Source: a virus
Length of the DNA stretch: 56,821 nucleotides
IMG/VR virus record: IMGVR_UViG_3300009181_000084
Location: 1-56,821 of that record
Reading direction: 5' to 3' (one strand)
Each line of letters starts with the position of its first letter. The first letter of the stretch is position 1. Of this stretch, positions 1 through 56,821 are shown piece after piece. Below the pieces are notes generated by a model, which saw nothing but the letters and a program-made list of their open reading frames with translations, was not told the origin of the DNA and did not search any database. The translations under genes and the position numbers were made by a program.

Positions 1-63
1 ACTATTTCTACCAAATCTCTCTACTTCATAGAGACCTTGTCTTGAGTTAATGTGTATTTTCAT
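1..63 (-). CDS. Partial minus-strand gene entering from the left edge
   Basis: An ATG on the minus strand at 61-63 opens a frame that stays open to the window edge and begins MKIHINSRQGLYEVERF. Only 21 codons are visible, so no family can be assigned. It points away from the structured non-coding region to its right, and its leader (rich in A and T, no Shine-Dalgarno) looks like those of the other minus-strand genes. I do not see the repeated upstream element that precedes the other minus genes, so it may be transcribed differently. It could be the first gene of a minus-strand operon lying outside the window. Confidence 0.45.
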   Translation of the reverse strand, partial: MKIHINSRQGLYEVERFGRNS

Positions 64-660
64 TTTAAGTTTATTTATAAGTTTATGTTTAAGTTTAAAA
101 ATCCCTCTGCACTCAGTTGTAATATTGGAAGTCTAGACTAACACTCTCTTAGCTTAATACTGATCAAGTATTAAAGTAGTTAGTTGCTTTGCTGTAAGCC
201 ATCTATTACAACTGTCTCACCTTGGGAATGAGAAATGGTGCATTACTAATTTTAATTTATAAGATTCCGGATTCAATAGTTATAATACTCTCCTACTAAA
301 GTAATAAGTACAAAGATAGTAGTATAATGTGAGTATGTTGACTAAGTTCATAACTTAGCCATATATTAATATAGATATAGCATAATCAGGTAGTTACAGA
401 ACTCAGTTAAAGCATTAGTTTAGGTGGGTGTTTGACTGTCAACTAAAGATACAGTCACAAGCTCACACAAATTATATCCACATAACTATTTAACTACCAG
501 CATGTTACAGCATTACCTACAACATAATTAACATCACCTGTAATATAATCAATTTGATTAACATCTACGGTGTGAGACTGTCAATATGATTAATATTAAT
601 ATTATATCACTGTCAAATTATACTTAATGCATCTGACTGAGTATATATATGTATAAAACA
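64..660. other. Non-coding, highly structured region
   Basis: About 600 bases without a convincing gene. It is packed with inverted repeats: an 11-bp pair at 114-124/204-214 enclosing 137-142/179-184 and 154-161/167-174; a hairpin at 342-358; a long-range pair 389-396/491-498 enclosing a hairpin at 433-439/451-457; and a short AATCAA/TTGATT hairpin near 549-561. No tRNA T-arm consensus was found on either strand. It could be a replication origin, a set of structured RNAs, or a long 5' leader of the gene at 1-63. Confidence 0.55.
114..214. repeat. Nested inverted repeats (three coaxial stems)
   Basis: CAGTTGTAATA at 114-124 is the exact reverse complement of TATTACAACTG at 204-214. Inside it, ACTAAC (137-142) pairs with GTTAGT (179-184), and inside that TTAATACT (154-161) pairs with AGTATTAA (167-174) across a GATCA loop. 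Three perfect nested stems in a 101-base span are unlikely to be random, though AT-rich DNA raises the background. Either strand could fold, so orientation is not determined. Confidence 0.55.
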
Positions 661-662
661 TA

Positions 663-785
663 TTATATAACATTAATAATAATCAATATGACAGGATTAT
701 CTTGTACAATAATCAAATTAAAAGTAGGTTTATAAGACCACATAAGAATATAAAATAATACTTTTAAGACATTAGACCACATCAT
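663..785 (-). CDS. Small hydrophobic protein (40 aa), possible membrane peptide
   Basis: A longer open frame begins at 854, but that start would place the repeated minus-strand upstream element (809-826) inside the gene. Starting at the MMWSNV codons (785) puts the element about 24 bases upstream, as in its neighbours. The resulting 40-residue peptide is strongly hydrophobic (VLKVLFYILMW, then VILIIINVI), compatible with one or two membrane segments. I do not recognise the family. Support is the upstream element and spacing only; the gene could also be spurious. Confidence 0.35.
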   Translation of the reverse strand: MMWSNVLKVLFYILMWSYKPTFNLIIVQDNPVILIIINVI

Positions 786-808
786 ACAAAAACACAACAA
801 TCCACAAC

Positions 809-826
809 AGTTTAAAGTTGAATAAA
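809..826 (-). promoter_or_regulatory. Repeated minus-strand upstream element, copy 1
   Basis: Plus-strand AGTTTAAAGTTGAATAAA matches the consensus GTTAARAGYTGAATAAA shared by eight minus-strand gene leaders. It lies about 24 bases before the start at 785 and is followed on its upstream side by a small hairpin (833-845). Confidence 0.5.
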
Positions 827-832
827 TAAAAG

Positions 833-845
833 TTGACGCAGTCAA
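833..845 (-). repeat. Mini-hairpin next to upstream element copy 1
   Basis: TTGAC-GCA-GTCAA, a perfect 5-bp stem with a 3-base loop. Equivalent hairpins with different stem bases occur beside copies 2 and 6, so the fold rather than the sequence appears conserved. Confidence 0.45.
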
Positions 846-910
846 GAAAAACATACAGTATATAAAATACAGTATTACTAATTAAATACATAGTGCATAA
901 AAATAATAAA

Positions 911-932
911 CCCCTGCCTGTTACAGCAAGGG
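911..932 (-). terminator. Terminator after the gene at 949-1287
   Basis: On the minus strand CCCTTGC and GCAGGGG can pair (one G-U) across an 8-base loop, followed by TTTATTATTTTT. It sits 17 bases past the stop codon. Confidence 0.55.
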
Positions 933-948
933 TATATTCTTCCGTGTG

Positions 949-1287
949 TTAAGCGAATGGGTTATCTTCCAACCCGTCTTCATCTTCAACCACAGGTGTT
1001 GGTGCGTCCACACCATAGTCTTCCCAACTAAGGCTTTCAATAACCAACCCTGCAACACTTGGTACAATAGTTTTATTATCATCTAATAATGATAACGCAA
1101 AAGATACTTCATCTCCTGCTTCTACTTGTCCCCATACACTCTCGTATATAACTCCAAATGCAGGTTTAGTACTTTTAGAAATAATTATACACGTTTTATA
1201 ACGCGTATTTTTATCACTTTTACTGATTTTAATGGCTTCATTGATACTTTTCAGGGTACCTTTGCCAAAAATGGTTTTCTTTTCCAT
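949..1287 (-). CDS. Small protein with acidic SSB-like tail (112 aa)
   Basis: Begins MEKKTIFGKGTLKSINEAIK and has a central beta-rich region, then a tail of acidic residues ending EDEDGLEDNPFA. Acidic tails closing on a phenylalanine are typical of single-stranded DNA-binding proteins such as SSB (DIPF) and T7 gp2.5, where they recruit replication partners. A repeated basic segment (KISKSDKNTRYK) precedes it. This is inference from tail and size; the OB fold is not demonstrable by eye and 112 residues is short for an SSB. It has its own upstream element (1323-1344) and terminator (911-932), so it looks like an independent early unit. Confidence 0.6.
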   Translation of the reverse strand: MEKKTIFGKGTLKSINEAIKISKSDKNTRYKTCIIISKSTKPAFGVIYESVWGQVEAGDEVSFALSLLDDNKTIVPSVAGLVIESLSWEDYGVDAPTPVVEDEDGLEDNPFA

Positions 1288-1322
1288 AATCTTAAATTTA
1301 ATTAATTAAACATTTATATCCC

Positions 1323-1344
1323 TAATAGTTTAGAGCTGAATAAA
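1323..1344 (-). promoter_or_regulatory. Repeated minus-strand upstream element, copy 2
   Basis: Full-length match including the flanking TAATAG; one of the best copies. It lies 36 bases before the start at 1287. The mini-hairpin TGCC-GCA-GGCA lies at 1353-1363. Confidence 0.6.
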
Positions 1345-1352
1345 ATAAAAGC

Positions 1353-1363
1353 TGCCGCAGGCA
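1353..1363 (-). repeat. Mini-hairpin next to upstream element copy 2
   Basis: TGCC-GCA-GGCA. Both sides of the stem differ from the hairpin at 833-845 while pairing is kept; flanked by GAAAAA as in the other copies. Confidence 0.45.
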
Positions 1364-1365
1364 AG

Positions 1366-1391
1366 AAAAAAAGGGGATGTTACTCCCCCTT
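1366..1391 (-). terminator. Terminator after the gene at 1397-1768
   Basis: On the minus strand GGGG and CCCC pair across about nine bases, followed by seven T residues. It starts six bases past the stop codon. Confidence 0.65.
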
Positions 1392-1396
1392 AATAT

Positions 1397-1768
1397 TTAT
1401 AAATTTTTAAACATAGCAACTAAGTCAGCATGGTCATCATTACCATTTGAGTTTTCTAACTCAGGTAACTCAGGTAGGTTAACATCTTTACCTGAATATG
1501 CATACCAATCTATTGAACCACAACCTGAGCTTTTACTATAGGTCTCTATGACATATTTCTCAAGCATTTCCCATATATCATCAAAATACATACCTGTTAC
1601 TTTATAATACCCATCAGAAGTAAGGCCATCAAATCTTGGTACATAACCCATAGTATCCCATGAGTAACCATCATCAAACATTCTAACTTTCTCTGCAACA
1701 AATGTGATAACAGGAAAAGGTATAGTAGCTTCTACCTCAATCTTTTTTTTATACGTTATTGTTTTCAT
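1397..1768 (-). CDS. Unknown small early protein (123 aa)
   Basis: Begins MKTITYKKKIEVEATIPFPV and is rich in aromatic residues (YSWDTMGY, GYYKVTGMYFDDIWEML). It ends in an acidic, asparagine-rich stretch and ADLVAMFKNL. No family recognised. The start at 1768 is supported by the AATTAAAACTATTTATTATG-type leader and the upstream element at 1797-1815. It is a single-gene unit with its own terminator (1366-1391). Small, promoter-proximal phage genes of this kind are often host-takeover factors, but nothing in the sequence proves that here. Confidence 0.65.
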   Translation of the reverse strand: MKTITYKKKIEVEATIPFPVITFVAEKVRMFDDGYSWDTMGYVPRFDGLTSDGYYKVTGMYFDDIWEMLEKYVIETYSKSSGCGSIDWYAYSGKDVNLPELPELENSNGNDDHADLVAMFKNL

Positions 1769-1796
1769 AATAAATAGTTTTAATTAATATTAATAA

Positions 1797-1815
1797 GAGT
1801 TAAAAGTTGAATAAA
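1797..1815 (-). promoter_or_regulatory. Repeated minus-strand upstream element, copy 3
   Basis: Plus-strand GAGTTAAAAGTTGAATAAA, about 28 bases before the start at 1768. Confidence 0.55.
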
Positions 1816-1836
1816 AAAAGGGGATATTACTCCCCT
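1812..1836 (-). terminator. Terminator after the gene at 1851-2024
   Basis: Minus-strand AGGGGA/TCCCCT stem with a short loop followed by seven T residues; it runs directly into upstream element copy 3. Confidence 0.6.
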
Positions 1837-1850
1837 GTTTCATTTTCCAT

Positions 1851-2024
1851 TCAAGATATGTTAGCTTCAATACCTTCCTGGACACGTGCTCTATAAGCTT
1901 TCAAATCAGATAACTTACATTTTTCTTCATGTATTTGAGCTTGAAGCTTAGTAAGATTTCTTTCAATCTTAGCAATATCATAATCTAGCATTTCAGCTAA
2001 ATCAAATAAATTATTTGTTTTCAT
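1851..2024 (-). CDS. Short coiled-coil protein (57 aa)
   Basis: Translating the minus strand from the ATG at 2024 gives MKTNNLFDLAEMLDYDIAK and continues to a TGA at 1851. The body (IERNLTKLQAQIHEEKCKLSDLK in outline) has leucine and isoleucine spaced as in a heptad repeat, so a short coiled coil or helical hairpin is likely. No function is recognised. The gene has the repeated upstream element at 2051-2072 (27 bases before the start) and its own terminator, which are the main reasons to call it real despite its size. Confidence 0.6.
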   Translation of the reverse strand: MKTNNLFDLAEMLDYDIAKIERNLTKLQAQIHEEKCKLSDLKAYRARVQEGIEANIS

Positions 2025-2050
2025 AATCTTTAATTTAAATTAATAATTAA

Positions 2051-2072
2051 TAATAGTTAAGAGCTGAATAAA
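2051..2072 (-). promoter_or_regulatory. Repeated minus-strand upstream element, copy 4
   Basis: The best match to the family consensus (TAATAGTTAAGAGCTGAATA, then AA), 27 bases before the start at 2024. Confidence 0.6.
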
Positions 2073-2076
2073 TTAA

Positions 2077-2101
2077 CAAAAAACATAAAGGCTATAAGCC
2101 C
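2077..2101 (-). terminator. Weak terminator overlapping the stop of 2092-2292
   Basis: Minus-strand AGGGCTTATAGCCTTTATG can form a short GGCT/AGCC stem followed by TTTTTTGTTAATTT. The hairpin includes the TAG stop codon at 2092-2094. Confidence 0.4.
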
Positions 2102-2292
2102 TTACGTTTCTTATATTCATCAGAATACTTCTCATTATCAGGGGCCATACTAGCACCCCAAATAAAGAAAAATGAAAACATGCATAATATAGCACATGCA
2201 GTTGGTGCTTTCTCTGCCCATGCTTCATAAGCAAAGACCCCTATAATGATACCTATGAAGGTCATCATTATAAACTGAAAAGAGTATTTCAT
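2092..2292 (-). CDS. Small membrane protein (66 aa)
   Basis: The open frame extends back to 2349, but the downstream ATG at 2292 is preferred. It follows the usual AATTTTAATTATTATG leader, and the longer version would run through the terminator and the end of the 27-codon gene at 2324-2407. From there the protein reads MKYSFQFIMMTFIGIIIGVF and has a second hydrophobic run (PTACAILCMFSFFFIWGASM), so two membrane helices with a charged C-terminus (SDEYKKRKGL) are likely. Function unknown. No upstream element lies between it and the 27-codon gene, so the two may share the promoter at 2428-2449 with partial termination between them. Confidence 0.55.
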   Translation of the reverse strand: MKYSFQFIMMTFIGIIIGVFAYEAWAEKAPTACAILCMFSFFFIWGASMAPDNEKYSDEYKKRKGL

Positions 2293-2306
2293 AATAATTA
2301 AAATTA

Positions 2307-2325
2307 AAGGGGCTACTAACCCCTT
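2307..2325 (-). terminator. Hairpin between the 27-codon gene and the membrane gene
   Basis: Minus-strand AAGGGG-TTAGTAG-CCCCTT, a perfect 6-bp stem followed by TTAATTTTAATT. It overlaps the stop codon at 2324-2326 and could act as an attenuator for the downstream gene. Confidence 0.55.
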
Positions 2326-2407
2326 AGTTAAACAATTCATCTTCATCATTTAAATCTTCAATGCTATAATAAGCATCAAGAAATACTGCTAATTCTTTTT
2401 CATCCAT
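2324..2407 (-). CDS. 27-residue acidic peptide gene
   Basis: Minus-strand ATG at 2407, stop TAA at 2324-2326: MDEKELAVFLDAYYSIEDL and a further acidic stretch ending ELFN. Too small to classify. It is called because it has the full package seen at its neighbours: the upstream element at 2428-2449, an ATTATTATG-type leader and a hairpin at its stop codon. It could be a genuine acidic micro-protein (for example a host-enzyme inhibitor) or a leader peptide for the membrane gene downstream. Nothing beyond context separates these. Confidence 0.45.
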   Translation of the reverse strand: MDEKELAVFLDAYYSIEDLNDEDELFN

Positions 2408-2427
2408 AATAATAAGTTTTAGTTTAT

Positions 2428-2449
2428 TAATAGTTAAAAGCTGAATAAT
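2428..2449 (-). promoter_or_regulatory. Repeated minus-strand upstream element, copy 5
   Basis: Near-perfect copy (TAATAGTTAAAAGCTGAATA), 21 bases before the start at 2407. Confidence 0.6.
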
Positions 2450-2450
2450 T

Positions 2451-2482
2451 TTAAAAGAGAGAAATGCCCGAAGGCATTCTCT
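2451..2482 (-). terminator. Terminator with UUCG tetraloop after 2482-2670
   Basis: The minus-strand RNA would fold ATGCC-UUCG-GGCAT with extra GAGA/TCTC pairs, then CTTTTAAAATTATT. A C(UUCG)G loop is exceptionally stable. The hairpin begins at the stop codon. Confidence 0.65.
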
Positions 2483-2670
2483 TATATGTCTCTATGAAAA
2501 GAGTAAAATCTGTAGGGTAATTGCCCTCCTTTAGGATGAGCAATGAATGTATCAAGATTAATAATGTAATCAGCAGTTTCTAAGATGTCTCCATCTTCTG
2601 CTATTAAATTCTGTGTGAAGTAGATGTTGTTCTCTTTGTCATCTCCCCAATAAAGTGTTATGTTTTCCAT
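2482..2670 (-). CDS. Unknown small early protein (62 aa)
   Basis: Reads MENITLYWGDDKENNIYFTQ, then an acidic middle and LPYRFYSFHRDI at the end. No family recognised. It has an upstream element at 2698-2717 and its own UUCG-type terminator (2451-2482). The mixture of alternating hydrophobic and charged residues suggests a small beta-rich domain. Single-gene transcription unit like its neighbours. Confidence 0.55.
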   Translation of the reverse strand: MENITLYWGDDKENNIYFTQNLIAEDGDILETADYIINLDTFIAHPKGGQLPYRFYSFHRDI

Positions 2671-2697
2671 AATAATAAATTTAATTAATATTTAATA

Positions 2698-2717
2698 AAA
2701 GTTAAAAGCTGAATAGA
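2698..2717 (-). promoter_or_regulatory. Repeated minus-strand upstream element, copy 6
   Basis: Core GTTAAAAGCTGAATA at 2701-2715, about 28 bases before the start at 2670. A mini-hairpin (TTGC-GAA-GCAA, 2721-2731) follows on the upstream side. Confidence 0.55.
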
Positions 2718-2720
2718 AAG

Positions 2721-2731
2721 TTGCGAAGCAA
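2721..2731 (-). repeat. Mini-hairpin next to upstream element copy 6
   Basis: TTGC-GAA-GCAA followed by GAAAAA; third member of the covarying hairpin set at 833-845 and 1353-1363. Confidence 0.4.
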
Positions 2732-2732
2732 G

Positions 2733-2758
2733 AAAAAATAAGGGTATAACCCCTTATT
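2733..2758 (-). terminator. Terminator after 2754-2894
   Basis: Minus-strand AATAAGGG/CCCTTATT perfect 8-bp stem followed by a T-rich tract; overlaps the stop codon. Confidence 0.65.
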
Positions 2759-2894
2759 CATCCCACCATACCATAACAAAATTACCAAAAACATCTACAC
2801 CAAATGAATACCCACCAGATCCATTTATAATAAATATTCTTTCTTTAAAAAGAATATTATTATCACTATCAGTCACTACTTTATTATACCACAT
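2754..2894 (-). CDS. Unknown micro-protein (46 aa)
   Basis: Minus-strand ATG at 2894 to TAA at 2754-2756: MWYNKVVTDSDNNILFKERI, then a glycine/aromatic-rich stretch ending VMVWWDE. Alternating hydrophobic residues suggest a small beta sheet. It has an upstream element at 2915-2936 (21 bases before the start) and a strong terminator. No function can be assigned. Confidence 0.5.
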   Translation of the reverse strand: MWYNKVVTDSDNNILFKERIFIINGSGGYSFGVDVFGNFVMVWWDE

Positions 2895-2914
2895 AACTCT
2901 AAGATTTAAATTAT

Positions 2915-2936
2915 TATTAGTTGTGAGCTGAATAAA
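2915..2936 (-). promoter_or_regulatory. Repeated minus-strand upstream element, copy 7
   Basis: GTTGTGAGCTGAATAAA core, 21 bases before the start at 2894. Confidence 0.55.
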
Positions 2937-2939
2937 TTA

Positions 2940-2970
2940 AAAAAAATAAGTAAGGGTATAACCCCTACTT
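2940..2970 (-). terminator. Terminator overlapping the stop of 2965-3165
   Basis: Minus-strand AAGTAGGGG/CCCTTACTT-type stem with one bulge and a TTATA loop, followed by a run of T residues. Confidence 0.55.
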
Positions 2971-3165
2971 AGTTCTTATAATCTCAAATATTAATAAGTT
3001 TGCACTTACTATCTGTATTTGATATTTAACTAACTCACCTTTAGTAATGAGTGAGTTAATAAAAGCTTGGATTTGACTCATGCTTTTAATTTTTGAGGTA
3101 GTTTCACCTACCATTTCTAATGATGGATCCACCATCATTAGAGTAACTTTAATATCTGTTCTCAT
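2965..3165 (-). CDS. Unknown small early protein (66 aa)
   Basis: Reads MRTDIKVTLMMVDPSLEMVG, then a helix-forming segment (SKIKSMSQIQAFINSLITKG) and a beta-like end (VKYQIQIVSANLLIFEIIRTK). It is the most promoter-proximal minus-strand gene, next to the divergent control region. Upstream element copy 8 lies 16 bases before its start. No family recognised; a compact alpha/beta fold is plausible. Confidence 0.55.
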   Translation of the reverse strand: MRTDIKVTLMMVDPSLEMVGETTSKIKSMSQIQAFINSLITKGELVKYQIQIVSANLLIFEIIRTK

Positions 3166-3180
3166 AATTCTAAAATTTCA

Positions 3181-3202
3181 TAATGGTTATGAGTTGAATT
3201 CT
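3181..3202 (-). promoter_or_regulatory. Repeated minus-strand upstream element, copy 8
   Basis: Most diverged copy (GGTTATGAGTTGAATTC core), 16 bases before the start at 3165, the closest spacing of the set. Confidence 0.45.
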
Positions 3203-3211
3203 TTTAAAACA

Positions 3212-3272
3212 ATGGGGGGTACCAGCTAGGCCTGAAGGGCCGGGGGGTTTGCTATGGAGGGTCCACCTCCAT
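3212..3272. other. G-rich island at the divergence point
   Basis: In otherwise AT-rich DNA this stretch has two G6 runs (3214-3219, 3242-3247), GGG at 3237-3239 and GGAGGG at 3256-3261. It also has GGCC-TGAAG-GGCC (3229-3241) and a perfect ATGGAGG/CCTCCAT hairpin (3254-3260/3266-3272). It could form a G-quadruplex on the plus strand. It separates the minus-strand early cluster from all plus-strand genes. Confidence 0.6.
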
Positions 3273-3276
3273 CTCA

Positions 3277-3322
3277 TGCATATACAAAATGTGTCCACTA
3301 CATCTTACTGCATATACAAAAT
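3277..3322. repeat. 14-base direct repeat, 32-base spacing
   Basis: TGCATATACAAAAT occurs at 3277-3290 and again at 3309-3322. The 32-base period is about three helical turns, so both copies face the same side of the DNA, as expected for paired operator sites. No other copy was noticed in the window. Confidence 0.55.
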
Positions 3323-3373
3323 CCGTAAGTGTATTTATTTATTATAGGTAAGGTGTATTCCGGGGAATTATTA

Positions 3374-3381
3374 TATATTTG
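3374..3381 (+). promoter_or_regulatory. TATATTTG -7 box
   Basis: Matches the Bacteroidota TAnnTTTG box. A transcript from here would reach the terminator at 3429-3458 after about 70 bases, so it either makes a short RNA or reads through into 3487-3750. Confidence 0.4.
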
Positions 3382-3428
3382 TATGTATCATAAATTTTTT
3401 TTTAAATTTATTAGTTTATTAGGTAAGG

Positions 3429-3458
3429 AAACCTCTGGAGTAATCTAGAGGTTTTGTT
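3429..3458 (+). terminator. Hairpin terminator before 3487-3750
   Basis: AAACCTCT/AGAGGTTT, an 8-bp perfect stem followed by TTTTGTTG. It is preceded by AGGTAAGGAAA, the same string found before the terminator at 4795. Confidence 0.65.
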
Positions 3459-3459
3459 G

Positions 3460-3467
3460 TATATTTG
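3460..3467 (+). promoter_or_regulatory. TATATTTG -7 box for 3487-3750
   Basis: Sits immediately behind the terminator at 3429 and 20 bases before the chosen start codon. No clear -33 TTTG is visible. Confidence 0.55.
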
Positions 3468-3486
3468 TAATTTAAAATTATTTGTT

Positions 3487-3750
3487 ATGCAGTTATATAG
3501 AGAAAGGCCTAAAAGTATTGAGGCTATACAGTATGATGGTACAGAAGAATGTGCTATTAAGATTTCCGGGTATGAGTATTTTACAGGACACATTAATTAT
3601 ATCAATCATAAATTTGATAGCTTTTTTCTTACTACTAATAATGGTGATCTTAAGTTAACCCCGGGGGACTATGTTATAAAAGATTGGTACGGGGAATATA
3701 CTTTGATGCCAGAAAAAATTTTTAATAGGATGTATAAGGTATTTGAATAA
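3487..3750 (+). CDS. Small conserved phage protein, 'RERPKSIEAIQ' type (87 aa)
   Basis: The frame opens at 3454, but that start lies upstream of the -7 box at 3460-3467, so the ATG at 3487 (MQLYRERPKSIEAIQY) is chosen. The layout matches a small protein family common in phages of many hosts: an N-terminal YR.(K/R)P...EA.Q(W/Y), a middle of variable length, then PGDYVIKDWYGEY and a C-terminal IFNRMYKVFE. Its function is not known to me. The gene has its own promoter and is followed by another -7 box at 3755. Confidence 0.75.
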   Translation: MQLYRERPKSIEAIQYDGTEECAIKISGYEYFTGHINYINHKFDSFFLTTNNGDLKLTPGDYVIKDWYGEYTLMPEKIFNRMYKVFE

Positions 3751-3754
3751 TACT

Positions 3755-3762
3755 TATATTTG
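3755..3762 (+). promoter_or_regulatory. TATATTTG -7 box just after 3487-3750
   Basis: Lies five bases past the stop codon and about 60 bases before the terminator at 3820, so it would produce a short RNA of roughly 85 bases. Confidence 0.45.
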
Positions 3763-3768
3763 TGATAT

Positions 3769-3854
3769 CATTATTGTTTTGCGATTTATAATGGTTATTG
3801 TTTTAATTGGTTATTAGAGTAAGTCTAGATGTAAAATTCTAGACTTATTTTTTT
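3769..3854 (+). ncRNA. Possible short RNA between a promoter and a terminator
   Basis: The interval from the predicted start (about seven bases after the -7 box at 3755-3762) to the T-tract of the strong hairpin at 3820-3854 holds no convincing gene. It is bounded like a small RNA. It could equally be the 3' end of the preceding gene's transcript with a cryptic promoter inside. Confidence 0.25.
3820..3854 (+). terminator. Strong hairpin terminator before the GroES-like gene
   Basis: TAAGTCTAGA/TCTAGACTTA, a perfect 10-bp stem with an 8-base loop followed by seven T residues. Confidence 0.8.
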
Positions 3855-3915
3855 GTTTAAACTTTAATTGTTTAATAAATTTATTATCTTTACTGGATAA
3901 TTAAAACATAGTATT

Positions 3916-4206
3916 ATGAGTAAAGCAATTAAAAGTCTTAAGGGACGTAGAGTATTAATCAGTCAGCCAGAAAGAAAAGAATCTGTGATTGAATTAAGTG
4001 AAGCTGATAAAGCACACATGGATACTGAGGACATGAAGAAGTGGACCAAGTTAACAGTGTATGCAGTTGGTGAAGAAGTTAAAACTTTAGAGGCAGGTGA
4101 TGTAGTTTACATTGGTGTTAATTCTATCAAGAATGCAGAAGCAATTGAAGTTGATGGAGGTATTAAGTTGATGGTAAGTGAATATGATATTGCAATAGTA
4201 TGGTAG
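3916..4206 (+). CDS. GroES-like co-chaperonin (96 aa)
   Basis: The layout fits the GroES/gp31 fold: an N-terminal beta strand LKGRRVLISQPE, a polar stretch where the mobile loop belongs (residues about 20-42), then AVGEEVKTLEAGDVVYI. That last part parallels the GroES AVG...LDVKVGDIVIF segment. It closes with IKLMVSEYDIAIVW, matching the GroES ending VLIMSESDILAIV. Length is typical. Phage co-chaperonins such as T4 gp31 replace host GroES to fold the capsid protein inside GroEL; the same role is inferred here. It overlaps the next gene by seven bases, implying translational coupling. No GroEL gene is seen in the window, so it would work with host GroEL. Confidence 0.75.
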   Translation: MSKAIKSLKGRRVLISQPERKESVIELSEADKAHMDTEDMKKWTKLTVYAVGEEVKTLEAGDVVYIGVNSIKNAEAIEVDGGIKLMVSEYDIAIVW

Positions 4207-4496
4207 ATATAGATAAACTTTGTGATCTCTATAATGAGAAAAGAAGTAATAGGTATTATGATAATGCATTACCAAGTTCTTTTAAGTATACAACTCCTAA
4301 GCCTGTACTAAAACCAAATAATGAATATGCATTATTTGATGTACTAGAAGCATGGGGACTTGATAAAGATTTTTACTTAGGTAATGTAATTAAGTATCTG
4401 GCAAGAGCTGGAAAAAAAGATGCTGCTAAAGAGTTAGAGGATCTGGAAAAAGCTGAAATGTATTTAAAAAGAAGAATCTCTGAGTTAAAAAAATGA
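4200..4496 (+). CDS. DUF3310-like protein (98 aa)
   Basis: The C-terminal half carries the DUF3310 pattern: YALFDVLEAWGLDKDFYLGN, then VIKYLARAGKKD, then ELEDLEKAEMYLKRRI. This small family is very common in phages and is sometimes annotated as a nucleotide kinase, although the activity is not well established. The N-terminal 35 residues are polar and probably flexible. It overlaps the GroES-like gene (ATGGTAG) and overlaps the next gene by four bases, so the three form a tight operon. Confidence 0.75.
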   Translation: MVDIDKLCDLYNEKRSNRYYDNALPSSFKYTTPKPVLKPNNEYALFDVLEAWGLDKDFYLGNVIKYLARAGKKDAAKELEDLEKAEMYLKRRISELKK

Positions 4497-4714
4497 AATG
4501 GCTTTTGATATTATTATTGTATTCATGTGCATCAGTTGGTCCTAACTATAATCAAGGAGGAAGTCACAATGATGATATGGCAATGCGTAGTAAGATTGTA
4601 TTCAAAGAAGACTTGAGAGTTAAAAACAAAATGGTTAGTACAAGAAGCTTTGCTAAAAAGAGTATACATAAGGCAAAAAAAATTAGAAATAAAAAATTAA
4701 AAAAGTATATCTGA
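4493..4714 (+). CDS. Small phage lipoprotein (73 aa)
   Basis: Starts in the ATGA overlap with the previous gene. Residues 1-12, MKWLLILLLYSC, form a short signal peptide with a lipobox (LYSC, Cys12). The mature part is small, polar and ends very basic (KKSIHKAKKIRNKKLKKYI). Bacteroidota phages often encode such short lipoproteins; possible roles are superinfection exclusion or an outer-membrane spanin. It is far from the lysis cassette at 11325-13132, which argues against a spanin. The operon appears to end at the terminator at 4795. Confidence 0.65.
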   Translation: MKWLLILLLYSCASVGPNYNQGGSHNDDMAMRSKIVFKEDLRVKNKMVSTRSFAKKSIHKAKKIRNKKLKKYI

Positions 4715-4794
4715 TTAAAATATTATTTATATATTGCAATAGCTAAACAACTATTCTCTGATTTAAGCTATTTATTTGACTAAGCTAGGTAAGG

Positions 4795-4827
4795 AAATCC
4801 CAGATTAATTTCTGGGATTTTGTTTTT
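4795..4827 (+). terminator. Hairpin terminator after the lipoprotein gene
   Basis: AAATCCCAGA/TCTGGGATTT, a perfect 10-bp stem, then TTTTGTTTTT. Preceded by AGGTAAGGAAA as at 3421. Confidence 0.8.
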
Positions 4828-4832
4828 ATATA

Positions 4833-4840
4833 TATATTTG
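4833..4840 (+). promoter_or_regulatory. TATATTTG -7 box for 4864-5325
   Basis: Directly follows the terminator and precedes the start codon by 24 bases. Confidence 0.6.
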
Positions 4841-4863
4841 TAATGATGATTTAAATTTATGTT

Positions 4864-5325
4864 ATGAAAAAATTTGACATGGGAAAATATATACTGTTTG
4901 CAGGTGATAATGCTACAGAGATATTTGATTATTATAAGGTAGATAAGATGCATGGTCTTAACCGTGCAGATGCACAAGCAGAAGAAGTAGATAAGACTAC
5001 TCCTAAAAAAGGAGATCAAGGTAATGGTGTTTATCTTTATGGATTAACTAACTATGATCCTGCAGATAAAAAACTTATAGCTAAAGATCCATACAAACCA
5101 TTCTTGTTTATAAACCTTGGTACATTTAAAAGATATAATACTACTGAAAAAGCTACAGGAGTTATGCATGAGACTATGCACATGGCTATCATACTTCATA
5201 ACTGGAACATTACAGATAAAGAAGAAGAAGTTATTACTTTTGCAGAGGATGAAGCTAATAAGATTATTAAGAAGTTAGACTTTGATAAGAAGGAAAGTCC
5301 TAAAAAGCAATTCTTTAAAAGATAA
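4864..5325 (+). CDS. HExxH putative metalloprotease (153 aa)
   Basis: Residues 102-106 are H-E-T-M-H inside VMHETMHMAII, the zincin zinc-binding motif. A cluster of glutamates at about 120-130 (KEEEVITFAEDEA) lies where the third ligand would fall. Residues 50-90 form a beta-like region with aromatic residues. No signal peptide is visible, so it should act in the cytoplasm or in the virion. Own promoter and terminator make it a monocistronic unit. Possible roles are processing of virion proteins, host-protein cleavage, or an immunity or moron function; the sequence does not decide between them. The C-terminus is lysine-rich. Confidence 0.65.
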   Translation: MKKFDMGKYILFAGDNATEIFDYYKVDKMHGLNRADAQAEEVDKTTPKKGDQGNGVYLYGLTNYDPADKKLIAKDPYKPFLFINLGTFKRYNTTEKATGVMHETMHMAIILHNWNITDKEEEVITFAEDEANKIIKKLDFDKKESPKKQFFKR

Positions 5326-5335
5326 GTTACTCAAA

Positions 5336-5370
5336 AAAATCCTTAGATTATTTTTAAGGATTTTGTTTTT
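5336..5370 (+). terminator. Hairpin terminator after the HExxH gene
   Basis: AAAATCCTTA/TAAGGATTTT, a perfect 10-bp stem, then TTTTGTTTTT. Confidence 0.8.
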
Positions 5371-5420
5371 ATATAATTATTTTGTATATTATAGTATATA
5401 TATATTAAAAATAAATAAAC

Positions 5421-6098
5421 ATGGACATTTTAAATTTTATTTCCTGGATTAAAGCAAAGCGTGTAACTACTACACCTCCAGATGGATCTCTAATTGCTGT
5501 AGGTGCACCGTCAACAAAAAGAGATGACAAGTATCTTACAGTAGCAATGACATTAAATGATGCAGTAGCTGCAGGTTGTCAAGCTAATAGTACTTATAAG
5601 ACAGGTATTTATGATGATTATCCTTGGACTATTACACCATCAATGTTATCTACTTGTACAAGAATTGAGGATACTCCTGCTTTTCCTACAGCATTTGCAG
5701 CAAATTTAGTTGGATATAAAGTAGGTGGATCATATAATTTATCAGAAGGTGCTAGTATTGCTGTAGAATATATTGGTACAGTTGAATCAGTTAATGGTGA
5801 TAACTTATTTAATTTACCTTGGAAAACTTCAGGTAGTGTTGGTGCATTTGTTAGTGCTCCTGTTCCAAGTCCTTTTACAAGTGCTTTTGCAAATGGTGCT
5901 ATGGTAGCAGATGGTTTTGGAGATGCTGCACCTGCAGAAATTATGACTATTGCACTTGATTATTATGCACCTGACGCTGTAGATTTATATCTAGTAGTTG
6001 TAAGTAACACAGCAGTAGTGAGTATGCAAGCTTTAATTTCATTTGAATATGAGTTCTTAGAAATTGAAGGTGAACCAATTAAATTTACTATTTATTAA
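5421..6098 (+). CDS. Fibre-module protein with conserved N-terminus (225 aa)
   Basis: Starts MDILNFISWIKAKRVTT, followed by a 'VGAPSTKRDDKYLTVAMTLND' type segment. From memory, this N-terminal anchor is common in tail-fibre or appendage proteins of Bacteroidota phages, where it joins variable receptor-binding parts to the virion. The rest is glycine/alanine-rich and beta-predicted, without enzyme motifs, and ends FEYEFLEIEGEPIKFTIY. It opens the host-recognition cassette (5421-11317). Whether it is a fibre or a small adaptor cannot be decided from sequence. Confidence 0.6.
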   Translation: MDILNFISWIKAKRVTTTPPDGSLIAVGAPSTKRDDKYLTVAMTLNDAVAAGCQANSTYKTGIYDDYPWTITPSMLSTCTRIEDTPAFPTAFAANLVGYKVGGSYNLSEGASIAVEYIGTVESVNGDNLFNLPWKTSGSVGAFVSAPVPSPFTSAFANGAMVADGFGDAAPAEIMTIALDYYAPDAVDLYLVVVSNTAVVSMQALISFEYEFLEIEGEPIKFTIY

Positions 6099-6117
6099 TT
6101 TTAAAAAAATATTTATC

Positions 6118-6324
6118 ATGGAAAGAAAAACATTTGGTAAAACACCAGAAGGATGGGGTAAAACAGTTGCTCCAAAATTGACTAAAGCTAAAGCAGCTGA
6201 AGCAGTAGCAACAGAAGAAAGAGAAAATCCACGTAAAGCAGGAATCAGAAAAAAAATTGAAGAAATGAAAAAAGCTTTATTGGACAGTAGAAAAAAAGAT
6301 TATGTAGAAAAAATAAAAAATTAA
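6118..6324 (+). CDS. Small basic helical protein (68 aa)
   Basis: A longer frame begins at 6064 inside the previous gene. The ATG at 6118 (MERKTFGKTPEGWGKTVAPK) follows an AAAAAATATTTATC leader and is more plausible. The protein is lysine-rich, with an alanine/glutamate helix in the middle and KKIEEMKKALLDSRKKDYVEKIK at the end. No family recognised. It may be a structural accessory to the flanking fibre-cassette genes. Confidence 0.55.
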   Translation: MERKTFGKTPEGWGKTVAPKLTKAKAAEAVATEERENPRKAGIRKKIEEMKKALLDSRKKDYVEKIKN

Positions 6325-6346
6325 TTAACTATAAAAAATAAATAAA

Positions 6347-6583
6347 ATGGCAGCACCAATAGCATTAAAAGAAGCAGATATTAAAGTATACGCATCAGTA
6401 TTGATGAATAACTCAGTATCATTAGAAGAAAAAGCAGTAGCATTAAATGCATTATATGATTTTTTTATTGATACAAATACTAATACTGATGTATATAATA
6501 CATTTGGATTAGGAGTATATTTCCGTGATAGTGTATCAAAAGATGTTAAAACTACACACGTACCTGCACCAGAAGTACCGTAA
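6347..6583 (+). CDS. Unknown small protein (78 aa)
   Basis: Begins MAAPIALKEADIKVYASVLM after an A-rich leader. Residues 1-45 look helical (SLEEKAVALNALYDFFI), and the end is proline-rich (THVPAPEVP). Not recognised. It sits between fibre-cassette genes and is closed by the terminator at 6608, so it ends the 5421-6583 unit. Confidence 0.55.
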   Translation: MAAPIALKEADIKVYASVLMNNSVSLEEKAVALNALYDFFIDTNTNTDVYNTFGLGVYFRDSVSKDVKTTHVPAPEVP

Positions 6584-6607
6584 TTAAAAAAAAAAAATAA
6601 AAAATAT

Positions 6608-6643
6608 AAATACCACAGATATAATATGTTTGTGGTATTTTTA
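6608..6643 (+). terminator. Hairpin terminator inside the fibre cassette
   Basis: AAATACCACA/TGTGGTATTT, a perfect 10-bp stem followed by TT. The open frame of the next gene extends back into it, which supports the later start at 6666. Confidence 0.75.
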
Positions 6644-6665
6644 CATTAAACTAAAAATAATAATC

Positions 6666-8531
6666 ATGTTAAATAATATAACTAATTATTCTAATCTTAT
6701 TAGTAATGGTAAAATTAGAACACTCTTGGATGCAACAGATTTATTTACGGTAGGTGTAAGAGATTCAAACTTTATTGGTAATTATCAACCTGTATTAATA
6801 ACCTCAACTAATTTAGCTAATAGTATTGCTAGTTTGTTACCATTCCCTTTTACTTTAACTACAACAGGTACATCAGGTGCATCAACATTAATTGGTACAG
6901 TATTAAACATTCCTAATTATACTAGTGCTGGTGTTGCTTCAGTTACTGGATTAGATACAGATAACACAGATCCTTTAAACCCAATAGTTAATATTGCAGT
7001 TGATGGAGTTACAGTTACAGGAGATGGAACTTCTGGAAATCCTTTAGTAAGTGTTGCTAGTGGAGTTGCATCTGTAACAGGATTAGATACTGATAATACT
7101 GATCCACTTAATCCTATTGTTCAAATATCTGTTGATGGTACTACAATAACTGGAGATGGTACTTTAGGTAATCCACTTGTAGCTGTTTCAGCTGCTGGCA
7201 TTATTAATGAAAGTAAAGTTATATATGTTGATTCTGTATATGGAAATGATGCAACAGGTTTAAAGTATAATGTAGCTAAGTCTTTTTTAACTTACAGTGC
7301 AGCAGTTGCAACCGCAGTAGCTGGAGATTGGATTGTATTTAATGCAGGAAATCATGATATATTTTCGGTTACACCTATAAGTGATGTTAATGTTTATTGC
7401 AAAGCAGGTGCAATTATTAATGGAGGTTTTAACATAAACTCATCTATAACTTGGAAATTATTAGGGTTTGCTGTATTTTCAGGATCTTTTGATGCATTAA
7501 GAATTGTAGGAACAGGACAGACATATGATATTCAATTTGAATTTGATAAAATTGATGGCCTTATGTCTTTTGGAATAGTAGTACTTGATACATCTTCTCC
7601 TTCTTGTAAACTGCAAGTTAATTGCACTAGTATAACTGCAAGTGTACCTTTTAGATTAAACGGAGGTAGTGTATATGATGTAGTAGTTAATTGTAAGTAT
7701 AAAATAAGTGGATATGGTTCAAATTCAAGTATGCTAATGGGTGGAGGTTCAGGCATACTTATTATGTCAGGAACAATTATAGTTAATAGTCCAATAATTG
7801 AAAATACTTCTATTTCATCAACTAGATGTGTAATAAATTTTACTAATAATTCTAGAAATGTTGTTATAAATGCTGAAACAATTAGAATGACTTCTTCTAC
7901 TTTTGTGGATTCAGGACTTAATAATTTAGGTACAGTTATTTTTGCAGCAGGAGATAATAATTTTATAAACGGAAATATTGAGGCAGGCCCTGTACCATGT
8001 ATAATAAGTTACACTGCTGGTGCAACACCCCTTTACGGAAATATAACTTTTACGGGTAATCTATATTCAGACAGAGAAATAGTGCAACATTATCAAAAAG
8101 TAGCTAATGGTAACGGATGGATGAATATAATAATTAAAAATGGGTTCATTCAGTCTAAAGGAATTGGATTGTCAAACTCTATGTTTAATAGGGCTAATAA
8201 TTGGAATTTTATACATGGAGGAATACCTGGTAGTATTCAAGTATTAAATTGTGTAGTATACAATCAAAATTTTAATGCATCTGCAACAGCTGCTGTAATG
8301 AGAGATGATGTAAGTGGACCAGTTAAAATAAATAATTTTCAAATATATAATTCATTAGCTTATATTCAAGGTGGAGTTGGTTTCTTAGAGGACACTACAC
8401 AACCTGCTAAAGAAACATTTATTCATAATGTAAGATCAAACATAAATAAAGCTGTTACTGTAACTGATATTGCTACGCCTACAGGGTTAATCGTAGATCC
8501 TAATTTAATAATACCAAAACCAAAATTGTAA
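6666..8531 (+). CDS. Beta-helix appendage protein (621 aa), likely receptor-binding or depolymerase
   Basis: The open frame begins at 6630 within a terminator, so the ATG at 6666 (MLNNITNYSNLISNGKIRTL) is used. Residues about 90-177 hold two tandem copies of a 44-residue VTGLDTDNTDP...GDGTSGNPL module, also found once in the protein at 9731. After about residue 180, YVDSVYGNDATG and a 'GDWIVFNAGNHDI' segment mark the entry to a right-handed parallel beta-helix; the asparagine- and serine-rich body (about 200-590) fits that. Such phage proteins bind or degrade surface polysaccharide. Catalytic residues cannot be identified by eye. The last 40 residues end FIHNVRSNINKAV and a short proline-rich tail. 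Confidence 0.7.
   Translation: MLNNITNYSNLISNGKIRTLLDATDLFTVGVRDSNFIGNYQPVLITSTNLANSIASLLPFPFTLTTTGTSGASTLIGTVLNIPNYTSAGVASVTGLDTDNTDPLNPIVNIAVDGVTVTGDGTSGNPLVSVASGVASVTGLDTDNTDPLNPIVQISVDGTTITGDGTLGNPLVAVSAAGIINESKVIYVDSVYGNDATGLKYNVAKSFLTYSAAVATAVAGDWIVFNAGNHDIFSVTPISDVNVYCKAGAIINGGFNINSSITWKLLGFAVFSGSFDALRIVGTGQTYDIQFEFDKIDGLMSFGIVVLDTSSPSCKLQVNCTSITASVPFRLNGGSVYDVVVNCKYKISGYGSNSSMLMGGGSGILIMSGTIIVNSPIIENTSISSTRCVINFTNNSRNVVINAETIRMTSSTFVDSGLNNLGTVIFAAGDNNFINGNIEAGPVPCIISYTAGATPLYGNITFTGNLYSDREIVQHYQKVANGNGWMNIIIKNGFIQSKGIGLSNSMFNRANNWNFIHGGIPGSIQVLNCVVYNQNFNASATAAVMRDDVSGPVKINNFQIYNSLAYIQGGVGFLEDTTQPAKETFIHNVRSNINKAVTVTDIATPTGLIVDPNLIIPKPKL
6933..7197 (+). repeat. Tandem VTGLDTDNTDP module, two copies
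   Basis: Copy 1 is 6933-7064 and copy 2 is 7065-7197, each about 44 codons. The peptides are nearly identical, but third codon positions vary. A third copy lies in the gene at 9731 (about 9893-10024). Confidence 0.8.
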
Positions 8532-8533
8532 TT

Positions 8534-8899
8534 ATGAGCATACTTTATATAAATCTTAACTTGCTAGATTATTCAGAAGAAGCATTTTCAATTGAAATAG
8601 ACAATATTCTAAATGATGATATTTTTTTAGTTGATTCTTTATCTCCTTTAGAAAAAGAAGTGTATAATAATTTTATAGACTTAATTGGATTCACAAATTT
8701 AATTTTAACTGATGTAGAATTAACTAATGCTACAATCTTTAATAGAATAAAATTATTTGACCATGATAAAAATTATAACATTTTAAATTTAGGATCAGAT
8801 ATTAAATCATATAATGATTATTCAGAAGAAGATAAAAATATTATTAATGCATTTTTACTTATTTTGCAAGAATATAAAAATATTAACTTTATAAAATAA
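8534..8899 (+). CDS. Acidic unknown protein (121 aa), possible fibre chaperone
   Basis: Starts two bases after the beta-helix gene, so the two are probably cotranslated. The sequence (MSILYINLNLLDYSEEAFSI...) is acidic and rich in Asn, Asp, Ile and Leu, and looks largely helical. Small acidic genes immediately after a fibre gene are often assembly chaperones for it; that is an inference from position alone. No family recognised. Confidence 0.6.
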   Translation: MSILYINLNLLDYSEEAFSIEIDNILNDDIFLVDSLSPLEKEVYNNFIDLIGFTNLILTDVELTNATIFNRIKLFDHDKNYNILNLGSDIKSYNDYSEEDKNIINAFLLILQEYKNINFIK

Positions 8900-8904
8900 A
8901 TATC

Positions 8905-9123
8905 ATGGAATTAGAATTAACAAAAGAAGAAGTTGCACAATCAGTATCAGCAGCATATGATAGTGTTGCATTATTAGCAGAATTAAATGCTAAAGAAACT
9001 TTAACAGAAGAAGAAACTGCAACAGTAACACGTAATGTAGAACACATCCGTATTATGATGGGTAAAGAATGGTTTGTAGGTGGACTTACTGATCAACAAA
9101 TAACTGAATTACAAGCAATATGA
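8905..9123 (+). CDS. Unknown small acidic helical protein (72 aa)
   Basis: MELELTKEEVAQSVSAAYDSV, then LTEEETATVTRNVEHIRIMM and a final LTDQQITELQAI. Probably two or three helices. It follows the acidic gene by five bases and overlaps the next by four, so it belongs to the same unit. Not recognised. Confidence 0.55.
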   Translation: MELELTKEEVAQSVSAAYDSVALLAELNAKETLTEEETATVTRNVEHIRIMMGKEWFVGGLTDQQITELQAI

Positions 9124-9266
9124 AAGAGTCAGATGCTAAACAAGTAATTGAACAAGCTTTAAATCAAGCATTCCTTAAAGGAGCATTTAGTTTACAAGAT
9201 GCAGCTATGATAACACAAGCATTAGGAGTTTTATTTGCAGAACCTCAACTAGTTCAAGAAAATTAA
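9120..9266 (+). CDS. Small helical protein (48 aa)
   Basis: Translating from the ATG at 9120, which overlaps the previous stop (ATGA), gives MKESDAKQVIEQALNQAFLK, then GAFSLQDAAMITQALGVLFA and EPQLVQEN. It is all-helical in composition and amphipathic. The ATGA coupling and the terminator 8 bases downstream support a real gene. Function unknown; a virion accessory is likely given its position. Confidence 0.55.
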   Translation: MKESDAKQVIEQALNQAFLKGAFSLQDAAMITQALGVLFAEPQLVQEN

Positions 9267-9273
9267 AAAGCAA

Positions 9274-9303
9274 GAGTCACAGTAATGTGGCTTTTCTTTT
9301 TTA
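9274..9303 (+). terminator. Hairpin terminator after 9120-9266
   Basis: AAGAGTCACA pairs with TGTGGCTTTT (one T-G wobble and one mismatch), followed by CTTTTTT. Confidence 0.65.
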
Positions 9304-9309
9304 TATTTG
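9302..9309 (+). promoter_or_regulatory. TATATTTG -7 box for 9359-
   Basis: Overlaps the T-tract of the preceding terminator and lies 50 bases before the start at 9359. Confidence 0.5.
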
Positions 9310-9358
9310 TATATCTAGAATCTTTTACGTATATTATTATATATAAAATCAAATTATT

Positions 9359-9718
9359 ATGTCTGTAGGAAATTTAAAAACATATGGTGGCAAGGGTACC
9401 AATATGCCATGGCAATTAAAAATGTTATTTGGTCAAGAGTGTGCCTGTGACAATTTAGCTCAAATAGTAAGTAATACATCAGCTGTTAGTAGAACTCCTA
9501 ATTATATTAGAATTTCTACATCAGGTACAATAGCTGATGTAACATATAGCTTTTCTATAGCAAATGTAGGAACAGCTAATGGAACTTTCTTAGGTGCTAC
9601 AATTAAACCAGGAGAATCAGTAAGTTTTGGAGCTGATGGTATTAATAATTCTTATGCTGCTTCTACATTTACATTTGATGGAACAGGTACTGAATTACTT
9701 ATTACATATAATTCATAA
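9359..9718 (+). CDS. Small fibre or adaptor protein (119 aa)
   Basis: Starts MSVGNLKTYGGKGTNMPWQL, an N-terminal signature I associate with small structural or fibre-associated proteins of Bacteroidota phages. It is followed by a beta-sandwich-like domain (ADVTYSFSIANVGTANGTFL...GESVSFGADG) resembling short beta-rich virion decoration or fibre modules. Two cysteines (ECACDN) lie near residue 30. It begins a new transcription unit and directly precedes the NTAIG beta-roll protein. Confidence 0.55.
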   Translation: MSVGNLKTYGGKGTNMPWQLKMLFGQECACDNLAQIVSNTSAVSRTPNYIRISTSGTIADVTYSFSIANVGTANGTFLGATIKPGESVSFGADGINNSYAASTFTFDGTGTELLITYNS

Positions 9719-9730
9719 TACTATATACTA

Positions 9731-11317
9731 ATGAGTACAGAAATAAACATAAAGAAAAGAATTACAGCTCTTGATGAATCTGTAATATTAACCAAAGATC
9801 TAAGTACTATTAATTTTGTAGGAGCAGGTGTAGTAGCAAGTTCAATAGGAGAAGATGTTACCGTTACTATTCCTGGTGGAGCTGGTTCAGGAGTTACATC
9901 TGTTACAGGATTAGATACGGATAACACAGACCCTGCAAACCCTATTATTAACATTAGTGTTGATGGTGTTACTATTACAGGTTCAGGAACACCCATAGAC
10001 CCTTTAGTAAGTGTTGATGCAGTAAGTGGTAGTGGTGCATTGAATTTTGTATCCAAATGGACAGGAATAGACTCATTAGGAAATAGTCAAATAAGAGATA
10101 ATGGTTCTAAAATAGCAGTTAATGGTTCAATATTATCAGCATATAAATTTGCAGTATATAGTACAACTCCTGGAGAAAACTATAATATATATGGTAATAC
10201 TACAGTTAATGGTGCTGTAGGTATAGCAGGTGTAAATCAAGGTGTAGGTGCATCTACTAATTATGGTGCATTAGGTACAGCACAAAGTTCTACTAGTTTA
10301 AATATTGGAGTTTATGGACAAGCAATTGGTGCAAGTACAGAAAATGTAGGTGGTAAATTTTCAGCAACATTAGCTACTTCAAATTATGCAGTACAGCTTC
10401 AAGATGGTACAGAAGGAATAGGCAAGGTTCTTACTTCAATGACAGCAGACGGTAAAGCGCAATGGACTACACCAACAGGAGCACCAGCATGGTTAGAATC
10501 CAATGCTACTGATCTTACTATTTGGAATAATGGTCAAGGTAATGTTGCTACTAACACATCATTTGGTGATTTAGCATTAGCATTAAATACAACTGGAGAT
10601 AATAATACATCTATTGGTTATAACACATTATATAATAATCAGGGAGGTACTCAAAATACTGCAATAGGCAGTAACGCATTAAGTGGTAATATTTCCTCTA
10701 ACTTTAATACAGGTATTGGTTATGGAGCTTTATTTACAAATGGTAGTAGTAATTATAATACTGCAATCGGAGCTTCAGCATTATACTATAATTACGGACA
10801 GCAAAACACAGCTATAGGTGCACTTGCATTACAAAACAATACATCAGGTCAAAGAAATACATCAGTAGGTCATCAGTCATTATATACTAATACAATAGGA
10901 AGTAATAATGTTGCTTCAGGGATGTATGCATTATATAGCAATACTACAGGTAATACTAATGTTGCTTCAGGTTATCAGTCATTAGTTAATAATACTTCAG
11001 CAATAGGTAATACAGGAATTGGGCATCAAGCATTAGCTTTTACTACTATAGGTTCTAGTAATACAGTACTAGGTGCATTAGGATTATATAGTCATACAAC
11101 TGGTTCTAGTAATACAGCAATAGGTTATGGTACAGTTAGCGGAAATTGTAGTAGTTCAATTATAATAGGTAGAGGGGCTACTGCAACAGCAAGTAATCAA
11201 TTTGTTGTTGGTTCTTCTTCTTATAATGCAGGAGCTGTAACAGCAGAAGTAAATGCTTCTACTCAAGTATGGAATGTAATTATTAATGGAGTAGCAAGAA
11301 AAATCTTGTTAGCATAA
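9731..11317 (+). CDS. Trimeric adhesin-like fibre protein with NTAIG beta-roll (528 aa)
   Basis: Residues about 55-98 hold one VTGLDTDNTDP module related to those at 6933-7197. After a linker region, residues about 273-480 consist of roughly eleven repeats of about 17 residues of the form NTAIG..AL..N..G (NTSIGYNTLYNN, NTAIGSNALSGN, NTAIGASALYYN, NTAIGALALQNN, NVASGYQSLVNN and so on). These match the left-handed beta-roll of YadA-type trimeric adhesin heads. The C-terminus (STQVWNVIINGVARKILLA) looks like a fibre tip or trimerisation end. It is probably a receptor-binding fibre displayed on the virion. Confidence 0.75.
   Translation: MSTEINIKKRITALDESVILTKDLSTINFVGAGVVASSIGEDVTVTIPGGAGSGVTSVTGLDTDNTDPANPIINISVDGVTITGSGTPIDPLVSVDAVSGSGALNFVSKWTGIDSLGNSQIRDNGSKIAVNGSILSAYKFAVYSTTPGENYNIYGNTTVNGAVGIAGVNQGVGASTNYGALGTAQSSTSLNIGVYGQAIGASTENVGGKFSATLATSNYAVQLQDGTEGIGKVLTSMTADGKAQWTTPTGAPAWLESNATDLTIWNNGQGNVATNTSFGDLALALNTTGDNNTSIGYNTLYNNQGGTQNTAIGSNALSGNISSNFNTGIGYGALFTNGSSNYNTAIGASALYYNYGQQNTAIGALALQNNTSGQRNTSVGHQSLYTNTIGSNNVASGMYALYSNTTGNTNVASGYQSLVNNTSAIGNTGIGHQALAFTTIGSSNTVLGALGLYSHTTGSSNTAIGYGTVSGNCSSSIIIGRGATATASNQFVVGSSSYNAGAVTAEVNASTQVWNVIINGVARKILLA
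10552..11160 (+). repeat. NTAIG repeat array (coding)
   Basis: About eleven degenerate repeats of about 51 bases each encode the beta-roll. The DNA copies are similar but not identical, so the array is old enough to have diverged while keeping the peptide pattern. Confidence 0.75.
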
Positions 11318-11324
11318 TAAAAAA

Positions 11325-11771
11325 ATGAAAACTTCACAACAAGGCATAGACCTGATTAAAGGATTTGAAGGATGTAAGTTAAAGGCTTATGTTGATCCTG
11401 GAACTGGTGGATTACCAATTACGATTGGGTATGGAAATACAGCTAGGAAGGATGGCAGCAAGTTTAAACTAGGTGATGTAATTACTCAAGAAAGAGCTAA
11501 TGAATTGTTTTTAGAAATGCTACCTAAGTATGAAGCTATAGTAGATAAGAATATAAAGGTTATTTTAAACCAAAACCAATTTGATGCACTAGTATCTTTC
11601 TGTTGGAATTGTGGTAGCTCAGAAGCTTTATTTAGATTAGTAAATCAAAAAGCTACAGATGAGGTTATTTATGATTGGTGGATAAACCATTATGTTACAG
11701 GAGGTGGAAAGTTACTTCCTGGATTATTAAAGAGAAGAAGAAAAGAAGCAGATTTATACATTAAAAAATAA
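11325..11771 (+). CDS. GH24 lysozyme endolysin (148 aa)
   Basis: Reads ..GIDLIKGFEGCKLKAYVDPG and LPITIGYGNT, the signature of T4/P22-type muramidases (glycoside hydrolase 24) that cut the MurNAc-GlcNAc bond of peptidoglycan. Catalytic residues expected: Glu15 (GFEG), Asp24 eight residues later, and Thr33 in ITIGYG. NQFDALVSFCWNCG and the C-terminal LPGLLKRRRKEADLY are also family landmarks. No signal peptide, so it needs the holin-like protein encoded next. Length is typical for the compact T4-like form. Confidence 0.9.
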   Translation: MKTSQQGIDLIKGFEGCKLKAYVDPGTGGLPITIGYGNTARKDGSKFKLGDVITQERANELFLEMLPKYEAIVDKNIKVILNQNQFDALVSFCWNCGSSEALFRLVNQKATDEVIYDWWINHYVTGGGKLLPGLLKRRRKEADLYIKK

Positions 11772-11775
11772 GATT

Positions 11776-11988
11776 ATGAAAAATTTACAACAAAGATGGA
11801 ATGCTAAAACACCATCATTTTGGAAAAAAATTCAAAAAATTGGTATTATAGCAGGAACAATAGGAGGAATAATTGTTGCTTCTCCTGTAGCATTACCTGC
11901 ATTATTGGTATCAGCTAGTGGATATCTATTATTAGCTGGAACTGTAACTGCCACATTATCACAGTTAACCGTGGAATCAACAAATTAA
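11776..11988 (+). CDS. Holin-like membrane protein (70 aa)
   Basis: A basic N-terminus (MKNLQQRWNAKTPSFWKKIQK) is followed by two hydrophobic segments, about residues 21-39 (GIIAGTIGGIIVASPVAL) and 40-62 (PALLVSASGYLLLAGTVTA). Its position four bases after the lysozyme gene and its size fit a holin that opens the inner membrane for the endolysin. The pattern TP.FWKK...IG..AG..GG is one I associate with holin-like proteins of Bacteroidota phages. Direct proof of holin activity is not visible in sequence. Confidence 0.7.
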   Translation: MKNLQQRWNAKTPSFWKKIQKIGIIAGTIGGIIVASPVALPALLVSASGYLLLAGTVTATLSQLTVESTN

Positions 11989-12066
11989 TTTAAAATAAAT
12001 GTATTTTATTTAGTAAAATATAACTATATTAGAATATATATATTATTATTTTTTATTACTATTACT

Positions 12067-12378
12067 ATGAATACAATACTTACAATAGGTTTATTTTGCA
12101 TCGGGTTTATAATAACACTAATAGGTTATTTTTTAAAGACAACCCATTCATCAATAATTGCAGATGTAGCAGTTTTACAAGCTAATAATCAAGCTCATAT
12201 AGAAGAGCAAGGTAGATTAAAAGGTAAAATAGAATTGTTAGAACAAGAGCACAGACTTAAATATCAGTTGATCACAGAAACAACTCAACAAGAGATTAAG
12301 AATATGGCTGCTAAAATTGGTGAGTTATCAGATACAGTTGGTAAACTAATTAGTTTTCACCTTAAAAATACAAAATGA
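12067..12378 (+). CDS. Membrane-anchored coiled-coil protein (103 aa), lysis-associated
   Basis: Residues 4-22 form one transmembrane helix (ILTIGLFCIGFIITLIGYF). The rest is a long charged helix with heptads (KGKIELLEQEHRLKYQLI, IKNMAAKIGELSDTVGKL). This topology resembles inner-membrane spanins or XhlA-type lysis accessory proteins. It lies between the holin-like gene and the YkuD-like gene and overlaps the latter by four bases, so it is part of the lysis cassette. No separate outer-membrane spanin was identified beside it. Confidence 0.6.
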   Translation: MNTILTIGLFCIGFIITLIGYFLKTTHSSIIADVAVLQANNQAHIEEQGRLKGKIELLEQEHRLKYQLITETTQQEIKNMAAKIGELSDTVGKLISFHLKNTK

Positions 12379-12977
12379 TACTAAGTCAAATTAGAAATGC
12401 TGTTATTTCAAAAGGTTATAAATGGTTTGAGGATAATGCAAATAAAGGTTATGATGTTAATATTGTTGGTGTCCGTAATAGTTCTACTGGTAAAAAAGTA
12501 ACTAATGTATTTGATGATTTAATTACAATATCATATAAAGATGATAAAGGTATTTGGAAATATCATGAATGGATGAATACAACTGAACCTGGTAAAAAAG
12601 GTGTAATGGAGTATCATAATCCTAAAGGTGCAGCAAAACTTGTTCCAGGACAATACAGAGGTGTATATTCAATAGATAAACATCAAGGTAAATATGAAGC
12701 TTTATGTCAAAGAAATGGTACTGTAACTATTTTTAGAGATCATAATAAAGATCTTACCTTTGATGAAGTAATAAGAGATAACGGTATGTTTGGTATTAAT
12801 ATCCACAAAGCAGGTCAAAATTCTACATGGGTAGAAAACTGGTCAGAAGGATGTCAAGTATTCAAAAGAGTTAGAGACTTTGATGAGTTTATGAAGATCT
12901 GTAAAATAGCAGAAAAAATACACGGTAACAAATTCTCTTATACACTAATAGAATCCAAAGATCTAGTAATAGTATGA
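12375..12977 (+). CDS. YkuD/L,D-transpeptidase-like protein (200 aa)
   Basis: Residues about 142-162 read GINIHKAGQNSTWVENWSEG, then CQVF. A histidine (His144) followed by an S-x-G-C motif (Ser157, Gly159, Cys160) is the active-site pattern of the YkuD fold, where the cysteine attacks peptidoglycan stem peptides. Phage members of this kind are found in lysis regions and may act as peptidoglycan-modifying or -cutting enzymes. Earlier features include VPGQYRGVYSIDKHQGKYEAL. No signal peptide. It overlaps both the preceding gene (ATGATACT) and the next (ATGA), so it is translated within the cassette. The enzymatic direction is inference. Confidence 0.6.
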   Translation: MILSQIRNAVISKGYKWFEDNANKGYDVNIVGVRNSSTGKKVTNVFDDLITISYKDDKGIWKYHEWMNTTEPGKKGVMEYHNPKGAAKLVPGQYRGVYSIDKHQGKYEALCQRNGTVTIFRDHNKDLTFDEVIRDNGMFGINIHKAGQNSTWVENWSEGCQVFKRVRDFDEFMKICKIAEKIHGNKFSYTLIESKDLVIV

Positions 12978-13132
12978 AATTAAAAAATGCTTGGAAAATA
13001 AAAAATAAGCAATGGAATAAAGTCTGTATAAGAATCCGTCTTGGAGCTTTAGACTTATTCACCATTGAATTTGATATTGATAGAAGCTTTTACATGTTGA
13101 CTATATTAAACTTTACAATCAAAAATAGATAA
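12974..13132 (+). CDS. Small unknown protein ending the lysis cassette (52 aa)
   Basis: ATG at 12974 overlaps the previous stop (ATGA): MKLKNAWKIKNKQWNKVCIR, then IRLGALDLFTIEFDIDRSFY and MLTILNFTIKNR. Basic N-terminus and a beta-like, moderately hydrophobic second half. The strong terminator at 13155 follows. Function unknown; translational coupling is the main support. Confidence 0.55.
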   Translation: MKLKNAWKIKNKQWNKVCIRIRLGALDLFTIEFDIDRSFYMLTILNFTIKNR

Positions 13133-13154
13133 TAACTACACATATATAATATAG

Positions 13155-13187
13155 AACTCAGGTAATTAACGTACCTGAGTTTTTTAT
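13155..13187 (+). terminator. Strong terminator after the lysis cassette
   Basis: AACTCAGGTA/TACCTGAGTT, a perfect 10-bp stem with a 7-base loop and a T-tract. Confidence 0.85.
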
Positions 13188-13217
13188 TTTAAATACTAGA
13201 AGTTTAAACTTATTTTG

Positions 13218-13225
13218 TATATTTG
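13218..13225 (+). promoter_or_regulatory. TATATTTG -7 box for the packaging and head operon
   Basis: Lies 24 bases before the start at 13249, right after the strong terminator. It probably drives the long run from 13249 through the portal gene. Confidence 0.65.
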
Positions 13226-13248
13226 TGTAAACATTTAAAATATATATT

Positions 13249-13524
13249 ATGAGTACAGAAAACCAACATCAAGAAGAAGTAGAATTAACAGCAGAAGAAT
13301 TAGCAGAAAGAAAGGCTGATATGCTTAAATTTTACACAGAATCAATTCCTTATTTAACAGCACAACTAGAGTATGAAAAAGTACTATGTGAAATTGATGA
13401 GGCTAGATTCAAAAGAACAAGTATTAACTATCAACTTGCAATGATGATGAACCCACCTACTGAAGGTGAAGAAGAAATTAATGCACCATCACCAGAACAA
13501 GAAAGAAAACTTAAAACTCAATAA
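13249..13524 (+). CDS. Acidic helical protein of unknown function (91 aa)
   Basis: Begins MSTENQHQEEVELTAEELAE, with a central helix (FYTESIPYLTAQLEYEKVLCEIDEARFKR) and a proline/glutamate-rich end. I remember similar short proteins at the head of the packaging operon in Bacteroidota phages, but no function is known to me. It is the first gene after the promoter at 13218 and is followed six bases later by the winged-helix-like gene. Confidence 0.65.
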   Translation: MSTENQHQEEVELTAEELAERKADMLKFYTESIPYLTAQLEYEKVLCEIDEARFKRTSINYQLAMMMNPPTEGEEEINAPSPEQERKLKTQ

Positions 13525-13530
13525 GAACTT

Positions 13531-13893
13531 ATGGCATTAGTAAATCAAGTACAGAAACGTGCTGTAATGCCTAAATGGGAAATTGTTAAATTTCAGATAT
13601 TATCTCACTGCTATATTAATCATATAGTAGTGAGTGATTCTGACTTAAACTGTTTAACATTATTGAGCATGTCAGGACCTATTGAATTAACTCATTTTTG
13701 TTATGATGCTTCTTCTGATGAACAGATGATATTTAAGTCTCCACAAACAGTTAGAAATGCAATTAATAAAGCAATGAAGACTATGTTAGTAATTAAAGAT
13801 GATGTAGATAAAAAACTTATCAGATTAAATCCTATCTTGCAAGTACAAACAGAAGGAGATATATTATTAGATTATAAATTTCTAGGAAGATGA
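13531..13893 (+). CDS. Winged-helix-like conserved phage protein (120 aa)
   Basis: Reads ...IVKFQILSHCYINHIVVSDS, DLNCLTLLSMSGPIELTHFC, then FKSPQTVRNAINKAMKTMLV and an ending VQTEGDILLDYKFLGR. The SPQTVRNAINKA segment looks like a recognition helix and the following VIKDDVDKKLIRLNP like a wing, so a small DNA-binding domain is plausible. This protein recurs immediately before the HU-like gene in related phages as I remember them. The role may be packaging or late gene control; unproven. Confidence 0.6.
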   Translation: MALVNQVQKRAVMPKWEIVKFQILSHCYINHIVVSDSDLNCLTLLSMSGPIELTHFCYDASSDEQMIFKSPQTVRNAINKAMKTMLVIKDDVDKKLIRLNPILQVQTEGDILLDYKFLGR

Positions 13894-14279
13894 TCCCAAA
13901 AAAACCTAATATACTATATAAACAAGTTGCTGAAGATTTAAATGTTTCAGAAACACTTGTAGATAATTTCATGACTTTCTACTATAAAGAGATAAGAAAG
14001 AATCTAACTGAGTTAAATCATATCAGAATAAACTTAGATGGTTTAGGAATCATGTCAATTAAACCTAGATTAGTTACTGCACTCTTGGATAAGTATCATA
14101 ATAGTATTGAAACACTAAATACTGATACTATGGCCAATTATAACTATAAGAAAAGAATAGAGGCTAAAGTTATATTATTAGAGAAAGCAGATAAAATGCT
14201 AAAAGCAGATAAAGAAATTAAAGATAAATTTTTAAAGGATAAAGCAGATGGTAAAGCTAAAGGAAATTTGGAACAATAG
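13890..14279 (+). CDS. HU/IHF-like DNA-binding protein (129 aa)
   Basis: Residues 8-60 (ILYKQVAEDLNVSETLVDNF, MTFYYKEIRKNL, HIRINLDGLGIMSIKPRL) follow the HU/IHF layout: two helices, then a beta strand with the INL.GLG...IKP turn that parallels the bacterial pattern PGFGTFSLKP. The C-terminal 70 residues are a long charged helix not found in bacterial HU, ending in a lysine-rich tail. crAss-like phages encode IHF-like subunits, and such proteins can bend DNA for packaging or replication. It overlaps the previous gene by four bases and the next by 32 bases. Confidence 0.6.
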   Translation: MIPKKPNILYKQVAEDLNVSETLVDNFMTFYYKEIRKNLTELNHIRINLDGLGIMSIKPRLVTALLDKYHNSIETLNTDTMANYNYKKRIEAKVILLEKADKMLKADKEIKDKFLKDKADGKAKGNLEQ

Positions 14280-14547
14280 AAAACAGATTATGGAAGGTAT
14301 TAAGAACTCTGTAATAAGAGATGCCTTTGTAGAAAAGATTTCAGCAGACAGAATGGAGTTATGTAATGTGTGTATAAGAAAAGATACTAAAGGTTCATCA
14401 TGTGTAATGCCAGGGACGCAACCATGTTGTAATTTATGTGGATGTTCACTTACATTTAAAACAAGATCATTATCATCAGACTGTCCAGACTTGAGATGGA
14501 AAGCAGTTATTACAGAAGAAGATGAAGATAAACTAGAAAAATTATAA
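14248..14547 (+). CDS. Cysteine-rich putative zinc protein (99 aa)
   Basis: Cys39-x2-Cys42, Cys52, Cys60-Cys61-x2-Cys64-x-Cys66 and Cys79 form one or two zinc knuckles (MELCNVCIRKD, GTQPCCNLCGCSL). The surrounding motif KTRSLSSDCPDLRWKAV is, from memory, strongly conserved in Bacteroidota phage homologues. The N-terminal helix (NNRKQIMEGIKNSVIRDAFV) is basic. Probably nucleic-acid or protein binding. The 32-base overlap with the HU-like gene is long but the start is well supported by the conserved EIWNNRKQI region. Confidence 0.7.
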   Translation: MVKLKEIWNNRKQIMEGIKNSVIRDAFVEKISADRMELCNVCIRKDTKGSSCVMPGTQPCCNLCGCSLTFKTRSLSSDCPDLRWKAVITEEDEDKLEKL

Positions 14548-14549
14548 AA

Positions 14550-15356
14550 ATGAGTATAGTATTTAAAGCAGATGATCATAGTTATACTAGCATTGAAGGT
14601 GGAGAATCTATCAAATGGACTAGTGTAACAAGTCTTATATCAAAATTAAAAAAGCCATTTGATAAAGTTAAAGTAGCTGCTAGATGCTCTAAACAAAAAA
14701 AATCAAAATGGTTTGGTATAGCACCAGAAAAGATACTTCAAATCTGGGATAATGAAGCACTAAGAGCTACATCATTAGGGACCTTTTATCATAATCAAAG
14801 AGAATCAGATCTATGCAGTCTATCTTCATTGGAAGTAGATGGTGTGATAATACCAATAATAACTCCAGTACCAGAAGTAAACAATTTAAAGTATGCTCCT
14901 TCTCAAAAATTAGAACCAGGAGTATATCCTGAACATATGGTTTATTTAAAATCTGCAGGTATATGTGGTCAATCAGATTTAGTAGAAGTAGTTAATGATA
15001 GGATAAATATCATTGATTACAAGACAAATAAGAAGATTGATGTTGAATCATATAAGGATTGGGATGGGATTAGTGACAAATTACTGAAACCTGTATCACA
15101 TTTGGATGATTGTAATTTTAACCACTATGCACTACAATTAAGTATATATATGTATATTATGTTGAAGCATAACCCAAAATTAAAACCGGGTAAATTGTTT
15201 ATACATCATGTTACATTTGACTTAGATGGAGTAGATGAATGGGGATATCCTATTACTAAATATACTGATCAAGGAGATCCGGAAATTAAACAAGTAATAC
15301 CAATAGAGATACCATATTTAAAAGAAGAAGTTATAGCAATAATTAAAAATTTATAA
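14550..15356 (+). CDS. RecB/Cas4-like PD-(D/E)xK nuclease (268 aa)
   Basis: The PD-(D/E)xK core is visible: His81 in GTFYHN, Glu128 in YPEHMVY, Asp143 in CGQSDLVEV, and Asp156-Tyr-Lys158 in IIDYKTNK. A QhxxY-type motif (Gln196..Tyr200 in YALQLSIYMYIM) is also present. This set defines the RecB/Cas4 exonuclease family, which resects DNA ends. The phage enzyme may process replication or recombination intermediates before packaging, consistent with its place just upstream of the terminase genes. No Cas4-type iron-sulphur cysteines are arranged at the C-terminus, so a RecB-like exonuclease is the better description. Confidence 0.8.
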   Translation: MSIVFKADDHSYTSIEGGESIKWTSVTSLISKLKKPFDKVKVAARCSKQKKSKWFGIAPEKILQIWDNEALRATSLGTFYHNQRESDLCSLSSLEVDGVIIPIITPVPEVNNLKYAPSQKLEPGVYPEHMVYLKSAGICGQSDLVEVVNDRINIIDYKTNKKIDVESYKDWDGISDKLLKPVSHLDDCNFNHYALQLSIYMYIMLKHNPKLKPGKLFIHHVTFDLDGVDEWGYPITKYTDQGDPEIKQVIPIEIPYLKEEVIAIIKNL

Positions 15357-15358
15357 TT

Positions 15359-15652
15359 ATGAAATTTTATCAAGTAAGACATTATGACAAGAACTACCCA
15401 GGTAGAACAATTATATTAGGTTATTCAGGTTTAGTATTCTTTAGATATAAAGGTAAGATACTTGTAAAGATTAAACCTAATCAAAAAATAAGTAAAAACT
15501 ATTCAGAAATTGAAGAAGAATATTTAAAAGGATATGTTGTAGTTAACAATGATCATTTATTTCTTAATCCTTATCTTGCTACTGGATTTATAGATGGTTT
15601 TAAAAAACTATTCAATATAAAGTCTAAACCAAAAGTAATAAATCCTTTTTAA
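15359..15652 (+). CDS. Unknown small protein (97 aa)
   Basis: MKFYQVRHYDKNYPGRTIIL, then GYSGLVFFRYKGKILVKIKP and a C-terminal lysine-rich tail. A beta-rich basic domain is likely. It sits between the nuclease gene and the TerS candidate with spacings of one to two bases. Not recognised. Confidence 0.6.
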   Translation: MKFYQVRHYDKNYPGRTIILGYSGLVFFRYKGKILVKIKPNQKISKNYSEIEEEYLKGYVVVNNDHLFLNPYLATGFIDGFKKLFNIKSKPKVINPF

Positions 15653-15653
15653 C

Positions 15654-16169
15654 ATGTTAATAAAACTATTTGATGTACAGAATAATGTAGTAATACCAAC
15701 TGAACATTGTTATACTCTACATGCACTTAAGGATGTTATGGATGAATATCCAGAAAACTACATTAAGATATATCAGTACTTGTTTTATATGACATGTCCT
15801 AATCCTGATATGAATCCATTCTTTCACACACCAGAGATAGATAAAGAAGATTTAATTCTAGCTGAAATAAAAGCTGAATTTTCTACTGAGGATAAAACAA
15901 TATATCAAGCATTAGTATTTTGCCAAAGATTATATGAAACTCCTACATATAGAGCATATAAAGGTATGGCATCTATGTTAGATAGATTAGCTAGATATAT
16001 GGAGACTACTCCAATTACTGCAGGAAGAGATGGTAATATAAACTCATTAGTAGCTGCAGCAAAAAACTTTGATCTCATTAGAGCTTCTTTTAAGGGAGTA
16101 TATAAAGATTTACAGGAAGAACAATCTAGTAAAGTTAGAGGAGGCATTGGTTTATCTTATGATAGTTAA
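15654..16169 (+). CDS. Conserved protein before TerL, small-terminase candidate (171 aa)
   Basis: Reads MLIKLFDVQNNVVIPTEHCY, then YIKIYQYLFYMTCPNPDMNP, ALVFCQRLYETPTYRAYKGM and GRDGNINSLVAAAKNFDLIR. The helical composition and the position two bases before terL suggest the small terminase subunit, which recognises the phage DNA for packaging. There is no obvious helix-turn-helix, so this is positional inference; I remember the family as widely conserved but usually left unnamed. An alternative is a head-assembly factor. Confidence 0.6.
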   Translation: MLIKLFDVQNNVVIPTEHCYTLHALKDVMDEYPENYIKIYQYLFYMTCPNPDMNPFFHTPEIDKEDLILAEIKAEFSTEDKTIYQALVFCQRLYETPTYRAYKGMASMLDRLARYMETTPITAGRDGNINSLVAAAKNFDLIRASFKGVYKDLQEEQSSKVRGGIGLSYDS

Positions 16170-16171
16170 TT

Positions 16172-18376
16172 ATGGAAAATATGTACACGGATATTCCCAC
16201 CTGGGATAATGGAACATGGACTACTACATCTTTTGGTACAAGAAAAGAATTTGGTGAGTTTGTGTTTGCATTATTTAAAGAACCTGGTGAATATGATTTT
16301 GATGATGTTAGTAATAAAGTATTTATATCTGAGTCAACAAGATTTAATATAGAAAAAGTATATTGTGTAGCTCCATTTAAATCTAAAGATTTTATTAACT
16401 ATTGGGAAGACCAAAAAGCTAAATGCAGATTAGGTATAATAATTAAATCAGGACCTAAAACCTGGTTCCTTACAAGAGATTATTACATGTGGTTAAACTT
16501 CTTACCTATCTTTGATAAGGAAGAACAAAAATTTGGATTTGCTAAGATAAGAGATGCACAATATCATATGGCTTTATATGAGATACTTGCAGAGATAAAC
16601 TACATGCACGTAGCCATTCTTAAAAAAAGACAGATAGCTAGTTCATACTTTCATGCAGGTAAACTTATTAATCAGTTATGGTTTGAAGCAGGGGTCACAT
16701 TAAAAATGGGTGCATCACTTAAAGATTATATCAATGAGAAAGGTACCTGGAAATTTTTATCAGAGTATGCAGCATTCTTAAATGAACATACTGCATGGTA
16801 TAGACCTATGTCTCCAGATAAAATAATGATGTGGCAACAAAAGATTGAAATAAGAAAAGGTGATAGAAAAGCTGAAATAGGACTTAAAGGTACTATGCAA
16901 GGTATGTCTTTTGAAAAAGATCCTACAAATGGTGTAGGGGGTCCGGTTAAATTCTTTTTTCATGAGGAAGCAGGAATTGCTCCCAAGATGGATACAACCT
17001 TTGGATATATCAAGCCAGCACTTAAGTCTGGTATGATTACTACAGGATTATTTATTGCTGCTGGATCAGTAGGAGATCTTGATCAATGTGGTCCTTTAAA
17101 AAAAATGATACTTGATCCAGTCAGTAATGATATATACCCAGTTAAAACTAATCTAATAGATAAAGATAATACATGGGGAGAATCAGGATTGTTTATACCT
17201 GAACAATGGTCTATGCCTCCTTACATAGATAACTATGGTAATTCACTTGTTCAAGAAGCATTAATTGCTTTAGATGAATACTTTGAAGAAATCAAGAAAA
17301 ATAAAGAACCTAAAGATTATCAACTTGAGGTATCTCAGCATCCAAGAAATATAGAAGAGGCATTTGCATTTAGAAAAGAGGCTAAATTTCCACCCCATCT
17401 TGTAAATGCTCAAATAAAAAGAATAGAAGAAAAAGAATACTCTTCAGAGTTTCTTGATATATCTAGAGATGAAACTGGTAAAGTAAAAGTAAAAGCTACT
17501 AATAAATTACCAATAGCAGAGTTTCCTATATCTAAGAAGACAGAAGATAAAACAGGTACATTAGTAGTATGGGAAAGACCAGTACCAGATCCTACATTTG
17601 GAATGTACTATGGTAGTATTGATCCTGTTGCAGAAGGAAAGACAACTACCTCAGACTCACTATGTTCCATATATATAATGAAAGCTCCAGTTGAAGTAAC
17701 TAAGGTTACTAATGGTGAGGCTGAGACATTTATAGAAAGAGATAAAATTGTAGCAGCATGGTGCGGAAGATTTGATGATATTAATAAAACACATGAAAGA
17801 CTAGAGTTAATAATAGAATGGTATAATGCATGGACTATAGTAGAGAATAACATATCTCAATTTATAAACCACATGATATCAAGAAAGAAACAAAGATATC
17901 TTGTACCAAGAAACAAAATAGTATTCTTAAAAGATTTAGGTTCTAATGCAAATGTATTCCAGGAATACGGATGGAGAAATACAGGTGTACTATTTAAGAA
18001 TCATATGATCAGTTATACTCAAGATTTCTTAACTGAAGAGATAGATCATATACAGAAAGATGATGGTACTACTGTAAAGATACATTATGGTGTAGAAAGA
18101 ATACCGGATATAATGTTAATGAAAGAAATGCAAGCTTATCAAGATGGACTCAACGTGGATAGGTTAGTAGCTTTTGCTGCATTAGTTTCATTTCTTAAAA
18201 TCCAACAAGCTAATATGGGTTACACAAAAAGAATTGTGAGAGATGAAGCAAGTAAAAAATTGGAAAATTCAAAAAATTTGTATACCTTAAAGAGTAGTCC
18301 TTTTAGACATATGGGTAGAAGTGGATTAGGTGAAAATCAAAAATTTAACAGATCACCATTTAAAAATTTAAAATAA
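16172..18376 (+). CDS. terL: Terminase large subunit (734 aa)
   Basis: The motor protein that pumps and cuts phage DNA. An ATPase domain occupies about residues 100-400: a Walker-A-like region ILKKRQIASSYFHAG near residue 150 (variant, without the canonical GKT) and a Walker-B-like hydrophobic strand ending in acidic residues (VKFFFHEEAG, near 264). The RNase-H-like nuclease domain follows: Asp near 483 (YYGSIDPVAEG), the IVENN segment near 556 and Asp near 663 (GLNVDRLVAFAALVS). Length matches crAss-like and other large TerL proteins. It is encoded between the TerS candidate and the portal gene. Confidence 0.85.
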   Translation: MENMYTDIPTWDNGTWTTTSFGTRKEFGEFVFALFKEPGEYDFDDVSNKVFISESTRFNIEKVYCVAPFKSKDFINYWEDQKAKCRLGIIIKSGPKTWFLTRDYYMWLNFLPIFDKEEQKFGFAKIRDAQYHMALYEILAEINYMHVAILKKRQIASSYFHAGKLINQLWFEAGVTLKMGASLKDYINEKGTWKFLSEYAAFLNEHTAWYRPMSPDKIMMWQQKIEIRKGDRKAEIGLKGTMQGMSFEKDPTNGVGGPVKFFFHEEAGIAPKMDTTFGYIKPALKSGMITTGLFIAAGSVGDLDQCGPLKKMILDPVSNDIYPVKTNLIDKDNTWGESGLFIPEQWSMPPYIDNYGNSLVQEALIALDEYFEEIKKNKEPKDYQLEVSQHPRNIEEAFAFRKEAKFPPHLVNAQIKRIEEKEYSSEFLDISRDETGKVKVKATNKLPIAEFPISKKTEDKTGTLVVWERPVPDPTFGMYYGSIDPVAEGKTTTSDSLCSIYIMKAPVEVTKVTNGEAETFIERDKIVAAWCGRFDDINKTHERLELIIEWYNAWTIVENNISQFINHMISRKKQRYLVPRNKIVFLKDLGSNANVFQEYGWRNTGVLFKNHMISYTQDFLTEEIDHIQKDDGTTVKIHYGVERIPDIMLMKEMQAYQDGLNVDRLVAFAALVSFLKIQQANMGYTKRIVRDEASKKLENSKNLYTLKSSPFRHMGRSGLGENQKFNRSPFKNLK

Positions 18377-18382
18377 AAGAAT

Positions 18383-21133
18383 ATGCAAGTATATAATGCA
18401 CTACAGTTAAAAAAAGGAGCAAAGACAGAACACAACAGGTTAGGTAGTATAACTCAACCTTTACAGTTTATTCCTAAATCAGAAAAAGATGATAAGTGGG
18501 CAGCTTGGAATCTTGACTGGTTAGAGTGGAATGGTCTTAAACAGATTAAGAGAAATGCCCGTAGGTTAATGAAAAACTATAAGTTAGCTAAAGGTGTTAT
18601 TGATAAGTCTGACTACATTGTAGAGGAAGATAATGATTATAGAGATATAATTGAAACTCTTACTAAAGAAGATTCTTCTGCACTTGAACTTAAATTTTAT
18701 CCAATTATACCCAATGTAATTAATGTTCTTGTAGCTGAGTTTGCTAAAAGATCAAGTAAATTAACATACCGTGCTGTTGATGAAGGATCATATAATGAAA
18801 TGATGGAGCAAAAAAGACAGATGGTAGAAGACACATTAATGCAAGATGCACAGATGAAGATAACATCTGCATTAGTAGAACAAGGTCTTAATCCAGAATC
18901 TCCAGAAGCACAAGAACAATTAAATCCAGAAAAACTTAAAACATTACCTGAAATAGAACAATTCTTTAAAAAAGATTACAGATCTATAGTAGAGCAATGG
19001 GCTTCTCATCAACATGAAGTTGATACTGAAAGATTCAGAATGAATGAGTTAGAAGAAAGAGGATTCAGAGATATGCTTATTACAGATAGAGAGTTCTGGC
19101 ACATGCGTATGATGGAGGATGATTATGAAGTAGAATTATGGAATCCTGTACTTACATTTTATCACAAGTCTCCTGATGCAAGATATATATCACAATCTAA
19201 TTGGGTTGGTAAAACAGACATGTTAACTGTAGCTGATGTTATTGACAAGTATGGATATATGATGAATGAAGATCAGATGGCATCATTAGAAGCTATTTAT
19301 CCTATTAGATCAGCAGGATATAATATTGGAGGTGTGCAGAATGACGGATCATTTTATGATGCTACTAAATCACATGAATGGAATACTAACATGCCTTCAT
19401 TAGGAATGAGACAATATTCTACTGCTGCAGCTAATAATGAATTTAACAGTGGTGATATTGTTAACCAAATACTTAGAGAAGGAGAAGATTATTATGATCA
19501 AGGTACTGCATATCTATTACGTTGTACTACAGCATACTGGAAATCTCAAAGAAAAGTAGGTCACTTAACTAAAGTTACTGACTCAGGTGAAGTAATTACA
19601 GAAATTATTACTGAAGACTATAAAGTAACAGACTCACCCGTGTATGATACAAGACTCTTTAAAAATAAAACTAAAGACAATATTGTATATGGTGAGCATA
19701 TAGACTGGATTTGGATTAATGAGGTATGGGGTGGTATTAAAGTTGGACCAAACATTCCTTCTTTCTGGGGTATGAATAACCCTGGTGGATTTACTCCTAT
19801 ATATATTGGTGTTGATAAACAAAACATAGGACCACTTAGATTTCAATTTAAAGGTGATAATAGTTTATACGGATGTAAACTACCAGTAGAAGGTGCAGTA
19901 TTCTCAGATAGAAATACTAAGTCAACTGCATTAATAGATTTAATGAAACCTTTCCAGATAGGATATAATATTGTTAATAACCAAATAGCAGATATCTTAG
20001 TAGATGAGTTAGGTACAGTTATCTTATTAGATCAGAATGCATTACCAAGACACTCTATGGGTGAAGACTGGGGTAAAAACAATTTAGCTAAAGCTTATGT
20101 AGCAATGAAGAATTTTCAGATGCTTCCTTTAGATACCAGTATTACTAATACAGAAAATGCTCTTAACTTTCAACACTTTCAGAAATTAAACCTAGAACAA
20201 ACAGAAAGATTGATGTCAAGAATACAATTAGCTACATATATGAAACAACAAGCATATGAAGTTATAGGTATTAATTCACAAAGAATGGGTCAGCAGTTAT
20301 CTCAACAAACTGCAACAGGTGTAGAACAAGCAGTTGGATCATCTTATGCTCAAACAGAAATGTACTTTATACAACACTCAGATTACTTAATGCCAAGAGT
20401 ACATCAAATGAGAACAGATCTTGCACAATTTTATCAATCTACTAAACCTTCTGCAAGATTATCATATATGACTTCTGCAGATGAAAAAGTAAACTTTCAG
20501 ATTAATGGTACAGATTTATTAATGAGAGATCTTAATATATTTGCAACTACTAAAGCTAACTATAGAGCAGTATTAGAGCAATTAAAAAACATGGCAATAT
20601 CTAATAACACTACGGGAGCTTCAATATATGACTTAGGAAGATTAATGCAATCAGAAAGTATATCTGAATTAAACAGTGTACTTAAAGATTCTGAGCAAAA
20701 AGTTAAAGCACAGAAAGATGCAGAAATGAAACATCAACAAGATATGCAAGATCAAGCATTACAAGCAAGAGCTCAAGATGAAAAACTTAAAAGAGATTCA
20801 GAAGACATTAGAGGAGAAAAAGATAGACAGAGAGATATCCTTGTTGCTGAAATTAGGTCCGCTGGGTTTGGTGCTACACAAGATATTAATGAAAATCAAC
20901 AATCTGATTACAATGATACTCTAAGAGAAATACAAAACTCAGAACAGTTCACTAGTCAAATGAGTCTTGAAAGACAAAAAGAATCTAATAGAACTTCTAA
21001 CAATAATCAAAAAGCAGAATTAGAGAGAGAAAAACTTATGGTTCAACAAAATATTGCTGATAAACAATTACAAGTGGCCAGAGAAAACAAAAATAAATAT
21101 GATGTTAAAGGAAAATCTGATAAGAAGAAATAA
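18383..21133 (+). CDS. Portal protein (916 aa)
   Basis: Placed right after terL. Large size and content fit a P22/crAss-like portal, the ring through which DNA enters the head: a helical N-terminus, a mixed alpha/beta clip and wing, then a long helical region (ERLMSRIQLATYMKQQAYEV, RMGQQLSQQTATGVEQAVGS) with the stem/crown. The last 200 residues are almost pure charged coiled coil (KVKAQKDAEMKHQQDMQDQ...), as in barrel-type portals. No enzymatic motif. Codon use is ordinary for the window. Confidence 0.8.
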   Translation: MQVYNALQLKKGAKTEHNRLGSITQPLQFIPKSEKDDKWAAWNLDWLEWNGLKQIKRNARRLMKNYKLAKGVIDKSDYIVEEDNDYRDIIETLTKEDSSALELKFYPIIPNVINVLVAEFAKRSSKLTYRAVDEGSYNEMMEQKRQMVEDTLMQDAQMKITSALVEQGLNPESPEAQEQLNPEKLKTLPEIEQFFKKDYRSIVEQWASHQHEVDTERFRMNELEERGFRDMLITDREFWHMRMMEDDYEVELWNPVLTFYHKSPDARYISQSNWVGKTDMLTVADVIDKYGYMMNEDQMASLEAIYPIRSAGYNIGGVQNDGSFYDATKSHEWNTNMPSLGMRQYSTAAANNEFNSGDIVNQILREGEDYYDQGTAYLLRCTTAYWKSQRKVGHLTKVTDSGEVITEIITEDYKVTDSPVYDTRLFKNKTKDNIVYGEHIDWIWINEVWGGIKVGPNIPSFWGMNNPGGFTPIYIGVDKQNIGPLRFQFKGDNSLYGCKLPVEGAVFSDRNTKSTALIDLMKPFQIGYNIVNNQIADILVDELGTVILLDQNALPRHSMGEDWGKNNLAKAYVAMKNFQMLPLDTSITNTENALNFQHFQKLNLEQTERLMSRIQLATYMKQQAYEVIGINSQRMGQQLSQQTATGVEQAVGSSYAQTEMYFIQHSDYLMPRVHQMRTDLAQFYQSTKPSARLSYMTSADEKVNFQINGTDLLMRDLNIFATTKANYRAVLEQLKNMAISNNTTGASIYDLGRLMQSESISELNSVLKDSEQKVKAQKDAEMKHQQDMQDQALQARAQDEKLKRDSEDIRGEKDRQRDILVAEIRSAGFGATQDINENQQSDYNDTLREIQNSEQFTSQMSLERQKESNRTSNNNQKAELEREKLMVQQNIADKQLQVARENKNKYDVKGKSDKKK

Positions 21134-21246
21134 CACTTAGCCATATAATGCCAAAAATGAAAAAATAAAATTAAACAAATCTAAATTTTAGAAGTTTATT
21201 TGCATTAAAATAGTTATATTATTTATAGTAACATAAAGACCAACAT

Positions 21247-22500
21247 ATGAATACTGAAGAACAAACAACTCAAGAAAGTACTACTGTATCACAAGTAGAT
21301 GTAAACTTGGATGAATTATTTGGAATGCCTGGGGCAGAAAACGTGATGCTACCAGAAGAAGAAGAGGAAAAGAAATCTCTTTTTACTAAGGATAAAAAAA
21401 CTGATTATGAGTTCCTTGACAGCAAAACTGGTGTAACAAGTAAACCAGATACGGCAGAGCAGACTATTACTAAGGAAGAAGTCCAAGAAACTATTGATGA
21501 GTTAGATGGACTTATTGCTCAGGAAGAGGATGCAGGTAACAAAGGAAGACCAAAGATAGATAAGTCAGGTCTTCATGAGTTAGCAGCTAAGATGATAGAA
21601 GAGGGTACTCTATTTGGATTTGATGATGATAAAGATTTAGAAGAATATACTACTAAAGACTTTAGAGAATTATTTGAAGCCAACTTTCAAGAGAAAGAAA
21701 GAAAAATTAAAGAGGCAGCTCCTAAAGATTTCTTTAATGCATTACCTGATGAATTGAAAACTGCAGCTAAGTATGTAGCAGATGGTGGACAAGATCTTAA
21801 AGGTTTATTCAGAACTCTTGCTCAAGTAGAAGAAGTATTTGAACTTGATGCAGATGATGAGAATCACCAAGCAGAAATTGCAAGACAATATCTTTATGCT
21901 ACTAATTTTGGTACACCAGAAGAAATAGAGTCAGAGATTGAAGACTGGGCAGATGTAGATAAGTTAGGACAAAAAGCTAGACAGTTTAAACCTAAGTTAG
22001 ATAGAATGCAAGAAGAGATAGTATCTAGAAAACTTGCAGAACAGGAAACTAAAAAAGAACAACAAGTACAAGCTGCTAAACAATATACAGATAATGTATA
22101 TAATGTATTATCAGTAGGTGAATTAGATGGTGTTAAACTAGATAAGAAAGTACAAAACATGTTATACAGTGGATTAGTTCAACCAGCTTATCCTTCTATA
22201 TCAGGTAAACCTACTAACTTACTTGGACACTTATTAGAAAAATATCAGTTTGTAGAACCAAGACATGATCTTATTGCTGAAGCTCTTTGGCTATTAGCAG
22301 ATCCAGAAGGGTATAAAAGTAAGATTAAAGATCAAGGTACTAAGATTGCTACTGAAAAAACTGTAAGAATGTTAAAGACTGAAGAAGGTAAAAAAATTGC
22401 TTCATCTATTCCACATGAAGAAAGAGCACAGACTAGAAAAACAACATCAAACAATACAGTCTCAAGAACAGGTGGCAACAATATGTTTAAAAGATTTTAA
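21247..22500 (+). CDS. Scaffold-like acidic protein (417 aa)
   Basis: Begins MNTEEQTTQESTTVSQVDVN and is acidic and largely helical, with an N-terminal low-complexity third, two helical domains (DFFNALPDELKTAAKYVADG, WADVDKLGQKARQFKPKLDR) and a basic C-terminus ending NNMFKRF. Position between portal and major capsid genes, size and composition fit an internal scaffolding protein that guides procapsid assembly. No protease domain is seen in it. The 113-base gap before it holds only AT-rich DNA with a weak TATATTAT-type box. Confidence 0.65.
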   Translation: MNTEEQTTQESTTVSQVDVNLDELFGMPGAENVMLPEEEEEKKSLFTKDKKTDYEFLDSKTGVTSKPDTAEQTITKEEVQETIDELDGLIAQEEDAGNKGRPKIDKSGLHELAAKMIEEGTLFGFDDDKDLEEYTTKDFRELFEANFQEKERKIKEAAPKDFFNALPDELKTAAKYVADGGQDLKGLFRTLAQVEEVFELDADDENHQAEIARQYLYATNFGTPEEIESEIEDWADVDKLGQKARQFKPKLDRMQEEIVSRKLAEQETKKEQQVQAAKQYTDNVYNVLSVGELDGVKLDKKVQNMLYSGLVQPAYPSISGKPTNLLGHLLEKYQFVEPRHDLIAEALWLLADPEGYKSKIKDQGTKIATEKTVRMLKTEEGKKIASSIPHEERAQTRKTTSNNTVSRTGGNNMFKRF

Positions 22501-22510
22501 AAAAGTATTA

Positions 22511-22534
22511 TAAATAAATAAATAAATAAATACA
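22511..22534 (+). promoter_or_regulatory. AAAT-repeat translation leader of the capsid gene
   Basis: A run of about five AAAT units precedes the capsid start codon with no Shine-Dalgarno sequence. Unstructured A/T-rich leaders favour strong initiation in Bacteroidota, matching the gene's expected high expression. Confidence 0.4.
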
Positions 22535-22535
22535 A

Positions 22536-24152
22536 ATGGCAACTCCAGTATTAAATAATGGGATTTTCTTGCGTGATACGGCATACAATGCTAGTTCACA
22601 TGTAGATTCTTACCATTTACAGAACATGCTAAAAGATGCAGAACCAATGGATTTAGGTCCAGTAGACTTATGGGCTATGGCTCAAAAAGTTGAAATGCCT
22701 TTATACCAGTTGTCTTCTTTTGGTGGAAAAAATGTTATCAATGTAGATAACGCACGTGGTGAGTACAAATGGCAAACTCCACTATCAATTGATCTTCCTT
22801 ACATAGTTGAAGATATTGAGCCAGCAAATGCAGCAAAAGGTATTGAAGGTTCTACTTTCAAAATCAAGTTAAACAAGCGTGAATTTGGACATGGTGATAT
22901 CATCACTTATGACAAATACAATGGTTGTGAGATGTATATTACTGCTGATGACATTTTACCAATTGGTGATGGTTTTATCTACACTGTACAGTTAGTTAAC
23001 AATGATAACTACAAGTATCTTGATAATGCTTATTTAGCTAATGGTACTAAAGTATTCCGTAAAGGTTCTGCTAGAGGTGAGTATGGTGAGAGATTCTCAG
23101 ACATCCAAACTAACACAGGATTCCGTGAGTACTATAACTTTGTTGGTGGTGCTGAAGCTCACGTTCATTACTCTATCTCTTCTAGAGCAGATTTAATGAT
23201 CAAAGGTGGAATGAATGCAGATGGTACAGTTCCTGTAACTGAAATCTGGAGATCTCACTTAAAAGGTTTAGATCCATCTATTTCATCTTTGGATGACATG
23301 GTTAAAGTAATGGGTAAAGACTCAGTTAAAAAAGCATTTGACAATGGTGATTTATCAAGAACTTTCTTGACAAACATGGAAGCTGCTCACTTAACTAAAA
23401 TTGCTTCTGATATTGAGACTTACCTTATGTGGGGACACGGGGGTAGAGTACGTCAAGATGGACCTGATGATGTAAGATTATCTGTAGGTTTGTGGAAACA
23501 ATTAGACAACTCTTTCAAAAGAATTTATAACAAAAATAACTTTAACTTGGATTTATTCAGAGGTGAGTTATATAACTTCTTTAATGGTAAAGTTGAATTC
23601 CAAGGACCAGATCCTAAACGTCAACTTGTTGTTCAAACAGGTATGGGTGGTATGCGTATGGTTAATGAATCAATTAAACAAGAAGCTATTTCTTCAGGTT
23701 TATTAATTCAAGCTGCTGATATTGGTGCTATTACTGGTAAAGGTATGGACTTAAACTTTGGATTTGCTTACACTTCTTACGTTATACCATTCTTGGCTAA
23801 TGTGAAATTTGTACTTAATCCTGCATTTGATAATGTTCACACTAATGATATTGAGAATCCTATTATTGATGGTTTCCCATTATCTTCTTATTCATTCATT
23901 ATCTTTGATATCACAGATAACACTAATGACAACATTTACATGTTGAAATTATCTTGGGATAATCAATTAAAATGGTGGTACCAAAATGGTACAATGGATT
24001 ATATGGGTAGATCTCAAGGATTCCAGTCTTCTGGACAATTCAACGGATACCGTGTAATGATGTCTCAAACAATGCCAGCTATTTGGGTTAAAGATCCAAC
24101 TAAAGTATTGAAAATTGTTATGAGAAATCCAATCACAGGTGGATCATTCTAA
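22536..24152 (+). CDS. Major capsid protein (538 aa)
   Basis: Follows the portal and scaffold-like genes. The body contains strings I associate with the major capsid protein of this phage group (REFGHGDIITYDKYNG, GSARGEYGERFSDI, AHVHYSISSRADLMIKGGMN, NDIENPIIDGFPLSSYSFII). An HK97-type fold is expected for the role. The codon choice is clearly biased toward C-ending Asn, Phe, Asp and Ile codons and CGT arginine, unlike most neighbours, as expected for the most abundant virion protein. It is followed by a strong terminator at 24172. Confidence 0.8.
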   Translation: MATPVLNNGIFLRDTAYNASSHVDSYHLQNMLKDAEPMDLGPVDLWAMAQKVEMPLYQLSSFGGKNVINVDNARGEYKWQTPLSIDLPYIVEDIEPANAAKGIEGSTFKIKLNKREFGHGDIITYDKYNGCEMYITADDILPIGDGFIYTVQLVNNDNYKYLDNAYLANGTKVFRKGSARGEYGERFSDIQTNTGFREYYNFVGGAEAHVHYSISSRADLMIKGGMNADGTVPVTEIWRSHLKGLDPSISSLDDMVKVMGKDSVKKAFDNGDLSRTFLTNMEAAHLTKIASDIETYLMWGHGGRVRQDGPDDVRLSVGLWKQLDNSFKRIYNKNNFNLDLFRGELYNFFNGKVEFQGPDPKRQLVVQTGMGGMRMVNESIKQEAISSGLLIQAADIGAITGKGMDLNFGFAYTSYVIPFLANVKFVLNPAFDNVHTNDIENPIIDGFPLSSYSFIIFDITDNTNDNIYMLKLSWDNQLKWWYQNGTMDYMGRSQGFQSSGQFNGYRVMMSQTMPAIWVKDPTKVLKIVMRNPITGGSF

Positions 24153-24171
24153 TATGTCAAACTAGAAAAAT

Positions 24172-24206
24172 AAAAAAGGAGGGGATTAAACTCCTCCTTT
24201 TTTATT
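24172..24206 (+). terminator. Terminator after the major capsid gene
   Basis: AAAAAAGGAGG/CCTCCTTTTTT, a perfect 11-bp stem with a 10-base loop. Confidence 0.85.
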
Positions 24207-24213
24207 ATATTTA
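24206..24213 (+). promoter_or_regulatory. TATATTTA box after the capsid terminator
   Basis: Variant -7 box (A instead of final G) immediately after the terminator and 31 bases before the start at 24244. The same arrangement occurs at 53373. Confidence 0.4.
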
Positions 24214-24243
24214 CAATTATAAACATTTTAAAACCAACACAAA

Positions 24244-25254
24244 ATGGATTTTACACACGTAGAAGTATTAAACGTTAACAAGAGTAATAAGATCTCTGTT
24301 AAACCTTATTTTGACAACTCAATGTCAAACATGGGATTAGAACATTATGGCCAGTCATTATTTGATGGTGTTAAACATTATGAGCAACTAGCTTGCTTAG
24401 AACAAAATGGAGTAGTAAGATATGTAACAGGATTAAATGAATTTGCTCCTGAAATTAAATTATTACCAGCAGATGAAAGAATTGCAAAAGTTAGAGAGAT
24501 CAGAATTGCAGTAGCTGAATTAGAAAAAGAATTAGCAGCTAATGTAGTAGATATTGATAGCCCAACATTCTGGAATGATATTAAGTTACTTAATCCAAGT
24601 AATAAAGAATTCTGGAATAAAATAAATATGTCATGTGGTAATGATCCAGTATATCTAGATCCTGCTAATCCATATGATAGAATTAAACTATATGCTGTTG
24701 AAGCTGGAGGATTCTCTCTTATATCAAGAAGTTATGATGATGCTAGATCAAAAGCAGTTCCACCAAAATTTTATTTAGATAAAGTTACAGAAACAAGTGG
24801 AATTAAAACTGAATACAAAAAACTTAAAAATAAAGCACTTGCTGAATTACAAAAACTATTTGATAAAAATAGTACTAAATTATTCTACATTGCTAAATCC
24901 GTTGATACTGCAAGTATACAGTATAAAAAACATACACCAAATGATGTAATCTATGACAACATGGATAGACATATTAATGGTGAAGGTACAGAAGGAAACA
25001 AAGAAAGAGCTGCAAAAGGATTCTTAGAAGCTGCTGCTTTAGATATGGAAACATTAAAAATTAAAGCAATTGTTAAAGATTCCATATTTTTTAAGTATAT
25101 TATTAATAAGTCAGATGGACATATCTATCATACTAAGACAAATAGCTTACTTGGTAGAAATGTTTCAGATGTAACTGAGTTCTTAAGAAACCCTTTAAAT
25201 GAGGATATCTTAAAGGATTTAAATGCACAAGTTGAAAAACTGTGGAATATGTAA
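24244..25254 (+). CDS. Head-associated protein of unknown function (336 aa)
   Basis: MDFTHVEVLNVNKSNKISVK, with a central region (PTFWNDIKLLNPSNKEFWNK, DPANPYDRIKLYAVEAGGFS) and several charged helices (IRIAVAELEKELAANV). No catalytic motif is apparent. It has its own promoter-like box and terminator and lies just after the major capsid gene, so a minor head or decoration protein is likely. The family looks familiar from related phages but I cannot name it. Confidence 0.65.
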   Translation: MDFTHVEVLNVNKSNKISVKPYFDNSMSNMGLEHYGQSLFDGVKHYEQLACLEQNGVVRYVTGLNEFAPEIKLLPADERIAKVREIRIAVAELEKELAANVVDIDSPTFWNDIKLLNPSNKEFWNKINMSCGNDPVYLDPANPYDRIKLYAVEAGGFSLISRSYDDARSKAVPPKFYLDKVTETSGIKTEYKKLKNKALAELQKLFDKNSTKLFYIAKSVDTASIQYKKHTPNDVIYDNMDRHINGEGTEGNKERAAKGFLEAAALDMETLKIKAIVKDSIFFKYIINKSDGHIYHTKTNSLLGRNVSDVTEFLRNPLNEDILKDLNAQVEKLWNM

Positions 25255-25267
25255 ATAAATCTAGAGT

Positions 25268-25294
25268 ATACCAGTAATACTGGTATGCTTTTTT
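25268..25294 (+). terminator. Terminator after 24244-25254
   Basis: ATACCAGT/ACTGGTAT, a perfect 8-bp stem with a 3-base loop and a GC-TTTTTT tail. Confidence 0.8.
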
Positions 25295-25306
25295 AAACTA
25301 TATATC

Positions 25307-25477
25307 ATGGCTAACGCAAAAGTAAATGTACAACAAAGAGCAACAGGCAGAGTAGGTGGAACCAATTCTCCAGTGTATGCATTAAAAACTCCAGGTGGAA
25401 AATCTCCAGGAAAAGTAAATAAACCACAGCCATCTCCTAAGATGAAGATGGGTGGAAGTAAAGGTAAAAAATGTTAA
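25307..25477 (+). CDS. Small basic protein with MKMGG box (56 aa)
   Basis: From ATG 25307: MANAKVNVQQRATGRVGGTN, then SPVYALKTPGGKSPGKV and a basic end KMKMGGSKGKKC. It contains three GG pairs (RVGG, TPGG, KMGG). Strongly basic and probably disordered. It begins a cluster of basic, GG-box-containing proteins (25307-28972). A nucleic-acid-binding or capsid-interior role is plausible; no family recognised. Confidence 0.65.
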   Translation: MANAKVNVQQRATGRVGGTNSPVYALKTPGGKSPGKVNKPQPSPKMKMGGSKGKKC

Positions 25478-25488
25478 TCTAAAAGATC

Positions 25489-27417
25489 ATGGCAAAGAAA
25501 CTTGGATGTGCTTCTTGTGGAGGCACTAAAAAAATGGCTACTGGTGGAATGACCACTAAAGTAATGGGACCAGGCAAAAAACCATTTGCAGCTGGTATAC
25601 CATATTATACAGGTGCTGGTAAAACAGGTCCTGAATCTATGAAAATGGGAGGTTCTCTTAATAAAATGGGTAGAGGCGGTAGTTCAAAAGCATCTACAGC
25701 ATCACCAGCTGCTCAAGCTGCTGCTAGAAGAGTACTTGCAGCTAAAGCACTTGCAGCTAAAAAAGCAGGAGTAAATCAAGCAAATGCTGGAAAAATAGCA
25801 TTAAAAAATCCTGTTAAAAGTAATTTACCTGCAGTTAAAAATAATTTACCTGCTGTTAAAGGTAATACTGGTGTTGTAAAAATTCCTGCAAAAGGTAATA
25901 CTGGTGTTGTAAAAAGTTCTGGTGTAACTACTATTATACCTAGTACAACAGCAAGTAAAAAAAATAAAATATCTTATAAAGGTGTAGAAGACGCAATTAA
26001 ACCAAGATCACGCGGTGGAGTTTCTAAAAAAATATCAATGGCTGATCTTAATGCTAAAGTTGCTGAAAAAAAAGTTATAACTAAAAGAGTAACTGCTGTT
26101 GAAAGATCTGGAAAAGCTGCACCTGGTGCTGCTCAAAAACATATAAAGTATAAAGAAAGTAATATACTTAAAGGGGATAAAATAAGAAGTGGTGGAAAAA
26201 TACCAAAAATGAAACTTGGTAAAAAAGCTTTAATAGGTGCTGGTATTGCTGCAGGTGTAGCTGCTTTAGGATATGGTATTAGTAAATATAAAAAAGTAAC
26301 TGATAAACCTAAAACACCAGTTAAACCAGGAACTAATAAAGGAGCTTTATCTAAAATGGTTACTCCTAATAAAGTTGGTGATAATGTAAAAGTTACTCCT
26401 AAACCAGTTGCTAAATCTTCTGGTTCTACTAAAAAATATACAAGTCCTAATACTGGAACTACAACAACTATAAATACTAAACCAAATGGTGAGAAACAAA
26501 CTAAAGTTACTACATATGCTGGACGAAGTTTTTATAAAAGTACTCATGTAAATCCAAATGGTAGTCCAGTATTAGATAAAGTTAAAAAAGCAGCAGAAGA
26601 TGTTAAAGGTAATAAAGCAGGTGATGGTAGTTCATTAAAAAGACCTACTAATTTAAAACCTATTACTAAAACAGATACTAATGCAAATGGAACTAAAACT
26701 ACAATATATACTGATGCATCTGGAAATAGATATGTCAAAGTTGTAAAAAAAGATGGTACAACTTTTACATCTAATAATAAACCTAAAGTAGCAACTACTC
26801 CTAAAGTAGAAACTAAAAAAACTACAACTACTCCTAAAGTAACTCCTAAAGTAACTCCTAAAGTTGCTGATAAAGTTGCTGATGAAGTTACCAAAATGGA
26901 AACAAAAAGACCATCAGCTATTGAAACAAAAAATCCTGCAGATTTAAAAATAATTGAACCTGCTGCTAAAACATCTAAAACATCTAGTACTCCATCTTCT
27001 AGTGCACCAACAACTGTACCTAGAGCAAACTTAATAAACAAAGTAAGAGGTAGTATAAATGCAAATAGAGAAAGAAGAGCTGAAAAAGCTGAATCAAGAG
27101 GTAATAATGATAGAGCAACTAAGTTACGTGATAAAGAAAAAGTTACTAAAGCTAAAATGATGAAAAAAGGTGGAATTACAAAATACCAGTCAAAAGGAGA
27201 AGTAAATCAAATTAGAGACAATACTGAAAGTCTATCACGTGATTTGCAAAGAAAACAAGTAAGAGCAGAGCAAATAAAACAACAGAGAGAAGCAATAGCA
27301 AAAGCAAAATTAAAAGAATCAAAGATATATAATGAAAATTATAAACTAGATCCAGTAACTGGTAAAATGATGTTAACAAAGAAAAAAGGTGGAGTAGTTA
27401 AAACTAAAAAGAAATAG
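25489..27417 (+). CDS. Very basic low-complexity protein with GG boxes (642 aa)
   Basis: Opens MAKKLGCASCGGTKKMATGG, then a region full of short lysine-rich repeats (NLPAVKNNLPAVK, KGNTGVVK repeats, TPKVTPKVTPKV). A short hydrophobic segment lies at about residues 247-262 (LIGAGIAAGVAALGYGI), possibly membrane-active. GG boxes occur near the start (SCGG, ATGG), at about 55 (KMGG), 65 (RGG), 559 (KKGG) and at the C-terminus (KKGGVVKTKKK). At about residues 559-573 is a KKGGITKYQSKGEV box shared with three other proteins. Composition suggests a disordered DNA-binding or packaged internal protein. Function unknown. Confidence 0.65.
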   Translation: MAKKLGCASCGGTKKMATGGMTTKVMGPGKKPFAAGIPYYTGAGKTGPESMKMGGSLNKMGRGGSSKASTASPAAQAAARRVLAAKALAAKKAGVNQANAGKIALKNPVKSNLPAVKNNLPAVKGNTGVVKIPAKGNTGVVKSSGVTTIIPSTTASKKNKISYKGVEDAIKPRSRGGVSKKISMADLNAKVAEKKVITKRVTAVERSGKAAPGAAQKHIKYKESNILKGDKIRSGGKIPKMKLGKKALIGAGIAAGVAALGYGISKYKKVTDKPKTPVKPGTNKGALSKMVTPNKVGDNVKVTPKPVAKSSGSTKKYTSPNTGTTTTINTKPNGEKQTKVTTYAGRSFYKSTHVNPNGSPVLDKVKKAAEDVKGNKAGDGSSLKRPTNLKPITKTDTNANGTKTTIYTDASGNRYVKVVKKDGTTFTSNNKPKVATTPKVETKKTTTTPKVTPKVTPKVADKVADEVTKMETKRPSAIETKNPADLKIIEPAAKTSKTSSTPSSSAPTTVPRANLINKVRGSINANRERRAEKAESRGNNDRATKLRDKEKVTKAKMMKKGGITKYQSKGEVNQIRDNTESLSRDLQRKQVRAEQIKQQREAIAKAKLKESKIYNENYKLDPVTGKMMLTKKKGGVVKTKKK

Positions 27418-27419
27418 TC

Positions 27420-27890
27420 ATGGCAACTACTAATAGAGCAGTTAAAACATCTTGCAAAAATACTAAAGTAAGATCAGCTTCAGGATCATGTGTAACTGAA
27501 AGACCCACCATGAAAAAAGGTGGGTCTACTAAGTCTGTTCTTAAAAAAGCTCAAATTGGTGGTTCTACTAATAGAGGAGATTATGATATTAATACAGGTA
27601 TGAATCCATCAAGTCAACCAATAATGCAATCAGCAAAAAAAGGTGGAACTAGTCCATTTGGTATCTTGTCTATTATAGCTGGTATAGATAATAATCCTAA
27701 AGCTACAATGAAAAATAAAAAAATGGCTAAAGGAGGTATTGCTCATCCAGGTTTTAAATCAGTACAATCTAGTATTGCTGCTAAACAAGGAATTAGTAAA
27801 CAAGCTGCTGGAGCTATATTAGCTTCATCAACTAGAAAAGCTAGTGTTAAAGCTAAAGTTAAAAATCCTAGACTTAAAAAAGTAAAATAA
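27420..27890 (+). CDS. Basic protein with HPGFKSVQSSIA domain (156 aa)
   Basis: N-terminal TSCKNTKVRSASGSC part, then KKGG-type boxes (MKKGGSTK, KAQIGGSTN, KKGGTSPF, AKGGIAHPG). The last 55 residues (HPGFKSVQSSIAAKQGISKQ, AAGAILASSTRKAS, ending KNPRLKKVK) are a helical motif I remember as widespread in phages, where it occurs as a small stand-alone or C-terminal domain of unknown function. Highly basic. Part of the cluster of internal-type basic proteins. Confidence 0.65.
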   Translation: MATTNRAVKTSCKNTKVRSASGSCVTERPTMKKGGSTKSVLKKAQIGGSTNRGDYDINTGMNPSSQPIMQSAKKGGTSPFGILSIIAGIDNNPKATMKNKKMAKGGIAHPGFKSVQSSIAAKQGISKQAAGAILASSTRKASVKAKVKNPRLKKVK

Positions 27891-27895
27891 TTGTT

Positions 27896-27931
27896 ATGCC
27901 AAAAGATGCATGTTATTCTAAAGTAAATTAA
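27896..27931 (+). pseudogene. Truncated remnant of a MPKDACY-type protein
   Basis: ATG 27896 gives MPKDACYSKVN and then a stop. The string MPKDACY.KVK is the start of a small basic protein common in phages (MPKDACYxKVKxRYKVxPSAYASGA), so this looks like a copy truncated right after its first ten residues. The downstream sequence in the other frames does not continue the SAYASGA motif. It may be a decaying gene or a retained mini-peptide. Confidence 0.45.
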
Positions 27932-27936
27932 ATATT

Positions 27937-28164
27937 ATGGCAATTAGAAAACCAACAACTACAAAAACACCTGTGAAGAAAGCTTCAGTAGGTATGCCTA
28001 TATCTGCTACACCAAAAGCAGAAATGAGAAAATGGGAAGTTGAATCTGCTCTAAGTACATTAAAGAGAGCAGATGAGATTAGAAAAAATACAAAGATGAT
28101 GGCAGATGTTAAAAAACTTGCCCAAGAACAAATGAATGTATTAAGTACATATACTAAAAAATAA
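27937..28164 (+). CDS. Small basic helical protein (75 aa)
   Basis: MAIRKPTTTKTPVKKASVGM, then a helical half (EMRKWEVESALSTLKRADEI, KKLAQEQMNVLSTYTKK). It resembles small conserved phage proteins with a basic tail and a helical hairpin; function unknown. It is separated by five bases from the next gene, so they are co-expressed. Confidence 0.6.
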   Translation: MAIRKPTTTKTPVKKASVGMPISATPKAEMRKWEVESALSTLKRADEIRKNTKMMADVKKLAQEQMNVLSTYTKK

Positions 28165-28168
28165 TATC

Positions 28169-28972
28169 ATGGCTATTAAAAAAATGCAAACAGATAGTGC
28201 AAAAAAAACAGTTAAAAAAGTTGATGATAAACCATCATTTAAAGCTGGACTTAAAGCTACACCAGAAACATTAAAAAAGATTGATGATGCAATTGAAAAA
28301 AGATATCCTAATTATACAGGTCCAACATCTTTTTATGCTGGACTTAAATCTGGAGCAAAAACTTTACTTGGATATAAAAAAGGTGGAGTAACTAAAGAAC
28401 ATCCCTTAACTGCATTTAGAAAAGCTAATGAAGCTAGAAATGCTGTTGTTAAAAAATCAATTACAAAATATCAGTCAACAGGAGAAGTAAATGAATCTTC
28501 TAAACCTGTTAGAAAATATGTTAAACCTACTACAGTTGTTAGACCTACTACAGTTAAACCTACTACAGTTGCTATACCTGTTAGAACATCTAATAAACCT
28601 GTTAGAGCATATGCTGAACCTACAGTTGTTACAGATAATCCAATGGCTGGTTTTAAAGTAAATAAACCTAGACCAGTTGGTAAATATGAAAATGCTGTTA
28701 TGCGTAATGATGAACCTTCAATACCACAAAAAACTAAAGCAGTTGCATCTACTAATACTAAACCTTCACCTGCAACATCAGGTAAAATTAACGCAGATAA
28801 AATTAAACTTTCACGTTTAGAATCAAATAAAATTAAATCTAAAGCAATTGCATCTACTAAACCAGTTAAACCAAAAGCAGGAATTGCTAAAAAAATACTT
28901 ATTGGTGCTGCTGGTGCTGGCATTGGTTCAATGTTTAGAAAAAAAGGTGGTGCTGTAAAAACTAAAAAATAA
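28169..28972 (+). CDS. Basic protein with GG and TKYQSTGEV boxes (267 aa)
   Basis: N-terminal domain (about 1-70) PSFKAGLKATPETLKKIDDA and SFYAGLKSGAKTLLGYKKGG, then residues 95-110 VVKKSITKYQSTGEVNESS, then a threonine/proline/valine repeat (KPTTVVRPTTVKPTT) and a C-terminal KKILIGAAGAGIGSMF hydrophobic stretch followed by RKKGGAVKTKK. The C-terminus nearly repeats that of the 642-residue protein (KKGGVVKTKK), pointing to a common tail. Probably an internal virion protein; no enzyme motif. Confidence 0.65.
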   Translation: MAIKKMQTDSAKKTVKKVDDKPSFKAGLKATPETLKKIDDAIEKRYPNYTGPTSFYAGLKSGAKTLLGYKKGGVTKEHPLTAFRKANEARNAVVKKSITKYQSTGEVNESSKPVRKYVKPTTVVRPTTVKPTTVAIPVRTSNKPVRAYAEPTVVTDNPMAGFKVNKPRPVGKYENAVMRNDEPSIPQKTKAVASTNTKPSPATSGKINADKIKLSRLESNKIKSKAIASTKPVKPKAGIAKKILIGAAGAGIGSMFRKKGGAVKTKK

Positions 28973-28975
28973 GAC

Positions 28976-29674
28976 ATGCTTAATAGTACTATAGTTATAA
29001 AAGTAAAACAACGTCTCAATAAATTGGACAGCCAGGACTATGACAACATTGAATGTTGGCAAGTAGTTGAGTCTTTTAATAAGGCCCAGGTTGAATGGAT
29101 TAGAAGACAACTTCATGGTATCAATATTGTAAAAGAAGGTGATGAGCAGTCTACTAGAAGAATAGATGATTTACAAATACTACTAGATACTATTAATGTA
29201 CCATTTGTTAAATCTGATATATCTTCTTATTCTGATTTACCTCCTGATTATTTACAATGGAAACGTGTAGATATTCAAGCTAGAAAAGGATGTTGTGATG
29301 ATAGAAGAATGTCAGTGTATCTTGCAGAAGAAGGTAACTTAAATCAATTACTATTTGATAATGCTAAAAAACCTAGTTTTGAGTGGGCTGAAACATTTGC
29401 AACTTTAAAAAATAATAGAGTCAATGTGTATACAAATAATGATTTTGATATCAGTTCTGGTAGTCTTACATATTATAGACAACCAATAAAAATTGAGATA
29501 CAGGGATGTATAGATCCTTATACTAGTGTACAAACTATTACAAATGTAGAATGTGAATTTAAAGATGATATAGTTGAAGTACTAATTGATGAGACAGTTA
29601 GTATACTTGCTGGTGATATTGAATCAGGTAATCAATTCTCTAGAGGAACAGAGACAGCAGAAAGAAACAATTAA
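28976..29674 (+). CDS. Collar or head-tail adaptor protein (232 aa)
   Basis: Reads TIVIKVKQRLNKLDSQDYDN, IECWQVVESFNKAQVEWIRR and PFVKSDISSYSDLPPDYLQW, ending with VECEFKDDIVEVLIDETVSI LAGDIESGNQ. I recall this as a conserved structural gene downstream of the capsid module in Bacteroidota phages, where the connector/ring proteins lie. It includes a CC pair and a basic loop. The ring or adaptor role is inferred from position and pattern, not from an identified fold. Confidence 0.65.
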   Translation: MLNSTIVIKVKQRLNKLDSQDYDNIECWQVVESFNKAQVEWIRRQLHGINIVKEGDEQSTRRIDDLQILLDTINVPFVKSDISSYSDLPPDYLQWKRVDIQARKGCCDDRRMSVYLAEEGNLNQLLFDNAKKPSFEWAETFATLKNNRVNVYTNNDFDISSGSLTYYRQPIKIEIQGCIDPYTSVQTITNVECEFKDDIVEVLIDETVSILAGDIESGNQFSRGTETAERNN

Positions 29675-29685
29675 TATTTATTATA

Positions 29686-30186
29686 ATGGAACAAACCAGA
29701 ATGTTAAAAAGAAATCCTGAGTCCACTAAAACTATTAGTAGACCTCAACCTAAAGTTGAACAAGCTAAACCTGAACCTACCACAAATTCAAGTGTAGGTG
29801 GTAGTTCACTAGATACAATGGTTTCAGCATGTGTTACAGAGTTAATGAATGCAGCAACATCATTTCATAAGTTACATTTAAAAGTAACTGGTGTAGGATC
29901 ATTTGCTGCACACAAAGCTTTAAATGAATTATATGATGCATTACCAGGTCATGCTGATGATTTAGCAGAAGGATATCAAGGAGCAGCAGAAAGAATTCTT
30001 GAATATACAGAAGCATCTCCTAGAACACTAGCATCACCTACAGAAGGATTAAGTTATATTAGAGATCTAATTACTATGGTAACAGGATTACAAGCTAAAA
30101 TGCCTTACTCTGAAATTGTTAATGACCTTGATTTAGTTAAATCTTCACTTAACTCAACCAAGTATAAATTATTATTTTTAAAATAA
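29686..30186 (+). CDS. Dps/ferritin-like protein (166 aa)
   Basis: After a disordered, lysine/proline N-terminus (1-40), residues about 45-166 form helices matching Dps proteins: SFHKLHLKVTGVGSFAAHKA, LNELYDALPGHADDLAEG, then AERILEYTEASP. Residues His61, His64, His76, Glu81, Asp84, Asp91 and Glu95 lie where Dps proteins place ferroxidase or helix-pairing residues. Dps proteins bind iron and DNA. In a virion module this one may coat or condense DNA or guard against oxidative damage. The iron site is only partly recognisable, so it may be a structural derivative. Confidence 0.7.
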   Translation: MEQTRMLKRNPESTKTISRPQPKVEQAKPEPTTNSSVGGSSLDTMVSACVTELMNAATSFHKLHLKVTGVGSFAAHKALNELYDALPGHADDLAEGYQGAAERILEYTEASPRTLASPTEGLSYIRDLITMVTGLQAKMPYSEIVNDLDLVKSSLNSTKYKLLFLK

Positions 30187-30221
30187 TTTTGTAAATTGAA
30201 ATTATTTTATTATATTATATA

Positions 30222-30229
30222 TATATTTA
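30222..30229 (+). promoter_or_regulatory. TATATTTA box upstream of 30250
   Basis: AT-rich gap of 63 bases between the Dps-like gene and the abundant structural gene; this is its best -7-like box. Confidence 0.3.
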
Positions 30230-30249
30230 TTAATTAAAATTAAATTATT

Positions 30250-31566
30250 ATGGCTTATTTTAATCATGCCTTTCAAAAGGCTTTTGTTGGAACACAAGGT
30301 TTTACTGACCTTGGTGAAGGACAACTAGGAACACCAGGTAACATTCTTACTACAGGTGATTATGCATTTGTTGATCCAACAACTTGGAATCTTGTAGATG
30401 TTAATACACCTCCAACAGGGTGTTGCCCATTAATTCTTGCTTCAGGATCTTTGTATTCTCAAGACAAGATTGGTTCTCACGGTGGATATTTAGAATCTAA
30501 TAAATCTAAAATCATCAACCCTAAGTATGTTAACAGATTCTACAGAGTAGATCCTAACATTGCTCAACAAAATGTTATCAACATTGGGTTTACACCTTTT
30601 ACTGAAGCTGATGGTGGTACTTGTGAAAGAGAATTTTTATGTGATGAGACTTACTCTTTACGTATTGATGTTAAAGGTTCTCCTGCATTAAGATTTTTAA
30701 ATCACAATGCTTACTTAACTGTTGAAGCTTACACAGGATGTTGTCCTACAGGAGCAATTGCTCCAACTCCGGTTGATGGTACTTTAGTTATGATCCAATG
30801 GGCTCAAGCAATTGTTGGTCAAATTTTACCTAATACAATTGTTGATTCAGCAAGAACAGTAATTTCTCCATTTGTTTTACCAGTAGTTACTGCTGAAGAT
30901 AATTCTTTATGGTATGCTCCAGGAACTGATACAACAGGTTTTGTTGCTCCAGCTGGTTATACAATTGGTGGTACTTGGGATAACTATGTATCTCCAGGAC
31001 ACACTCCAGGTGAATATGCAGGTATCACTTTATTTGGTGCTTATGTTGGAACTACTTTCAGTGACTGTACATTCCAAACTTCTGATTTCTTTGAAAAAGA
31101 ACCAGTTAAGTTATATGCATCATTAGTTGATTATGCAGGTAATCCATGTGAGTTTGAAGGATTATGTGTTGTTACTGAGTGTACAGGTTTACAAGCAATG
31201 GGTCTTGGTGAATCAGTTGCTAGAGATGTAATCTTGTCAGAAAGATACAGACAAAACTTCTTTGCTACTGATCTTAGAATAAGAGAGATTACTCAAGGTG
31301 ATCAAATCTTAAATACTATTAACAGAACTGCATTCTATACAAGATATTACTTGCAACATTCAGTTCCACGTTTCAATAACCCAACTGGTACATTTGATAA
31401 TGATCAATACTTACTAGAAGTTATTACAACTGGTACTGATGTTACATTTGAAGATTTTGTTACAAATTGGATTGATGCATGTGGTAACTGTATTGAGCTT
31501 GAAGTAATTAGTGCAATTACAGCTTGTACTCCACTTATTCCATTGGAAGCTGCTCCAATTTCATAA
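30250..31566 (+). CDS. Abundant structural protein, MAYFNHAFQK family (438 aa)
   Basis: MAYFNHAFQKAFVGTQGFTD..., with paired cysteines (GCCPLI, GCCPTG) and segments such as HGGYLESNKSKIINPKYVNR and EFLCDETYSLRIDVKGSPAL. Like the capsid gene it prefers C-ending Asn and Phe codons and CGT arginine in part, so it is probably highly expressed. From memory, homologues occur as conserved structural proteins in large Bacteroidota phages. A tail-tube or surface-lattice protein is possible, and I cannot decide between these. It is followed by a strong terminator. Confidence 0.7.
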   Translation: MAYFNHAFQKAFVGTQGFTDLGEGQLGTPGNILTTGDYAFVDPTTWNLVDVNTPPTGCCPLILASGSLYSQDKIGSHGGYLESNKSKIINPKYVNRFYRVDPNIAQQNVINIGFTPFTEADGGTCEREFLCDETYSLRIDVKGSPALRFLNHNAYLTVEAYTGCCPTGAIAPTPVDGTLVMIQWAQAIVGQILPNTIVDSARTVISPFVLPVVTAEDNSLWYAPGTDTTGFVAPAGYTIGGTWDNYVSPGHTPGEYAGITLFGAYVGTTFSDCTFQTSDFFEKEPVKLYASLVDYAGNPCEFEGLCVVTECTGLQAMGLGESVARDVILSERYRQNFFATDLRIREITQGDQILNTINRTAFYTRYYLQHSVPRFNNPTGTFDNDQYLLEVITTGTDVTFEDFVTNWIDACGNCIELEVISAITACTPLIPLEAAPIS

Positions 31567-31591
31567 GTAGAAAGCAAATTATATTACTAAC

Positions 31592-31627
31592 AAAGGGAGG
31601 TGAATTTATTTTCCCTCCCTTTTTTTA
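31592..31627 (+). terminator. Terminator after 30250-31566
   Basis: AAAGGGAGG/CCTCCCTTT, a 9-bp perfect stem, then TTTTT. Confidence 0.85.
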
Positions 31628-31636
31628 TAAATTATT

Positions 31637-32182
31637 ATGGCACATCATTTATTAAGTTTAGAAGTACCTACTGTAATGAATACTTGTATAATGTCAATAT
31701 TAGACACAAGTATTTATTCTCCATTGATGCCCGTATCATGTCCTACATTAAATGTAACCGTACCTGGATTTAATTATTCTTCTCAAATTACAACAGTGCC
31801 CGGAGGAAACACAATTCTTACAGCATGTGATTTACAATTACAAACTCAAGGATGTGATGGTACAGTGTTTAGTGATTTACCAGATGGTATATATGTTATT
31901 AAATATAGTGTGTCTCCTAATGATACAGTATTTGTAATATATAATCATTTAAGAATTACAAGAGCATTAAATATTTATAATAATATTTTATGTAAATTAG
32001 ATCTTGCTGCGTGTGAACCACCAGCAAATATTCAAAAGAAATTAGAAATATTAAAGATGGCTAAGATGTACTTGGATGCTGCAAAAGCAAAAGTAGAATT
32101 TTGTCATGAACCAACTCATGGAATGACCTTATATAATTATGCATTGCAAATAATGCGTAAGATTGAGTGTAAAAATTGTTAA
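31637..32182 (+). CDS. Cysteine-containing structural protein (181 aa)
   Basis: N-terminal half is beta-rich (LNVTVPGFNYSSQITTVPGG, LPDGIYVIKYSVSPNDTVFV); C-terminal half is helical (IQKKLEILKMAKMYLDAAKA, ending MRKIECKNC). Six or more cysteines. It is the first of a cysteine-rich set (31637-36268), most of which seem related to virion surface parts. No family name can be given. Confidence 0.6.
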   Translation: MAHHLLSLEVPTVMNTCIMSILDTSIYSPLMPVSCPTLNVTVPGFNYSSQITTVPGGNTILTACDLQLQTQGCDGTVFSDLPDGIYVIKYSVSPNDTVFVIYNHLRITRALNIYNNILCKLDLAACEPPANIQKKLEILKMAKMYLDAAKAKVEFCHEPTHGMTLYNYALQIMRKIECKNC

Positions 32183-32201
32183 ACCATTAAAAACCAACAA
32201 G

Positions 32202-32339
32202 ATGGCTAAATGTTCAAACTGCAGTAAAATTTTATCATGTGGATGTCAAAAAAGAGTTGCATCAAATAAAGCACAGGTATGTACAAACTGTATTTCAGCT
32301 TATGAAATGAAACTTAAACAATTACAACCAAAAAAATAA
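32202..32339 (+). CDS. Tiny zinc-ribbon-like protein (45 aa)
   Basis: From ATG 32202: MAKCSNCSKILSCGCQKRVA, then QVCTNCISAYEMKLKQLQ. The pattern Cys-x2-Cys, Cys-x-Cys, Cys-x2-Cys is a compact zinc-binding arrangement. I recall similar small proteins next to cysteine-rich structural genes in Bacteroidota phages. It may bind metal as part of the virion or act on nucleic acid. Confidence 0.65.
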   Translation: MAKCSNCSKILSCGCQKRVASNKAQVCTNCISAYEMKLKQLQPKK

Positions 32340-32344
32340 TTAAA

Positions 32345-33910
32345 ATGGCATCACTATATAAGTTATATAATTGTTTTAATGATGAGGTAATATATACGGA
32401 TACTGCTAACTGTCCTCTATGTAGTTCATATGTTGATAAATTAATGCCTACTACTTTATCACCAATTAGTTGTTGGTATGTAACAAGAGTAACTACTGTA
32501 GTATATCCATTAATTCCTGTAGTATTTAGTGAAACACCATGTATACCTTGTGTAACTAAATGTTATACAATTACTGGTATAGGAAATGTAACTTATATAG
32601 ATCATTTTAATCATCTTAGAAATGAAACTACACCAGCAAGAATATGTTCAAGTTCATATCCAGATGCTGTAGGTATTGATATTAATATTACAATGGGTTT
32701 ACCATGTGTAGTAGTTCCTAATGCTAAATTATTTGAATGTGTAGATGTATGTTATGAATTAACTAATTGTGAAACAGATGAAGTTATACAATCTAATTCA
32801 CAAGAATTAGCATTTCCATATTCACTTGGGCAAATTGTTACACTTGCTGAATTTCCAGGATGTTGGGAAATAACAATTGCAGAATTATGTATATCTCCTA
32901 TTCCTGTAACAGTACTTATTACATATACAGATTGTACTGAATGTATTCCTATAATTAATTACAGATTAGAATCATGTGATCCAGCAGATGATTTTGTATT
33001 ATATACATCAGAAGACTTATCAGTATATTTAGATAAAATAGTAACTCTTGATGAATATGAAGGATGCTTTTATGTAACTATATACAATGGTGATGTACCT
33101 TCTCCAGTAGTAGTAACAGTATCAATTGCTTATGATACATGTCAAGAATGTACTGTAACAAGATATGCAGTAATAGATTGTGAAGGTATAGCTCCAACAG
33201 TATATACTACTACTGATTTATCTGCATACTTAACATCTATTATTAAACTTAAATTCTGTCCTGAGTCATGTTACTATGTTGAAGAAACTGATATAAATAC
33301 TTCAGATGATTTAGTTATAGTAGAAGCAGTATATGAGTCATGTGAAGTATGTTTAACTAATACAGTATGTTTCTGTAGTACAATAACTAATAACAGTGAT
33401 GCTACTGCAGTTTTCTCATTTGAAGATTGTGACAATATAATTAAATCAATTACATTAGCAGCAGGAGCAACTAGTGTAAAGTTTTGTGTATTAAGATGGA
33501 TCTACCCTGAAGGATGGATACTTCCTGAAATATATACTGATAATGGACCATGTGTAGATAATGGATGTCCATCAGATGTTCCTTTTAAAAGTGTAAGACC
33601 AGGATATAATTCTCCAGCATGTTCAACTGAATACTATGAAAGAATAGCTTGTTCATACTCTCAGATCTTATATAAAGACGTTATAGCACAAAGATATGGT
33701 ATTGCTCCATGTTGTCCAGAAGATGAGTTATATAGACTTGATATTAAATTTCAATTATTAGAGTTACAAGCAATTTTAAATCCTGATTATGTATGTAGAC
33801 CTTTTCAGGATTGTTGTACACATAATACAGGTTGTGGATGTGGATGTAATATTCCTAATACTAATAGTTGTCAACAAACTATAAATTGTGGTTGCGGTTG
33901 CAATTCTTAA
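32345..33910 (+). CDS. Cysteine-rich repeat protein (521 aa)
   Basis: Residues about 131-333 hold three repeats of about 67 residues with the layout Y.L.(N/S)C......Y(T/S).(D/E)LS.Y...I.TL.E..GC.(Y/W).(V/I)..., then a closing Y..C..C pair (YTDCTECIP, YDTCQECTV, YESCEVCLT). The repeat units resemble those I remember from appendage proteins of aquatic Bacteroidota phages. The C-terminus is a string of Cys-Gly pairs (GCGCGCNI, NCGCGCNS), suggesting metal binding or cross-linking. A virion surface protein is the best guess. Confidence 0.65.
   Translation: MASLYKLYNCFNDEVIYTDTANCPLCSSYVDKLMPTTLSPISCWYVTRVTTVVYPLIPVVFSETPCIPCVTKCYTITGIGNVTYIDHFNHLRNETTPARICSSSYPDAVGIDINITMGLPCVVVPNAKLFECVDVCYELTNCETDEVIQSNSQELAFPYSLGQIVTLAEFPGCWEITIAELCISPIPVTVLITYTDCTECIPIINYRLESCDPADDFVLYTSEDLSVYLDKIVTLDEYEGCFYVTIYNGDVPSPVVVTVSIAYDTCQECTVTRYAVIDCEGIAPTVYTTTDLSAYLTSIIKLKFCPESCYYVEETDINTSDDLVIVEAVYESCEVCLTNTVCFCSTITNNSDATAVFSFEDCDNIIKSITLAAGATSVKFCVLRWIYPEGWILPEIYTDNGPCVDNGCPSDVPFKSVRPGYNSPACSTEYYERIACSYSQILYKDVIAQRYGIAPCCPEDELYRLDIKFQLLELQAILNPDYVCRPFQDCCTHNTGCGCGCNIPNTNSCQQTINCGCGCNS
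32735..33344 (+). repeat. Three cysteine-rich coding repeats
   Basis: Tandem 67-codon units in the gene at 32345; each ends in a C-x2-C pair. DNA identity between units is low. Confidence 0.6.
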
Positions 33911-33945
33911 TTAAAATTGTTATATTATAAATAGATACTAAAGAT

Positions 33946-35394
33946 ATGAAACCATTAAATTTTGATAATTCACCATGTAGTCCAACTTCTTCAAATTGTG
34001 TAATTTGGGCAGGTCCGGATTTAAAGTGTATAAACTTATGTAGAGGAGATTCTATTACAGATGTAGTTGAAAAACTAGCAACTGAGTTATGTGCAATTTT
34101 AGATACATTAAGTATTACTTCTTATGATCTTGATTGTTTCAATCTAGTAAATTGTGCACCAAGTACTTTTACTGATTTAATTAATTTCTTAATAGTTAAA
34201 GTATGTGAACTTGAAAATGTTCCACTTACTCCTGATGTACCTCCTTCTAGTGGATGTCCTACAGATTGTATAGTATCAGTAGCACCATGTTTTGTATCTG
34301 GTACTATAACTACAATGAATCTTACTGAGTATGTAATTGCTATTGGTGAAAAAATATGTGCAATTATTGATCTTAATGCATTACAAGATATAGCAATTAG
34401 TGATTTAGATGTAAGAGTAACTACTTTAGAAAATACAGTACCTCCAACATATACTACACCTACTATGGTAATGGCAGATACATTGCCTTCAATACCAGCT
34501 TTACTAGTTGGAAGTACACAAGGTATTGATACTGTTATAAATTCATATGTAAATCAAATTTGGTTTCCATATGTTACAGCTACAGGTGATACAGGATGTT
34601 TATTAACTGCAGTAGGAAATCAAACTGTTGCACCTACTGATTTTTCAAAAGTAAATCCTCTTGCACAGATGTCTGTACAATATGCAGGATTATGGGTAGC
34701 ACCGGCAACATCAGTATGTGATACAATTAATAATATTTGGGCATGTATTGAAGATTTAAGAAATGGAAGCGTAACAGTTTCTGCTTTAGATACTGCTACA
34801 GTTAATATGACTGTAACAGGAGGACCAGCATATGTAATTAGTGCAGATGTAATTCCTTCAGCTATATCAGTTGCAGATACTGCAACAGTAAATTTATCAG
34901 TTGGTGCAGGTCCAACATATACACTTACAGCAGATGTAATAGTACCAGGTGCAATGTTTGCACAAATACAACCACCAACTTTATTAAAAGTTACACCAAA
35001 TTTAACAACTAGTTTAATTAGTGGTACTACAATACTTTTAACAGAAATATATGATGATGATAATGCATATGATCCTGTCACAGGTTTATGGACTTGTCCA
35101 GCAACAGGAATATATAACTTTAGTTTTTATGTACATTTATCAGAAGGACTTGTTGGTTTTACATCAGGTAGTATTGTAGCTGGTATTACAAGTAGTACAG
35201 GTTCAATATATCATGTAGCTTCTACATGTGGAATTACTAATCAATCATTATATGTTGATCTTAATGGAACTATGTTAGGATTAGAAGTGAATATAGGTAC
35301 TCAAGTATGTCTTAGAGTAGTTAATTTTTCTGATGTAGATTATACAACATCTAGTGGTGATATTGCAAAAATGACAATACAAAAAGTTAAATAA
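33946..35394 (+). CDS. Cysteine-rich fibre protein with C1q-like head (482 aa)
   Basis: N-terminal module (about 1-50) PCSPTSSNCVIWAGPDLKCI and GDSITDVVEKLATELCAIL, similar to the N-terminus of the next gene. A middle linker follows with DTATVNMTVTGG and DTATVNLSVGAG repeats. The C-terminal 135 residues (TEIYDDDNAYDPVTGLWTCP, TGIYNFSFYVHLSEG) match a C1q/TNF-like jelly-roll domain that phage fibres use for receptor binding. So this is probably a trimeric receptor-binding or appendage protein with an N-terminal virion anchor. Confidence 0.65.
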   Translation: MKPLNFDNSPCSPTSSNCVIWAGPDLKCINLCRGDSITDVVEKLATELCAILDTLSITSYDLDCFNLVNCAPSTFTDLINFLIVKVCELENVPLTPDVPPSSGCPTDCIVSVAPCFVSGTITTMNLTEYVIAIGEKICAIIDLNALQDIAISDLDVRVTTLENTVPPTYTTPTMVMADTLPSIPALLVGSTQGIDTVINSYVNQIWFPYVTATGDTGCLLTAVGNQTVAPTDFSKVNPLAQMSVQYAGLWVAPATSVCDTINNIWACIEDLRNGSVTVSALDTATVNMTVTGGPAYVISADVIPSAISVADTATVNLSVGAGPTYTLTADVIVPGAMFAQIQPPTLLKVTPNLTTSLISGTTILLTEIYDDDNAYDPVTGLWTCPATGIYNFSFYVHLSEGLVGFTSGSIVAGITSSTGSIYHVASTCGITNQSLYVDLNGTMLGLEVNIGTQVCLRVVNFSDVDYTTSSGDIAKMTIQKVK

Positions 35395-35404
35395 ATAAAA
35401 TACT

Positions 35405-36268
35405 ATGAATACATGTATAAAATGCGGATGTGAAGATGCTTACCCTTCTTTACCTCCATGCCCAACTCCAGTAGATTGTCCTAATCCACAACCATGTGCA
35501 GAATTTTTTGATGCTAATTGTGTTGTATATACAGGAGAAGCTTTAATGTGTGGTGATGATATTATAATTCCAAGTGGTGCAAGTGTTGCTGAAGCTTTTG
35601 CTGATCTTATATTATATTTACAAAACAATGGAGCATTAACATGTGGTACTCCCCCACCACCTCTTTGTACTTCTAGTGCATTTACTTATATTAAAAATAC
35701 AGTACTTGCAATGGTTAATTTACCATCAATAACTCCATATGATGCATTTCAGGATTTTCTTACAACAGGAGTATTACTTTCTAATGGACCAACTAATATT
35801 TGTTGTCCTACATGTGGACCTTATATGCTTACAAGTGTTGAAGTATTTGGAAAATTATATGAAGCAGCAGGAGGAGTTATAAACTGTTGTAATAATATTT
35901 ATGCATCAATAGAAACTTATAATCAATATAATGAATTTACAGGAGGTACATTATCACCATGTAATAATGGATTTACAACTGCTGTAAATGATCTTGCAAA
36001 TTTAACAGGTGCTCCATTACAAATAGCAGAAAGTGGTATTGTTGAAAATGGTTCATTAAATGTTGATGGTTCAACTAATATTCCTGACTTTATTGCAATG
36101 ATAGAAGCTTTTATTATTGTTGATCCAACTACAACTTATTTAGGAATAACTGAATTACTTCAAAGATTAGGAATTGTAATTGAATGTTGTGAAAATTTTA
36201 TATTCATAGGAGGAGAAGAGTCTTATGCATTATGGCAAGAAACTGGAGGATGTGCTCCTATTTTATAA
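35405..36268 (+). CDS. Cysteine-rich anchor-module protein (287 aa)
   Basis: Begins MNTCIKCGCEDAYPSLPPCP, and residues about 36-70 (NCVVYTGEALMCGDDIIIPS, GASVAEAFADLIL) align with the N-terminal module of the preceding fibre protein (NCVIWAGPDLKC...GDSITDVVEKLA). The rest is helical/beta with several further cysteine pairs (NICCPTCGP, INCCNNIYA, IECCENFIF). It probably shares the same docking site or partners with the preceding protein. A terminator follows at 36308. Confidence 0.6.
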   Translation: MNTCIKCGCEDAYPSLPPCPTPVDCPNPQPCAEFFDANCVVYTGEALMCGDDIIIPSGASVAEAFADLILYLQNNGALTCGTPPPPLCTSSAFTYIKNTVLAMVNLPSITPYDAFQDFLTTGVLLSNGPTNICCPTCGPYMLTSVEVFGKLYEAAGGVINCCNNIYASIETYNQYNEFTGGTLSPCNNGFTTAVNDLANLTGAPLQIAESGIVENGSLNVDGSTNIPDFIAMIEAFIIVDPTTTYLGITELLQRLGIVIECCENFIFIGGEESYALWQETGGCAPIL

Positions 36269-36307
36269 TATTGTCGCAGTTTGTTGGTTTCTGTGGCTAA
36301 CAACGAG

Positions 36308-36344
36308 ACCCCGGTATGTATTTTATTACCGGGGTTATTTTTTA
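36308..36344 (+). terminator. Terminator after 35405-36268
   Basis: ACCCCGGTA/TACCGGGGT, a perfect 9-bp GC-rich stem followed by TATTTTTT. Confidence 0.85.
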
Positions 36345-36362
36345 TATATGAGTTATATATAT

Positions 36363-36370
36363 TATATTTG
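36363..36370 (+). promoter_or_regulatory. TATATTTG -7 box for 36425 onward
   Basis: Follows the terminator and precedes the start by 55 bases; probably drives the collar-hub-cargo genes. Confidence 0.55.
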
Positions 36371-36424
36371 TTTAACTTGTAATTTTTATAAGTCTGAAAA
36401 TTTTAGTATATTAATGTATAAGGT

Positions 36425-37015
36425 ATGGAAAGTAAAATATTTAAGGGACCAGATGTAAAAGGTAAAAGATTTAGACAAGATGTATATCATGTATTAAATA
36501 GACAATTCTATAAAGCATTTAAAGAAAAGTATCCTAAGTATAAGGATGTAGACACTAAAGACTTATATAAAATATGTACAACATTTCATAATTTATTTTT
36601 TGAAACAGTAATTGAAACCAGGGATGGTGTAAAGTTACCAGAGAATTTAGGTAACATATTTATTGGTACATGTCAAACAAGTAAGTTTAGAAGAAACATT
36701 GATTTTGGCAAGTCAACAAAATATGGAGTAATAGTAACAAATACAAATTGGGATACAGATGGCAAGCTTGCTAAAATCTTTTATACTAATAATGCTACTA
36801 AGTATACTTTTAGTAATAGGGAATGCTGGGCTTTTGCAGGATGTAGAAACTTTAAAAGAAGTGTAGCTAAAACATATTCAGAAAATTGGCCTATGTATAT
36901 ACAGGTTGATCCAATGAAAAAAATACGTAAGATGTTTACTAAGTCTAGGCAAAAGGATTACGTTAAAGGTATTGAAAAAGAAAAGTTAAAAACATATAAT
37001 GAATTTGATATATGA
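36425..37015 (+). CDS. Conserved collar-region protein (196 aa)
   Basis: MESKIFKGPDVKGKRFRQDV, LYKICTTFHNLFFETVIETR and DGVKLPENLGNIFIGTCQTS, then GKLAKIFYTNNATKYTFSNR and ECWAFAGCRNFKRSVAKTYS. The phrases 'RDGV.LPE.LG.IFIGT' and 'W.F..CR.FKRSVAK' are ones I remember as conserved in crAss-like and related phages, without a firm function. Basic and DNA-binding-like in composition. It overlaps the next gene by four bases. Confidence 0.6.
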   Translation: MESKIFKGPDVKGKRFRQDVYHVLNRQFYKAFKEKYPKYKDVDTKDLYKICTTFHNLFFETVIETRDGVKLPENLGNIFIGTCQTSKFRRNIDFGKSTKYGVIVTNTNWDTDGKLAKIFYTNNATKYTFSNRECWAFAGCRNFKRSVAKTYSENWPMYIQVDPMKKIRKMFTKSRQKDYVKGIEKEKLKTYNEFDI

Positions 37016-37683
37016 CAACAATTGGTGAAGCAATATCAAGAGTTAGGAATGCACTTAAAGCTGTAAAAGAAGATCCATTCTTAACTGATAGAACAATATA
37101 TTTTGCAATATCAAAATATGGGAAATCTCTTTTAAAGAGAGAAGATAATCAGAACAGGTTAATGAAGATAAGTTCAATATTTTCTACCTTAACATTTGTT
37201 GAATTAATAGATGTAGATAAAGTAGAGGCAGGATGCTTTGGTATTACCTCTGGTTGTTATATTAAAAGAACTAAAGAAAGACTACCTAAGTTTTTTGATG
37301 GACTTAATGGCCCACTTATACGTACTGTATCTTCATTAGATACATCAGTAGAATTATTTAGAACTGACCCAGGTACATATTCTTCTATGACTAAAGTAAA
37401 TAGTTTCAGATATAATACTAGAAAATATTTCTGGTATTTAGATGGTTATTTATATATGCCTAATGTTCCATGGGAAGCAATTAAAGTAGAGGGTATGTTT
37501 GAAGATACTATTACAGGTTTTACATGTGATACATCTCAAGAATGTAGATTTAGAAATGATGATCAATTAATGTTCCCAGATTACTTATTTGGTGAAATTG
37601 AACAATATGTATTAAAAGAATTAACTATGTCTATTAATGTACCTGCAAATGGTCCTGATGATAGTCAAAACTCATTAAGATAA
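37012..37683 (+). CDS. Conserved collar/ring protein (223 aa)
   Basis: MTTIGEAISRVRNALKAVKE, DPFLTDRTIYFAISKYGKSL and LLKREDNQNRLMKISSIFST make up a helical N-terminal half. The second half is beta-rich (KYFWYLDGYLYMPNVPWEAI, VEGMFEDTI). I associate this pattern with a collar or ring component of crAss-like phages, which joins portal and tail. It overlaps or abuts genes on both sides, as expected for a co-assembled set. Confidence 0.65.
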   Translation: MTTIGEAISRVRNALKAVKEDPFLTDRTIYFAISKYGKSLLKREDNQNRLMKISSIFSTLTFVELIDVDKVEAGCFGITSGCYIKRTKERLPKFFDGLNGPLIRTVSSLDTSVELFRTDPGTYSSMTKVNSFRYNTRKYFWYLDGYLYMPNVPWEAIKVEGMFEDTITGFTCDTSQECRFRNDDQLMFPDYLFGEIEQYVLKELTMSINVPANGPDDSQNSLR

Positions 37684-38699
37684 TGGACTTTAATTATACT
37701 CTCAAGTTTAGAACATTTGACCAGTTACTGGAAGATGTTACTATTGACTTAAATACATATGCTCTTGAAAATTTAATTGAGCCTCAACAACTAATTAAAG
37801 TTGCAAAAAGAGTAACATATGATTTAGGTCTCAGAATTAATATGACTAAAGAAGCCATATTAGAAGTAGAACATCATAAGGTAAAATTACCTGATGATTT
37901 CTATGTAATGAACTTTGGGTCAATATGTGGATCATTTAGACAAGAAGTAGGATATCAATCTGGAGGTACTACTACTATGGAAGTACCTTATACTGAAGTA
38001 CCAAGTACAGTAGATTTATGTGCACCTCCTACAGTTAATTGTAGTACTTGTAATGCTAATCCATGTAATCATACTATTGCTTGTGCAAACACTACATTTA
38101 ATAATACTCCTGTATTAGTTCCACAATATGATCCTAATAATCCATTTGGTAATACTTGTATAAGACCAAGAGTATTTTCTAACTGTAAAGGTGAAGCATT
38201 TGAATTAATCCAAGTAATACCTACTGGAGAAACAAGAATATATGAATCACTTATTCCTTTAAGGTTCAGATCTTCAAGAGAAATAGAATGTGATTGTCCT
38301 AATCTTTATCTTAATGCAGCTAATGAAGCATGGATTAAAGATGGTTTCTTACATACTACTTTTGATTGTGGCAAAGTATATATTAATTATCAAGGAGCAC
38401 TAGAAGATGATAATGGTAACTTATTAGTTCCGGATCATGATGAAATTAATGAGTATTATGAATATGCAATGAAGCAAAGAATATTTGAAAACTTGTATAT
38501 GAATGGTGAAGATGTATTACAAAAATTACAACTCATAGAACAAAGATTAAAAGCTGCAAGAAATTATGCTTTAACAATTGTTAACACACCTAACTTTGCA
38601 GAGATGAAAGGGTTATGGATGGCTAACAGAAGAGCACAGTATTCTAGATACTATGACATGTTTAAAAGTTTTAACTATAACAGTATGCGGATATTATAA
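37683..38699 (+). CDS. Collar/adaptor protein with cysteine insertion (338 aa)
   Basis: N-terminal half FNYTLKFRTFDQLLEDVTID and TKEAILEVEHHKVKLPDDFY resembles connector-type proteins. At about residues 108-160 a cysteine-rich loop is inserted (NCSTCNANPCNHTIACANTT). The C-terminal half has long helices (FENLYMNGEDVLQKLQLIEQ) and RRAQYSRYYDMFKSFNYN. The insertion may be a metal-binding surface loop shared in style with the cysteine cluster upstream. Likely a ring protein of the collar. Confidence 0.6.
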   Translation: MDFNYTLKFRTFDQLLEDVTIDLNTYALENLIEPQQLIKVAKRVTYDLGLRINMTKEAILEVEHHKVKLPDDFYVMNFGSICGSFRQEVGYQSGGTTTMEVPYTEVPSTVDLCAPPTVNCSTCNANPCNHTIACANTTFNNTPVLVPQYDPNNPFGNTCIRPRVFSNCKGEAFELIQVIPTGETRIYESLIPLRFRSSREIECDCPNLYLNAANEAWIKDGFLHTTFDCGKVYINYQGALEDDNGNLLVPDHDEINEYYEYAMKQRIFENLYMNGEDVLQKLQLIEQRLKAARNYALTIVNTPNFAEMKGLWMANRRAQYSRYYDMFKSFNYNSMRIL

Positions 38700-38711
38700 T
38701 ATTATTATGTT

Positions 38712-41700
38712 ATGGCAAAAAAAAATATACAAGATACAAGTCAAAATAAAACTAATACTTTTGTAAAAGGATTAAATAAAGATTCAGATCCTACATTTAT
38801 AGGTGAGGGTATGTGGTCTCATGCACGTAATGCAGTTAACAATACATTAGAAGGTAATCTTGGTACATTATCAAATGAAACATCAAATGTATTTTGTGCA
38901 GAGGCAGGAGCAACACTTTCTGGTAAAAAATATATCATAGGAACAATACATCTGTATACTGATAAATGGATTATTTTTACTGTAGCACATCCAGCATCAG
39001 GAGTAGGTGCAGCTACTGGACATGAAATAGGATTATTTGAAGAAGATACTTGTAGATATAGAATTATTGTACAGGATACATGTTTAAACTTTGATAAACA
39101 ATTTTTAATTACTGGTGCATCAAGAGAGAAAGAAGACTGCTCATGGTCTGTATATTTTGCTGATGGTAGAAATCCTGATAGATATTTAAATGTTGGAGAT
39201 AATGCTTTATGGCCAACTCCTGATTATATATGGATTGGTAATAATACATATGCAAATGGATCAGGTGTAAATATTCAATGGCCAGGAGTTCAATGGGATC
39301 AAGAATGTAAAGATGAAAATGGTATTATTATACCAGGACCAAGTGGTTATATTCCTGTAGGATGTATTATATGTAAAGATTTAACAACATTAAATTGTGA
39401 AGACTTAAGACTTTCAAGATTAATGGATACTCCTACCATTCAAGTTACACAAGGTATTGGTGGAGGAGTATTAAGAAATGGATCATACTTTGCAACTCTT
39501 GCATATACTATTAAAGGTCAAAGAGTTACAGATTATTTTTCACCAAGTAATACTCAACCTATTTGGAATGTTAATGATGTACAAGGATGTATTGATATAT
39601 TAATTACAGCTGACTCAACTCATTTTGATGAATTTGAATTAGTAGTAATACAAATAATTAACCAAGGAGCCGTAGCAAAAAGAATAGGTTTATATTCTAC
39701 AAGTACTTCTGTAGTACATTTAGATCAAATTAAAGATGATCTTATTACTATACCAGTTGAACAACTTCCTTTAAGATCTCCTGTATATGAAACATCAGAT
39801 CAAATTACTGAGGTTAATACATACTTATTAAAAATTGCACCAAGATCTAAATTTGATTTTAACTATCAACCTTTAGCAAATCAAATACAATCACAATGGG
39901 TATCAGTTGAATATCCAGCAAATTATTATGTAAATGGTGGTAGCAATACAAGTTACTTAAGAGATGAAGTATATGCATTTTTTATTAGATGGGTATATAG
40001 TACTGGTGATAAATCTTCTTCTTATCATATTCCTGGACGTGCTCCAGTACAATTTAATGGGTCATTAGAAACATCTCCAATGACAGGTGATATAAATTCT
40101 TTAAATTCAGATGATAGAGTATTTGAAGTATATAATACTGCTACAATAACTTCTTCACCGGGTACTGTTTTACCTGATGGTGGTATTATTAGAGCTCAAG
40201 GTAGAATGGGTTATTGGGAATCAACTGAAAAGTATCCAGATAATAGACACGATATATGGGATGCATCATCTCAATGTTGGTCAGGTACAACTGATCCACA
40301 ATTTGATTTATGTGCTGAACCAATAAGACATCATAAGTTTCCTGATAATATAACAGCAAATAGTGATGTAACAAATCATTATTCTCAAGGTGGTGCTAAT
40401 ATTAGATTAATGGGTATAAACTTTACTAATATACTTTTACCAAAAGATAATGACGGTAATGATATACCAGGAATAGTAGGTTATGAAATACTAAGGGGAT
40501 CTAGAGAAGGTAATAGAAGTATTATTGCTAAAGGTATGGTTAATAACATGCGTACCTATAATATTAAAGGTAATGAAGCAATTGCTGGAAGAGAAGGATT
40601 ATATCCTAATTATCCATTTAATACTATTACACCTCTCTCAAGTGCATTAGGAGGACATGTTTCAGGTTTTAATGATCCATATATTAAATTAACAGATACA
40701 TCAAATCCATCTTTTTGGTTAACTCCTCCTCTTATAAATCAACAAGTACCAACTGATATGATTACTTTTCATTCTCCTGATACTAATTTTAGAAATCCTT
40801 TTCTATCATTATCAGAATTAAAAGTATATGGTGCATTAACTGGAACATCTAATCAATATTTTCAAGAACCAGATAAACAACCTAAAAGTAAACTACTTGC
40901 AAATGCTGCAGTATTTGTAATATTTATTGCAGGGGTTATAGAAGCAGTAATTTCTAATACAGGAAAAACAACAGTTAATCTTCCTAAAGCATTACCTGGT
41001 TCTGGTGCATCAGATATAGCTGCTGGAGCTGGAGTATCTGGTGCTTTATCAATTACAGGTTCAGTTGATGTTGCAGTTGCTCAAGCAGCTTATAATACTT
41101 TAATGAAAGCATACTATACATCAGGACAAGCACTTGCTGATGCATTTACATTTGGTATAAATCCACTTTTATCATCAATTAATCTTGGATATATAACAGA
41201 TGTTAATGTTACTACTGCAACTGGAGCTTCACTTGGTTTAACAAATGAATATTCAAGAGAATTATCTAAACTTGCATATTTAGGACCTTTAGGAGTTACA
41301 GCAGGTCCAGAACAAACTGTATTTTATTTTTTAACAGGTGCTGATACTGCATTAAGATTAATATATGCATTATTACCTTATAGACAATATGCATTACAAT
41401 CAATTGCATATGGTTTTTATAATCAGTACCAATATCCATTAACTACAGTTCCACAAAGATTTAATGTAGAAGATGGTTTTTATTTAAAAAATAATATTCA
41501 AAATGCTAAACCATATGTAGATACTCTTGGTGCAGCAAAAAATTATGTTATAAATAACTTAGAAAGACAAACTACTGTAACATTAAGAACTACATCTGGA
41601 TATGATACTAGTTTACAAAATAGAGGACCTAATTATGTAACAAATCCTTCTTCACCTACAGGATATTATGATACATCACTTGTAACATTAGGTACTGCAA

Positions 41701-44054
41701 TACAAGCAGGTATTAATTTACCAGTTGATATGTTATCATATAAAACTAATACATTTAATCTTAGTATTGCAAGTCATTATGCAGGTATAAAAGTTAGATT
41801 AAGAAATCAATATGGTCAACTTGATTCTCTTAAAGAAATACCTATTACTCCATCAGAACAAAAACTAAATTACAATAATCAAAATATAGTAGTATTAAAA
41901 AGTAGTTTCTGGTGTACTATTAGTACTCCTTATGGTACTGCAGCTAACTTAGTTAATTTAGAAGAAATAACTCAAACTCCTGTATTATTTGGAGGAGATG
42001 TATATGTAAACAGATACACTGAAAAGAATAATATGTTCTTCTTCTATGACTGGTTATATGGACAACCTGATGGTTATGAATACAATTATATTTTAAAACA
42101 TATGATTGCTGAACCAAGGTTTTGGATGAATAGTGAACAGTATGATATGAGTCATTTAACTCCTGGTAGTTTTTTAAGTCCAACTCCAGGAACAGGACCT
42201 TATCCATCTGATTTTTATACATTAGATTATTATGTAGATAATTCACGTAAATATGATTATTCAATTGATCAACCAATTGGTGTAGGAAAATATCCAGGAA
42301 GATTAGGAGTTAAAGAATCATATTTTTATTTGGCAAATTCTTCAGTAAGAGATTTCTTTGTTGAGTCAGATGTAATAGTAGATTTTAGACAACCTGGTTT
42401 AGAGACTTGGCAAAAAAATTATGATACTAATACATATACTAATTTGCCAGCAATGTTTAATATGAATCCTGATACAATAACATTAGGTAACTATTATGCA
42501 TATGACTATTCATTAAGTGTATCTAAAATATTTACACAATATTTTTCACAAGGTAATCTTCAATCAAGATATTATAATCCTAATGTATCTCAGTTATGTT
42601 ATACTTATTATCCTGATAGAGTAGTATACTCATTACCACAACAAAACTGGTCTACAAAAGATTCTTGGTTTGTATATCTAGTAAATAACTATCATGACTT
42701 TAAAAATAGAATTACTAGTATAAAATCTTATGCTAAGACTGGTATGTTTATAACATTTTATAATGCTAGTCCATTAATGTATCAAGGTGTAGATACTCTT
42801 ACAACTGAATTAGGTACTAAACTTACTATAGGTGATGGTGGTTTATTTTCTAACCCTCCACAAAATGTTACTATATCAGATGTAGAATATGAATATGGTT
42901 CTTCTCAAAATAAATTTGGTGTTATTGCAACTCCTGCAGGAATGTATTACATATCTCAAAATCAAGGTAGAATATTTTCATATTCTGAGGGATTAAAAGA
43001 AATATCTCAAGCAGGTATGAAATGGTGGTTTAGTTTATTTTTACCATATAAACTTACTGAAGATTTTCCAGAATATCCACATACAGATAATCCTGTAGCA
43101 GGTATTGGTACTCAAGCAGTATATGATAATTATAATAGTGTTATATATTTTTGTAAAAAAGATTATAAACTAAAACCTGAATATATAGGTAGAGTAACAT
43201 ATTTTTCTTATGGTGATTATTTTTTAGTAGATGGTAGATCAAGATTAGAATTAGGCAATCCACTTATATTTGATGATGCATCATGGACTACAAGTTTTGA
43301 CCCTAAAAGTGAATATTGGATATCTTTTCATGACTGGCATCCAGACTTTGTGTTACCTGCAAGACAATACTTTATGACAACTAAAGCAGGTAAGTTATGG
43401 AAACATAATGCAGTATGTAATAGTTATTGTAATTTTTATGGAGTAACACAACCATTTGAAGTTGAAATACCTCTTATTACGGGACAAACAGTTACCACTT
43501 TAAAATCTATAGAGTATATACTTGAATGCTATAAAAATCCTTCTAATAACTGTGTAGATCAATTCCAAGTATTAGATTATAATTTTGATGTAGCAGTAAT
43601 ACATAATGCAGAACAAGTATCAGGATACTTAAATCTTAATATTTTTCCTAAAAATAATATTACTTTAGCTAATACATATCCAATTATTAATCCTACATCT
43701 ATAGATATACTATTCTCTAAAGAAGAAAATAAATATAGATTTAATCAGTTTTGGGATATAACAAGAAATAGAGGTGAGTTCCCAATTGGATCTAATTATC
43801 CTCCAACAGGACCATTAGTTCCAGGTACTACAGTATTAGCAGGAAGTTATGATCAAGAAACTATATGGGCAACACAAGCTAATGGTTATATAAAAACATT
43901 AACTCCAGGAAATTTAGATTATAATAAAACAGAACTGCAAAGAAAAAAATTCAGGAATTATTTAAATTTCTTATATTTGAGCAGAACTGATTCACAGGAT
44001 GTTAATATGATTATTAAATTGAGCAATAGTAAAAATCAAATATCACAAAGATAA
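38712..44054 (+). CDS. Giant tail-hub ('muzzle'-like) protein (1780 aa)
   Basis: Opens KTNTFVKGLNKDSDPTFIGE, GMWSHARNAVNNTLEGNLGT; the pattern 'NTF.KGLN.D......RNA......G....L' marks a large phage virion family that in crAss-like phages forms the stabilising hub or muzzle at the portal vertex. The protein is mostly beta-rich with many aromatic residues, suits a multi-domain beta-propeller-like assembly, and has a hydrophobic patch at about residues 728-760 (LLANAAVFVIFIAGVIEA). It overlaps the next gene by one base. The assignment of the family is moderate; the exact position in the virion is inferred. Confidence 0.65.
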   Translation: MAKKNIQDTSQNKTNTFVKGLNKDSDPTFIGEGMWSHARNAVNNTLEGNLGTLSNETSNVFCAEAGATLSGKKYIIGTIHLYTDKWIIFTVAHPASGVGAATGHEIGLFEEDTCRYRIIVQDTCLNFDKQFLITGASREKEDCSWSVYFADGRNPDRYLNVGDNALWPTPDYIWIGNNTYANGSGVNIQWPGVQWDQECKDENGIIIPGPSGYIPVGCIICKDLTTLNCEDLRLSRLMDTPTIQVTQGIGGGVLRNGSYFATLAYTIKGQRVTDYFSPSNTQPIWNVNDVQGCIDILITADSTHFDEFELVVIQIINQGAVAKRIGLYSTSTSVVHLDQIKDDLITIPVEQLPLRSPVYETSDQITEVNTYLLKIAPRSKFDFNYQPLANQIQSQWVSVEYPANYYVNGGSNTSYLRDEVYAFFIRWVYSTGDKSSSYHIPGRAPVQFNGSLETSPMTGDINSLNSDDRVFEVYNTATITSSPGTVLPDGGIIRAQGRMGYWESTEKYPDNRHDIWDASSQCWSGTTDPQFDLCAEPIRHHKFPDNITANSDVTNHYSQGGANIRLMGINFTNILLPKDNDGNDIPGIVGYEILRGSREGNRSIIAKGMVNNMRTYNIKGNEAIAGREGLYPNYPFNTITPLSSALGGHVSGFNDPYIKLTDTSNPSFWLTPPLINQQVPTDMITFHSPDTNFRNPFLSLSELKVYGALTGTSNQYFQEPDKQPKSKLLANAAVFVIFIAGVIEAVISNTGKTTVNLPKALPGSGASDIAAGAGVSGALSITGSVDVAVAQAAYNTLMKAYYTSGQALADAFTFGINPLLSSINLGYITDVNVTTATGASLGLTNEYSRELSKLAYLGPLGVTAGPEQTVFYFLTGADTALRLIYALLPYRQYALQSIAYGFYNQYQYPLTTVPQRFNVEDGFYLKNNIQNAKPYVDTLGAAKNYVINNLERQTTVTLRTTSGYDTSLQNRGPNYVTNPSSPTGYYDTSLVTLGTAIQAGINLPVDMLSYKTNTFNLSIASHYAGIKVRLRNQYGQLDSLKEIPITPSEQKLNYNNQNIVVLKSSFWCTISTPYGTAANLVNLEEITQTPVLFGGDVYVNRYTEKNNMFFFYDWLYGQPDGYEYNYILKHMIAEPRFWMNSEQYDMSHLTPGSFLSPTPGTGPYPSDFYTLDYYVDNSRKYDYSIDQPIGVGKYPGRLGVKESYFYLANSSVRDFFVESDVIVDFRQPGLETWQKNYDTNTYTNLPAMFNMNPDTITLGNYYAYDYSLSVSKIFTQYFSQGNLQSRYYNPNVSQLCYTYYPDRVVYSLPQQNWSTKDSWFVYLVNNYHDFKNRITSIKSYAKTGMFITFYNASPLMYQGVDTLTTELGTKLTIGDGGLFSNPPQNVTISDVEYEYGSSQNKFGVIATPAGMYYISQNQGRIFSYSEGLKEISQAGMKWWFSLFLPYKLTEDFPEYPHTDNPVAGIGTQAVYDNYNSVIYFCKKDYKLKPEYIGRVTYFSYGDYFLVDGRSRLELGNPLIFDDASWTTSFDPKSEYWISFHDWHPDFVLPARQYFMTTKAGKLWKHNAVCNSYCNFYGVTQPFEVEIPLITGQTVTTLKSIEYILECYKNPSNNCVDQFQVLDYNFDVAVIHNAEQVSGYLNLNIFPKNNITLANTYPIINPTSIDILFSKEENKYRFNQFWDITRNRGEFPIGSNYPPTGPLVPGTTVLAGSYDQETIWATQANGYIKTLTPGNLDYNKTELQRKKFRNYLNFLYLSRTDSQDVNMIIKLSNSKNQISQR

Positions 44055-47000
44055 TGGGATTCAATAAAAAAGTATTATCTAAAGCTGTATCAGAATTAGG
44101 TAAAGCAAAAGCACCAGCAAAACCAAGAGATATAACTGTTGATCCTAAAGGTTATTGGAATCCTGCTAATCAAGGACAACCAGTAAGAATCCCTGGTGGT
44201 GGTAATCCTAATGGTGTTAATATTACAATGGGTTCAGATCCTGAAACAGGACAACCTGTACCTTATCCTGTATGGGCTCAACCTAATGTTGGTCCTGGTG
44301 TTGCAATGCAACAAGGTCAAGATTATAATTTTCCTAATGCATCTTATGTAGATGAAACACCTATGGCAAAAAAAGGTGGTACTCTTCAAAGTAAAAAGTA
44401 CTCTAAGAGTATGTCTGCTACTAATAAACTATTTGCTAAGAATAAGTTGTTTAAAAACATGAAGAGTAAAATATTTGATCCTAATGCTGAATTTAAAAAT
44501 GGTGGAGAAGCTGATTATGAAGACTTAGAACTTACTGATGAAGAGATACAAGCATATAGAGATGGTGGTTATATAGTAGAAGAATTACCTGAAGCACAAG
44601 TAGGTACTGAAATAAATTCTAAACCATATTATAATTTTAGTAATGATGAAGCAACTAGTTATAATCCTATAACTCAAACAGTTAATATTAATAAAGAAAC
44701 ATTAACACCACCAGAAGGGTTTAATGGTGATCTTAAAAGATTTATTGATGATGAATATAAAGCACAAGAAGGACATGAAAATTTTCATCATTATCAAAAT
44801 CAAATAGGAACAAATAGAATAGAAACTGGAAGACCAGATGCTAAACCTACATTACCATCTAATCAGAATTTTGAAGGTGAGCATTATCATAACAGAAGAG
44901 AGATAGAAGAAAAACAAAAAGCTGATGAATGGAGAAAAGCACATCCTAATGAATCTCCATTTATTAATCCTGATATATTATATAATAAATATACTAATGA
45001 AGCAATGTATCAAGATCCATCTACATTAGAAGGAGAAGCAAGAGCATATGAAGAAAAAGTTAGAAGAGGAGATAGAAATTTTAATATTATTAATCCTGGA
45101 TTACCAAATCCATGGAAAAAACAAGTAGGTGGCCCACAAAATACTGCAGGTCCAAAAAATGAAATAGAACCAGAAGCAATTCCTGTAGGAACTGAAATGT
45201 CACCAGATTATGATCTTAGAAAATTTTATACTGAAGAACCATTGGCTGCTGAAACTTTTATGGCAGGTAAAGGACATGCAACAGATAAATATAAACTTCC
45301 TAATCATCCTACTTTTAGTAATCAAAGTATGTATAATTCAACTGACACACCTGGTGGAGAATGGATTGAAAATGAAAATGGAACATGGAGTTTTAATGCA
45401 TCACAAGTAAATAGGAGTAACATGTCTAATAAAGACTTAAAATCTTATTTTGATGAAGTTGAACCTGGAAATACTTTAAACTATAATCCTATTAAAAAAC
45501 AAGGAGGTTTTGTACAACATGAACTAGTTAAAGCTCAAAAAGGTAAAACAGTAAAACCATATTATACATCTAATCCAAAAAAATATGCATTTAAAAAAGC
45601 TGCTTATGATGATAGTTTATATTTATATAATAAATCTTTTAACGATTATAATAATATAAAAAAGTTTACCAATTTAAATCAACTTGAAGATTATAGAAAT
45701 AAGACATCTGATAATAAATTTCATCAAGCTAGACATAATTTAAATTTACCAGATTATGAAAAAGTATACGAACTTCCACGTATTAATTATAGGGTAGGTG
45801 TTTATAAAAAACCTGTACAACCAGTAAACTATATACAACCAGTAAAACCTGTTGAGGAAGTTACTCCTCTTAAACCTATATCATATCAAGAATTTACAAG
45901 ACCTGAACAACAAATTATTCTAGCTAAACCATATAAAAAACCTGTTCATTATGCTGGTCCAAGATTTGGTACATTAGCTGGTGATGAAAATTTAGATTTA
46001 CCTGAAGGATATACTCAAGAACAAAGAGAGGCAGCTAGAAGAAAAAGAGATAGTGATGCTTTCCAACGTAAAAATCTTGAATACCAGCAACAACAAAGAG
46101 GTACTCAACCTATTGTTACACGTAAATATGGAGGTATATTAGATAAAGCTCAAGGTGGTAAAACAGTATACTCAGGACCTAATCGTGGTTTAGTAGGACC
46201 ATCAACTCCTAAAATTAATGGAGCACCATTACTACCTAAACAAGATCTTATAAAAAAATACCAACAAGAAGTTGATAAAGCAAAAGCTGCAAAAATTGCA
46301 GAAGCAGAAAGAATAAGACAAAAGGCAATTGCAAAACAAAAAGCAATAAATGATGCAATTCCTAGAGGACCTGTAAGTGATAATACACGTACAGTAATAC
46401 CTAATCAAGCTATAAGTGATATTAATAATGCAGCGTTTTATAAGTCTCCACAAGAAACTGCAAACCGTGAAGCAAGAAAAAAAGAACAGGCAGCATTTGA
46501 AAAAGAACAATGGAATAAATATAATAAAATGTCTTTTGCTGAAAAAGCTTTAGATAGAACTCAAGCTGCTATTGCTCACCCAATTCTTATGGCAGGTAAT
46601 GCATTAGCAGGTAATCAAGGATATATACCTGGAATGGGAAGAGGTTTAATGAATACTGAAAGTCCTGAATATGATAAATATTTAAAAGCTACAGGACAAA
46701 CTAAAGGCCAATTTGAAGTATCTGATCTTGCTAATATAGTAAATCCAGGATATTGGGCAGGTAATGCTGGTAATGAATTACATAAAGGTAATTATATAAA
46801 AGGTGTAACTGATTTAGGTTTTGGTTTAATGGGTTTAAAAGGTGCAAAAAATGCTAGTGGACTTGTTAAAGGAAGTGCTAATGCATTAAATAAAGCAGAA
46901 AGTAAAATATCTAAACTTATACCTGAAAGAGCACCTAATACATCTGTAAATACAGGTTCAACATTAAATGCTGGTATATCTCCACAACTTATTAAAAATA

Positions 47001-47917
47001 CTATTGGTACTGGTAATAAAGTAGGAGCTAATATACTTGATAAAGCATATTTTTCTCCTGCACTTAATAAATTTATTAATAAATATAGTCCATTAAATTT
47101 AATAAAAGGTTATGGTTCAAAATTAGAAGGAACAGTTAAACCATTAGGTAATGTACTTGGAAGATCAATTAAAGATGGAAATATTGTAGAACGTTCACTT
47201 TTTGGTAAAACAAAAAACTTATCAACTAAAATAGGTAAAACAAATGCTGAAGATATTTATTCAGCAAAAATTAATGGTTCAGCTGGTTCAAATGTAGGAA
47301 CAGGTAGTGCATATAAACAAAATTGGTTTAATAAAAGTTTTAATAAAAAAAATCTTACTTATCCTATACAAACTCAAGCAGGAACTAATTTAACTAAATT
47401 ACCAGTATCAGATCCTAGTGTAACATTACATAGAAGATTACCTTTTTCTAATAGGTATGTACCAATTGATAAACAAAAATTATTAAATAATAAATTTCAA
47501 TGGTCTACAACTGGTGCAGGTTTACAAAATATAACAGAAAAATATGGTAGAAATGCAATTGCTGGAGGTTTAGGATATGGTGCTTATAATGCATATAATT
47601 ATGATAAGAATGATAGAAATACATATTTAACACCAGATCAAATAGAAGTTCTTGATGCTGAAAATAAGACATTAGCAGATGAAGATAAACCATCAAGAGC
47701 AGAAATGTTTGCAAAAGGTGCAAAAGAATCATATACAAATCCACTTGAATATGTTAAAAATCCAGATCCTTATTATCTTAATAGTATATATCATGGTTTA
47801 AATCCAACTCAAGAAGAAAAAAATGGAGGTTCAATTGAATCATGGGAAGATGACCTAGATGAGGAAGAAATTAGACTATTAAAAGAAGCAGGATTTATAG
47901 TAGAAGAACTTAAATAA
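44054..47917 (+). CDS. Giant GG-box protein with HExxH motif (1287 aa)
   Basis: Residues 241-245 are H-E-N-F-H (GHENFHHYQ), with GEARAYEE at about 326 that could supply the third zinc ligand, so a small zincin-like domain may be embedded near the N-terminus. GG boxes recur (AKKGGTLQ, KNGGEADY, YRDGGYIVEEL, KKQGGFVQH, RKYGGILDKAQGGKT). The EEIxxxRxxGYIVEEL box occurs twice, at about residues 160-182 and at the very C-terminus. Two later segments are rich in Gly and hydrophobics (PGYWAGNAGNELHK, LGFGLMGLKGAKNA), suggesting membrane-active parts. Best guess: an internal virion protein ejected with the DNA. Confidence 0.6.
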   Translation: MGFNKKVLSKAVSELGKAKAPAKPRDITVDPKGYWNPANQGQPVRIPGGGNPNGVNITMGSDPETGQPVPYPVWAQPNVGPGVAMQQGQDYNFPNASYVDETPMAKKGGTLQSKKYSKSMSATNKLFAKNKLFKNMKSKIFDPNAEFKNGGEADYEDLELTDEEIQAYRDGGYIVEELPEAQVGTEINSKPYYNFSNDEATSYNPITQTVNINKETLTPPEGFNGDLKRFIDDEYKAQEGHENFHHYQNQIGTNRIETGRPDAKPTLPSNQNFEGEHYHNRREIEEKQKADEWRKAHPNESPFINPDILYNKYTNEAMYQDPSTLEGEARAYEEKVRRGDRNFNIINPGLPNPWKKQVGGPQNTAGPKNEIEPEAIPVGTEMSPDYDLRKFYTEEPLAAETFMAGKGHATDKYKLPNHPTFSNQSMYNSTDTPGGEWIENENGTWSFNASQVNRSNMSNKDLKSYFDEVEPGNTLNYNPIKKQGGFVQHELVKAQKGKTVKPYYTSNPKKYAFKKAAYDDSLYLYNKSFNDYNNIKKFTNLNQLEDYRNKTSDNKFHQARHNLNLPDYEKVYELPRINYRVGVYKKPVQPVNYIQPVKPVEEVTPLKPISYQEFTRPEQQIILAKPYKKPVHYAGPRFGTLAGDENLDLPEGYTQEQREAARRKRDSDAFQRKNLEYQQQQRGTQPIVTRKYGGILDKAQGGKTVYSGPNRGLVGPSTPKINGAPLLPKQDLIKKYQQEVDKAKAAKIAEAERIRQKAIAKQKAINDAIPRGPVSDNTRTVIPNQAISDINNAAFYKSPQETANREARKKEQAAFEKEQWNKYNKMSFAEKALDRTQAAIAHPILMAGNALAGNQGYIPGMGRGLMNTESPEYDKYLKATGQTKGQFEVSDLANIVNPGYWAGNAGNELHKGNYIKGVTDLGFGLMGLKGAKNASGLVKGSANALNKAESKISKLIPERAPNTSVNTGSTLNAGISPQLIKNTIGTGNKVGANILDKAYFSPALNKFINKYSPLNLIKGYGSKLEGTVKPLGNVLGRSIKDGNIVERSLFGKTKNLSTKIGKTNAEDIYSAKINGSAGSNVGTGSAYKQNWFNKSFNKKNLTYPIQTQAGTNLTKLPVSDPSVTLHRRLPFSNRYVPIDKQKLLNNKFQWSTTGAGLQNITEKYGRNAIAGGLGYGAYNAYNYDKNDRNTYLTPDQIEVLDAENKTLADEDKPSRAEMFAKGAKESYTNPLEYVKNPDPYYLNSIYHGLNPTQEEKNGGSIESWEDDLDEEEIRLLKEAGFIVEELK

Positions 47918-47951
47918 ACTTTTAATGTTTATCAAGTAAACTAAAAATTAT

Positions 47952-47959
47952 TATATTTA
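47952..47959 (+). promoter_or_regulatory. TATATTTA box upstream of 47978
   Basis: Within the 60-base AT-rich gap, 19 bases before the start; variant of the -7 box with a final A. Confidence 0.3.
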
Positions 47960-47977
47960 ATATATATTACATGTTAT

Positions 47978-50344
47978 ATGAAAAAGAGAGTAAGAATATA
48001 TAAAGCAGGAGGTCAGTCAGATGCAGTTTCTCAAGAAGATATATATAAATATATTGCTGATACAATGTCTGCAGAAGATTATGATGGTGATACTGATGCA
48101 ATTTCAGAAAAATTAGCACAAGCTGGTATTGATTCTGATACTGCTAATGCTTATATTGATGAAGTAGATACTTATCTTAAAGAAAATAATTCTGAAGAAG
48201 TTACTGATGATGGTGAAATTACTCCAGAAGAACAAGCTGCTGCTGAAGCAGAACAAGCAGCACTTGAAGAACAAAATGCAGCTGAAGAAGAAGCAAGACA
48301 AGCTCAGTTATATGCAATGTATAATACTGATACAGAAGAAGGTGTACCAGATGATAATGCAGATGAAGAAATAATTTCAAAATATGGTGGAGCTAAACCA
48401 AGTAAAAGAAGTTTTATTAATCAATATATTAAACTTGCTAAAAAAGCTCAAGGAGGAGACACACCTTCTCCAGGAGCAGATGATGTACTTGGTGGTAGAG
48501 TACAACATGTAAGTAATTTCTTTAAAGGTATAGGTGAATCAGTTAATTTAGCACAACAAAAACAAGCAGCTGAAGCTCAATATCATTATGCATATGGTGG
48601 TATAAAAATGGGTGAATTTGAAGATGGTGGTATAAATCAAGAACAAATTGATTTTGAAAATCCATTACATCATTTAAGTACATATGGTGCAGATACAAGA
48701 CATATTTTTTCAGATAATGAAAATACTCAGAATGATGTTGCAGCAATGGAACAATATGGTGGTTTTACAGATTCAGATTCTGGTTTATATAAATTTATAG
48801 GAGGAGGTGATAATGAATCAGCAGATGAACAGTATCAAGATTCTGATTTAGATTATCAAAGATATGCTAGAGATGGTGGAGCTTTACATAAATATGCAGA
48901 TGAAGGAGAAGTTAGTCTTTATAGTCCTATTGATGGACATAAATATACTGATGCAGAAATTGCTGCTAATAAAGAACAAACAGATAAAACTGCAACTTCT
49001 ACAGATACTGAAGACTGGAAGAAAAAATATGAAGATTTAACTTCTCAAAATGCTACTGCTTCTACTGCTGCTCAAAACCAACAACAAATGTTGCAACAGT
49101 ACATGTTGGAACAATACATGCAACAAATGGGTGATCAACGTGGTATTGGTAAATTCAGATCTCCTATTAGGAGAGGTATGCAATATAACCAAGCAGTTGG
49201 TTCTCCATATTATACTCAATCTGGTGAAAATTATACAGGACCAGATCTTGCAGGTAGAATGCCAACAAGTGTACATGTAGATAAATTTGGAATATTTGGT
49301 AAACCAAAAGAATCTACATATAATTATAATAGTATTAATGAATATCTTTCTCCTATAAATACTCCAGGTCAAAGTAATATAAAATCTAATAAACCAGAAG
49401 TTGATATCAATAATCCTAGTATTAATAATAAACAATCCTTTGGTGAAAGAGTAGGTGAAGGAATGATGAATACAAGAATACCAGGTATAAAACAACTTGG
49501 AACTAAAATAACATCACGTTATACTCCTTCTTTAGGAGAGGGTGCTTGGAATAAAAATGTACCTTATGCTCCAGAAGAAGAAGCAAGAATGAAAAAACGT
49601 GATCCAGGTTTTCAATCATTTGAATCTAAAAAAAATAAAGAATATGGTGGCCCAGTAGATTATACTGAATATGCTTATGGAGGAGATGTATCTATACCAG
49701 AATTGTATAGAGCCCAAACAGGAGTACAAATGCCTGAAGACTATAGTTCACTTAATTTTAAAGCTCCAGAATTAAAAGATGATGAAAATTGGATAGACCC
49801 AGTAGAATCAAATGTAGTACCTAAAACACCATTAACTAAAGAACAAGAATTATTAAAATATCAACGTGGTTATAATCAACAACTTACTTATGTTGATCCA
49901 AAAGTTGCTGGTGAAAATATATCAGGAATTGGTACTACAGATAATCCAATTATACAACAAGGTGTTTCTCAAAAATTTAAAAATAAACAAGCTTGGAATA
50001 TTGATGGTAAAGCAATAGCAGATGATACTTTAATAGCAGCAAATGCATTAGCACAACAATTTGAAAAAGCTAATGCTAATAAACAACAAAATCAATTATT
50101 AGCAAATGTAACATCTGCTGAAAGTAATTTTGGTGTTAATAATACTTATGCTAAAGGAAATGATGATCCTAACTCAGGTCAGTTTAGACCAGACCAACAA
50201 GGAGCAATGTTAAATTCAAGATATGGTGGGGGTATTTATGCTATGGGTGGAAATTTTGCAGATGATGATGAAGATGCTCAATATATGACTCAAGAAGAAA
50301 TAGATGAATTCCGTGCTAATGGAGGTGAATTAGAATACTTATAA
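47978..50344 (+). CDS. Giant acidic GG-box protein (788 aa)
   Basis: Starts MKKRVRIYKAGGQSD and is followed by an acidic helical region (about 15-110). GG boxes are dense: SKYGGAKPSK, KKAQGGDTPS, YAYGGIKMGE, EQYGGFTDSD, RDGGALHKYA, EYGGPVDYTE, YAYGGDVSIP, RYGGGIYAMGG. A TKYQSKGEV-like box (GGALHKYADEGEV) lies at about 298-312. The C-terminus DDDEDAQYMTQEEIDEFRAN GGELEYL resembles the tail box of the preceding protein. Little repeated fold is visible between boxes. Likely an internal virion protein; the boxes may mark it for packaging or processing. Confidence 0.6.
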   Translation: MKKRVRIYKAGGQSDAVSQEDIYKYIADTMSAEDYDGDTDAISEKLAQAGIDSDTANAYIDEVDTYLKENNSEEVTDDGEITPEEQAAAEAEQAALEEQNAAEEEARQAQLYAMYNTDTEEGVPDDNADEEIISKYGGAKPSKRSFINQYIKLAKKAQGGDTPSPGADDVLGGRVQHVSNFFKGIGESVNLAQQKQAAEAQYHYAYGGIKMGEFEDGGINQEQIDFENPLHHLSTYGADTRHIFSDNENTQNDVAAMEQYGGFTDSDSGLYKFIGGGDNESADEQYQDSDLDYQRYARDGGALHKYADEGEVSLYSPIDGHKYTDAEIAANKEQTDKTATSTDTEDWKKKYEDLTSQNATASTAAQNQQQMLQQYMLEQYMQQMGDQRGIGKFRSPIRRGMQYNQAVGSPYYTQSGENYTGPDLAGRMPTSVHVDKFGIFGKPKESTYNYNSINEYLSPINTPGQSNIKSNKPEVDINNPSINNKQSFGERVGEGMMNTRIPGIKQLGTKITSRYTPSLGEGAWNKNVPYAPEEEARMKKRDPGFQSFESKKNKEYGGPVDYTEYAYGGDVSIPELYRAQTGVQMPEDYSSLNFKAPELKDDENWIDPVESNVVPKTPLTKEQELLKYQRGYNQQLTYVDPKVAGENISGIGTTDNPIIQQGVSQKFKNKQAWNIDGKAIADDTLIAANALAQQFEKANANKQQNQLLANVTSAESNFGVNNTYAKGNDDPNSGQFRPDQQGAMLNSRYGGGIYAMGGNFADDDEDAQYMTQEEIDEFRANGGELEYL

Positions 50345-50353
50345 TTTTATATT

Positions 50354-53338
50354 ATGTACTTTAAAGTAAAAATAACTAAAGGATTACCACAAGCAAAATC
50401 AGGAGGTTTTACAGGTAACAATTTAAATAAACAAGTAATTAGTTTTGGTGGTGCTGATATGAATGCTTCATCAAAACATCTTAAAAATACTAGGTATCTA
50501 AAAGAAGTACCAAGAGATGAAGCTAATTTAGAAGCTGAAAAAGGTGAATCTGCATTTGGTGATATCAATGGAGATGGGTTTCCTGAACACATGCTTATTG
50601 GTGGAAAAAGACATAGTAATGGGGGAACTCCTTTAAATTTGCCTGATGGTACATTTATATTCAGTGATACTGCATCTATGAAGATTACTGATTGTAAAAT
50701 TTTAAAGATGTTTGGAAAAGCATGTGGTAAAAAAGGATATACTCCTGCTGAATTAGCTAAACCATATGATTTAAATAAATACAGAAAAATATTAGAAGAT
50801 CCTAACTCAGATAAAGTAGATAAAAAGTCTGCTGAGTTAATGATTAAAAATATTAATATGAAACTTGGTGCATTAGCTCTTGCACAAGAAGCTAAAAAAG
50901 GATTCCCACAAGGTATACCTGAAGTAGCTAAACCATATATGGAAGCAATGGGTATCAAAGAAGAAGACTTAGTACCACAAAAAGCTCAACCAGAAGAACA
51001 GGTTAATAATCAAGCAATGAATAACCCATATGAAAATCAAGGTATGGGTGCACAATCTCCTGAAGAAGAATCTAGAGAACAAGGACCTGGTATGCAGAAT
51101 CCTCAAGAAGAGTCTATGGAATCTCCAATGGGAAGATATGGTTTTCAAATGGGTAGAAGATTAAGAGTAGCTCAAGAAGGAATGGAACAAGGTCAACCTT
51201 CTCCTGAAGAAATGGCAATGATGCAACAACAGCAACAACAAGGAGCACCACAACAACAAGGTGGAGGTAATCCCCTTGCACAAATGGTACAACAAGTTCA
51301 ACAAATGTTACAACAAGGTGCACAACCTGAAGATGTAATAATGCAATTATTACAAAATCAAGTTCCACCAGAAGCAATAATGCAAATACTTGTAGAAGTT
51401 GGTATGCCTCAAGAAGAAGCACAAGTTGCTATTCAACAAGTAATGCAACAAGGACAACAACAAAATCCACAAGAAGAAATGATGGAAGCTCCTATGGCAC
51501 AATTTGGAATGCAAATGGGTGGTTATGACATGCCGTTTTATGATACACAATATAGAGAAGGAGGTGCACTTACTACATATCAAACTAAAGGTGAAGTTAA
51601 AAATAAAACATATACTAAAGAAAATTTACCTAAAGATGCAGTAGTAAGAGAAAGATATTCTACTGACACTTTACCAGGAGATTTTGTTAAACAAAAAGAT
51701 GGTTCTTATATTAAAGTAACAGCAAGAACTTTAAGTGGTAATCCAACTGCAGATACAAAATCATTAAAATATTCACCTGAAGAATTTAGAAAAGCTTCAC
51801 CAGAAAATGCTGCTTTACTAGATGAAGCAAATGCAATTATTAAAAAAGGTATAGATAATCAGACCATTATAAATAAAAATGGTAATATAGAAATTACTGG
51901 TAATTGGAATGGTGATTTAAAAGATAGAAATATTATTTCAAAAGCTTTTAATGCTACTAATAAAGAAGGTTTCCTTGGTACTGATAAATATAAAGTAGTA
52001 AAACAAGGAAGTACAGCTGCATATTCTAAAACAGTTAATGGTAAAATAAAAAATTCAGGTTCATTTGTAGCAGGATTTACTCCTGAGTTATATGAAGAAA
52101 AATTTATATTTGAGCAATCTAAAGGTTTAGGTATGTCAGATGATGAAGCATATGCTGAAGTTGACCGTATTAAAAAAGATCCTAAAACACATGCAATAGT
52201 AAGAAGAGATTTCTTGGGTTCATTAGGTGTTAAAGATGTACCTAAAGAAGATAAAGATTTATTATCATCTGATTATTATAAAAAGAATTATGATAAAGTA
52301 ACTCTTGGTATAGAAGGTACAAATACATTAGATTCAGAAAACTATAGACCTTCTATGGGTAATGAAGGATTAGCAGGTTTTGAACATTATGATGCATTAG
52401 GATATAGTCCTGATTTTCAACATGAACAAGATGCAGCAGAAGCAGAAGCAGAAGCAACTGCTGCTGAAAATGCAGATGTTACTGATGATGGAACTTCAGA
52501 AGATTATCCTCAAATACCAGATGCTTCTCCATGGGCACAAGATAGATTAAATAGACTTAATGCTGGATTAGATTATTTTAGTAATAAAAAATATTTACCA
52601 TTTGCACCTTATTATCATCCTGAAACAATGTCTCCTACTTTTGTAGATCCAACTAAACATCTTGGATCACTTTCAGGAGAAACATATATTACTAATCAAG
52701 GATTAGGACAATTTATGGGTGCTCAAGATTATTCAAGTAGAGCATCATCTGTTAGTGGACAGTTTGCTAAAAATGCAGCTGATGTACTTGCACAATATAA
52801 TAATCAAAATGTTGGTATTGCTAATCAATTTGAAGGCAATAATAAACAAATAACAAATGAAGCACAAAGATATAACAATGGTTTAAGTAAACAGTTATAT
52901 GATCAAAATGTAATTGCTAATCAACAATTTGGTAATACTAAACGTGCACTAAGACATAACTTAGGAGATGCTGAAAATACATTGCTTACTAATATGTATC
53001 AAACTGATGCAACAAATCAAATGACTCCACAATATGCTATTGATCCTAGTGTAGGTGGTAGAATGCATTTTACACATGGTAAAAGATATAAACCTACTAC
53101 ATATAAAGATTATTTAGAGACTGCTCAAGAAATACAAAATTCAAAATTAGATCCTGAATTAAAAAAATTAGTATTACAAAACCATTTTAAACAATCACGT
53201 GGTGATGTTGCTAATTCAGATCTAGAATCTGTACTTGCAAATTATAATTTACAAAAAGGACAATACCAGAAAAAAGGTGGTGCTACTAAAATGGGATATG
53301 TAATGGGGTCTAATGTTTTTCCTTTTATGTTTACATAA
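50354..53338 (+). CDS. Giant GG-box protein with conserved SDT domain (994 aa)
   Basis: N-terminal KVKITKGLPQAKSGG box, then residues about 45-200 with the phrase GDINGDGFPEHMLIGGKRHS, NGGTPLNLPDGTFIFSDTAS and KKGYTPAELAKPYDLNKYRK. The FIFSDT-type domain is one I remember from many Bacteroidota phages; the DxNxDG segment may bind calcium. A glutamine/methionine-rich stretch follows (about 285-385, MQQQQQQGAPQQQG). A GGALTTYQTKGEV box lies at about 401-416 and a final QKKGGATKMGYVMGSNVF box at the end. Probably an internal or ejected virion protein. Confidence 0.6.
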   Translation: MYFKVKITKGLPQAKSGGFTGNNLNKQVISFGGADMNASSKHLKNTRYLKEVPRDEANLEAEKGESAFGDINGDGFPEHMLIGGKRHSNGGTPLNLPDGTFIFSDTASMKITDCKILKMFGKACGKKGYTPAELAKPYDLNKYRKILEDPNSDKVDKKSAELMIKNINMKLGALALAQEAKKGFPQGIPEVAKPYMEAMGIKEEDLVPQKAQPEEQVNNQAMNNPYENQGMGAQSPEEESREQGPGMQNPQEESMESPMGRYGFQMGRRLRVAQEGMEQGQPSPEEMAMMQQQQQQGAPQQQGGGNPLAQMVQQVQQMLQQGAQPEDVIMQLLQNQVPPEAIMQILVEVGMPQEEAQVAIQQVMQQGQQQNPQEEMMEAPMAQFGMQMGGYDMPFYDTQYREGGALTTYQTKGEVKNKTYTKENLPKDAVVRERYSTDTLPGDFVKQKDGSYIKVTARTLSGNPTADTKSLKYSPEEFRKASPENAALLDEANAIIKKGIDNQTIINKNGNIEITGNWNGDLKDRNIISKAFNATNKEGFLGTDKYKVVKQGSTAAYSKTVNGKIKNSGSFVAGFTPELYEEKFIFEQSKGLGMSDDEAYAEVDRIKKDPKTHAIVRRDFLGSLGVKDVPKEDKDLLSSDYYKKNYDKVTLGIEGTNTLDSENYRPSMGNEGLAGFEHYDALGYSPDFQHEQDAAEAEAEATAAENADVTDDGTSEDYPQIPDASPWAQDRLNRLNAGLDYFSNKKYLPFAPYYHPETMSPTFVDPTKHLGSLSGETYITNQGLGQFMGAQDYSSRASSVSGQFAKNAADVLAQYNNQNVGIANQFEGNNKQITNEAQRYNNGLSKQLYDQNVIANQQFGNTKRALRHNLGDAENTLLTNMYQTDATNQMTPQYAIDPSVGGRMHFTHGKRYKPTTYKDYLETAQEIQNSKLDPELKKLVLQNHFKQSRGDVANSDLESVLANYNLQKGQYQKKGGATKMGYVMGSNVFPFMFT
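51214..51477 (+). repeat. CAA/ATG-rich low-complexity stretch (coding)
   Basis: Encodes a Gln/Met-rich linker of about 90 residues in the gene at 50354. Runs of CAACAA allow slippage, so this stretch may vary in length between related phages. Confidence 0.6.
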
Positions 53339-53340
53339 AC

Positions 53341-53370
53341 TTTATAAGTTTAGTAAACTTATAAAATTTT
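53341..53370 (+). terminator. Terminator after 50354-53338
   Basis: TTTATAAGTTT/AAACTTATAAA, a perfect 11-bp stem with a 3-base loop and a T-tract. Confidence 0.75.
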
Positions 53371-53372
53371 AA

Positions 53373-53380
53373 TATATTTA
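53373..53380 (+). promoter_or_regulatory. TATATTTA box for 53404-56385
   Basis: Just after the terminator, 24 bases before the start; same layout as at 24206-24213. Confidence 0.4.
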
Positions 53381-53403
53381 CAATATAGATTAATAATAAT
53401 ATT

Positions 53404-56385
53404 ATGGCAACATATCTCCAGGGCGTTACAGATTTTATACCTCAATTTCAACCTTTTCAACCTGATTTAAACTTTTATGCAAATGCATTGCAGACTAAGC
53501 AAAATCAGTATGATACAAACTATAAAGCATTAAATAATGTATATGGTCAATATTTCTATGCAGATTTAACTCATGGAGATAATCTTAAAAAGAAAGATGA
53601 GTTAATTAAAGCAATTGATTTTAATTTAAAACGTGTCTCTGGTTTAGATTTATCATTAGAACAAAATGTTGATCAGGCTACTCAGGTATTTAAACCATTC
53701 TATCAAGATAAACATCTTATGAAAGATATGGCTTGGACTAAAAATATTAATAATGAAAAAGCTTATGGTGCTGGTTTAAAAAATAATAGAGATGAAAAGC
53801 AGAGAGCACAATATTGGGATGATGGATTAAAATTTTTACAATATAAAACTGAAGAATTTAAAGAAGCTAGTCTTGAAGAAACAATGAACATGGGTAATGC
53901 ATCTTATACACCTTATGTTAATGTAATTGAAAAAGCTCAAAAGATTGCTAAAGATGCTGGTTTTCATGTTGAAAGTGTAGATAGTAGTAAAGATGGTAAA
54001 TGGATGATTACTACTACAAATGGTAAACAAATTCTTCCTGCTTTATCACATTTACTTGAAGCACAACTTGGATCTGATCCAGCAGTTATTGATGTTTATA
54101 AAACTCAAGCATATGTAAATAGAAAAGATTATGCATATTCTAATGCAGCTCAATTTGCTGGAGATAAAAATGCTGCTGAAATGAGTTATCTTACTGAAAG
54201 TTATACTATGCTTAAGCAAGAAAATGATGAAAGAAAAAAACAACTAGAAGAAAATTCTAAAGTATATGATGCTAAAGCAAAAGCTGTAGAGCAAGCAAAA
54301 GAAGGAAATGCAGCAACACCAGATACAGAATCATATCTTGAAAGATTAAATCAAGCAAGAAGTGTTAATTCAACTGTATTAGCAAATACTGATGCTAATG
54401 TAACTGCATTAGCAACTAAAACTGGAACAATGACTACATCTACAGGATTTACAAATCCTTATGGAGATATTGAATCTTTAAGATATAAAGTTGATAATGC
54501 AATGGCATCTAGATTAATGCAAAAAGATTTAAGTGAAGCAGCAGATATCTTTGTATCATTAAACTCTAAACAGAAAGTAGATGCAAATCCATTTGCTGTT
54601 CAAGAAATAGCTCATAACTATAGAATGCAAGAAACTGCATTAAGAAATCAAGGTACAATGCAAGCAGCATTAGCAAGAAATCAATCTGATAAAGAAATTA
54701 ATATTGATAAAACTTTAGCAGCAACTGGAGGATACCATTTAGATCAAGAAAAATATGTAATGGGACCTGATGGTAAACCTATGGCAAATCCAACATATGG
54801 TAGACAAGTAATTAATCCTGAAGCAGACACAATTGTAACTGAAGCAGGTACTAAAGGTTCAAGTACAGATGTTGTAAATTATGAAACTGTACTTAATAAT
54901 CAAACTAATAAGCATATTGATAGTTATGTAATGCCTTATATGACAAATATGTTATCATCAATGCAAGATTTATATGAGCAAAATTTATTATCACCTGAAG
55001 ATAAAAAAGCAATCTTTGGTAATAATATGACCATTAAACAATTTAATGAAGCTTATCAAGCAGATCCACATAGTTTTATTAAAAAAATGGGTGCTGGAAA
55101 ACTTAAACAAATAACATCTGCATTTCAAAAATACTTAGGTGAAGAGAGTAATGTAGGTAATTCTACAGTAGATGCAATAACACAAAAAATGTCTGGATAT
55201 AGTACAGGTGTAGATGATTATATCACATATAGACTAGATGTTAGAGATTGGAGAACTAAAGTTAAAGGAAATGTTATCCAAGCAGTTACACGAGAAGTTG
55301 ATACTGATCTTAAAGGTTATGTTAAAGATATGTTTAATGCTGATGGTAGTATAGTTACTGAAGCAGATTTTAATAAAAAACATGGTTTTACAGAACGTAA
55401 TAAAGAACTTGAAAAAGCAAATATCCGTTATCAAACTTCAAACCCAAGATCAAGTGGAATTATAACTCAAGGTACATTAGATGCAGCAGCTGGAGGTCCA
55501 GAAATTTATAAAGAATTAAGAAAAGTAATACATAATGCTTATGGTTCTACATCTGTTAATCTTCCAGCTCCAGTAGGTTTTGGTTCAATAGGTAAAGGTA
55601 TTAAAGGTGGAGGTTTAACAACTAATGTAAATTCTATTAGAGTTAGTCCTGATGCATATGGTACAACAGGTGCTCAATACTGGAGTCAATTTAAAAATGA
55701 TTTAAATAATTTAGATTTAGGTGATGATCAAAAAATAAAAATTTCATATACAGGTCCAACAAAAGATTCTGCTAATGAAAATAAAACTGCAAAAGTATTA
55801 CTTGATGCAATGATTAGAGAAACAAGTAGTCCTGGTAGTAAATTTAAAAATTTCAAATTAAGTTCACAAGCACTTGCTAGTAATGATTATAGAAAAGGAG
55901 CAATGATTATTTATCCAGATAAAGCTTGGTTAAAAGATTATGTTGGTAAATTAGATGATAAAGGAAATAGTACAAATACTATAACTCCTCAACAAGAGCA
56001 AGATATTTTACAAAATGGAATATCTATTATTGCACCAAGTGAAAGTTTTAAAAATGGATTATTTCAATCTTCATATGTAACTCCTTTAGAAGCATCAGTT
56101 AAATACAATAAAGAAAAAGGTGTTACTATTAGAGATATAGAAGATAAACAAGGTTTTAATGCTCTTACTATTAAAACTGATGAATTTGGTACTGGTGATT
56201 ATAGATATAGTTATACATATAGTATTTATGATCCACTTACTAATAAATATGTAAAATCTGAACCTTATACAAGTAGTGGTGTGCAAACTGGAGCTAATCT
56301 AGAATTAATGAGAGAAAAAGCAATTGCAACTTGGGCAGACCAAAGAATTAAAAATAATATTGCATTTAATAATAGAAATAAATAA
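53404..56385 (+). CDS. Giant internal virion protein candidate (993 aa)
   Basis: MATYLQGVTDFIPQFQPFQP, DLNFYANALQTKQNQYDTNY and KRVSGLDLSLEQNVDQATQV make up a helical N-terminal part that I remember as conserved in large phages of this kind. A long coiled-coil region follows (TMLKQENDERKKQLEENSKV). The second half is mixed. It has no GG boxes, unlike the three giant proteins before it. Tape-measure-like or ejected internal protein are the two best options; a short podovirus tail would favour the latter. The stop overlaps the start of the next gene. Confidence 0.6.
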   Translation: MATYLQGVTDFIPQFQPFQPDLNFYANALQTKQNQYDTNYKALNNVYGQYFYADLTHGDNLKKKDELIKAIDFNLKRVSGLDLSLEQNVDQATQVFKPFYQDKHLMKDMAWTKNINNEKAYGAGLKNNRDEKQRAQYWDDGLKFLQYKTEEFKEASLEETMNMGNASYTPYVNVIEKAQKIAKDAGFHVESVDSSKDGKWMITTTNGKQILPALSHLLEAQLGSDPAVIDVYKTQAYVNRKDYAYSNAAQFAGDKNAAEMSYLTESYTMLKQENDERKKQLEENSKVYDAKAKAVEQAKEGNAATPDTESYLERLNQARSVNSTVLANTDANVTALATKTGTMTTSTGFTNPYGDIESLRYKVDNAMASRLMQKDLSEAADIFVSLNSKQKVDANPFAVQEIAHNYRMQETALRNQGTMQAALARNQSDKEINIDKTLAATGGYHLDQEKYVMGPDGKPMANPTYGRQVINPEADTIVTEAGTKGSSTDVVNYETVLNNQTNKHIDSYVMPYMTNMLSSMQDLYEQNLLSPEDKKAIFGNNMTIKQFNEAYQADPHSFIKKMGAGKLKQITSAFQKYLGEESNVGNSTVDAITQKMSGYSTGVDDYITYRLDVRDWRTKVKGNVIQAVTREVDTDLKGYVKDMFNADGSIVTEADFNKKHGFTERNKELEKANIRYQTSNPRSSGIITQGTLDAAAGGPEIYKELRKVIHNAYGSTSVNLPAPVGFGSIGKGIKGGGLTTNVNSIRVSPDAYGTTGAQYWSQFKNDLNNLDLGDDQKIKISYTGPTKDSANENKTAKVLLDAMIRETSSPGSKFKNFKLSSQALASNDYRKGAMIIYPDKAWLKDYVGKLDDKGNSTNTITPQQEQDILQNGISIIAPSESFKNGLFQSSYVTPLEASVKYNKEKGVTIRDIEDKQGFNALTIKTDEFGTGDYRYSYTYSIYDPLTNKYVKSEPYTSSGVQTGANLELMREKAIATWADQRIKNNIAFNNRNK

Positions 56386-56821
56386 TGGAAAATAATACTA
56401 GTTCATTAGATCCACTTGGGCCAGAATTTGGTAAAGTTCAAGGACCTGCTATTAATTCACAAAGTTTATCACCATTTGAAGGAGAAGAGTTAAAAGAAAA
56501 TACAATAGATTTTTTTCCTGTAGCTCCTACTATTGGTACTAGTACAAATCCTAATTATCCTATACAAGATGCAATAACTGGGCATGCTCCATTTAGACCA
56601 AGTAATTCAAACCCTAATAAAAAACTTTCAGTAAAAGAACAAGGACAAGCATTAGCTGCTGATATGGATATGTTTATCAAATCAAATCAGGATAAAAATT
56701 CATATGCAAAAGTTAATGTTTATAATGCTGGTCCATCTGGTAACTCTTTCTACAAAAGATATGCAGCTTATGGTCAAAAGAAATTTGATGAAGTAGGATT
56801 TTCTCCAACTAGAGATAATGA
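56385..56821 (+). CDS. Start of a large virion protein, cut by the window edge
   Basis: ATG overlaps the previous stop (TAATGG). The visible 145 codons read MENNTSSLDPLGPEFGKVQG, a proline/asparagine-rich linker, and then SFYKRYAAYGQKKFDEVGFS PTRDN. The FYKRYAAYG....F.E.GFSP.RDN pattern is one I recall from the N-terminal part of giant virion proteins in related phages. The frame is open at the window end. The gene order predicts another large cargo protein or a virion RNA polymerase beyond the edge. Confidence 0.65.
   Translation, partial: MENNTSSLDPLGPEFGKVQGPAINSQSLSPFEGEELKENTIDFFPVAPTIGTSTNPNYPIQDAITGHAPFRPSNSNPNKKLSVKEQGQALAADMDMFIKSNQDKNSYAKVNVYNAGPSGNSFYKRYAAYGQKKFDEVGFSPTRDN

Follow-up and report, generated by a model that had tools for sequence, protein, structure and literature searches.

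A template-strand C(GNA)G hairpin as a candidate accessory module of early promoters in crAss-like phages

A small DNA hairpin with a G-N-A loop closed by a C-G pair was found beside a repeated, promoter-like element in front of short leftward genes of a crAss-like phage and its relatives. The stem bases covary, the loop rule is constant and the hairpin keeps to one side of the element and to the template strand. We consider it slightly more probable than not (roughly 55%) that this is an accessory DNA hairpin module of the early promoter, which would be extruded from the template strand and would boost or time the transcription of a few genes.

Results

The phage and its gene layout

The DNA analysed (the window) is a crAss-like phage fragment, catalogued in IMG/VR as a virus record and 56,821 bases long. 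A 1780-aa protein encoded in it matched the Crassvirus muzzle family PF25731 (E 2e-33), and its capsid protein (MCP) gave a distant match to members of Crassvirales. By sequence the phage is classed as crAss-like (Crassvirales) on the muzzle protein and the crAss MCP, together with a giant DFDxD RNA polymerase (RNAP) taken from relatives; the giant RNAP gene is absent from the window fragment and present in relatives. Structural genes run rightward, and the left end is a series of short leftward genes, mostly single-gene units closed by a terminator-like structure and preceded by the element. The leftward genes are encoded on the - strand, and their template is accordingly the + strand. No Pfam or PHROG match was found for any of them, and Rfam and tRNA searches gave no match.

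Some rightward genes (window 3484, 4864 and 13249) have a TATATTTG box, the host-type promoter box of Bacteroidota, 24-31 nt upstream, and no leftward gene has such a box. The window also holds a 127-nt direct repeat (73% identical, 6929-7187) within the rightward gene 6630-8531 and, in the divergent region at about 3211-3262, a GC-rich block (GGGGGGTACC...GGGGG) in AT-rich surroundings. This block is kept in relatives, at about 4513-4555 in locus L172 and about 2675-2715 in L173.

A repeated element in front of leftward genes

The element, AGTTNNNAGYTGAATA on the + strand (AGTTNNNAGYTGAAT), occurs in seven exact copies in the window, where 0.04 would be expected, and we infer that it is a promoter. 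All copies point leftward (- strand). Copy 1 (809-824; + strand AGTTTAAAGTTGAATA) has no downstream gene of at least 60 aa, copy 2 (1327-1342) lies upstream of gene 949-1287 and copy 6 (2700-2715) upstream of gene 2482-2670; each of these three has a hairpin beside it. Copies 3 (1798-1813, upstream of gene 1397-1768), 4 (2055-2070) and 7 (2919-2934) have none, and copy 5 (2432-2447) is adjoined by a tetraloop terminator with no C(GNA)G hairpin. An eighth, degenerate copy (GGTTATGAGTTGAATT, 3185-3200), upstream of gene 2965-3165, is also without a hairpin.

Copy 1 and its hairpin point into a stretch without open reading frames (window 1-808), which is kept in relatives (L199, L219 and L230). 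It contains short repeats and a 30-nt inverted repeat (578-607 / 665-694), and is a candidate replication origin or non-coding transcript.

The three window hairpins

An earlier note on this DNA had described mini-hairpins beside copies 1, 2 and 6, on the side away from the downstream gene and each followed by GAAAA, and both the sequences and the GAAAA were confirmed. All three lie on the + strand, the template of leftward transcription: TTGAC-GCA-GTCAA at 833-845 (hairpin 1; loop 838-840), TGCC-GCA-GGCA at 1353-1363 (hairpin 2; loop 1357-1359) and TTGC-GAA-GCAA at 2721-2731 (hairpin 3; loop 2725-2727). Hairpin 1 is identical in the relative L009, and hairpin 2 reads TTGCC-GCA-GGCAA there.

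Each loop is G-N-A closed by C-G on the template strand, a rule that the earlier note had not given. No other C(GNA)G triloop hairpin with at least 4 bp in its stem exists in the window (both strands, 56.8 kb). All three, and all four in one 120 kb relative, sit at elements and on the template strand. Within this one phage the three stems have different sequences under a constant loop rule, a pattern to be expected if shape and loop are what is recognised.

A terminator scan found a terminator proper before all three hairpins. Two terminator-like structures on the - strand end the preceding leftward genes: one at 1370-1391, whose T-run abuts hairpin 2, and one at 2736-2759, which adjoins hairpin 3. 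For copies 2 and 6 the A-run of GAAAA, seen in + orientation, is the T-run of the preceding terminator. At copy 1 the nearest terminator (933-910, - strand), that of gene 949-1287, lies upstream of hairpin 1 and is more distant from it.

Hairpins recur in relatives that carry other elements

A capsid protein search found hundreds of relatives. The window's exact element was absent from all 37 records of relatives found by capsid protein, because each phage carries its own element; a broad scan of viral contigs with the window's element as the pattern returned mainly isolated chance matches. The left arms of relatives share the same gene plan with an element that differs by phage (for example AGTTAAAAAATGG, AGTATAAAGCTGTA, AGTAATAAGATGTT and AGTCAAAAGAGGTA, with the rough common core AGTNNNRARNKG). 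Elements differ in some phages despite a capsid protein 98-99% identical (window 809-3200; L172, L173, L188 and L191-L193), so that promoter specificity, judged from these sequences, seems to change faster than the capsid gene.

Although the element sequence changes, C(GNA)G-type hairpins recur beside it. An unrelated anchor gene was used to retrieve 76 further loci, in which 52 hairpins were found in the left arm versus 4 to the right of the anchor, where the sequence is longer. At least one hairpin was present by the strict rule in 17 of 21 left arms of little shared sequence, and at least three of the others (the genome of L176, L177 and L269) showed hairpins when examined in other ways. 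The regular expression used for the element misses variants (L180, L191 and L192 have other elements, also with hairpins), so the group counts are lower bounds. The arrangement was not found at early promoters of phi14:2 and crAss001 (cultured) or of the gut genomes cr108_1 and cr118_1. Since the sampled cultured crAss-like phages are without it, the feature may be confined to this uncultured aquatic crAss-like group, of which a searched phage collection had no member.

Enrichment is confined to one loop class and one strand

For statistics we used 123 non-redundant elements upstream of leftward ORFs, counting hairpins on the template 3' side up to 48 nt away. C(GNA)G hairpins were found at 36 of the 123, compared with a mean of 0.38 and a maximum of 4 in 300 dinucleotide shuffles, which bears out the earlier claim that the hairpin is tied to the repeated element. 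The other 87 elements have none, so the hairpin is not essential for this promoter class. No hairpin of the strand-reversed (complementary) form C(TNC)G was found among the 123 elements, and no C(GNA)G hairpin on their other flank. Other GC-closed triloops (21 vs 25.8 in shuffles) and AT-closed triloops (60 vs 58.8) were at chance level; the enrichment is thus confined to C(GNA)G, with no other hairpin class enriched.

Stem lengths were 3-7 bp, mostly 3-5, and the central loop base was A in 19, C in 12, T in 4 and G in 1 of the 36 hairpins. Measured from the far end of the element, the loop centre is 19-31 nt away, mostly 23-31, and phages of one element type are alike in this. At a few elements the loop is AAA instead of GNA (e.g. 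CCCC-AAA-GGGG; L173:722-732, L177 near 4783, L264 near 4056), so the GNA rule may be relaxed in places.

Stem bases change in pairs

We then took all 40 CGNAG pentamers near elements regardless of pairing, with 838 such pentamers elsewhere as background. Stem positions 2 and 3 formed Watson-Crick pairs in 38/40 and 36/40, versus 25% and 27% elsewhere, and all four pair types were found at position 2. The covariation score was 0.578 (26 distinct versions). A shuffle control, which ignores phage relatedness, gave 0.161 with none of 500 as high, and a slid control, which allows for relatedness, gave at most 0.146. The stem bases covary around a fixed loop G and A and a fixed closing C-G, and the earlier observation that stem bases change on both sides with pairing kept extends to clear compensatory change in relatives. 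Nearest-neighbour DNA folding favoured the template strand by only 0.2-0.3 kcal/mol in most tested cases, with the reverse in two, a difference too small to decide between strands.

The hairpin marks particular genes

The hairpin was found at 11 of 13 genes of family A, 11 of 12 of family B, 4 of 4 of family D and 3 of 8 of family C, and at few of other families; the twelfth family B member has an AAA loop. In the window the family B gene is 949-1287 (- strand; 112 aa), with a predicted OB fold and an SSB-like acidic C-terminal tail, and the other hairpin-linked gene, 2482-2670 (- strand; 62 aa), has no assigned function. The AlphaFold model of the 949-1287 product (mean pLDDT 80) is a five-stranded barrel whose best PDB matches are the OB folds of RPA, Teb1, PriB and SSB (probability 1.0, E 5e-3), and its acidic tail EDEDGLEDNPFA resembles that of SSB proteins. 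With moderate support from this model, the product is predicted to be an OB-fold, SSB-like protein. The predicted fold of family A had no reliable structural match. As judged from sequence, then, the hairpin marks particular genes, above all the gene for the OB-fold SSB-like protein.

The distance from element to start codon has a median of 38 nt with a hairpin and 24 nt without. Across the 123 elements these distances cluster at about 18-19, 23-25 and 29-30 nt without a hairpin and at 38-45 nt with one, a spacing near 6 nt. With many elements 18-30 nt from the start codon, and with the terminator of the gene before often directly adjoining the hairpin, there is not much space for any promoter besides the element.

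Comparison with N4 promoters and stable mini-hairpins

In phage N4 the early promoters are hairpins of the template strand with a 3-nt loop; supercoiling made by gyrase extrudes them and SSB maintains them (PMC4496689). C(GNA)G on the template strand is the sequence rule for the extrusion and stability of the N4 virion-RNAP promoter hairpins (PMC4496689), whose stems are 5-7 bp in N4 and 4-5 bp in LUZ7-like phages (PMC3715699). The hairpins described here resemble those of N4 (Schitoviridae) promoters P1-P3 in the template strand, the 3-nt loop, the closing C-G and the 5' G and 3' A of the loop (PMC4496689, PMC3715699), and the remaining stem bases are likewise free as long as pairing is kept. 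In both cases there are few copies, clustered in one early region, in a phage group with a giant RNAP.

The two also differ. In the phages studied here the hairpin lies at a variable distance upstream of a distinct core element, only a minority of elements have a hairpin, and the central loop base is free, where N4 needs a purine (-11A/G). By the N4 rule a template +1C is expected 11 nt from the loop centre, and none of the 36 hairpins has a C at offset -11. The RNAP homologue is of the unrelated crAss type, whereas the N4 virion RNAP is T7-like. The homologue is present in 10 of 12 long records of relatives. Searches of PDB, Pfam and PHROGs with the RNAP segment gave no sequence match, and tblastn related it to the RNAP of phi14:2. 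PF00940 (T7-like RNAP) matched none of the 12 long records, a result to be read beside a control that was equally without match.

The earlier note had suggested a link to N4-type promoters. What stands of this is the template-strand C(GNA)G rule, tied to the element; what finds no support is a literal N4-type promoter, given the +1C (0/36), the free centre base, the varying distance and the crAss-type RNAP. Because the structural half of the N4 rule holds, the enzyme-specific half does not and the distance varies, we read the hairpin as an accessory module upstream of a core promoter. A loop centre at so variable a distance (19-31 nt, measured from the element's far end) makes a rigid single N4-like complex unlikely. 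These sequences would thus be best read as early promoters with an accessory DNA hairpin that resembles those of N4 in structure, and not as N4 promoters.

The Cellulophaga phage phi14:2, which is crAss-like and has a virion RNAP, shares with this group a homologous giant RNAP gene, the muzzle protein and the general gene plan, and differs, as do crAss001, cr108_1 and cr118_1, in that hairpins stand at early promoters here. The giant phi14:2-type RNAP would be the natural candidate for the reader of the hairpin.

The C(GNA)G class, which includes d(GCGAAGC), comprises extraordinarily stable DNA mini-hairpins known chiefly as isolated oligonucleotides, and aptamer papers make use of them. Hairpin 3 contains GCGAAGC exactly and the others share the C(GNA)G rule, but here, unlike the isolated oligonucleotides, they form a promoter-linked family in phages.

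Discussion

Could the hairpin work in the transcript instead? As a C(UNC)G triloop in the RNA it might form, for instance, a 5' leader bound by the OB-fold protein for autoregulation. It does precede a gene for a likely nucleic-acid-binding protein, the strand asymmetry alone fits UNC loops in a transcript as well as GNA in the template, and RNA folding is of similar strength. Against this, in many cases the previous gene's terminator ends at the hairpin, leaving no room for an upstream promoter or start. Hairpins also stand before unrelated genes, and the one at copy 1 has no gene after it. As a DNA loop C(GNA)G is known to be special, and we know of no such standing for C(UNC)G in RNA. We regard this strongest rival as unlikely. 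A signal in single-stranded DNA, for replication or another process (primase, origin or nuclease site), that lies beside early genes by chance appears more doubtful still. Single strands do form GNA hairpins, and for copy 1 in particular, which points into the ORF-less repeat region and a possible origin, such a role is conceivable; across the array, however, the hairpins go with individual promoters and gene families, and their strand is constant with respect to the gene.

The hairpin might also be a second, weak terminator or insulator that keeps read-through out of the hairpin-linked gene. A simple terminator scan accepts hairpin 2 itself, and 19 of the 36 hairpins have at least 5 T in 8 bases on the coding side. 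The T-rich tail is missing in the other 17, though, stems are often just 3-4 bp, and terminators do not require a GNA loop. In L172, L226 and L230, moreover, a hairpin stands at the first element of the array with no leftward array gene before it. The separate proper terminators before all three window hairpins and the 17 tails that are missing likewise speak against the alternative raised earlier, that the hairpin is simply part of a terminator, and we think a terminator role improbable. Poorer yet are the prospects of a double-stranded operator, a palindrome bound as normal duplex by a dimeric regulator: a short inverted repeat beside a promoter has the usual look of an operator, but here the arms are free to vary, also among the hairpins of one phage, and the spacer stays constant, the reverse of what an operator would show.

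In the accessory-hairpin reading that we prefer, early promoters of single leftward genes would have the repeated element as their core, and the mini-hairpin would be an optional addition placed immediately upstream of this core. It would act as DNA, the template strand folding in the cell into the C(GNA)G triloop and being extruded under negative supercoiling as at N4 promoters. It would most likely be read by the injected crAss-type RNAP or an early cofactor, and would increase the transcription of a few selected genes or set its timing, chiefly for the SSB-like OB-fold gene.

To our knowledge, DNA hairpins are established as promoter parts only for N4 and its kin, and a literature search of open-access papers found no report of such hairpins in Crassvirales. 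More tentatively, and with rather less confidence than in the module itself, we suggest that T7-like (N4) and two-barrel (crAss-like) virion RNAPs may independently have come to use promoters with an extruded C(GNA)G template-strand hairpin, here as a separable module that selects a subset of early genes. If true, this would be a second case of hairpin promoters, in a widespread phage group and with an unrelated polymerase, and DNA extrusion on incoming genomes would be a more general early-gene switch. It would also provide a concrete, testable sequence for the promoters, so far little understood, of crAss-type polymerases, and connect these promoters with an SSB-like protein, the same kind of factor on which N4 depends.

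Follow-up and report, generated by a model that had tools for sequence, protein, structure and literature searches.

A conserved G-run element at the strand divide of crAss-like phages and its probable role as a packaging or terminus signal

A short G-rich island at 3212-3322 of a viral DNA raises the question of which function would keep such a feature exactly between genes transcribed in opposite directions. The window, meaning the whole stretch analysed here, is an IMG/VR virus record, a linear fragment of 56,821 bp. From its proteins, the virus can be assigned to the crAss-like phages, its terminase TerL matching phrog_6681 (E 1.7e-61), its portal phrog_6547 (E 1.2e-82) and a tail protein the Pfam ring family CrAss_Ring_1 (E 2.8e-11), while tblastn searches with TerL and portal matched 132 and 130 phage records, respectively, largely crAss-like ones. 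A sequence-only reading had offered three explanations for the island, namely an operator of an early/late switch, a packaging site or an origin.

The island and its surroundings in the window

The GC content of 3212-3322 is 49.5% vs 30.7% window-wide, bearing out the strong contrast in base composition that had first drawn attention to the locus. The sole place in the window where a 60-bp sliding stretch reaches at least 58% GC is 3205-3290, and the only two plus-strand G6 runs, at 3214 and 3242, both lie in the island. Its location at the minus/plus transcription divide also held, the island being flanked by the last minus-strand ORF (2965-3165), where a series of small minus-strand genes ends, and by plus-strand ORFs starting near 3490. 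The records of two relatives, of 106,750 and 121,494 bp, again show the island as their sole 60-bp stretch of at least 58% GC, with one long plus-strand block to its right and one minus-strand block to its left. At the other side of the minus-strand genes, positions 1-940 of the window contain ~900 bp with little sign of coding, and similar DNA is found in loci L016 and L021. The features of the locus are the following:

3186-3198, minus strand: leader motif TTCAACTCATAAC ahead of the first minus-strand gene, probably an early one, one of eight motif matches in the window
3214-3223, plus strand: box 1, GGGGGGTACC; 66 of 69 distinct islands have GGGGGTACC without mismatch, in part by construction
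3224-3240, plus strand: variable spacer with the short stem GGCC-TGAAG-GGCC, whose pairing is not kept as a consensus structure
3241-3247, plus strand: box 2, CGGGGGG, the second G-run, 28 nt past the first (alignment A1)
3248-3258: predicted genome terminus, the putative right end of packaged DNA, by homology with phages DAC15 and DAC17
3254-3272: perfect 7-bp hairpin ATGGAGG-GTCCA-CCTCCAT covering box 3, a local feature that is not conserved
3258-3267, plus strand: box 3, AGGGTCCACC (alignment A1)
3259-3290, plus strand: repeat unit 1 (box 3 and box 4), ending in TGCATATACAAAAT, with 23 of 32 positions equal to unit 2
3291-3322, plus strand: repeat unit 2 (box 3-like and box 4), ending in TGCATATACAAAAT, a second partial match of the HMM
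3374-3381, plus strand: TATATTTG, probable plus-strand transcription start by sequence likeness, with a similar copy 86 bp on
822, 1340, 1811, 2068, 2445, 2713, 2932 and 3198, minus strand: leader motif TTCARCTYnnAAC, from a motif search of the window

The box at 3374-3381 resembles the Bacteroidota -7 box, and we take it to be a candidate promoter. Other features were observed on this side of the island. A conserved, GC-richer block (GTGCCAGACACGCTTCCCGTAAGATCAGCG..CCTGGGGTTTTT), which looks like a small RNA gene with a terminator and for which Rfam searches of six relatives gave no match, follows the first plus-strand promoter in relatives; its 23-mer occurs in 17 stretches, including L003 (5997-6019) and L012 (3130-3152), and is lost in the window near 3384. 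In addition, TAGGTAAGGAA stands directly before terminator-like hairpins at 3421 and 4788 of the window, and also in relatives, with a TATATTTG-like box directly after these hairpins in the window's phage and its relatives alike.

A conserved array in viral contigs and named phages

The conserved core consists of GGGGGTACC, a second G-run ~28 nt on, AGGnnC (box 3) and then TCTCTTACATA..AAAA, which is box 4 of alignment A1. Two pattern scans and a profile HMM together detected at least 69 distinct islands in viral contigs. Many matches of the first loose pattern were chance ones in unrelated contigs, and solely loci scored by the profile HMM were kept; two of the 69 islands lie too near the locus end, leaving a reference list of 67, and 54 entered alignment A1. 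The exactness of GGGGGTACC in 66 of the 69 is partly due to construction for contigs found by pattern, not for those found by protein. The patterns demand GGGGTACC, CGGGGG and, in one scan, AGGnnnC, which means that these letters owe part of their constancy to the search itself. As for spacing, GTACC is separated from the second G-run by 22-25 nt in 56 of 67 islands, and the AGG of box 3 lies 15-17 nt from the start of that run in 46 of 67. All 44 islands that could be scored by strand majority (at least three ORFs on either side) sit at a minus/plus divide, as do 53 of 62 when the nearest ORF is considered. A homologue of a window protein is encoded at 63 of the 69 loci, with identities for the gene at 3916 going down to 38-50% in the distant island loci inspected.

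A protein search with gene 3916-4203 provided 39 confirmed loci. The island is carried by 22 of them, some identical or near-identical (e.g., L014 and L015), and the upstream length of the remaining 17 indicates that they start within the island or downstream of it. The sequence-only reading had proposed to look for the same island in relatives, its absence from close ones counting against the idea; all 22 loci spanning the site keep it. A search with the 18-mer GGCCTGAAGGGCCGGGGG gave seven stretches only, all of close relatives, and a scan with a minus-gene protein returned two loci only. The near-complete clade records G002, G003 and G018 contain one match each to the core model, that is, the single site per genome expected of pac, and the G-rich strand is the late strand, the polarity also expected of pac. 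Moreover, flanks reassort at the island: among 62 islands, 15 pairs share one flank at >80% identity with the other at background, and 7 pairs share both, a pattern compatible with a genome end or with any recombination joint that is conserved.

Features highlighted at first sight turned out to be absent or not conserved, the conserved ones being others. No canonical G-quadruplex (four G3+ runs with loops of 1-7 nt) exists in the whole window, and the four G-runs of the island fit a G-quadruplex definition solely with loops of up to 17 nt; the G-quadruplex element suggested earlier was consequently rejected. The hairpin is indeed exact at 3254-3272, but a box-3 hairpin of at least 6 bp appears in 4 of 54 aligned islands. 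Similarly, TGCATATACAAAAT has two perfect copies, at 3277 and 3309, and no other in the window, these 14-bp stretches being the tails of two 32-bp units with 23 of 32 positions equal; nonetheless, the second unit was detected solely in the window's closest relatives, tandem box-3/box-4 units being present in few islands and not in most members. From the initial description, the contrast in composition is confirmed and the repeats and hairpin are exact, while the canonical G-quadruplex is not found.

GC-richness, G-runs and short stems might also indicate that the island encodes or shapes an RNA (a structured leader, a terminator or a G-quadruplex), and a structured-looking block to its left in some relatives points the same way. 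Nevertheless, the window contains no canonical G-quadruplex motif, the island region folds no better than its dinucleotide shuffles (z 0.04 and -0.69), no covarying stem is detected in the 54 aligned islands, for which RNAalifold predicts 2 invariant pairs only, and Rfam at gathering thresholds gives no match in the window or in six relatives. We consider this explanation most improbable, and a structured RNA was rejected because folding, alignment folding and Rfam were all without signal. The island behaves as a DNA signal, not as an RNA. The structured-looking block itself comprises ~180 nt between the first minus-strand gene and the island (L111, about 400-580; also L074, L090, L102 and L085) and holds an inverted repeat such as ATTTTCTGCCAGGAAAAT or AACTTTTTGCCAGAGGTAAAAGTT, with a related form in L017, L042, L121 and L174.

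Among named crAss-like phages, the first eight examined gave no rightly placed copy with either the strict core model R1 or the strict pattern, the one R1 match in these being weak (E 0.48) and located elsewhere than the divide of phi14:2. A relaxed pair of G-runs (GGGG-N21-26-GGGG), written from the window clade together with Lbo-JY46, crAss001 and five other genomes before running, matches 18 of 19 named records, and its widened form (GGGG-N20-28-GGGG) 3 of 3 further ones, making 21 of 22, with cr273_1 as the sole record lacking a match. Eight named genomes were inspected before the pattern was fixed, and these 8 of the 22 are therefore not independent of its design; among the 14 independent records (11 + 3), 13 match and 11 do so at the divide. 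The reversed-pattern control equals the forward count because the pattern is self-mirroring, making it uninformative. The pair lies within 1.5 kb of a strand switch in 16 of the 22 records (0.99 expected, P ~3e-18 under uniform placement), namely crAss001, phi14:2, Lbo-JY46, cr55_1, crAss002, cr108_1, cr115_1, cr128_1, cr50_1, cr106_1, cr6_1, frurule, cr127_1, DAC15, Fpv3 and FPSV-S29. It is 2-3 kb off the switch in cr130_1, cr124_1 and Dulem 42, 16 kb off in csAssE-Sib, a doubtful match, and 22 kb off in phi17:2. These off-divide copies weaken the claim of a fixed place, and they weaken the operator reading as well. Wherever both were seen in named phages, the G-rich strand coincides with that of terminase and portal, a polarity that a packaging signal would be expected to show.

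The closest named phage, Leptolyngbya phage Lbo-JY46 (portal 31% identical), has by eye a degenerate copy at the divide that keeps GGGTCCACTAA. The recorded host of this phage (L282 / PP438436) is the cyanobacterium Leptolyngbya boryana; crAss-like phages are, to our knowledge, otherwise known from Bacteroidota, and the host label deserves a check. In crAss001 the G-runs are 28 nt apart and the element starts, again by eye, at position 133 of the record. The annotated minus-strand gene gp2 of this phage (L280, 279-680) overlaps a plus-strand reading with an HEIIH metalloprotease-like motif, and the interval that holds the element, 87-286, may be the true divide. Finally, the phi17:2 copy (L378), at ~109,080 on the minus strand, looks complete, includes a TACATACAAAAT box and is buried 22 kb deep in the early block.

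Annotated genome ends and the alternative functions

Bacteroides phage DAC15 has depositor-annotated exact direct terminal repeats of 1842 bp at 1-1842 and 97653-99494, and DAC17 repeats of 1839 bp at 1-1839 and 97062-98900, a depositor annotation that could reflect a convention of the depositors. The repeats were verified to be identical copy to copy in both phages, which are close relatives (96.8% over the region) and hence not fully independent. The DAC15 element starts at 1796, and the repeat ends as ...GGGGGGACCATGAGTTAAT^TAGAACCCACACC, 13 nt after the second G-run, the junction GGGGGGACCATGAGTTAAT^TAGAACCCACACCTACACATCAAAAA being placed one base before the box-3/box-4 homologue. The DAC17 repeat ends after the same GGGGGGACCATGAGTTAAT, likewise 13 nt past the second G-run, and begins at the same sequence as that of DAC15. 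The comparisons show the conserved element, where it lies, its orientation and its single copy, and also that it coincides with an annotated repeat end in two phages. For an end placed at random, the chance of being within 20 nt of the element is about four in ten thousand (40 positions in 97,652).

We consider it probable that the island is the packaging or terminus signal of a crAss-like phage, with the terminase cutting between boxes 2 and 3. The terminase complex would recognise an asymmetric array formed by box 1 (the G-run with GTACC) and boxes 2, 3 and 4, with boxes 3 (AGGnnC) and 4 (TCTCTTACATA..AAAA) sometimes in tandem, and would cut replicated DNA between boxes 2 and 3, in the window's phage at about 3248-3258 if the homology with DAC15 and DAC17 holds. 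Such a cut would make the right genome end, leaving the leftward early genes at the DNA tip, from where they would be transcribed inward, while in the other copy the late genes would start immediately after the cut; the early end would presumably be ejected first. The direct terminal repeats of DAC15 and DAC17 would arise from another cut, 1.8 kb further left, and in phages with no reported repeat the same signal may start headful packaging.

Some results count against this assignment or narrow it. Neither a small terminase nor an island-binding protein was identified in our analysis, which counts against a role in packaging. No clustering of contig ends is seen at the island (of 40 whole contigs, 3 end within 250 bp vs 2.69 expected), although a terminus does not strictly require it, given that terminal repeats can be bridged during assembly. 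A pac-type mechanism is predicted for crAss002 (PMC8042965). Three Bacteroides cellulosilyticus isolates are listed without DTR in another report (PMC10569736), and one of the three, frurule, has the element.

A replication origin, with boxes 3 and 4 as initiator-binding iterons and the A/T-rich tract to the right as unwinding element, shares many predictions with a packaging site. It would agree with the single copy of the element, the tandem box-3/box-4 units of some phages, the long A/T tracts to the right of the element in gut phages, and a cumulative GC-skew minimum that, in 11 of 16 element-bearing records, is no more than 1.6 kb away from it, a test confounded with gene direction and transcription. 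On the contrary, the skew switch tracks the transcription divide, the skew minimum of phi17:2 being at the divide and not at the element 22 kb away, the ends of DAC15 and DAC17 fall inside the element, and the second unit is found in few islands when tandem repeats would be expected in most members. An origin thus seems unlikely.

A transcription element, either an early/late operator or an entry site of the virion RNA polymerase for early genes, would in turn explain why the gene to the left runs away from the element in nearly all named phages, and the right-end early genes of crAss001 are transcribed first (PMC8375218). Nonetheless, we judge it quite unlikely. The leader motif TTCARCTYnnAAC precedes the minus-strand ORFs of the window with eight matches, all on the minus strand and none on the plus strand, so that each minus-strand gene has its own; the first one consequently needs no special element, making an operator less likely. 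In addition, both neighbours run the same way in 4 of the 22 named phages, and in some the element is found within the early block, at 2-22 kb from the divergence. The motif itself may be an early promoter or a leader; it is often preceded by a small hairpin and a terminator, and gives no minus-strand match in G003 or G018. Hence, among the three functions first proposed for the locus, packaging gains direct support from the annotated ends of DAC15 and DAC17, while the operator loses ground through the leader motifs and the off-divide copies.

A combined role might also be envisaged, in which one order-wide signal would serve both as terminase cut and as loading point of the virion RNA polymerase. 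The cut leaving the early operon at the DNA tip, the end with the G-run and hairpin would enter the cell first, and the signal would be kept across the whole crAss-like order and freshwater relatives. We regard this double function as possible but doubtful.

Implications and comparison with known systems

crAss-like phages are among the most abundant human gut viruses, and packaging sites are usually known phage by phage. If the packaging assignment is true, a cis signal recognisable from sequence across families would make the ends of many uncultured genomes predictable, give circular assemblies a natural start, and allow the terminase site to be tested directly in phages available in culture, e.g., DAC15 and crAss001. 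A packaging site with constant layout over an order, and beside early genes, would be unusual. No description of a one-layout signal across crAss-like families was found in the literature searched, which did not cover the main virion RNA polymerase structure paper; genome-end signals are a known kind of thing, and the single order-wide layout appears new within that literature. Packaging mechanisms of crAss-like phages are referred to as yet to be established in a passage of a 2023 review (PMC10136315).

Regarding known systems, the hairpin promoters of the N4 virion RNA polymerase are similar in being hairpin-capable DNA by early genes, and the island's phage group carries its RNA polymerase as well. 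They differ in that the stem pairing of the island is not conserved, with 2 invariant pairs only in the 54 islands in place of a conserved N4-type hairpin with a 3-nt loop, and in that the early genes of the island's phage have their own leader motif. Headful pac sites, the type predicted for crAss002 (PMC8042965), share a unique polar site that could initiate packaging, whereas the annotated termini of DAC15 and DAC17 are fixed at both ends. The cos sites of lambda-type phages also combine a GC-rich cut region with repeated binding sites on one side, a likeness of layout, and DAC15 and DAC17 differ from them in having long terminal repeats. The ends of these two phages offer the nearest parallel: even though DAC15 has GGGGGTATAACCCC in place of GGGGGTACC, the order of the boxes, their spacing, strand and location at the gene divide are the same as in the window, and the repeat ends between boxes 2 and 3.
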